32,735 nt of DNA from Phycisphaerae bacterium (lineage in GTDB: Bacteria > Planctomycetota > Phycisphaerae > Tepidisphaerales > Tepidisphaeraceae). Location: contig JACMML010000365.1 in NCBI GenBank assembly GCA_014379105.1, positions 1 to 32,735 of the forward strand. Reading direction: 5' to 3'. The notes under the pieces are model-generated. The model was not told where the DNA came from, did not search any database, and saw nothing but the letters and a program-made list of their open reading frames with translations. Position numbers and translations under genes: made by a program. This document shows, in pieces, positions 1-32,735 of the stretch; the first letter of the stretch is position 1; each line of letters begins with the position of its first letter.

Positions 1-1377
1 CGGGTTCTGGTTGGCGATGGCCAACACCGAGGTGCCCGACTGCACCAGGATCTGGGCCCGCGTCAGGCGAGCGCTTTCGACGGCGAAGTCGGCGTCGCGG
101 ATCGAGCTCTCGGCGGCCGTCACGTTCTCCAACGCCACGTTCAGGCTGCTCACGTTCGTCTCGACGATGTTCTTCTGGAACGCGCCCAGCCGGCCGCGGA
201 GCGTGGCGACCTGCTTGATGGCCGCGTCCAGCACCTTTTGGGCCTGGATCGTGTTGCCGCCGACCAGTGAGTTGTTGCCGTCGCTGCCGATGCTCGACAG
301 GTAGCCGACGACGTCGTTGCCCAGCTTGGTCGTCGCGACCGCGCCGATGCCGATCTGGATCTGCCCCTGGCGCTGTACCTTGGACCCGATCTGGAACTTC
401 GCCCCGCCGCCGGTGATGGCGAAGCTTGTGCCGGTGGTGCTGACGGTGGTTCCAAACGCGGCGTCGAGCTTGAGTTCGACATCAAAGTCGCCGCTGCGCA
501 CCGACACGTTGAGCCCATCCACGCTAGCGGATGTGCCGTTGACGCTTACGGTCGCGTCCTGGCCGTAGTCTTTGCCGTCGGTGAAGGTGCCTTGCAGCGT
601 CTTGACGCTGACAAACTGGCTTTCCCCGTAAGCGATCGACGAGAAGCGAAGCGTGCTGCCCGAAGCGATCGCGCTGACGCCGGTCGAGCCGGTCAGGTTA
701 TTCACCGCATACGCCACGGCGCTGGTGGCTGTATTGGCAGCGAAGGAGAGCTGTTCTGTGCCGTCGTTGCCGCCGACCTCGATCGTCACCGCACTGGTGC
801 CGATGTCTGTGCCGGTGAAATCAACGTTACCAAGTTGAGCTGAGCCGGTGACCTCGACGGTGACGGTCTGGAAACCGTTGTCCGGCAGCTTCGCGGCGTT
901 GATCTGGAGCGTGTCGATCGTGGTACTCGCGACGCCGGAGGTGGTGTAATCGAGTTGGCCGTTCAGGAGCTTGACGCCGTTGAACTGCGTGGTGTTGGCG
1001 ATACGGTTGATGCTGTTGAGAATCGAATCAACCTGGAGCTGATTCGCCTGGATTTCCTGCAGCGACAGCGCGCCGGTGTTGGCCGCTTCGTTGGTCAGTG
1101 ACTGAAGTTCCAGCAGCAGCGAGCTGGCTTCGCCGAGCGCGCCTTCTGCGGTGTTAATGACGTTGTTAGCCCGGGTCGTGTTATCGATGCCCTGGCGGAT
1201 GCCCTGGATTTCGGAACGCAGCGTTTCCGAACCGATCAGCCCGGCAGGTGCGTCCTTCCCGCGATTGATTCGCAGGCCGCTGGAGAGACGCTCCAGGTGC
1301 GTGTTGAGGTCTGCAGAGTTCTTGGCAAAACGGGTCATCGCCTGAAGCGACGGAATATTAGAATTGATGCGTGACAT
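1..1377 (-). CDS. fliC: Flagellin (C-terminus truncated by window edge)
   Basis: Reverse-strand frame from ATG at 1377 is open to base 1: MSRINSNIPSLQAMTRFAKNSADLNTHLERLSSGLRINRGKDAPAGLIGSETLRSEIQGIRQ... and ends ...VESARLTRAQILVQSGTSVLAIANQNP. These are classic flagellin N- and C-terminal D0/D1 motifs, with a flagellin_IN-like motif in the centre. The ORF track omits it, presumably because it runs off the edge. Confidence 0.96.
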   Translation of the reverse strand, partial: MSRINSNIPSLQAMTRFAKNSADLNTHLERLSSGLRINRGKDAPAGLIGSETLRSEIQGIRQGIDNTTRANNVINTAEGALGEASSLLLELQSLTNEAANTGALSLQEIQANQLQVDSILNSINRIANTTQFNGVKLLNGQLDYTTSGVASTTIDTLQINAAKLPDNGFQTVTVEVTGSAQLGNVDFTGTDIGTSAVTIEVGGNDGTEQLSFAANTATSAVAYAVNNLTGSTGVSAIASGSTLRFSSIAYGESQFVSVKTLQGTFTDGKDYGQDATVSVNGTSASVDGLNVSVRSGDFDVELKLDAAFGTTVSTTGTSFAITGGGAKFQIGSKVQRQGQIQIGIGAVATTKLGNDVVGYLSSIGSDGNNSLVGGNTIQAQKVLDAAIKQVATLRGRLGAFQKNIVETNVSSLNVALENVTAAESSIRDADFAVESARLTRAQILVQSGTSVLAIANQNP

Positions 1378-1778
1378 AGGTATCTTCCGTGATACGGGGT
1401 TTCTTTTGGCCTGCTATCCGTAGCAGACCTTCTCGTTTTTTACTGACTCGGATACACACCCTTCCCGGGCATGGGGTCCGCTGACACTTACGGGAACGGA
1501 AACGGCGATAGCAACTGAATGATCGACGAATCCCAACGAGCCGAAGCTCCGCAACGGCCGGCATCGAAGTGGGTCTACCTGGCGGGGCAACCTCCTTGTT
1601 GAAAAACCGTCCGGCAATCCTTTGCCAGATCTCTTCTCGATCTGAAAAGCAATTCGGCGTTCTCAACGCGCAATCTTTAACCAAGGAGCCCGCAGTTCCT
1701 GCGTCCGCGGCAGTTACCGATAATAACATTCGTGGTCGTCCACCCGCCCACGGCAGGATTTTTATGGGACGTGCGGCG

Positions 1779-1784
1779 TATACT
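1779..1784 (+). promoter_or_regulatory. Putative -10 hexamer (TATACT) of uvrC, 11 nt before ATG
   Basis: TATACT at 1779-1784, ATG at 1796, no Shine-Dalgarno visible; -35 not convincing. Confidence 0.4.
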
Positions 1785-1795
1785 TAATTCCACGG

Positions 1796-3232
1796 ATGGA
1801 AGACCGCACCCAACGACTCAAAGGCCTGCTCGAAAAGGCCCGCCACCTGCCCAAGACCCCCGGCGTCTACCTGATGAAGGATGATAAAGGCCGGGTCATC
1901 TATGTCGGCAAGGCCGCGGCGCTGCGCGATCGCGTTTCCTCCTATTTTCAGCCGTCAACCAAGCTGGAATTTAAGAAAGCCCCGATGCTGGAGGTCGTGG
2001 TCGATTTTGAAGCCCTGGAGATGGATACCGAGGTTGAGGCATTGCTGGCTGAGAATCGGCTGATCAAGGACATCCAGCCGAAGTTCAACGCCCGGCTGAC
2101 CGACGACAAGACCTTCCCCTACCTCCAGCTCACTACCGGAGAAGATTTCCCCGGCCTATACGTCACCCGCGAGCCGGCGACGCGCGATGTCAAGCTCTAC
2201 GGCCCGTTCACGAGCGTCTACCAGTTGAAGGAAGCGGTCACGCACCTGCAGAAGGCGTTTAAGTTTCGCACCTGCCATCTGGACATTCGCGAGGACGACA
2301 CAAAGCGGCGATTCTTCCGGCCGTGCCTGCTCTACGCGATTAACCAATGCACGGCGCCGTGCGCCGACAAGATCAGCCGCGAGGCGTATTGCGAAGACAT
2401 CCGACGGCTCCGCCGATTCCTTGATGGCGAGCGCAAGAGCGTACTCCGCGAACTCGAACGCGATATGGCGCAGGCGGCCAAGGATTTCCAGTACGAGCGC
2501 GCGGCGCAGTTGCGCGATGAAATCAAGGCGCTACAGTCGCTCGGTCAACGAGCCGCCAAGGGAGATCAGGCGTATTGGCAGCCAGAGGCATTCGTCAGCA
2601 ATCCGCAGGAAGGCGTCGAGGCGCTGCAGGAATCACTGAAGTTACCGGAGCTGCCGCGGCTGATCGAAGGCTTCGACATCGCGCACCTGCAAGGCGGCGA
2701 AATGGTCGGCTCGATGGTTTCATTCATCGACGGCGTGCCGTTCAAGAACGGCTACCGGCGTTACAAGATCAGCCACGGGCAGGGAAACAATGATATTTTG
2801 TCGCTGCAGGAGGTTGTCTCCCGCCGCTATCGCGACGCCGGGACGAATCAGGAGCTTTATCCCAATCTGATTCTCATCGACGGCGGCATCGGGCAGTTAA
2901 GCGCGGCGATGGAGGTGTTCAAGCTGATGGATGTCCAGCCGCCGATGGTGGTGGCGCTGGCGAAAAAGGAAGAGTTGATCTACACGCAGCACGGTTCAGA
3001 GCCGATCCGTCTCGGGCGTAACCACCTGGGGCTCAAGCTGCTGCAATACGTGAGGGACGAAGCGCACCGTTTTGCCCAGCATTATCATCACATCCTGCGG
3101 CGCAAAGCCGTTCTCGAGGAAGAGATACGCCAGGGACGGCGTCCGCCACGCAAATCAAAGCCTGCTGCTCCAACGCCTATAGCGACTCCGCCGAAGCAAT
3201 CTCCGGCGGAGCCGCCACCGATGGACAGTTAG
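1796..3232 (+). CDS. uvrC: Excinuclease ABC subunit C, short form lacking the C-terminal HhH region
   Basis: GIY-YIG N-terminus (KTPGVYLMKDDKGRVIYVGKAAALRDRVSSYF), Cys-rich motif (RPCLLYAINQCTAPC), UVR motif, and RNase H-like nuclease motifs (FDIAHLQGGEMVGSMVSF, LILIDGGIGQL, RDEAHRFA). Ends in a Pro/Lys-rich tail. Confidence 0.93.
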   Translation: MEDRTQRLKGLLEKARHLPKTPGVYLMKDDKGRVIYVGKAAALRDRVSSYFQPSTKLEFKKAPMLEVVVDFEALEMDTEVEALLAENRLIKDIQPKFNARLTDDKTFPYLQLTTGEDFPGLYVTREPATRDVKLYGPFTSVYQLKEAVTHLQKAFKFRTCHLDIREDDTKRRFFRPCLLYAINQCTAPCADKISREAYCEDIRRLRRFLDGERKSVLRELERDMAQAAKDFQYERAAQLRDEIKALQSLGQRAAKGDQAYWQPEAFVSNPQEGVEALQESLKLPELPRLIEGFDIAHLQGGEMVGSMVSFIDGVPFKNGYRRYKISHGQGNNDILSLQEVVSRRYRDAGTNQELYPNLILIDGGIGQLSAAMEVFKLMDVQPPMVVALAKKEELIYTQHGSEPIRLGRNHLGLKLLQYVRDEAHRFAQHYHHILRRKAVLEEEIRQGRRPPRKSKPAAPTPIATPPKQSPAEPPPMDS

Positions 3233-5218
3233 CTAGAATTTCCAGGTCACCTGCGCGTACGCCGACGAGTTCGCTTCGGCCGACGTGCCCGAGTTGTAAG
3301 GCGCCTCGAGGTGGTTGGCGTCAAACGCGCCTTGCACGCCGACCGACACGTCCAGCCCCGGCTGCGGCTGCCACATCACATTGATATCCCCACGGTAGTA
3401 CGAATTGATCTCCGGGCCCGGGGATCCGGCGATGGTGCCCCCGCCGGTCGCGTCCACAAAGTAGAGACTGGTGTTCAACTTCAGAGTTTTGGTGATGTCG
3501 AAGTAGGAATGAATCTGAAACTGGTGCTGCGGGTAAGACTGCTCCATGTCCGCATCTGACGCACCGAGGTTGTCCAGATCGTTATGAACATATGCCAGCA
3601 GATGGCTATACGAACCGCGGAGCTTCCAGCGTTCGTTGACCTGCCAGATGGCCGCCACCTCGGCGCCAAATACTTCGGCGTGTTGGGCGTTGGCAAATTG
3701 ATTGCGAACGACGAACCGCGGTGGAGCGCCTTCCAGGCCGGCGGAGGTCGTTTGTTCGCCGATCAGCTTGTCGTAATTGTTGTAAAAGCCGGTGATGTCA
3801 AGTGAAAATGATTTGTTGAACTCGTGACGATACCCCAGCTCGTGGGCCCAGAGTATTTCACTGTCCGGGTGTGCGCTGGTGATCACGATGCTGGCTGCAG
3901 GACTGGAGTCCTGCAAATTGCTGTCCTCCTGCCACCGACCGGGGGTGCGGACACTGCGGGAAATCGCGCCCCACAACGATGTCTTTTCGTCCGGCGTCCA
4001 AATCAGACGGCCGCTGGGCTGTATCTCAAACCCTGTGAACGAGTTCATCTCGAACTTCGATCCGAGCACGAGCTTCAGCCGATCCGGCGCGAGAGTGATG
4101 GTGTCCTGGATGAATGCACTGGCAAGATAAGTCGTCCGCGAATCCGGATCGACCATAGGAATGTCCAAACGCTCACTGCCGACGGTGTCGTATTGAAACC
4201 TCAGTCCCAACCCGTAGGTCAGATCGTGCCTCGATGACGCCGCGAAACGCTGCTGAAAATCAAAGTCGATGGTATCCAGATGATATTCAAGATGTGGATC
4301 GCGAAGGTTAACGCGATCGTAATACATCTGTAACGACGTTTCCGAAGACTTCGATTCCACATGCGTCAGCCTGGCCAGCAGGTTGGCGCCGCTGTGGTAA
4401 TCATGCGTGTAGCCCGGCTCGACAATCCCGACCGTGACGCCGTTGGACATGCTCTGGTAGTAGGCGTCGCCTTGGATGGTGAACATGTTCTTCTCGTCGA
4501 TCGCGTGATCGACGCGGAATCCGCCGCGCGAGTGCTGCCATTGGTTCTGGTCCCCGACTTCGTTAAGACCCTGGAGATCGTCGAAGGCGCGGCCCTTCAT
4601 ATAGACGCGGTAGTGCGTCTGGTCATCGAGTTGCCCACCGTATCGCAGCGCCAAATCCGATGAGCCGGTGCCGATGCGCGATTCGATCAAGCCGCCTTGC
4701 GTCTCTTTGGCAGTCTTGGTGGTGATGTTGATGACGCCGTTCACCGCATTCGAGCCCCAGAGCGAGGCGCCCGGACCGCGAATTACTTCGATCCGGTCCA
4801 GATCGGCGATCGGGTAATCCACGGTGTTCCAGTAAACACCCGAAAAATACGGCGTATAAAGCGTTCGGCCGTCCTGCAGCACAAGGAGCTTGTTGGCGAA
4901 TTGGTCGGCAAACCCGCGGGAAGTCACACTCCAGCCGGTGAGATGATTGCCACGCTGCACAAACATGCCGGGCACAAGCCGCAGCATCTCGGGGATGTCA
5001 TGCAGGCCGCTGCGGGCAATGTCTTCCTGGGTGATCACCGAGATCGCGGCCGGGGCGTCGGCGACGCGCTGTGATGACTTGCTGACGCTCGTGACTTCCA
5101 CGTTCATCAGGTCTTCGATGCTCAGCGCCGTAAGATCCTCGTCCGCACCAAGGGCAGTCGCCGCCGCCAGCGCGAGGGCCCCTCCAACAACACAAGAGGA
5201 GATCGATCGCAAAACCAT
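3233..5218 (-). CDS. TonB-dependent outer membrane receptor
   Basis: Signal peptide; plug domain (VADAPAAISVITQEDIARSGLHDIPEMLRLVPGMFVQ, DLDRIEVIRGPGASLWGSNAVNGVINITTK); C-terminal aromatic residue (VTWKF). Confidence 0.93.
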   Translation of the reverse strand: MVLRSISSCVVGGALALAAATALGADEDLTALSIEDLMNVEVTSVSKSSQRVADAPAAISVITQEDIARSGLHDIPEMLRLVPGMFVQRGNHLTGWSVTSRGFADQFANKLLVLQDGRTLYTPYFSGVYWNTVDYPIADLDRIEVIRGPGASLWGSNAVNGVINITTKTAKETQGGLIESRIGTGSSDLALRYGGQLDDQTHYRVYMKGRAFDDLQGLNEVGDQNQWQHSRGGFRVDHAIDEKNMFTIQGDAYYQSMSNGVTVGIVEPGYTHDYHSGANLLARLTHVESKSSETSLQMYYDRVNLRDPHLEYHLDTIDFDFQQRFAASSRHDLTYGLGLRFQYDTVGSERLDIPMVDPDSRTTYLASAFIQDTITLAPDRLKLVLGSKFEMNSFTGFEIQPSGRLIWTPDEKTSLWGAISRSVRTPGRWQEDSNLQDSSPAASIVITSAHPDSEILWAHELGYRHEFNKSFSLDITGFYNNYDKLIGEQTTSAGLEGAPPRFVVRNQFANAQHAEVFGAEVAAIWQVNERWKLRGSYSHLLAYVHNDLDNLGASDADMEQSYPQHQFQIHSYFDITKTLKLNTSLYFVDATGGGTIAGSPGPEINSYYRGDINVMWQPQPGLDVSVGVQGAFDANHLEAPYNSGTSAEANSSAYAQVTWKF

Positions 5219-5590
5219 TTTGAAAACTTTCTGCCGATATCAAACGCTTTCCATCGTGTGCGTTTTTCTATCGCCTTTTCCGACCAACCTTACCTGTCGA
5301 GTCGGCATGACGGGTTCCGTGGGCGTAGGAACTTTTATCACGCAAAGGCGATTGTGACGGTGACCGATAACATCGCTGTCAAGAACCAGACATCGCCGGC
5401 GGGAGCTATGAAGGCCGTCGTTATAGGACCTTGGAGCCCGGCTCGCCGCGCGGCAGCGAAGCAGGAGATCGAAGAGTCTTCTCCCCTGTTACATCAAGAC
5501 CAAAGGAAAATGCTGCGGCCGGCGAAACCTCCCAATTCACGCCTGGACAGGAGATGGTCGATACTTCACGCGGACGGGCAAACCTTTGGG

Positions 5591-6031
5591 ATGAACATGC
5601 AATTAGGACAATTGATCTACGTAAGCCGTTGTACCAGCGCGCTGACCAGCGAAGTCCTCTCAGAAATCGTCGCACGAAGTGAAAAATCGAATGCGGCCCG
5701 CAATATCACCGGCGTACTGATGTGCTGCGGCCCTAACGTCATTCAGCTCCTCGAAGGTGATCCTGCTGAGATCGAGGTGGTTTTCCAGAAGATCGCGCTC
5801 GATCCGCGTCACACAAATGTCGAATGTCTGCTGAGAAAAGACGCCAGGAAACGGATGTTCCCGGAATGGGGCATGGGCGTCGCCGATTTGAATAGCCGGA
5901 CGATGCTCAACCGCGGGCGCCTGATGCGTCTGGTCGACGACATCCGCGGCCAATACGACACCGCCGGGCTGAATGTCGAGGCGCGGGTGATTCTGAACGA
6001 TTTCCGCCAGCAACTTGCTGCCGCGGCATGA
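5591..6031 (+). CDS. BLUF-domain blue-light photoreceptor
   Basis: LIYVSRCTSALTSEVLSEIVARSEKSNAARNITGVLMCCGPNVIQLLEGDPAEIEVVFQKIALDPRHTNVECLLRKDARKRMFPEWGMG matches the BLUF fold, with Tyr, Asn, Gln and Trp at the positions of AppA Y21/N45/Q63/W104. The ORF opens at 5258, but homology begins at MNMQLGQ (5591/5597). Confidence 0.88.
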   Translation: MNMQLGQLIYVSRCTSALTSEVLSEIVARSEKSNAARNITGVLMCCGPNVIQLLEGDPAEIEVVFQKIALDPRHTNVECLLRKDARKRMFPEWGMGVADLNSRTMLNRGRLMRLVDDIRGQYDTAGLNVEARVILNDFRQQLAAAA

Positions 6032-6100
6032 TCACTTGCTGATCGTGTTACCGGGCTTCATTGAGGATTCACCCGATCTGGCAAGCAGCGCGGCTTCGCA

Positions 6101-6106
6101 TACAAT
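6101..6106 (+). promoter_or_regulatory. Putative -10 hexamer (TACAAT) directly upstream of the sucB-like gene
   Basis: TACAAT at 6101-6106, ATG at 6113, no SD. Confidence 0.35.
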
Positions 6107-6112
6107 CGGGGC

Positions 6113-7375
6113 ATGGCGACGCTCACAGTTCCGAATCTCGGCGACTCTGTTACCCAGGCCACGATTTTGCGCTGGCACAAGCAGGACGGCGAGGCCGTCA
6201 AGCTCGATGAGCCGGTGTGCGAATTGGAAACCGATAAAGCCAACGCCGACATTCCCGCCAATGCCGCGGGCGTGTTTCAGCGCGCCGCTGGTCTGGAACC
6301 CGGCGCGGTAGTCACCGTCGGCCAGACGCTCGGACAGATCGAAGCCAACGGCAGCGCCGTCGCGGCGCCGGCGGCTGCGGCATCCAAAGCCCAGGCGGCC
6401 AGCTTGTCGCCAGCGAAATCACCGGCCAAGTCTGACGAGCCCAAGGCAGAGGATCTCTCGCCGGCGGTGCGTCGGATGATCGAGGAGCACAAACTCGATG
6501 CAGGCAGGATCAAATCCACCGGACCGGGTGGCCGGCTGACGAAGGAAGATGTCATCAAGTACGTCGAGGAGAATAGCGCGCCGTCCAAGGTCGTTCCGCC
6601 AAATGATACCGACGTTAATGAGATCGCCCGCTCGACCCCCGCCGTCGCCGCGCTGACAACGCCTGCTTCGTCCCCCAGCGGTGCGACGCGCACGCCGATG
6701 AGCAAACTTCGAAAGCGCATCGCCGAAAACCTGGTCCGCGCCCAGCAGACGGCCGCCATTCTGACGACCTTCAACGAAGTGGATCTATCCAAAGTCATGG
6801 ACCTGCGCACCAGGCACAAGGAACGCTTCGAAAAACTCCACGGCGTCGGGCTCGGCTTCATGAGCTTTTTCTCCAAAGCCGTCTGCATGGCGATCAAGCA
6901 ATTCCCCCGCGTAAATGGCCAACTGGAAGGCGACGACGTCGTGACGTTCGACTACGTGAACCTCGGCATCGCAGTGAGCACCGATCGCGGGCTGGCCGTG
7001 CCGGTGCTGCGCAATGCGGATCAGATGTCGTTCTCAAAAATCGAGAGCGAGATCAAACGGCTGGCCGGCGCGGTCCGCGATGGCAAGCTCGGCGTACAGG
7101 AACTCTCCGGCGGCACCTTCACAATCACCAACGGCGGCGTCTTCGGCAGCCTGCTGAGCACGCCGATCCTCAACGCCCCGCAGAGCGGCATCCTGGGCAT
7201 GCACACGATCCAGAAACGCGCAGTCGTCGTCGATGACAAGATCGAAATCCGCCCGATGATGTACATCGCGCTCAGCTACGACCATCGACTAGTTGATGGT
7301 CGCGAGAGCGTGAGTTTTCTTGTTCGCGTGAAAGAGTTGCTGGAAGATCCGGCACGGTTGCTACTGGAAGTGTAA
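6113..7375 (+). CDS. sucB: Dihydrolipoyllysine-residue succinyltransferase (2-oxoglutarate dehydrogenase E2)
   Basis: Lipoyl domain ([11 protein letters not shown]), peripheral subunit-binding domain ([38 protein letters not shown]), catalytic domain ending [35 protein letters not shown]. Confidence 0.95.
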
Positions 7376-7395
7376 GGTGTTGCCGTCCTCGTGGT

Positions 7396-7412
7396 ACGGG
7401 CAACTTGCCCGT
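7396..7412. terminator. Perfect hairpin downstream of sucB, possible terminator or short repeat
   Basis: ACGGGCAA-C-TTGCCCGT, 8-bp perfect stem, starting 21 nt after the sucB stop; T-tract downstream is weak. Confidence 0.4.
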
Positions 7413-7464
7413 GGCGTGTTTATTGTAATTCAATGTCATGAGCAGTCAGCCATTGCCCCGGCGA

Positions 7465-8160
7465 TCAGATACTGATCGGTTTCCCTGCGCGAATATCGGC
7501 GACCATCTCCTCGATCTCGACCGATCCGCCCAGATAAGCCAGTTCGGCGAATTGCTTCAGTAGTTCGATTTTCAGTTTCTTGTGGTTTTTAATTACACGC
7601 GTGAAATCGGCAGCGTCCTGAAAACGATCGCCTTGCTGCCGCGTCAGCGTGATCATCGAGTAAAATTTCATCGCGATCACCACCTCAACGCACGGCACAT
7701 TTACAGTCACTTTCCCGATTTTGAGAATTGTGATGTGCTTCAATGCCTCGCGAAAAAGTTTGCCTGAGGTCGGGCGGATAATGTCGATCGCTTCGGCCCC
7801 GTTTCGCACGAGACGAATGACCACTGGGAACTCGGTGGCTTCCAGATCGGTGAACGCCGCCAATAGCGCATCGCGCGCCTTGTTGGGATGTTGCGCGACA
7901 ACGTCCACATCGATCGTCGCCCGCGGTTTGCCCGAATAGCTGTTGACGGCGTGCGCCCCGACGATCACATATTTTTGCTTTGCGGCGTTCAAGACCCGGG
8001 CGACGTCCACTGCGTCCATAATGGCCCCTTGTGATGTCGCAAGCTTCGCCCCCTGAGCGAAATCCCGCGCGTCATCGCGAGGTAAAACCTCGTCAGGCGG
8101 GAACGTAATTCCGACGTGATTCGGCCGAATCATCGAGCGGATTATACCACAACCCGTCAC
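7465..8160 (-). CDS. Nucleotidyltransferase-fold protein (AbiEii/DUF6036-like); true start may be internal
   Basis: YVIVGAHAVNSYSGKPRATIDVDVVAQ resembles a nucleotidyltransferase core. GTG start overlaps the upstream deaminase stop as GTGA; internal ATG starts are possible. Confidence 0.6.
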   Translation of the reverse strand: MTGCGIIRSMIRPNHVGITFPPDEVLPRDDARDFAQGAKLATSQGAIMDAVDVARVLNAAKQKYVIVGAHAVNSYSGKPRATIDVDVVAQHPNKARDALLAAFTDLEATEFPVVIRLVRNGAEAIDIIRPTSGKLFREALKHITILKIGKVTVNVPCVEVVIAMKFYSMITLTRQQGDRFQDAADFTRVIKNHKKLKIELLKQFAELAYLGGSVEIEEMVADIRAGKPISI

Positions 8161-8609
8161 ACCCCAATATCTTCATTCCACAACTTAGGATTGGCGGCGA
8201 TGAAGTCGCGCATCATCTGGATGCAGGTGGCGTCGTGGAGATTTACCACTTCGATGCCCGCGGCCTCCATGAAATCTCCGGAGCGGCCCCATTTGCTTTC
8301 GCCGCCGGGGAAGGTGATTGATTCGCCGACGACGACTTTAGGCACGCCGAACTGAACGGCCGCGCCGGTGCAGAGGAAACAGGGCATGAGCGTGCTGTAG
8401 AGCACCGTGTCTTTGTACGTCGCCTGCCGGCCGGCGTTTTTGAGGCAGTCGATCTCAGCATGCGCCATCGGGTCGCCGTGCTGCACGCGCCGGTTATGCC
8501 CTCGGCCGATGATCTGCCCGCCGCGCACCAGCACACTGCCGATCGGCAGGCCACCTTCGGAAAGCCCGAGCTTCGCTTCGTCGATGGCCGCTTGAAGAAA
8601 TGGGTCCAT
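8157..8609 (-). CDS. Cytosine deaminase of the fungal FCY1 type / CMP-dCMP deaminase fold nucleoside deaminase
   Basis: HAE (MAHAEIDCL) and PCxxC (LMPCFLCTGA) zinc motifs. Strong resemblance to remembered yeast FCY1: EGGLPIGSVLV, GRGHNRRVQ, YKDTVLYSTLMPCFLCTGA, VVVGES, and C-terminal W-EDIG (LWNEDIGV). Confidence 0.87.
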   Translation of the reverse strand: MDPFLQAAIDEAKLGLSEGGLPIGSVLVRGGQIIGRGHNRRVQHGDPMAHAEIDCLKNAGRQATYKDTVLYSTLMPCFLCTGAAVQFGVPKVVVGESITFPGGESKWGRSGDFMEAAGIEVVNLHDATCIQMMRDFIAANPKLWNEDIGV

Positions 8610-8622
8610 GATTCGATATCCT

Positions 8623-9234
8623 TCAGGTCCAATGCGGCGGTTCCATCTTCTGTCTTTGTATTGCGCAGTTAATCAGATTAGCCAGATCACTCATCTTCAG
8701 CCAGTCGCCCACACCGAGGACAAGGAAGTTGTCACCATGCCCAACGAATCTTAAGACGACCGCATCGCACGGGCCATAATAATCAATTCGCATCGCCCCG
8801 GTGACCCAATCGCGGTGAGCCGCACACGATGCGAGCTGGGGCCATGGGACAAGATGACGACGCCGCCTCCGAAAATTGGCCGTGCAGAGAGTCATCCCTC
8901 TCCTGTCGAACCGAATCACATTGCAGTACCTCTCGCGTAAAGCAATCGACAGAATCTTGATCGCCATGATCATTGTGCCAGCCGCAATCGCCGGATGGTT
9001 CATCAAAAAAACAAGACAACTCATCCCTGCAAGCAGAACGGCGAGCCCCACCACGCAGATTACAAATAACGCGTAATCTGCGGTAACAAGCCGGTCGAAA
9101 ACAATTAGACAATGTCGGCGAGCGGCATAGTCAAAACGCGGTCCGAATATGCTGAATTTCGAACCCGGGTTGCGGCGTACGATAGGATCTTGCTCTTTCA
9201 AGAAAAACTGAAGCATTTTGCTTTCACAATTCAA
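8623..9234 (-). CDS. Hypothetical membrane protein
   Basis: 203 aa ORF with two hydrophobic stretches (ALFVICVVGLAVLLAGMSCLVFLM, AIAAGTMIMAIKILSIAL). Confidence 0.55.
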   Translation of the reverse strand: MNCESKMLQFFLKEQDPIVRRNPGSKFSIFGPRFDYAARRHCLIVFDRLVTADYALFVICVVGLAVLLAGMSCLVFLMNHPAIAAGTMIMAIKILSIALRERYCNVIRFDRRGMTLCTANFRRRRRHLVPWPQLASCAAHRDWVTGAMRIDYYGPCDAVVLRFVGHGDNFLVLGVGDWLKMSDLANLINCAIQRQKMEPPHWT

Positions 9235-9256
9235 CCAACAATGATTTCCAGATCCT

Positions 9257-9955
9257 TCAGTAATGTTTTCCGACTACGATCACATGCCCCGCCAGCGCCG
9301 GATGATCGACCGCATTGCTCGAGAGGTTCCATCGCTTCTTATTCCACGCCGTTACATTCGCGATCTCCTCCGCTGCCTTGGGGCCCTTCATCGCCAGCAG
9401 GATCGAAGATCGCCGCATTAGTTTGTCGCACCAGCCGAGCAGCTTATCCAGCTCGGCCACGGCGCGGGCGGTGACGATGTCGTACTTTTCGTCGAGGTCT
9501 TCCATGCGCGAATGGATCGCGCGAATATTCGTGACGCCAATCTCCCCGACCATCGCCATGACGGCGTCCAGCTTTTTCTTTGTCGAATCGATAAGCGTCA
9601 CGGAGATGTCCGGCCGGGCGATAGCAATGATCACTCCAATAATCCCACCGCCGGCGCCTACGTCGGCCAGCTGGATTGGTCCCCTCTCCATCCGGGAGAG
9701 GGTTTGGGTGAGAGTGCCTGCACTACCGGTTCCGCCTGTGCCCTCACCCCGACCCTCTCCCGGAGGGAGAGGGAGAAATCGCAGCAGCGTCAGCGCGTCG
9801 GCCACATGCTTGATCTCGGCGTCGGCGCGATCGCTGATGCGCGTCAGGTTCAGCACTTTGTTTTTTTCGATCAGCAGGTCGAGATACTGGTCGATTTTCG
9901 ACAGTTGATCCTGAGATAAGTGGCTGCCGGAGATTTGATTCCAGACGGGATTCAC
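9257..9955 (-). CDS. rsmG: 16S rRNA (guanine527-N7)-methyltransferase RsmG with an in-frame repeat insertion
   Basis: NLTRISDRADAEIKHVADALTLLRFLPL...ADVGAGGGIIGVIIAIARPDISVTLIDSTKKKLDAV...YDIVTARAVAELDKLLGW is the RsmG signature. Confidence 0.9.
   Translation of the reverse strand: MNPVWNQISGSHLSQDQLSKIDQYLDLLIEKNKVLNLTRISDRADAEIKHVADALTLLRFLPLPPGEGRGEGTGGTGSAGTLTQTLSRMERGPIQLADVGAGGGIIGVIIAIARPDISVTLIDSTKKKLDAVMAMVGEIGVTNIRAIHSRMEDLDEKYDIVTARAVAELDKLLGWCDKLMRRSSILLAMKGPKAAEEIANVTAWNKKRWNLSSNAVDHPALAGHVIVVGKHY
9682..9773. repeat. Intragenic palindromic repeat element within rsmG
   Basis: Arms 9682-9714 and 9741-9773 are inverted repeats (29/33 by eye) around a 26-nt spacer. Each arm contains its own smaller hairpin (CCCTCTCC...GGGAGAGGG). 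Confidence 0.88.
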
Positions 9956-10389
9956 TTCACTAATCCGCTGACGAGATAGTCGTGGAACTTTTCGTTATAC
10001 AGCGCGCCCGGCCGGCGCTGCTGAATGCGCTTCACGGCGTCTTCCCCTTTCATACCCAGGTACATGAGGATCAGCCCGGCCATCAGCGCCGAGCGGTTGA
10101 GCCCGATGCCGCAGTGACTCAGCACGCGATCGCCGCGGCGGATCAGTTCCGCGCACATCTTTGCCACGCCGTGCAGGCGGTCCATGTCGGGCATTTCGGC
10201 GTCGTGGATCGGAAGGTAGACGTACAGGAACTTATTCGCCTCGGTCGGCACGCCATGATCGATATCCCCTTCCAGATCGATGACGGTATCGATCCCTTTA
10301 TCAAGGATCGGACCCCAATCCTGGATTGCCGCGCTCAGAAAGAGCTTGCCTTCGTCATCCAATTGCACAATTTCGGCAAGCACATCCAT
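9952..10389 (-). CDS. Dual-specificity protein phosphatase family protein
   Basis: CX5R signature SHCGIGLNRSALMAGLIL and an upstream Asp (PIHDAEMPD). GTGA overlap with rsmG start. Confidence 0.85.
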   Translation of the reverse strand: MDVLAEIVQLDDEGKLFLSAAIQDWGPILDKGIDTVIDLEGDIDHGVPTEANKFLYVYLPIHDAEMPDMDRLHGVAKMCAELIRRGDRVLSHCGIGLNRSALMAGLILMYLGMKGEDAVKRIQQRRPGALYNEKFHDYLVSGLVK

Positions 10390-10801
10390 TTACGGCAGTT
10401 TAACCGATCGAGCTCTTGCGCCCACGCTCCCCCTAAGCGTCTGAATCACAACCGTTTAGCTTTATGTTTAGCGTTATCTGATGACCGCCCTCATTAGGGC
10501 TCTTTGGGGCTTGCCCCGATTCCGGCATGATGAACGCCGTTCGTAATATAGGACCATTATGTGGGATTTAATGCTTAGCGTTGGCGTTTCTGTGTTCCTC
10601 GCTGTCCGCGTCGGCGTGCCCCGATCGCGTCGTGTGCGATTCACTTCACGTAGCCGTTGAAAAAGGTTTAGCTGTGCGCTCGTTTCGCCCCCGATTCACC
10701 GGGTCGCGGTTCTTCTGTCTGGTGCTTTCCTTCCCGATGAAACTAAAAAACAACTCCAGACCCGCCCGGATTCCGATATCGTCGGTTAGAGGCATTTCGC
10801 C

Positions 10802-10807
10802 TATACT
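10802..10807 (+). promoter_or_regulatory. Putative -10 hexamer (TATACT) of dxs, 11 nt before ATG
   Basis: TATACT at 10802-10807, ATG at 10819, no SD. Confidence 0.4.
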
Positions 10808-10818
10808 GACGTGACGAC

Positions 10819-12786
10819 ATGGGCCTTCTCGAACAGATCAAACAGCCTTCGGACCTTCGCACCCTTGCGATCGACCAGCTTGAGACGCTCGCCAAAGAGA
10901 TCCGCGAGCGCATCTTCGCCGCCGTCAGCACCAATGGCGGACATCTGGCGTCCAACCTCGGGGTGGTGGAGCTAACCATCGCTCTGCATTACGTTTATAA
11001 CTTTGGACCGTATCCCGACGGGCCGGACCGGTTGCTGTTTGACGTCGGGCACCAGTGCTATCCGCACAAGATGCTCACCGGCCGGGCGCAGCAGTTCGCG
11101 ACGCTGCGAAAGCGCGGCTCGGTCAGCGGCTTCCCTTCACCTGATGAAAGCCCGTATGACCTCTTCGCGGTGGGTCACGCCGGGACGGCGATCTCCACCG
11201 GCGTCGGACTTGCACGCGGTGATCAGGCCGCGGGGCTTGCGAATCATGTGGTCGCGGTCGTCGGCGATGCGTCCATCGTCAATGGGCTCGCGTTCGAAGG
11301 GCTCAACAACGCCGGCACACTCAAGCGGCAGATGCTGATCATCCTGAACGACAATGGCATGAGCATCAGCCAGCCCCAGGGCGCACTGGCGGAGTACATG
11401 GAACGCGTGCGCGTCAGCACGACCTACGACGAATTCAAACGATTCTCCGAAAAGATCGTCCACCAATTCCCCACCCGCGTCGGCCGCACGATTGAGCACG
11501 CGTGGCACGCGTTCACGCGCTCCGTCAAAGGCGCAATGTGGGACGGCGCGCTGTTTGAGAACATGGGCATCAAGTACATGGGCCCGATCGACGGCCACGA
11601 TCTGCCCGGGCTTGTCAACTTCCTCGGCGAGATTCAGCACGTGAATAAGCCCGTGCTTTTGCACGTTAAAACCCGCAAAGGCGAAGGCTACGAAGTCTGC
11701 ATCAACGACCCGACGAAGATGCACTCGCCGGCCGCGTTCGTCGTCAATGGTTGCCGTGTGGAGATCAAGCCTTCAAGCCGCTCATGGACCACCGCGTTCG
11801 CCGACGCGTGCATCGAGCTGGCGCAGAAAGATTCAAAAATCGTCGCCCTCACCGCGGCCATGCCGGACGGAACCGGGCTGAGCAAGTTCCAGAAAATGTT
11901 GCCCGATCAATTCATCGACACCGGCATCTGCGAGAGCCACCTCACCGCAATGGCGGCCGGCATGAGCAAAGCCGGGCAGAAGCCGATCGCCGCGGTCTAT
12001 TCCACGTTCATGCAGCGCGCTTTCGACCAGGTCTGGCAGGAGGTTGTTCTCAACGGCGTGAAGGTGATCTTCGCGATGGACCGCGCCGGTTTTGTGGGAG
12101 ATGACGGGGCGATTCATCACGGGTTCATGGACCAGGCGTTTCTGCGTCCGATGCCCGGCCTGGTGCTGATGGCGCCGTCGGACGAGGCGGAACTGAAACG
12201 CTCTTTGAATCTTGCGATAAGCATCGACAGCAGCAGCGCCCTGCGCTACCCGCGCGACGCGGTGCCGGCCGTCAATTTTGAAGAGCTGACTCCGCCGCAA
12301 TTGCGCGAGGCCGCGGGTGCGGAATGGCGGTTGGGCGTCTCGCGAACGCTGCGTGAAGGGATTGATGCAACGCTGATCAGCTACGGCGCGCTCACCGAGT
12401 ACGCGCTGATGGCGGCGCAGGTTTTATCGGAGGAAGGGATCGAGGTAGAGATTGTCGATGCGCGCTTCTGCAAGCCGATCGACGGCGCGATGCTCACCCG
12501 CGTGCTGCGCCCAAACCATCCGGTGCTGACAATCGAGGACCACGCCCTCACCGCCGGCTTCGGCGCGGCCGTCCTCGAGTACGCACAGGCCAATGGGCTC
12601 CCCACGCAATACATCACTCGGCTTGGCCATCCCGAGCGCTTCATCGCCCACGCAACCAGGCTCGAGCAACTGACCGAAGTCGGGCTTGATGCCGCCGGGA
12701 TTGCGTCGAGTGTGCGGGATGTCGTCCGTGTCGCCGTTGCTGCGAATACAACGGCGGTCCGACCCCTCCAAACCAACCCTGCCTAG
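10819..12786 (+). CDS. dxs: 1-deoxy-D-xylulose-5-phosphate synthase
   Basis: HLASNLGVVELTIALHYVYNFGPYPDGPDRLLFDVGHQCYPHKMLTGR, thiamine-binding GDASIVNGLAFEGLNNAG and LNDNGMSIS, transketolase domain AVYSTFMQRAFDQVWQEVVLNGVKVIFAMDRAGFVGDDG. Confidence 0.97.
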   Translation: MGLLEQIKQPSDLRTLAIDQLETLAKEIRERIFAAVSTNGGHLASNLGVVELTIALHYVYNFGPYPDGPDRLLFDVGHQCYPHKMLTGRAQQFATLRKRGSVSGFPSPDESPYDLFAVGHAGTAISTGVGLARGDQAAGLANHVVAVVGDASIVNGLAFEGLNNAGTLKRQMLIILNDNGMSISQPQGALAEYMERVRVSTTYDEFKRFSEKIVHQFPTRVGRTIEHAWHAFTRSVKGAMWDGALFENMGIKYMGPIDGHDLPGLVNFLGEIQHVNKPVLLHVKTRKGEGYEVCINDPTKMHSPAAFVVNGCRVEIKPSSRSWTTAFADACIELAQKDSKIVALTAAMPDGTGLSKFQKMLPDQFIDTGICESHLTAMAAGMSKAGQKPIAAVYSTFMQRAFDQVWQEVVLNGVKVIFAMDRAGFVGDDGAIHHGFMDQAFLRPMPGLVLMAPSDEAELKRSLNLAISIDSSSALRYPRDAVPAVNFEELTPPQLREAAGAEWRLGVSRTLREGIDATLISYGALTEYALMAAQVLSEEGIEVEIVDARFCKPIDGAMLTRVLRPNHPVLTIEDHALTAGFGAAVLEYAQANGLPTQYITRLGHPERFIAHATRLEQLTEVGLDAAGIASSVRDVVRVAVAANTTAVRPLQTNPA

Positions 12787-12907
12787 CCATGCCGCTCGTT
12801 TTTTTCGTCCGCGAACCCGAACTGCGACAATTTCCACTAATTTTCATTGCCTGTTGCACCAACCTTCGGCATATTCAACGAGAGTTCGTGGAAAGGCGGA
12901 GATCAGA

Positions 12908-15142
12908 GTGCGGCTGAGGATACATCCAGGCGTTTACCCGCTCGTGTGGACGATCTCTACACTCGTCTCGGGAATCGCCAGCGCTGCGATTTCATTCACA
13001 GCCAACAGTGGCACAGACTGGCGTATTTCCAACGGTGCGCTGACTGTCAATTTCAATCCGACCAATTCGCAGATCTTTAACGTTTACGTCAAGAACAACA
13101 CTGACGACATCCTGAACCCCGCCAACTCGCGCATATATCCCCAGTTTACAGGCACGCCCTTCGGCGCCGGGACGATGACATCCGGCCGCACGCAGACGGC
13201 GGATTACATTGATTTCTGGACCACCACGCAGTCCACAGGGACAGCCGCAAATCCGGTGACGTATTCGTTCCATTACGTGATGTTCAATAACGACCCGGCC
13301 ATCCACATGTATGAGTTGGTCGATCACTCAGCAACGGATCCAGCGACTGAAATGGCCCAGGGGCAGTTTCTCATGCGGGTGGATCCGGACAAATTTCACA
13401 CCCAGCACCAGGTTGATCCGGGCCCGTTCAACATGGGCGTCAAACAAAGCACCCTCCCCGACTACGCGACGTTCACCGCCGCCCAGGCCCAGCCCGGGCG
13501 CACAGTGCAGGATGCGACGAATGATTTCACCGGCATCCCCGCCTTGACCAATCCCATCGGAAAGAACTTTCACACGAAGTACGACCACCAGGCCTACGAG
13601 CAATTTCACAAGGGGCACCTGGAATACGGCGATAAATACGCCGTCTCGACCGTCATTCCTTCTCAGGAGAGCATGTCGGGCGGGCCCACCAAGCAGAACC
13701 TGATTTTCACCGATTCGATCCTGATGATGGAGTTCATGTCCGGACACCAGGGCACCACCGGCTATGCGTACAAACCCAAACAGGGCGTGGACACCTCGCG
13801 CCTCTACGGTCCGTACGTATTCCGCGCCACCGAGCGCGAGGGTAAGACCGGCGATCAGCTTTACGCCGAAGCGATTTCCACGGCCGGGGAGTATCGGACG
13901 AAATACGACACTGTCGCGCCGCTGATCGCGAACGGATATGTCCCATCCACCGCGCGCGGCGGAATCCAACTCAACATCGGCAGCACGGCCGGGTGGAATG
14001 CAAATGCGAATCACAACACAGTCGTCCTGTCCGACAACGGCGTAAACTTCCAAAAATCCGGCACGGGCTACCAATACTGGACCCAACTCTCAAATGCCGG
14101 AGCAGGCACCATCAATGGCGTGGTGCCGGGCACGTACCGCATGAGCATTTACCAGCTCGGCAAGTGGGGCGAGACACGCGTGGACAACATGGTGGTGCAG
14201 CAGGGCAAAACCACACTTCCGCAGGACGCGAAGTTTGTGCCGGAGAATTTCAGCACTCATGCCCCGATCTGGACAATCGGCACGCCCGATCGATCGTCCC
14301 ATGAATTTCTCAACGGCCACTCCGCCAATGGCGACATGCTGCGGCAGTATCATGGGTCGTACGATTTCTGGAAGCAGCTTCAGGACCTCGGAACTCCCGG
14401 AAAAATCGTCTATTATGCGACGGCCGTGCCCGGACATGCCGCGACAAATGATTCGAATAAGTGGATTGCCAATCACTGGCGAAAATTCAATCCCGGCTTG
14501 TACAACCCGGCCAATGCCACGACCGACAACTACTCAAACATCGCACCACAATACGTGAAAGACGCCGGCGGGCCCGCTGCATACAACGGCCTGCCATGGG
14601 AAGTGCATTTCACCACCACCGCGGCCCAGAAGGCGCAGGGGCGCTATATCACGCTGTCGGTCGCACTGGCTGGAGCGCTGGGGGATTTCACGGCGACGTT
14701 GAATGGCACATCACGGGTATGGAACATGACCAACTCCACCACCCCCGCCTACCGCTCGGCCGATGCCGGGTTCTTTCAGTGGGTTGTTCTGCAATGGGAT
14801 GATCCCAACGGCACGCTCCTCAAAGCCGCGGGCATCGACAACCTGCTGACAATCAGCGTCGGATCGAACAACGGCATCATGTACGACGCGCTTCGGCTGG
14901 AGATCAGCGGCGTCTCGGCGCACCCGGATGTCACCGGTTGGCACGATTACGATTTCGTCAGCAGTTCCGACAACACCAATAACACGCGCAACGCGAACGA
15001 ATCCTTGGGCGGAAGCCTCGTGCAAGTGTTCGTGCCCGAGCCGGCGGCAATGGGAGTGCTGGGCGCCGCGGCGATCGGCATGCTGCGCCGCCAACCGCGC
15101 ATCAATTGCCGACGTCCGATATCACGGACCGATCCAGCGTGA
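12908..15142 (+). CDS. Rhamnogalacturonan lyase-like protein (PL4-like) with PEP-CTERM sorting signal
   Basis: GTG at 12908 preceded by AAAGGCGGAG SD and followed by a signal peptide. Conserved PL4-like stretches APIWTIGTPDRSSHEFLNGH...WEVHFTTTAAQK...ITLSVALAGALGDFTATLNG...NNGIMYDALRLEIS. C-terminus VPEPAAMGVLGAAAIGMLRRQPR is PEP-CTERM-like. The ORF track start (12686) lies inside dxs and is probably wrong. Confidence 0.86.
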   Translation: MRLRIHPGVYPLVWTISTLVSGIASAAISFTANSGTDWRISNGALTVNFNPTNSQIFNVYVKNNTDDILNPANSRIYPQFTGTPFGAGTMTSGRTQTADYIDFWTTTQSTGTAANPVTYSFHYVMFNNDPAIHMYELVDHSATDPATEMAQGQFLMRVDPDKFHTQHQVDPGPFNMGVKQSTLPDYATFTAAQAQPGRTVQDATNDFTGIPALTNPIGKNFHTKYDHQAYEQFHKGHLEYGDKYAVSTVIPSQESMSGGPTKQNLIFTDSILMMEFMSGHQGTTGYAYKPKQGVDTSRLYGPYVFRATEREGKTGDQLYAEAISTAGEYRTKYDTVAPLIANGYVPSTARGGIQLNIGSTAGWNANANHNTVVLSDNGVNFQKSGTGYQYWTQLSNAGAGTINGVVPGTYRMSIYQLGKWGETRVDNMVVQQGKTTLPQDAKFVPENFSTHAPIWTIGTPDRSSHEFLNGHSANGDMLRQYHGSYDFWKQLQDLGTPGKIVYYATAVPGHAATNDSNKWIANHWRKFNPGLYNPANATTDNYSNIAPQYVKDAGGPAAYNGLPWEVHFTTTAAQKAQGRYITLSVALAGALGDFTATLNGTSRVWNMTNSTTPAYRSADAGFFQWVVLQWDDPNGTLLKAAGIDNLLTISVGSNNGIMYDALRLEISGVSAHPDVTGWHDYDFVSSSDNTNNTRNANESLGGSLVQVFVPEPAAMGVLGAAAIGMLRRQPRINCRRPISRTDPA

Positions 15143-15284
15143 TCCGGTAAAATATCTGCTTTTCCATGCGACATTTGCACGAACCGATGCGTCCCGCGTA
15201 CACACCGATCCCAGATTCACCGGCCGGAATTGACCCCACTGGCCGATCGTATCTAATAGCTGTCGGCGATCGCGCCGGCCTGTC

Positions 15285-15791
15285 ATGGACGACCAGACCC
15301 TTTCATCGCTGATCACGCTCTGCTCGCTGGCGGTATTCGCCGTCAGCGCCTTCGCGGCGTTCTGGATGTGGCGCGCCCGCCGCAGCGGCTGGGCGACGCT
15401 CGCCGACGCCTATGGCGCTCGGCCGACCAAAGATTCCACGCCACGCCGCGGCGAGAGCATCGTGATTCGCCCGTCAAAGCTCGGCTACCCCTGGATGGTC
15501 ACCGCGCGCCTCACCGTGGACGGCCTGCACATGAGTCTCATGCGCCCCTTCAACCTCGGCCACGAGCCGCTGCTGATACCGTGGAATGACATCGAAATTT
15601 TCGCAGTCGACACCTACCCGGCCGACCGACTCTACGACCTGAAGCTCTCCCACGAGCCGAACCTGAAAATCCGCATCGGCGTAGCGCTCGCCCAGGGAAT
15701 CCGCCGCGCCGCGGATAACGTGCAATATTTCGTTCCGCCGACCCCGCCGAAATCGGTCGTCAAGCGCGCTCAGCAGCCGGCGGCGATTTAG
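15285..15791 (+). CDS. Hypothetical protein with N-terminal transmembrane helix
   Basis: 168 aa; hydrophobic LSSLITLCSLAVFAVSAFAAFWMW followed by a soluble domain. Confidence 0.6.
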   Translation: MDDQTLSSLITLCSLAVFAVSAFAAFWMWRARRSGWATLADAYGARPTKDSTPRRGESIVIRPSKLGYPWMVTARLTVDGLHMSLMRPFNLGHEPLLIPWNDIEIFAVDTYPADRLYDLKLSHEPNLKIRIGVALAQGIRRAADNVQYFVPPTPPKSVVKRAQQPAAI

Positions 15792-15798
15792 TCTGATC

Positions 15799-15828
15799 TT
15801 GACCTGCTCAACACGGGCATGCTATTCT
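15799..15828 (+). promoter_or_regulatory. Sigma70-like promoter of a TA operon
   Basis: TTGACC (15799-15804), 18-bp spacer, TATTCT (15823-15828). Confidence 0.45.
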
Positions 15829-15845
15829 GTCCAGAACCTGTACAG
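15827..15845. promoter_or_regulatory. Putative antitoxin operator
   Basis: CTGTCCAG-AAC-CTGTACAG: two near-identical sites at 11-bp phase, the second a perfect palindrome, between the -10 and the antitoxin start. Confidence 0.45.
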
Positions 15846-15861
15846 ATTTATGGGAGCCGTT

Positions 15862-16110
15862 ATGGGACAAGATTCAATCGGCACATTTGAAGCCAAGGCG
15901 CAACTCAGTCAGCTGCTCGATCGCGTGGCGCTGGGAGAAACAATTACGATCACTCGGCACGGCACACCCATCGCGCGGTTGGTTCCGGTCAATGAAATGA
16001 ACCGGTCGGCCGCACGCGAGGCGACCAAAGAATGGAAACAGCTCCGCGCCGGAAACCGGCTCGGCGCGGGCTTGTCAATTAAGGCACTGCGGGCCCAAGG
16101 GCGTCGATGA
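15862..16110 (+). CDS. Type II antitoxin, Phd/YefM family
   Basis: IGTFEAKAQLSQLLDRVALGETITITRHGTPIARLVPV is the Phd/YefM signature. ATGA overlap with the downstream PIN gene. ATG at 15850 is also possible. Confidence 0.88.
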   Translation: MGQDSIGTFEAKAQLSQLLDRVALGETITITRHGTPIARLVPVNEMNRSAAREATKEWKQLRAGNRLGAGLSIKALRAQGRR

Positions 16111-16532
16111 TGATGCCTTCACGGTACGTTCTGGATTGCTCAGTAACGATGGCGTGGTTCTTTGAAGACGAAGCGAAGCGAAGCACCGACGCCTTGTTCG
16201 ACGCCCTCCCGGAAGCAGACGTCCATGTTGCGGCAATATGGCCGATCGAAGTAGCGAATGTGCTTACGCTTGCCGAGCGAAAAGGTCGGACAAGCGAGGC
16301 CCGCATAAGCCAGTTTATTCAGCGACTCCTCAAGCAACCCATTACGATCGACCATGATGGCCTTGACCGGTCATTCACTCACATCCGGCAGTTAGCCAAA
16401 CTCCGCTCGCTCACCACTTACGATGCTTCCTACCTCGAGCTCGCGATACGCCGTGATCTGCCCCTGGTGACGCTCGATAAGCAGTTGATCGCCGCTGCCA
16501 GGGTTGAAGGCATCCATTGCGTTACCCTCTGA
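16107..16532 (+). CDS. vapC: Type II toxin VapC (PIN domain)
   Basis: YVLDCSVTMAWFFEDE, PIEVANVL, TTYDASYLELAIRRDLPLVTLDKQL: conserved acidic residues of the PIN fold. Confidence 0.9.
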   Translation: MMMPSRYVLDCSVTMAWFFEDEAKRSTDALFDALPEADVHVAAIWPIEVANVLTLAERKGRTSEARISQFIQRLLKQPITIDHDGLDRSFTHIRQLAKLRSLTTYDASYLELAIRRDLPLVTLDKQLIAAARVEGIHCVTL

Positions 16533-16589
16533 CGTTTCCCTCCCTCCAGATTTCTTTCCCGGCCTTGCAAACTCTTGCTCGTCGAGGAC

Positions 16590-16595
16590 TATGAT
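16590..16595 (+). promoter_or_regulatory. Putative -10 hexamer (TATGAT) of the terC-like gene, 11 nt before ATG
   Basis: TATGAT at 16590-16595, TTGCAA at 16565-16570 (19-bp spacer), ATG at 16607. Confidence 0.4.
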
Positions 16596-16606
16596 CCCCA
16601 ACAACA

Positions 16607-17557
16607 ATGATGCTCCTCGCCTTCTTCAGCCAATCGTTTGAAACGCATGACCTGTTTGTCATCGCGCTCCTGATCGTTCTCGAAGGGACGCTGTCGATCG
16701 ATAACGCGCTGGTGCTCGGGCTGCTGGCCAAGCGGTTGCCTAAGGCGCAGCAGTCCAAGGCGCTGACTTACGGTCTCATTGGCGCGTTCGTCTTCCGCTT
16801 CATGGCAATCGCCGCCGCGACGTTTTTGCTCAAATGGACGATCTTCAAACTGCTCGGCGGCGGGTATCTGCTCTATGTCGCGATCAAGCATTTCTTCTTT
16901 GACAGCAAGGACAAGGACGACCGCTCGAAGATCCGTATCGGCCCCGACGGGCACCCGATCCTCGAGGACGACCCCGAGCAGGAGTTGACCGAGCAGCGGC
17001 GCGAGCAGGAGATCGCCGAGCGCTCGCCGGTCGTGATGCATGGAGGCGTCCCGGGACCGCAGCCGGTCTCGTACGAGGCAATATCGCCGAGGACCCGTTA
17101 CGCCGCTTTCTGGCCGACCGTATTTGTGATCGAGATGACCGACATCGCGTTCGCGATCGATTCGATCGTCGCCGCGATCGGCGTCGTCGGACGTCCGCCG
17201 GTGGACCATCCGCCGGAGGCGCTGCACCCCAAGTTGTGGGTCGTCGTGCTCGGCGGATTTATCGGCGTCATCCTCATGCGCTTCGCGGCCGTGTTGTTTA
17301 TCAAGCTGTTGGACCGTTTCCCCAAGTTTGAGGTGGCGGCATACCTGCTGGTGACGGTCATCGGCGCCAAGCTGGTGATCGATTGGGCCGGCAACTATTT
17401 CTTCGCGACCGAGGCACATCCCCATCCCGTCGATTTCCACAGCCCCGCCAGCCCAGCATTCTGGATCTTCTGGGTCTCAATGATCGCCTGCTTCTGCTAC
17501 GGATTCGCGGGAAGAAAGCCGGCCGGTGCGGACCAGAATGCGACGCCGACCGGGTAG
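16607..17557 (+). CDS. TerC family integral membrane protein
   Basis: EGTLSIDNALVLGLLAKRLP... and IEMTDIAFAIDSIVAAIGVVG, the paired TerC acidic TM motifs; multiple TM helices. Confidence 0.9.
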   Translation: MMLLAFFSQSFETHDLFVIALLIVLEGTLSIDNALVLGLLAKRLPKAQQSKALTYGLIGAFVFRFMAIAAATFLLKWTIFKLLGGGYLLYVAIKHFFFDSKDKDDRSKIRIGPDGHPILEDDPEQELTEQRREQEIAERSPVVMHGGVPGPQPVSYEAISPRTRYAAFWPTVFVIEMTDIAFAIDSIVAAIGVVGRPPVDHPPEALHPKLWVVVLGGFIGVILMRFAAVLFIKLLDRFPKFEVAAYLLVTVIGAKLVIDWAGNYFFATEAHPHPVDFHSPASPAFWIFWVSMIACFCYGFAGRKPAGADQNATPTG

Positions 17558-17613
17558 GGTTGAGAAGGCATGCTCAGCAAATTATGGCTTGAACGCACGC
17601 TTGTTTGTGACCC

Positions 17614-17871
17614 TCATCTCATTAACAGCTTGTCATAATCGTGATGATGCCCGATCCAAAACCATACCAATCCTTCTGCGCGATCTCTGGCGAGCGCACG
17701 ATAGCGCAAACCAACTCTAACAGACCAAAGGGATTCTATTTTCTTGAGTCGCAGTGAAGGATGGTGAGGGTCTTGACGGAGGAGAACAAAATTCTTATCT
17801 GCAAGATTACAAATTTCAGGCGGGAGTTGCCGGTATAGTCGCCAGAATCCGGGGGTGACGAAGTGATTCAT
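17614..17871 (-). CDS. RelE/ParE superfamily toxin
   Basis: 85 aa: FWRLYRQLPPEICNLADKNFVLLRQDPHHPSLRLKKIES-LWSVRVGLRYRALARD...VWFWIGHHHDYDKLL. Confidence 0.83.
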   Translation of the reverse strand: MNHFVTPGFWRLYRQLPPEICNLADKNFVLLRQDPHHPSLRLKKIESLWSVRVGLRYRALARDRAEGLVWFWIGHHHDYDKLLMR

Positions 17872-18065
17872 AGCGGCTTACACCTACCAGCTTCAAAGTC
17901 GGCGTCCGCTGCGCTTGTGGCAGCATCCAAACGCCCGGCGCGAATGTCCGCCTCAATCCGGAGATCCCACGCTGTTGCGACATACTCTTCGAACCATTTG
18001 GTGAACGCCGCAAGTTCTGCAGGCGGTAAGTCTGTGACGGCCGCCTCGAGTTCATTTAAACTCAT
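17868..18065 (-). CDS. Cognate antitoxin of the RelE/ParE-like toxin
   Basis: MSLNELEAAVTDLPPAELAAFTKWFEEYVATAWDLRIEADIRAGRLDAATSAADADFEAGRCKPL. SD GGAGG upstream, 4-bp overlap with the toxin start. Confidence 0.72.
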   Translation of the reverse strand: MSLNELEAAVTDLPPAELAAFTKWFEEYVATAWDLRIEADIRAGRLDAATSAADADFEAGRCKPL

Positions 18066-18132
18066 TGATGCCTCCGGGAATATTGGGAATAGTGTATCAC
18101 GTGTTGATTGATGCCAACAAATCAGTTCCCAT

Positions 18133-18417
18133 TCACGAAACGCCAAATTGAAGCGCCACGGATCGGTCTCCCGGGCCGTAGCAGAGAGCTACGTTGGCAA
18201 TACCGCCTGAGTAGAAAATCCAGATTTCTCCATTGTCTTCGTCCTGCCACAGCGACCAGCTCATCCAATCGCAGGCACCCATTGGCGTCGATGACTTGGA
18301 CACACACCGAAGCAGCGTCCGATCCGGCCACGTCGTCGCAAGCGGAAGCTGTTGAATCAGCTCGCCGATCCCAGAGACGACCTTCCTATCGGGAAGCACG
18401 CGATCGATAAGTGACAT
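18133..18417 (-). CDS. Small hypothetical protein
   Basis: MSLIDRVLPDRKVVSGIGELIQQLPLATTWPDRTLLRCVSKSSTPMGACDWMSWSLWQDEDNGEIWIFYSGGIANVALCYGPGDRSVALQFGVS. Plausible composition, no family recognised. The longer ORF (to 19452) is an antisense read of tig. Confidence 0.4.
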   Translation of the reverse strand: MSLIDRVLPDRKVVSGIGELIQQLPLATTWPDRTLLRCVSKSSTPMGACDWMSWSLWQDEDNGEIWIFYSGGIANVALCYGPGDRSVALQFGVS

Positions 18418-18618
18418 CAGCGAATGCATTGGATCGCGGTCAGTATAAGCTGTCGACTGCCGGAATGGCAGGCGATAGCTCGACCTCGGGCGATCCACCG
18501 TTTCTCGTCCTGAAAAGCCCGTCCCGTCCCTGATTGCAATCTTTCCAGCGCCCGATACCATGTGGGGCTCGCGCCGGTTGAGGTGCGTTAACCTTTGTTG
18601 ATACCGAGTGAGGACATC

Positions 18619-19980
18619 ATGGCTGACAGCGCCGTCGCCGAAACGCAGCAGGAAGAAGCCGAGTTTATCTACCCGATCGCCGTCGAGGAGGCCGGTCCCG
18701 GCACCAAGAAGGTGACTGTGGAGATCCCCGCCGAGCGGATCGAATCCTCTATCGCCAAGCAGTTTAAGGAGTTGCGCACCCAAGCCCAGCTCCCCGGCTT
18801 CCGCCCCGGCAAGGTGCCGGCCAAGCTGATCGAGAAGCGCTTTACCAAGGACGTGCGCGAACAGGTTACCCGCACGCTGCTCCAGGAGAGCTACCAGCAG
18901 GCGGTTGAGAAGAACAGCCTGCAAGTGCTCGGCGAGCCGGCTTTTGAAAATGAGAAGGATCTGGCGCTGCCCGAGAGCGGCCCGATGAAGTACACCTTCT
19001 CGGTGGAAGTGCAGCCGGAGTTCACCGTACCTGACTTGGGCTCCATCGAGATCAAGAAGCCCAAGATCGAGATCAAAGACGAGCACGTCGATCAGGCGCT
19101 GCAAAACCTCCGCGAGCAACAGGGCACGCTGCTGCCGGTGGAAGATCGCGGCGCTCAGGAAGGCGACGTCATTACCGCCGACGTGCATGTGAAGCTCGGC
19201 GAAGAGGTCATCCTCCATCAGCACGACATGCAGCTCAAGGTGAAGCCCGGCAGCGTGATGGCGATCAAGCTCGACGATCTGCCCAAGCAGCTCGACGGCG
19301 CGAAGGTGGATGAGACCCGCACCATCACCGTCAACGCCGGCGAAAAACACCCGACCGAGAAAATCCGCGGCCAGGAGGTCGCGATCGAGTTTAAGATCAA
19401 AGACCTGCGCCAACTTGAATTGGCCGAGATCGACGCGCAGTTCCTGGAGCAACTCGGGTTCGAAAACCAGCAGCAGTTGCTCGACGCCCTTCGCGAAGAG
19501 ATGGTCAACCGCATTCAGAGCGATGTGCAGAACAACATGCGTGACCAGGTCGCCAAGGCACTGCTTGCGGCGGTTACTCTCGAACTGCCGGCGAAGCTGT
19601 CAGACCGGCAGGAGGCGCGGATCGTACAGCGCCGGGCCGTTGATTTGCTGCAGCGCGGCGTGCCCGAAGACCAGATCGTCGCCAACCTGGAAAACCTGCG
19701 CGGCGGCGCAAAGGAAGAGGCCGTTCGCGAACTGAAGCTCAACTTCATCCTCGGCAAGATCGCTGAAGATCAAGGCGTTGAAGTGAATGAAGGCGAACTC
19801 AACGCCAACATCGCCGGCATCGCCGCCCAGCGCAACATGCGCCCCGAAAAGCTCAAGCAGCAGATGGCCAGCGAAGGCTCGCTGCAGACGCTGTTCGTTC
19901 GCCTGCGCGAGCTCAAGGCGATCGACGCGATCATCGAGAAAGCCAAGATCGAGGAAGTGGAACCGGAGAAGAAGGACTGA
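18619..19980 (+). CDS. tig: Trigger factor (ribosome-associated chaperone)
   Basis: Ribosome-binding signature LPGFRPGKVPAKLIEKRF and the trigger factor PPIase/C-terminal layout; SD GAGGAC upstream of ATG at 18619. Confidence 0.94.
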   Translation: MADSAVAETQQEEAEFIYPIAVEEAGPGTKKVTVEIPAERIESSIAKQFKELRTQAQLPGFRPGKVPAKLIEKRFTKDVREQVTRTLLQESYQQAVEKNSLQVLGEPAFENEKDLALPESGPMKYTFSVEVQPEFTVPDLGSIEIKKPKIEIKDEHVDQALQNLREQQGTLLPVEDRGAQEGDVITADVHVKLGEEVILHQHDMQLKVKPGSVMAIKLDDLPKQLDGAKVDETRTITVNAGEKHPTEKIRGQEVAIEFKIKDLRQLELAEIDAQFLEQLGFENQQQLLDALREEMVNRIQSDVQNNMRDQVAKALLAAVTLELPAKLSDRQEARIVQRRAVDLLQRGVPEDQIVANLENLRGGAKEEAVRELKLNFILGKIAEDQGVEVNEGELNANIAGIAAQRNMRPEKLKQQMASEGSLQTLFVRLRELKAIDAIIEKAKIEEVEPEKKD

Positions 19981-20015
19981 TTCCTTTTTCCTCTCGCTGA
20001 TCACCGGTCTTATAG

Positions 20016-20105
20016 ATGACATGGTGACAAGGTGAGTGGGTGACCGGGTGACAGGCCGAGCAGGTCTTCTTACCCTTTCACCCCTGCACCATGTCACCTT
20101 GTCAT
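20016..20105. repeat. Composite inverted repeat between tig and hisS
   Basis: ATGACATGGTGACAAGGTG (20016-20034) versus reverse complement of 20087-20105 (ATGACAAGGTGACATGGTG), 17/19; arms are built from degenerate GGTGACA units. Confidence 0.75.
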
Positions 20106-20123
20106 TTTTTCTGGGCTGACAAA

Positions 20124-21389
20124 ATGGCCATTCAATCCCTCAAAGGTTTCGCGGACGTTCTCCCCGTTGAGTCTCCCCGCTGGCTCGCGGTGGAGCGCAT
20201 TGCGCGAACGGTGGCGGAGCTGTTTCATTTCGGCGAAATCCGCACGCCCGTACTCGAGTCGGCCGAGGTGTTTCACCGCGGCGTGGGCGAGACCAATGAC
20301 CTGGTAAAAAAGGAGACCTACACCTTCGCCGATCGGGACGGCGAGATGGTGACGCTCCGCCCCGAAGGCACCGCCAGCGTCGTGCGCGCGGTGATCGAGG
20401 CGGGGCTGTTGAATGACCAGGGCGCGCGGACAAAGGTCTATTACATCGGCTCCAATTTCCGCCACGAGCGCCCCCAGAAAGGCCGGCTGCGCCAGCACCA
20501 CCAGTTCGGCGCCGAAGCCTTCGGCGTCGCCGAGCCGGAACAGGATGTGGAGTGCATTCAATTGCAAATGTCCTTCTACCAACGGTGCGGCGTGAAGGAC
20601 TTGTCGCTCAACATCAACAGCATGGGCGACCGCGAATCCAAAGACAAATATCGCGCGGCGCTGGTCGCGTTCCTCACGCCGAAGAAGGACCAGCTCAGCG
20701 AAGACAGCCAGCGCCGCCTCGAGCAGAATCCGCTGCGCATTCTCGACAGCAAAGACCCGCGCGATAAAGCCGCCTGCGAAAGCGCGCCCGTCGCCGCCGA
20801 TTCACTATCCGAAAATTCCCGCAGGCATTTTGCGGTCGTGACGAAACTGCTGGATCAGTCCGGGCTTAATTATCAGATCGATCCACGCCTCGTCCGGGGC
20901 TTCGACTACTACACCGAGACGCTGTGGGAAGTCACCGCCGGCGGGCTCGGAGCCCAAAACGCCATCGGCGGCGGCGGACGCTACGACAACCTGGTTGAAA
21001 TGCTCGGCGGACGCCCGACGCCCGGCGTGGGATTCGGGTCAGGTCTTGAGCGCCTTCTGATCGCGCTCGAAGCCCAAGGCGTAAACCTCCCCATCGAACA
21101 AAAGCCCCTGATCTTCCTCGCCGCCCACGGCGACGCTGCCCGGGTGCACAACCACTCACTGGCGATGGAACTGAGGGCCGCGGACATCGCCGTGGAACAG
21201 GACTTGGCCGGCCGCTCGATCAAGGCGCAGTTCAAGATGGCGGATCGGGAGAAGGCGCGGTTCGCGATTGTAGTCGGCGATTCAGAACTGACTTCTGGAA
21301 CCGTTGTATTGAAAGACCTGCTCACCAGCGAGCAGACGACCGTGCCGCGCGATCAAGTTGTCAGTGTGATTCGATCAAAAATCAAATAG
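20124..21389 (+). CDS. hisS: Histidyl-tRNA synthetase
   Basis: KGFADVLP, class II motifs (YYIGSNFRHERPQKGRLRQHHQFGAEAFG), HisRS signature LVRGFDYYTETLWEV, GGGGRYDNLVEMLGG. Confidence 0.96.
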   Translation: MAIQSLKGFADVLPVESPRWLAVERIARTVAELFHFGEIRTPVLESAEVFHRGVGETNDLVKKETYTFADRDGEMVTLRPEGTASVVRAVIEAGLLNDQGARTKVYYIGSNFRHERPQKGRLRQHHQFGAEAFGVAEPEQDVECIQLQMSFYQRCGVKDLSLNINSMGDRESKDKYRAALVAFLTPKKDQLSEDSQRRLEQNPLRILDSKDPRDKAACESAPVAADSLSENSRRHFAVVTKLLDQSGLNYQIDPRLVRGFDYYTETLWEVTAGGLGAQNAIGGGGRYDNLVEMLGGRPTPGVGFGSGLERLLIALEAQGVNLPIEQKPLIFLAAHGDAARVHNHSLAMELRAADIAVEQDLAGRSIKAQFKMADREKARFAIVVGDSELTSGTVVLKDLLTSEQTTVPRDQVVSVIRSKIK

Positions 21390-21524
21390 GCCACAGAGAC
21401 ACGGAGGCACAGAGAGAAGACTTTTAACCGCAGATGCCGCAGATATAATCCAAATTTCTTCTCTGCGGCATCTGCGTAATCTGCGGTTCCAATTCTGCCT
21501 ACTTCGCTTGTGCCTCTCTATGGC
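21390..21524. repeat. Nested inverted-repeat element immediately after hisS
   Basis: Outer arms GCCACAGAGACACGGAGGCACAGAGAG versus reverse complement of CTTGTGCCTCTCTATGGC; inner arms AACCGCAGATGCCGCAGAT (21426-21444) versus reverse complement of CTGCGGCATCTGCGTAATCTGCGGTT (21463-21488). Confidence 0.8.
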
Positions 21525-21544
21525 GAATCAAACCAGTAGCAGAA

Positions 21545-21913
21545 TCATTTATACTCGTCCGGAATCTCGTCCTTGGGTTCAAACGTCGTTTCGCCCTTTT
21601 TGTCGGTCTTCACTTTACCAAGCACCTGGCCGTCGCGGTCGATGTAGAGTCGGCCGCCGTCGTTGGTGGCGTTGCCACTGATGACACCGGAATTGATCAC
21701 CTTCGCGCCGCGAAACACATGGAGATTCCCACTGACGTGGCCGTAGATGTGTACGCGTCCGCCAAACTCGACCAGCAGGTCGCCGTAGATCGCGCCGCGC
21801 ATGTAGAACTTGGCGCCCTCAATGACGCGGACGTCGCCGGTGATTTTTCCCCAGAGCTCATAGGGCTCGCTGATCACCTGGTCGCCATTGATGTTGTCAC
21901 GCACTTCTTTCAT
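21545..21913 (-). CDS. Bactofilin-like / polymer-forming cytoskeletal protein
   Basis: Beta-helix-like periodicity: GKITGDVRVIEGAKFYMRGAIYGDLLVEFGGRVHIYGHVSGNLHVFRGAKVINSGVISGNATND. Confidence 0.6.
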   Translation of the reverse strand: MKEVRDNINGDQVISEPYELWGKITGDVRVIEGAKFYMRGAIYGDLLVEFGGRVHIYGHVSGNLHVFRGAKVINSGVISGNATNDGGRLYIDRDGQVLGKVKTDKKGETTFEPKDEIPDEYK

Positions 21914-21940
21914 TTTCGTCTCGTCCGCCCTGATGCCGGT

Positions 21941-22597
21941 TTATCTGACGTTCTCCCCCAGCATATGATTCAAAACCTCGTCCTCACCCATCGCCATTCG
22001 GATGCCGCGATTGGAGCGGAGCTGAACGATTAGCGTAATGATGATCGCAACGGCCGGTGCACCGGCGAAGCGGAACCAACCCATCACTGTCGACGCCCAT
22101 CCGGTGGAGCTGAAGTTATTTACAAAATAGACACCGCGCGTCAGCTCCTCCCATGTCCATAAGACGCCGCAGACGCGGAAATCCGTCTGCATGAAGCACT
22201 GCCACGGGAAGAGGAACACGATCAGCACCAGCGCCCACACGACGCTGCTGGTGACCTTGCCCACGCCGATCAGCCGCCCGACCAGCATGATGTGGGCGAT
22301 CAGCATTAGCACGAGTGCGAGGAGGATCCCAAGTGTAATGCCGCCCAGAACCGTGATGCCGGATAAGTAATGGAAAAGATCGGTCCACCGCGCCGATTGC
22401 TCGCCCGGCTGCGTCGCGGCAATGTCGTACGCGACGGCCCCGGGCAGTGGGACAACGTGGTACCGAACCAGCAGGAAAATCGCGAGTTGCCCGAGCAACA
22501 TCAGCAACAGCAGCAGCGCCAGGAGGCTCTTGGCGCGTCGCGCTACGCTAAGCGCTTCGGAATAATCTGCCGCCGTCGCAAGTCCGGTCGCTGACAT
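21941..22597 (-). CDS. Hypothetical multi-pass membrane protein
   Basis: 218 aa with about four hydrophobic segments (LLALLLLLMLLGQLAIFLLV, VLGGITLGILLALVLMLIAHIMLV, VVWALVLIVFLFPW, AVAIIITLIVQL). Confidence 0.65.
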   Translation of the reverse strand: MSATGLATAADYSEALSVARRAKSLLALLLLLMLLGQLAIFLLVRYHVVPLPGAVAYDIAATQPGEQSARWTDLFHYLSGITVLGGITLGILLALVLMLIAHIMLVGRLIGVGKVTSSVVWALVLIVFLFPWQCFMQTDFRVCGVLWTWEELTRGVYFVNNFSSTGWASTVMGWFRFAGAPAVAIIITLIVQLRSNRGIRMAMGEDEVLNHMLGENVR

Positions 22598-22674
22598 GAA
22601 CTGACCTTTCGTCTAATGCTTCTTGGTGTAACCCAAACCGGGCCGCCATTCAACAAATCGGGTAAGGTGATGAC

Positions 22675-23775
22675 ATGCTGGATCCGATTCTCGCACGACA
22701 ACGCCAGAAGCGATTGCTCGACCGTCTGTCGGAACATTCGCTCGATTGCGTTGTCATCTCGCAGCCGCACCATGTTCAATATCTCACGGCGCATCACCCT
22801 GCCTGGCGACACCTTCCAGCGCTGATCCTCCGCTCTGATGGACGCGCTACGCTGATCAGCGCCAACGCGCCGGCAAAGAACGTCGCGGCCGACGAGGTCA
22901 TCGCCTATCGCGCGAATCTCGGCGGGACGCTTCGTCAGGACCAGGCGGCGACGGTGATCGAGCTGCTGAAGGACCAGATCGCTTCATCAAAGCGCATCGG
23001 CTTTGATTCCAGCGAGACATCGGCGGCGATGATGTCGTCGTTGATCGGGGACAAGGCTTACATTTGCATCGATGATCATCTGTGGCAACTCCGCCGAACG
23101 AAGGATGCGGACGAACTGACATTGATGAAAAAAGCTATCGATGCCACCGCCGCCATGTACGCCCGCGCGCGGGAGATTATCGAGCCCGGTGTATCGGAGA
23201 CGTATGTCTTTAACGAGCTTCACGCCGCTGCCGTTCAAAGCACCGGCGAGCCGATGACGGCACTGCTGGGCAACGACTACGCCTGCGGCACCGGCGGCGG
23301 TCTTCCGCGGGCCGGGCGAAGGGCACAGGACGGGGAACTCTACATCCTGGACATCGGCCCGACTTATCGCGGCTATTTCGCCGACAACGCCCGCGTCTTC
23401 GCGGTCGGCGGCAAGCCCACCGACGAGCAGCTCTCGGCGTGGCAGATGATTGTCGATGTCTTCCCGATCGTTGAGCGCCTCGCCAGGCCTGGAGCAAGCT
23501 GCCGTGACATTTATGCGGCCGTGGATGAGCACTTCGCCGGGCGCAATATGGGGCGCAAGCAAGGCCATCATCTGGGACATGGAATCGGGCTTCAGGCACA
23601 CGAGTATCCGCACCTGAACCCGGCGTGGGATGACGTGCTGATCGAAGGCGAAATCTTCACCTGCGAGCCCGGCGTCTATCTTCCGGAACTTCGCGGCGGG
23701 CTGCGGATTGAAAACCAATATCTCGTCACCCACAATGGCGTGGAAAACCTGACGCCGTTTCCGTTGGCGCTGTGA
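22675..23775 (+). CDS. M24 family metallopeptidase (Xaa-Pro aminopeptidase-like)
   Basis: Metal-ligand motifs LDIGPTYRGYFADNARVF, KQGHHLGHGIGLQAHEYP, IFTCEPGVYL, GLRIENQYLVT. Confidence 0.9.
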   Translation: MLDPILARQRQKRLLDRLSEHSLDCVVISQPHHVQYLTAHHPAWRHLPALILRSDGRATLISANAPAKNVAADEVIAYRANLGGTLRQDQAATVIELLKDQIASSKRIGFDSSETSAAMMSSLIGDKAYICIDDHLWQLRRTKDADELTLMKKAIDATAAMYARAREIIEPGVSETYVFNELHAAAVQSTGEPMTALLGNDYACGTGGGLPRAGRRAQDGELYILDIGPTYRGYFADNARVFAVGGKPTDEQLSAWQMIVDVFPIVERLARPGASCRDIYAAVDEHFAGRNMGRKQGHHLGHGIGLQAHEYPHLNPAWDDVLIEGEIFTCEPGVYLPELRGGLRIENQYLVTHNGVENLTPFPLAL

Positions 23776-24155
23776 TGCGATCTAAGATGTTCTTGTCTAT
23801 GGCCGACGACTTGCACAAGCTCGCCTATCAACGCGCCGAGCCGCTGGCGCCACCGAACCCGGACGCGCAGAGAGTAATCATCACCGACCCGGAGCATTAC
23901 CGTCAGATCATGCTCAAGGAGAAATCATTTGCCGGCGGGATGGACATCGGCGGCGAAGGTGTCGGACGCCGCATGTGGCGACTGCTGGGTTGGGCGGTTG
24001 TGGTGCTGCTCGTGGCGGCGGCGTTTACGTTTTTGTTCTATCACTTCACCAATAATCTGCGAGTTGCATTGGCGGTAGTGATTGCGATGCTGCTCTATAT
24101 GCTCGCCAGCGCATACTTAGCCGAAGGCAACTTGGATCGGCGCGACCGCGAATGA
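23772..24155 (+). CDS. Hypothetical protein with two C-terminal transmembrane helices
   Basis: 127 aa, TM segments LLGWAVVVLLVAAAFTFLFYHF and LRVALAVVIAMLLYMLASAYL. Overlaps the stop of the upstream gene and the start of the downstream gene. Confidence 0.68.
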   Translation: MMRSKMFLSMADDLHKLAYQRAEPLAPPNPDAQRVIITDPEHYRQIMLKEKSFAGGMDIGGEGVGRRMWRLLGWAVVVLLVAAAFTFLFYHFTNNLRVALAVVIAMLLYMLASAYLAEGNLDRRDRE

Positions 24156-25282
24156 GCACCACGTGGGACACCTTCGAACGCTACCGCCAGCGCGGACTCG
24201 ATGCGCGGCGGGCCGGGCAATGGCAGAGCGCCAAGGTTTACCTGCTCGAGGCCGCCCGCGCGATTCTTGAACTGAGCAAGCAGGCGCAGACCAAAGAACT
24301 CACCGACGCCCGCCAGGAGATGGCCGAGCGGCTGCTCGATCTTGCGCGGGATTGTGACAACGCCACCAACACCAAGCGCCAGAAAGGCGACCGCGGTTCC
24401 AGCGCCGAGCCATCATCCGCGGGCGACGCCGGCGCGTCGGCCGAGCAGTGGATCGTCAAGGAGAAACCGTCGATCCGTTTCTCCGACGTCGCCGGTCTGG
24501 ACGACGTGAAGGAAGAGATTCGCCTGAAGATGATTTATCCGTTCGCGCACGCGGAACTGGCGGAAAAATTCGGCATCCGCGCCGGCGGCGGCATCTTGCT
24601 CTACGGCCCGCCGGGAACGGGAAAAACCATGCTCGCCAAAGCCACCGCGGGCGAGCTGGACGCCACGTTCTTCCGCATCTCCCCCGCGGACGTACTGAGC
24701 AAATGGGTCGGCGAGGCCGAGCAGAATATCAAGAAGCTCTTCGACACCGCCGCCGCCGAGCCGCGCGCGGTCATCTTTATCGACGAGATCGAATCGCTGA
24801 TTCCCGCCCGCCGCGACGAAGGCTCCAGCGTGATGCAGCGGGTTGTCCCGCAGATCCTCCAGGGCATGGAAGGTTTTGATAAGCAGAAAAAATCGCAGAT
24901 ATTGTTTCTGGGCGCGACCAACGTCCCCTGGCAGCTCGACCCCGCGGTCCTGCGGCCGGGGCGCTTCGACGAAAAGGTGTACATCCCATTGCCCGATCTC
25001 CCGGCCCGCGTGCGAATGCTCGAACTTTATCTGGCGAACCGCCCGATCGCCGATGATCTGGACTTTAGCGCGATCGCTGAAACACTCGCCGGCTACAGCG
25101 GCGCCGATATCAAGTACATCTGCGACCGCAGCGCCCTGCTGCCGTTCCTCCAATCCGTAGCCGGGCGCGGGGAGCAGATGATCGGAGGGGAGACCGTCGA
25201 TCAGGTGATCGCCGAGACACCCAGAAGCGTTTCGCCCGAGGCGGTGAAAAGGTTCGATGACTGGGCCAAGGCCCTAAGTTAG
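24152..25282 (+). CDS. AAA+ ATPase of the Vps4/katanin/spastin-like type with an MIT-like N-terminal helical domain
   Basis: Walker A GPPGTGKT, Walker B VIFIDEIESL, GATNVPWQLDPAVLRPGRFDEKVYIPLPD. N-terminus GLDARRAGQWQSAKVYLLEAARAILELSKQA...ARQEMAERLLDLARDCD is MIT/TPR-like. C-terminus SVSPEAVKRFDDWAKALS. Confidence 0.85.
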   Translation: MSTTWDTFERYRQRGLDARRAGQWQSAKVYLLEAARAILELSKQAQTKELTDARQEMAERLLDLARDCDNATNTKRQKGDRGSSAEPSSAGDAGASAEQWIVKEKPSIRFSDVAGLDDVKEEIRLKMIYPFAHAELAEKFGIRAGGGILLYGPPGTGKTMLAKATAGELDATFFRISPADVLSKWVGEAEQNIKKLFDTAAAEPRAVIFIDEIESLIPARRDEGSSVMQRVVPQILQGMEGFDKQKKSQILFLGATNVPWQLDPAVLRPGRFDEKVYIPLPDLPARVRMLELYLANRPIADDLDFSAIAETLAGYSGADIKYICDRSALLPFLQSVAGRGEQMIGGETVDQVIAETPRSVSPEAVKRFDDWAKALS

Positions 25283-25675
25283 CGGAAACAATCGCACGCC
25301 TTCGATGCGCGGAAAACTGCGCCGGTCGAGGGTGGCGATTTGATCGTCACGCACGATTGCCGTTGCGGCGATTTGCAGGTCATGAAGTCCAACTGGTGCT
25401 CCTGTCGACGCTAACTGCGAGCTTAGTTTCGCATAGACCCTTGCAGCGGGCAGATCAAAGTTCACCACTACAAGACGTCTGAAGAGCGTTTCGATGAATT
25501 GAGAACGACTATCCCGCATGCTTAGATCTGCACGATGAAAGCCGACGAGAAGTTCTGCCGCGGTTATCGCCGCAATACACCAATCCTCTCCGGGTGCCTG
25601 GGCAAAAAGCTCTTCCATTTCCAGTCTCCCCCGTTCGATGGTGATCAATACGGAGCTATCGATCAGGATTCCCAT
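25274..25675 (-). CDS. vapC: Type II toxin VapC (PIN domain)
   Basis: MGILIDSSVLITIERG, AAITAAELLVGFHRAD, GLHDLQIAATAIVRDDQIATLDRRSFPRIEGVRL. Confidence 0.9.
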   Translation of the reverse strand: MGILIDSSVLITIERGRLEMEELFAQAPGEDWCIAAITAAELLVGFHRADLSMRDSRSQFIETLFRRLVVVNFDLPAARVYAKLSSQLASTGAPVGLHDLQIAATAIVRDDQIATLDRRSFPRIEGVRLFPLT

Positions 25676-25941
25676 GGGTCCCTCGGAATCGCCACTTCTT
25701 GGGAGCGAATAGCCTCTCTAACGTCTTCGGCAAAACCGGGATCGACTTCGGGTAAATCTTTCAACAGTTCAATCAGTTCCGCGCCCGTGTGCGGTCGCGT
25801 TGCGGCGGTTGACCGAGGCGACAACTCCGCCACGATATCACCCGAGCGCTCGATGATGAACGACTCGCCGCGATAGCGAACCCGGTTCAGAATATCGGAG
25901 AAATTTCTGGCCGCCTCGGTGGCGGTGATACGCGTTGCCAT
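25663..25941 (-). CDS. Type II antitoxin, Phd/YefM family
   Basis: MATRITATEAARNFSDILNRVRYRGESFIIERSGDIVAELSP; 13-bp overlap with the PIN gene. Confidence 0.87.
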   Translation of the reverse strand: MATRITATEAARNFSDILNRVRYRGESFIIERSGDIVAELSPRSTAATRPHTGAELIELLKDLPEVDPGFAEDVREAIRSQEVAIPRDPWES

Positions 25942-25947
25942 ATATCT

Positions 25948-25970
25948 GATTATCGGATAATCTGATTATC
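25948..25970. promoter_or_regulatory. Putative shared operator between antitoxin and recQ
   Basis: Three alternating half-sites at exact 8-bp period: GATTATC (25948-25954), GATAATC (25956-25962), GATTATC (25964-25970), inside the 38-bp divergent intergenic gap. Confidence 0.6.
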
Positions 25971-25979
25971 AGATCAAGG

Positions 25980-27908
25980 ATGATTTTGGATTCCATCGAC
26001 GAAATTCTCCATAACCGCTTTTACCTAAATGACTTCCGCCCGATGCAGCGGGAGGTGATCGATGACGTTTTGGCCGGGCGGGACGTGCTTTGCGTGATGC
26101 CGACCGGGGCCGGTAAGTCGTTGTGCTACCAGTTGCCCGCGATTGCTAAAGGCGGGTTGACGCTGGTGGTTTCCCCGCTGATTTCGCTGATGGAGGACCA
26201 GGTCCGCCAGCTGCGTGACCGCAAGATCCCCGCCGCGTTCGTCAACAGCTCGCAGACCGCCGCCGAGCAGCGCGAGGTGCTCCGCATTGTCGAAGGCGGC
26301 TACGACGGCCTACTCTACGTCGCACCGGAGCGCTTCTTCGCGGCCAGTTTCATCGACACCATCCGCACGCTGCGCCCCAATCTGCTGGCGATCGACGAAG
26401 CGCACTGCATCAGCCAGTGGGGTCATGATTTCCGCAAAGAATATGCCCGACTCGGCGAGGCCCGCGAGCGCCTCGGTCGGCCGACCTGCATCGCGCTGAC
26501 AGCGACCGCGACGGATGACGTTCGCGAGGACATCATCCATCGGCTGAGCCTCAACGAGCCGAGCATCGTCGTCACCGGATTTGATCGCCCAAACCTCAGC
26601 TACGAAGCGCGGTGTCTCGACCGCGGCGCGGAGAAGGACGAGATCGCCCATCGCCTTCTCGCGGCTGAGCCGGGCAGCGCGATCGTCTATTGCTCGACTC
26701 GCAAATCTGTCGACGCCTTGGTCGTCGATATCCAGAAAAAACTTCCAGGCCGGCTCGTGACCGGCTACCACGCGGGGATGGAACAGGCGTCGCGCACGCA
26801 GTCGCAGGAGCGATTCATGACCACGCCCGGCGCGATCGCGGTTGCGACCAACGCGTTTGGCATGGGCATCAACAAGCCCGATATCCGCCTGGTCGTCCAT
26901 TACGACATCCCCGGAACGCTCGAAGCCTACTACCAGGAAGCCGGCCGCGCGGGGCGCGACGGGCTGCCGTCGCGGTGCGTGCTGCTCTACCACTTTGCCG
27001 ACCGGATGACGCAGGAATTTTTTATTGATCGTCTCGGCTCCGGCGATGCGGCGGTCGAGCCGGATCGTTTGGCGGAGATGAAATCCCACGCCACCGCCAA
27101 GCTCGATCTTGTCGTCCGCTACGCGCGGATCGCGCGGTGCCGCCGCCAGCAAATCCTCGATTACTTCGGCGATGAAACCGGCGCCACCAACTGCACCTGC
27201 GACGTCTGCCGCGGCGACCTGCAACAAGGGGACGTGAGCGACGAAGTGACGCTCATCATCCGCAAAATCCTCAGCGCCGTCGCCCGCCTCAATGGCCGAT
27301 TCGGCATGGGGATGCTCACCGATGTCTTGTGCGGCAACGTCACCGAGCGAATCCAGCAATGGCAGCTCGATCAACTCACGGTCTTCGGCCTGCTTAAGGA
27401 TCATCCCGCGAAAAACGTCACCCGCATGCTGCACCGCACGGTGGAATCCGGACTAGCCCGCCAACGCGATCCCGACGCCACGCGCCGGCCGATCGTTGAG
27501 ATCACACCGCAAGGCGTGCAGGTGATGAAAGCCCTCCTGCCCCCGCCGGGCATGCTGGCAAACCTGCTGCCGCGGCGTGCGGCCAGCGGTTCATCGTCGG
27601 GTGGTTCATCGTCAGGTGTCTCAACCTCACGCGCCTCATCGAGCCGCGCTCGTCAGACCGTGATGAAGACCGACGAGGCGTGGCAACCGGATGCCGAGAC
27701 GCAATCGCGATTCGACAGGCTCCGCGCCGCCCGATCCGAGTTGGCCCGCGAGCACACGCTGCCGGCGTATGTCATTTGTCACGATCGCACGCTGATCCTG
27801 ATCGCCCAGCAAAGCCCGACGACGCCGGAAGAGCTGGAGACGATCAAGGGGATGGGCCCGCACAAAGTCCGCATGTACGGCGAAAAGCTACTCGCCGCGT
27901 TGACATAA
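25980..27908 (+). CDS. recQ: ATP-dependent DNA helicase RecQ
   Basis: MPTGAGKSLCYQLPA, IDEAHCISQWGHDFRKEY, TALTATATDDVREDI, zinc-binding CRRQQILDYFGDETGATNCTCDVC, C-terminal HRDC-like region. Confidence 0.95.
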   Translation: MILDSIDEILHNRFYLNDFRPMQREVIDDVLAGRDVLCVMPTGAGKSLCYQLPAIAKGGLTLVVSPLISLMEDQVRQLRDRKIPAAFVNSSQTAAEQREVLRIVEGGYDGLLYVAPERFFAASFIDTIRTLRPNLLAIDEAHCISQWGHDFRKEYARLGEARERLGRPTCIALTATATDDVREDIIHRLSLNEPSIVVTGFDRPNLSYEARCLDRGAEKDEIAHRLLAAEPGSAIVYCSTRKSVDALVVDIQKKLPGRLVTGYHAGMEQASRTQSQERFMTTPGAIAVATNAFGMGINKPDIRLVVHYDIPGTLEAYYQEAGRAGRDGLPSRCVLLYHFADRMTQEFFIDRLGSGDAAVEPDRLAEMKSHATAKLDLVVRYARIARCRRQQILDYFGDETGATNCTCDVCRGDLQQGDVSDEVTLIIRKILSAVARLNGRFGMGMLTDVLCGNVTERIQQWQLDQLTVFGLLKDHPAKNVTRMLHRTVESGLARQRDPDATRRPIVEITPQGVQVMKALLPPPGMLANLLPRRAASGSSSGGSSSGVSTSRASSSRARQTVMKTDEAWQPDAETQSRFDRLRAARSELAREHTLPAYVICHDRTLILIAQQSPTTPEELETIKGMGPHKVRMYGEKLLAALT

Positions 27909-27973
27909 AATACGCGAGCACAAGACGCAGTCTTGGAAGTAATTCGCGTCGCGCCCTTCCGTAGACACAGCTC

Positions 27974-28079
27974 GCGCTGCGCGGGCGCTCACCTGTTTCG
28001 GCAGCGCTGCTTTCAATTATTACGGAATAATCAGCGATCTTTTTCTTGATTGTTGACTGCGCGCTGCGCCGGCGCTCAC
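27974..28079. repeat. Pair of 19-bp direct repeats in the recQ-ECF intergenic region
   Basis: GCGCTGCGCGGGCGCTCAC (27974-27992) and GCGCTGCGCCGGCGCTCAC (28061-28079), 18/19, spaced 87 bp. Confidence 0.7.
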
Positions 28080-28142
28080 GGCACAATGGCGCGGCGCTTT
28101 TGTCGGAAGTCCGTCGCGGCGGACAATACAGCATGAGGACTA

Positions 28143-29744
28143 TTGATGGATGGCCGGGAACTGTTGCAGCGGTATGTCGACGGGCGATCGCCGGACGTGT
28201 TTGGTGATCTGGTTGCGCAGTACATCGACATCGTCTACGCCAGCGCGCGGCGGCAGGTGAAGGACCGGCAATTGGCGGAGGACGTTACGCAGGGGGTGTT
28301 CGTCCTGCTGTCGCAGAAGGCAAGTCACATTCCTACCGATCGGCCGCTGTCGGCGTGGCTGCTTAAGACCACCGGTTTCATCGCCGCCAACGCGCGGCGT
28401 GAGCGGACGCGGCGGATACATCGTGAACACAAGGCGGCCATGATGAACCCCGCACCGGATAACAATCCCATCGATGATGCCGATGAATGGAGCGATGAAT
28501 GGAACCGGACCGCGCCACTGCTGGATGAGGGAATCGCTGAGTTGAAATCGGGATACCGCGATGCGCTGCTGCTGCGATTCTTCGAGAACCGCACCGTCCG
28601 GCAGATCGGCGAGACAATGGGCATCTCCGAAGACGCGGCCGAGAAGCGCGTGTCGCGCGGGGTTGAACAGCTGCGCGATTTTTTTCGCAGGCGCGGTGTC
28701 GTCATCGGCGCGGCGGGTTTGGCGACATTACTGACAACGCATTCCAGCGAGGCCGCCCCGCCGGCGCTGGCGGCGAGCGCTGCTTCGGCGTGGCAATCTG
28801 AATCGGCAACGAACCTGGCACTTACCAAGGGAGGAACTGTCATCATGGGAACAATGCCTGCAAAAATCATCATCGGCGCCGCAGTGATCGCGGCATGTGC
28901 GTTCGCGGGCGTGGTGGTGCTCCAGAACACACCTTCAACCGCGTCAACGACCGCCGTCACGACTTCCGCGACACAACCGGCCACCACGCAGACTATTTCG
29001 AAGCTCACCTTCTCCGATGGAACCACCGCGGAATTCATCGGCATCACCGAGGCGGACGCCGGCCCCAGCGAATGGTGGATGCCCGACGGCAGTGTTCTGC
29101 CCGATGTTCAGCAACCTGCTTCCAAAATCATGCTCGGAGGCGGTTTGCGTGAACGGCATGTACGATTTCTGATCCAATACCGCGGCGTGGGCGCGCGTGA
29201 CTTCATGCCCCGCGTTTCTGTCCGCCGAATTGATCCCAACAAGCGTGGGTCACATGGCAATGTCATCGCCGCCGATGGCAACGGCGTCGCGACGTATGAT
29301 GCCATCTTCGGTTTCGATGCCGGAGAAAACACGTGCGACCTGCTCATCGGGCTCGGCGTGGAAAAGTGGACCGATATACTCGATCAGCCGATTGACGGGC
29401 CGAGGAAAAAGGACGGACGGTTCCAGTTGGGCAAAGTAACGAATGACGGACAGAAATGCCGCGTTCAGTTATTGGGATTGTCGGGTAAGGAACAGGAAAA
29501 CATGGCCGCGACCGTCGTCGCGATCACCAGGGATGGTCGAGAGATCGGACTGACTGGTATCACAAATTATTCGCAAAACGACGGAGTCATTTACACATTC
29601 AACGAACCTGCGGAAAATCTGGCGCGCGTCATCTACCGTACGCGGCCAATCGAAGTGATGCGTATTAAAAACGTGTCACTTGTCGGCGGCATTCATTCGA
29701 AGATCACGGTGCACGCAGAGCCCGCGACGGCGGTCTTTCCGTGA
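28143..29744 (+). CDS. ECF-type RNA polymerase sigma factor with C-terminal membrane and extracytoplasmic domain
   Basis: Sigma2 (DLVAQYIDIVYASARRQVKDRQLAEDVTQGVFVLL) and sigma4 (YRDALLLRFFENRTVRQIGETMGISEDAAEKRVSRGVEQLRDFF), then hydrophobic IIIGAAVIAACAFAGVVVL and about 270 further residues. Confidence 0.88.
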   Translation: MMDGRELLQRYVDGRSPDVFGDLVAQYIDIVYASARRQVKDRQLAEDVTQGVFVLLSQKASHIPTDRPLSAWLLKTTGFIAANARRERTRRIHREHKAAMMNPAPDNNPIDDADEWSDEWNRTAPLLDEGIAELKSGYRDALLLRFFENRTVRQIGETMGISEDAAEKRVSRGVEQLRDFFRRRGVVIGAAGLATLLTTHSSEAAPPALAASAASAWQSESATNLALTKGGTVIMGTMPAKIIIGAAVIAACAFAGVVVLQNTPSTASTTAVTTSATQPATTQTISKLTFSDGTTAEFIGITEADAGPSEWWMPDGSVLPDVQQPASKIMLGGGLRERHVRFLIQYRGVGARDFMPRVSVRRIDPNKRGSHGNVIAADGNGVATYDAIFGFDAGENTCDLLIGLGVEKWTDILDQPIDGPRKKDGRFQLGKVTNDGQKCRVQLLGLSGKEQENMAATVVAITRDGREIGLTGITNYSQNDGVIYTFNEPAENLARVIYRTRPIEVMRIKNVSLVGGIHSKITVHAEPATAVFP

Positions 29745-29753
29745 TTTGGGGAC

Positions 29754-30398
29754 CTACTTCTGTTTCTCTTCGGCCTCATCCAGGTCGGAGTCGTTGAGAT
29801 CGGAGTCGTTTAGATCCGGCTCGCTTGAACCAGGCTCCTTCAAATCCGGTTCGTTCAAATCGATGAGGTCGTCATCGCCGATTTCTTCGAGTGCGTCGGC
29901 GTCGTCGATGAGTTCTAGATCGTCGTCCGCCGGATGACCCAGCAGCGACGGCGGAACAGGGGGCGGCGGGAGCATGCCCGAGCCGGAGAGGCCGGGGCTG
30001 GTGAATCCGGCGAGTTCGGGATCGGCGATTCCGACCTGCCCGTGGCGCGTTTCGGATGAGCCGCCGCGCGATGCCTGCTGTTCGAGTTCGTCGTCGGACG
30101 GCGAGCCGTCGATCTGCACCATGAACTGCACCGGGCCGATCTGAACAAAATCGCCGGGCGCGAGCTCCGTCTCCTGCGTGATGCGCTGGCCGTTGCGGAA
30201 GGTGCCGTTGGAACTGCCGAGATCTTCGAGCAGGAGGTCTCCGGCGTCTTTAATGAATCGGCAGTGTTTGCGGGATATATCGGTCAGGGGGATTCGGAAA
30301 TCGGCATCCTCGCGCCGGCCGACGACGGTTATGTCCCGCGTCAGCGTAAAGCTGCGGCGTTCGCCGTTTTCCCTGAACATAACCAGAACGACATTCAT
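29754..30398 (-). CDS. FHA domain protein with acidic pentapeptide-repeat tail
   Basis: TVVGRREDADFRIPLTDISRKHCRFIKDAGDLLLEDLGSSNGTFRNGQRI is the FHA signature. Confidence 0.92.
   Translation of the reverse strand: MNVVLVMFRENGERRSFTLTRDITVVGRREDADFRIPLTDISRKHCRFIKDAGDLLLEDLGSSNGTFRNGQRITQETELAPGDFVQIGPVQFMVQIDGSPSDDELEQQASRGGSSETRHGQVGIADPELAGFTSPGLSGSGMLPPPPVPPSLLGHPADDDLELIDDADALEEIGDDDLIDLNEPDLKEPGSSEPDLNDSDLNDSDLDEAEEKQK
29772..29861. repeat. Six degenerate 15-bp tandem repeats coding for acidic pentapeptides
   Basis: DLNEP-DLKEP-GSSEP-DLNDS-DLNDS-DLDEA on the minus strand, 6 x 15 bp. Confidence 0.85.
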
Positions 30399-30706
30399 CG
30401 GTTAGTTAATCCTCACGCGCCGCCGGTCGATGCATGCGATACGGGCCTGCAATGTCCGAGGTCGCTTAGCGTCTATGAATGTAACGCCCATCGAGACGCG
30501 AGGCAATAAATCGCCATTGCCGGCCCAGCCGTCCGCGGCGGCTGATTATGGGATGAACCGCCCGGAAACATCGACGCGATTGTTGGATTCGGTCAATGGT
30601 AGAATCGGTGGACCCGTGAATGAGCGTCCGAAATCAGGCGAGCTGTATCGAATGGATGGCCGCCGGCTTACCGACGGCCACCGCTGAGATCACTGGAGAA
30701 GATGTT

Positions 30707-32735
30707 GTGCTGAAGTCTACGCCGAACAAGAGAACCATGAAGTCTGGTCAGACGTCCGACAACAATCTCGAAGGTCTGGAGCACCGCCAGTTGATGGCGG
30801 CCGGCACGGTCGTCTCGCTGCCGTTTCGTCTCGACTTCAACGCAACCATCGCCGACTCGATCGTCGATAAAGACGGCGAAGGCACCGGCCTGACGCGCGT
30901 GCAGGCGAATAAGCTCGGCACGGAGTATCAGCCGGCGCTGATTGATCTGAACACCACCACCGGCCGACTCAACATCACCAGCACCGGCACCTCCAGCGCC
31001 GGCAGCAGCGGCGGAACCGACAACACGCAGGCCAACGCGCTGGAGACCCAGTTCGACGGCACCAGCAGCGGCCTCACAATCACCGCGCGCCTGATCGGCC
31101 CGCTGAGCAATCTCGCCAGCTCGTACCAGTCAGCCGGCATCTATCTCGGTATCGACCAGGACAACCTGATCAAGTTCACCGCCATCAACATGGGCAGCGG
31201 GACTGGATCTCAATATCTTCAGTTCAAAGACGAATTCGACACCGGCAGCGGCCCGGTCAGCAGCCGGTCCGACACGCTCAATCGCGTCAGCATCGGCAGC
31301 TTCGCCAGCATCACCACGCTGGACCTCCGCATCATCGGCGACGCGCTCAACGGCACCGTCAACGCTTACTACTCTGTCAACGGCGGCGCGTTCGCGCAGT
31401 TTGGCTTTAACTACACAGTCCCGACCAGCAAGCAGGCGCAGTTCTTCAGCACCACGGCGCGCACGGGGCTGATGGTTTCGCAGAAGAACAACGCCGCGCC
31501 GATCACCGCGATCTTCGACAGCTTCGAGATCACGGCCGGGCAAAGCCTGGGCAACCGCCCTTCGGTCACCGCCACCCGGCCGGCCAATGGTGAGACGAAC
31601 GTCAATCGCGATATCTTCATCGCAGCCGACGTCAATCTGCCCAACTCCGGCGGCGGCGTCGATACCGCGACGATCAACACCAGCAACGTCAAGCTCATCC
31701 GCGCCAGCGACGGCGCGCTGATCGGCGGCGTCATCAACACCACCGGCGGCGGCGACGCGATCGTCTTCACGCCCTCCTCGCCGCTGGCGGCGTACACGAG
31801 CTACACGTTCCAGATCACGCACGGCGTGAAGGACACCACGGGCTCGCCGTTCATGCCCTACTCGGCGACATTCACGACCGGCAACACCGGCGGAACCGTC
31901 GATACGTCGATCAGCTTCACCAAGACCGCGCAGACCCTCACGCAAGGCTCGCGCTACACCTCGCTGGCCTTCGGTCCGGATCACAAGCTCTACGCGACCA
32001 CGATTGATGGAAAGATCATGCGCTGGAACGTGGCGGCCGACGGGTCGCTCAGCGCGGCGCAGCAGATCCTGACGATCCAAAACATGAACGGCGGACACCG
32101 ATCGACGATCAGCATCGTCTTCGATCCCGCGAGCACCGCGAACAACCTCATCGCGTACGTCAGCCACAGCGATTTCGCCGGGCTGGAGTTGAAAGAATAC
32201 GAATCGGAAAACCTCGGCCAGGCGAGCAACTGGACCGGCAAGGTGACCAAACTCACCGGCGCAAATCTCCAGACCGGGCAGGATATCGTCACCGGCCTGC
32301 CGCGGTCGGTGCGCGATCATCAGAACTACCAGATGGCGTTCGGCCCGGACGGCAAGCTGTATATCAGCCAGTCGTCGATGAGCGCGATGGGCAGTCCGGA
32401 CAATGCCTGGGGCAACAAAGCCGAAGTGCTGATGAGCGCGTCGATTCTACAGATCGATACCGCCGCGATCGGCGCATCGACAATCAACGTCCGCACCGAA
32501 GGTGTCGCCAATCCGTACAACCCGTTCGCGGTCGGCGCGCCGGTCGCGTTGTATGCAACGGGATTGCGCAGTGCGTATGACATCCTGTTCCACCGCAACG
32601 GCAAAATGTATTCCGCCACCAACGGCTCGGCCGCCGGCGGTAACACGCCCGGTGGCGGCGGCGCGGCGGCGCTGACTAACGTCGCGACGCAGGACGATTT
32701 CCTCTTCAAGATCAACCAGGGCGCTTACTACGGCC
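30707..32735 (+). CDS. Large secreted/surface protein with N-terminal LEPR-XLL-like motif and SbsA-like Ig domain (truncated by window edge)
   Basis: GTG at 30707 with GGAGAA SD at 30695-30700; open to the window end. MLKSTPNKRTMKSGQTSDNNLEGLEHRQLMAAGT...; Ig-like RPSVTATRPANGETNVNRDIFIAADVNLP...VFTPSSPLAAYTSYTFQITHGVKDTTG; then beta-propeller-like FGPDHKLYATTIDGKIMRW. The ORF track omits it and lists only antisense ORFs here. Confidence 0.87.
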   Translation, partial: MLKSTPNKRTMKSGQTSDNNLEGLEHRQLMAAGTVVSLPFRLDFNATIADSIVDKDGEGTGLTRVQANKLGTEYQPALIDLNTTTGRLNITSTGTSSAGSSGGTDNTQANALETQFDGTSSGLTITARLIGPLSNLASSYQSAGIYLGIDQDNLIKFTAINMGSGTGSQYLQFKDEFDTGSGPVSSRSDTLNRVSIGSFASITTLDLRIIGDALNGTVNAYYSVNGGAFAQFGFNYTVPTSKQAQFFSTTARTGLMVSQKNNAAPITAIFDSFEITAGQSLGNRPSVTATRPANGETNVNRDIFIAADVNLPNSGGGVDTATINTSNVKLIRASDGALIGGVINTTGGGDAIVFTPSSPLAAYTSYTFQITHGVKDTTGSPFMPYSATFTTGNTGGTVDTSISFTKTAQTLTQGSRYTSLAFGPDHKLYATTIDGKIMRWNVAADGSLSAAQQILTIQNMNGGHRSTISIVFDPASTANNLIAYVSHSDFAGLELKEYESENLGQASNWTGKVTKLTGANLQTGQDIVTGLPRSVRDHQNYQMAFGPDGKLYISQSSMSAMGSPDNAWGNKAEVLMSASILQIDTAAIGASTINVRTEGVANPYNPFAVGAPVALYATGLRSAYDILFHRNGKMYSATNGSAAGGNTPGGGGAAALTNVATQDDFLFKINQGAYYG

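Follow-up and report, generated by a model that had tools for sequence, protein, structure and literature searches.

The gene rsmG of a Tepidisphaeraceae planctomycete, which encodes the 16S rRNA (guanine527-N7)-methyltransferase, contains a long palindrome within its reading frame. This raises the questions of what kind of element the palindrome is, how it might have reached this gene, and how the enzyme accommodates it.

The insert in rsmG and its effect on the protein

The window (the whole 32,735-nt stretch of DNA that was analyzed) was inspected at the position where an initial annotation had described a palindrome, and the description was exact: two 33-bp arms match at 29 of 33 positions and flank a 26-nt centre (Table 1). 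A repeat search of the window recovered the inner 31 nt of the arms at 90%, and each arm contains the sub-hairpin that had been noticed earlier (CCCTCTCCN-loop-GGGAGAGGG). The hairpin pattern has 4 matches in the window, versus 0.09 expected, and none of 100 shuffled sequences reached this number. The RNA strand of the element has a fold energy of −69.8 kcal/mol (z = −6.8 versus shuffles).

Table 1. Positions of the rsmG insert, its parts and the DUF559 genes located between BoxC halves
Feature	Location	Strand	Remarks
rsmG, 16S rRNA (guanine527-N7)-methyltransferase, 232 aa	9257..9955	-	frame unbroken through the element
SAM-binding motif I of RsmG, ADVGAGGG, residues 97-104	9644..9667	-	follows the insert immediately in the direction of the gene
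Whole inserted BoxC element with 3-nt tips (GTC ... AGA)	9679..9776	.	
Residues 61-92 of RsmG, encoded by the element	9680-9775		LPLPPGEGRGEGTGGTGSAGTLTQTLSRMERG
Type-A-like BoxC/TM unit	9682..9714	+	hairpin CCCTCTCCA-TCC-GGGAGAGGG, loop TTT, third strand GGGTGAGAG
Unique centre of the pair	9715..9740	.	other copies have a centre longer by about 12 nt
Type-B-like BoxC/TM unit	9741..9773	-	CCCTCTCCC-TCC-GGGAGAGGG, loop TCG, GGGTGAGGG
DUF559 gene between BoxC halves	L093:2047-2498 = own genome G000 C344:6546-6997		frame continues through BoxC half into sua5
Second DUF559 gene between BoxC halves	G021 C8		appears as two overlapping loci

The assignment of the host gene to RsmG is supported by PF02527 (E 1e-35) and TIGR00138 (112 bits, cut-off 99.5), and the palindrome indeed lies in frame just before SAM-binding motif I. 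The loop from 'LLPFLP' to 'xLADVG' has 32 residues here versus about 4–13 in 23 of 23 aligned family members, a net gain of about 28 residues over most of them, in agreement with the earlier estimate of about 30 residues in place of a short linker. The linker is similarly short in the RsmG structures of B. subtilis and E. coli. The insert was also absent from 25 further organism-named rsmG loci (Phycisphaerae, Tepidisphaeraceae, Humisphaera and some more distant organisms), which stem partly from the same genomes as the 23. All relatives checked thus lack the insert, and non-palindromic loops of the same length, which would speak against an insertion, were not seen among them. The short loop of the relatives suggests that either a small deletion accompanied the insertion or the original loop was short.

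An AlphaFold2 model of RsmG, based on 25 homologues, kept the methyltransferase fold with a mean pLDDT of 88.6 and mostly above 90 in the core, versus 55 for residues 71–80 and 63 for residues 81–90 of the insert, which is consistent with a mostly flexible loop. Of the proposal that the element is tolerated as a disordered loop, the intact, confidently modelled core agrees with the tolerance, and disorder would be one reading of the low scores; we infer that the enzyme still functions and that the insertion was close to neutral. The label of an 'essential-type' gene was too loose, rsmG being dispensable in E. coli.

Identity of the element and its copies in the genome

BoxC (described in the 1990s), the PIT element (2000) and the intrastrand-triplex motif TM_ECO are one and the same, with the published pattern CCCTCNCCCN3-6GGGNGAGGGN3GGGNGAGGG (PMC4666352, PMC2869309). 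Judged by its sequence, the palindrome in rsmG is an inverted A/B pair of this family. With a membership threshold of at most one mismatched pair to the pattern, the minus-strand unit (9773-9741) matches with 0 mismatches and the plus-strand unit shows two departures. Close TM_ECO pairs in E. coli are inverted and combine type A with type B (PMC4666352, PMC2869309). The rsmG pair is inverted as well. The second loop of its A-like unit is TTT, where E. coli has TTA, and that of the other unit is TCG, a loop shared with TM no. 12 and 20 of E. coli, both listed as B. When the element served as a blastn query, matches were obtained in 5,395 of 5,426 E. coli genomes; the best-matching places, which have no gene beneath them, are 78.5% identical across 98% of the query. 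The same hairpin has been counted 100 times in Enterobacter sp. 638 (PMC4666352, PMC2869309). Rfam families matched the element only below their gathering scores, the best being mir-2545 (RF03891, E 3e-8), and the matches were judged to reflect hairpin resemblance. The mir-2545 family itself, with its sub-gathering match at window 9682-9773, may merit a check for bacterial sequence. Peptide strings had no match in the literature searched.

In the source genome (G000), 69 BLAST matches to the element were found at about 40 places. These copies, together with the relatives lacking the insert, uphold the earlier view that a miniature repeat invaded rsmG, a view that a genome devoid of copies would have contradicted. 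The hairpin pattern had 51 + 52 matches in this genome versus 0 + 0 for the reversed pattern used as a control. Of 37 stretches with copies that were extracted, 13 contain a full pair, bordered by 3-nt tips of only a few kinds (GTT, ACT, GTC, GCT, ATC / AGT, AAC, GAC, AGA). Without tips, the rsmG copy comprises 92 nt versus 103–105 nt in the other 12, and its shorter centre would preserve the reading frame. As regards the terminal inverted repeats and target-site duplications of MITEs, inverted ends are present, and no clear duplication was seen by eye in the 13 flanks.

Eight of the 13 full pairs lie in frame in conserved genes, namely those for PurL, ValRS, RsmG, QueE, a U32 peptidase, SMC, CobA-HemD and a B12-binding radical SAM protein, and a single BoxC unit lies in frame in the class II ribonucleotide reductase gene. 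These calls rest on Pfam or structural homology on both sides of, or around, the copy; copies in weakly coding frames on contigs C61 and C153 were left out of the count. In this genome, insertions have thus affected nine or more conserved genes on separate contigs, rsmG among them. Between aligned blocks, ValRS has 57 residues versus 12 in the T. thermophilus enzyme (1gax), and QueE has 66 residues versus 37 in the comparison. Because the lengths of 103–105 nt vary, and because in nearly every full copy a stop is present in a frame of either strand, the in-frame copies probably represent what has survived of numerous insertions. The assembly is 81% complete in 419 contigs, so that single copies could be misassembled, but the same pattern recurs on many independent contigs and genomes.

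Two candidate sites were rejected: a single match in an HlyD/GAF gene (C250), which has no third strand and was regarded as chance, and an open frame joining DUF559 and Sua5 (L093), where a BoxC half lies between two genes and fuses their frames rather than interrupting sua5. Single BoxC units on contigs C61, C135, C153, C189, C275 and C352 (L065, L073, L076, L077, L081, L087, L094) have longer flanking sequence in common (ggcttcgtttgttccgtc...), which suggests that a larger, composite repeat exists.

The likeness to BoxC/PIT/TM_ECO comprises the hairpin with its third-strand sequence, the inverted A/B pairing, the multi-copy state and the DNA identity to the E. coli pairs. In contrast to the in-frame copies described above, the elements are always intergenic in E. 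coli K-12. However, intergenic location is a property reported for E. coli and not a sequence criterion, and therefore the in-gene copies mark a variant while the membership stands. The published list covers 262 proteobacterial genomes with TM_ECO and does not mention planctomycetes (PMC4666352, PMC2869309).

Palindromes in related genomes and the association with DUF559 genes

Family-wide alignments of ValRS and PurL revealed that the loops hit in G000 carry other inserts in relatives. The ValRS loop of G019 contains, at the DNA level, another BoxC pair. Palindromes of the type CACGGGCG..CGCCCGTG (peptides TGVPPV/HGRDARAT) are present in ValRS of G010 and in PurL of G020 and G021, and further palindromes in ValRS of G020 and G025 and in PurL of G022. 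In ValRS of G012, a CCCGAGC.TGAGCGAGGGG palindrome (PLAHARGS) occurs on both sides of a Y1_Tnp (RAYT-like) domain within one frame of 1605 aa; by our count, this valS gene (L348:1157-5971, C157) holds three copies of the palindrome. Since ValRS of the closest relative, G009 (82% identity), has no insert, the insertions in G000 and G019 look independent. Copy numbers confirm that the palindromes of the relatives are repeats (62 matches in G012, 63 in G020 and 105 in G019, where most places are counted once per strand). Six in-frame BoxC copies were located in G019, in the genes for ValRS, DNA ligase, a radical SAM protein, a P-type ATPase, Dus and an Lnb-domain protein, and the other palindrome of G012 was found in PutA (twice), CarB, a fumarase/aspartase-type lyase, PurL, OpuAC and ValRS. 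Many copies in G021 have no long frame over them; the long open frames over copies in G025 and G021 had no Pfam check and were left out of the counts. G025 also harbors a longer BoxC relative of about 151 nt (L114-L133, L150-L153) with an extra inner stem (GCCGCGGCTGCGCCGCG) and a ACCTCTCCC end.

Mobility genes were never found near BoxC in a survey of 2015 (PMC4666352). A search of the Tepidisphaeraceae loci for DUF559 returned only two distinct genes, each placed precisely between two inverted BoxC halves (Table 1), a result that is biased, as these loci were mostly fetched around BoxC copies and the search was prompted by the copy on contig C344. A sample free of this bias was formed by 26 DUF559 genes on plasmid records, chosen by protein homology only, and 19 of them have a BoxC-like pyrimidine/purine hairpin within 200 nt, as defined by a detector looser than the TM_ECO pattern. 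Near the 26 loci, 39 hairpins were seen versus 2.0 expected (1.97 per kb versus 0.103 elsewhere in the same stretches), in a sample that is not fully independent, with several records each of Sphingomonas, Azospirillum and Deinococcus. Across ten annotated 16-kb stretches, a hairpin was found at 6 of 10 DUF559 genes versus 8 of 122 other genes (P = 8e-5).

The DUF559 gene of Deinococcus psychrotolerans lies between inverted repeats of about 70 nt, and an Eco57I-type restriction-modification methylase on the Pseudanabaena galeata plasmid NZ_CP112876.1 (L382:403-3336) contains an in-frame BoxC-DUF559-BoxC unit. The ycjD gene of E. coli MG1655 overlaps at its 3' end with a BoxC-like hairpin and has TM_ECO no. 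9 within 200 nt. An apparent second, partial copy of the ycjD 3' end, noticed by eye, lies between ycjD and TM_ECO no. 9 (L374:1540-1930). Three DUF559 genes are located inside operons (L383:1486-1881, L395:7977-8387, L381:1465-1818), between transhydrogenase subunit genes, between sufB and sufC, and between paaD and paaZ; this placement might resemble that of a small mobile gene. No DUF559 relative was confirmed in viral contigs.

The hairpin core varies among lineages, as expected for an enzyme-site pair. By analogy with RAYT and REP, DUF559 is a candidate mobilizer of BoxC, on correlative grounds. On the basis of this association, we see an even chance that BoxC/PIT/TM palindromes form the ends, and also the non-autonomous copies, of a mobile element with DUF559 (YcjD-like, PD-(D/E)XK-type) as its enzyme. 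This would be a RAYT/REP-like system that uses a different nuclease, occurs in Proteobacteria, Cyanobacteria, Deinococcota and Planctomycetota, and can insert in frame in genes. In the literature searched, which is a part of the whole, neither BoxC inside genes nor a link of DUF559 to BoxC, YcjD or palindromic repeats was found.

Alternative explanations, known precedents and implications

Very probably, the feature in rsmG is a dispersed, inverted A/B pair of the BoxC/PIT/TM_ECO type that was inserted into this gene of a Tepidisphaeraceae planctomycete and is tolerated in a loop, and whose family also occupies at least eight more conserved genes. The pair entered the RsmG loop ahead of SAM motif I with the reading frame kept and no stop in the rsmG frame of the element; the loop site, the kept frame and the missing stop would explain why the insertion survived, leaving an enzyme that has gained about 30 residues, most of them flexible. 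Members of this family were likewise inserted in frame into the additional genes, and the best candidate for its mover is the DUF559 nuclease encoded between BoxC halves.

Movement by a REP-associated tyrosine transposase (RAYT, Y1_Tnp), with the element being REPIN-like as are the GTAG REPs, appears unlikely. Paired inverted hairpins with short conserved tips do resemble REPINs, Y1_Tnp genes occur in 26 of 26 family genomes, and valS of G012 contains, in frame, a complete Y1_Tnp domain with another palindrome on its flanks. However, none of the 31 Y1_Tnp loci examined has a BoxC hairpin within about 1.5 kb, the tips are GTT/ACT/GTC/GCT and AGT/AAC and not GTAG or CGTC, and the source genome has only two Y1_Tnp genes, both weak. 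The stability of the hairpin, and a centre that differs by about 12 nt from other copies and thereby keeps the frame, could also be taken as signs of an adaptive insert, retained as a loop or as an RNA/DNA hairpin that regulates rsmG or its product. Against this stand the presence of the same element in unrelated genes and between genes, its absence from rsmG in every relative, and the lack of promoter or terminator activity of PIT elements in earlier work (PMC4666352, PMC2869309), so that we regard adaptation as quite improbable. Least credible of all, and highly improbable, is that the palindrome was created by faulty assembly or binning, or arose by chance in GC-rich code: repeats do break assemblies and this draft genome is fragmented, but shuffling of the window never reproduced its hairpin count, 103 hairpin matches face none in the control, nine conserved genes on separate contigs have intact frames, and G019 and G012 contain insertions of the same kind.

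The dispersed BoxC pair has precedents in its behavior. Rickettsia palindromic elements (RPEs) insert in genes (PMC10969869, PMC2229807), and intragenic REPs are known from Opitutus terrae, Thioalkalivibrio and R. conorii (PMC3733652). The comparison with RPEs made in the initial annotation holds for the in-frame insertion of a palindrome of about 100–150 bp into many unrelated conserved genes, where it is tolerated. By its sequence, the element is classed as a BoxC/PIT/TM_ECO inverted pair and not as an RPE: the likeness is one of behavior, the host belongs to another phylum and has a larger genome, and here several unrelated palindrome families occur in the same loops together with a candidate mobilizing gene. 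The GTAG/CGTC REPs are similar in forming palindromic dimers that encode 20–30 residues in conserved genes, supposedly as loops, also in the PVC superphylum (PMC3733652), whereas BoxC has neither a GTAG nor a CGTC tag and no RAYT neighbor. The RAYT-REP system shares with BoxC the idea of a small chromosomal enzyme gene flanked by palindromes that the enzyme may move, but the flanked gene is DUF559, of a PD-(D/E)XK-like nuclease family, and not an HUH transposase. The insert in rsmG is an in-gene variant of a known repeat. Intragenic REPs and RPEs were already known; relative to the literature searched, the additions are the in-gene location of BoxC and the observation that the same loops receive different palindromes repeatedly.

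The spread of BoxC has been without explanation since the 1990s, and a gene located repeatedly between or beside BoxC units makes the question testable in E. coli K-12 (ycjD). The DUF559 association, correlative so far, is the most valuable by-product of the analysis. For annotation, peptides such as 'PLPPGEGRGEG' or 'LTLTLSRRERE' mark repeat-derived segments. Palindromic repeats that add 20–45 residues to core enzymes are not confined to Rickettsia, and in the Tepidisphaeraceae, where no fewer than three palindrome families have independently entered the same loops of ValRS and PurL, they provide a natural record of insertion-tolerant sites in essential proteins.
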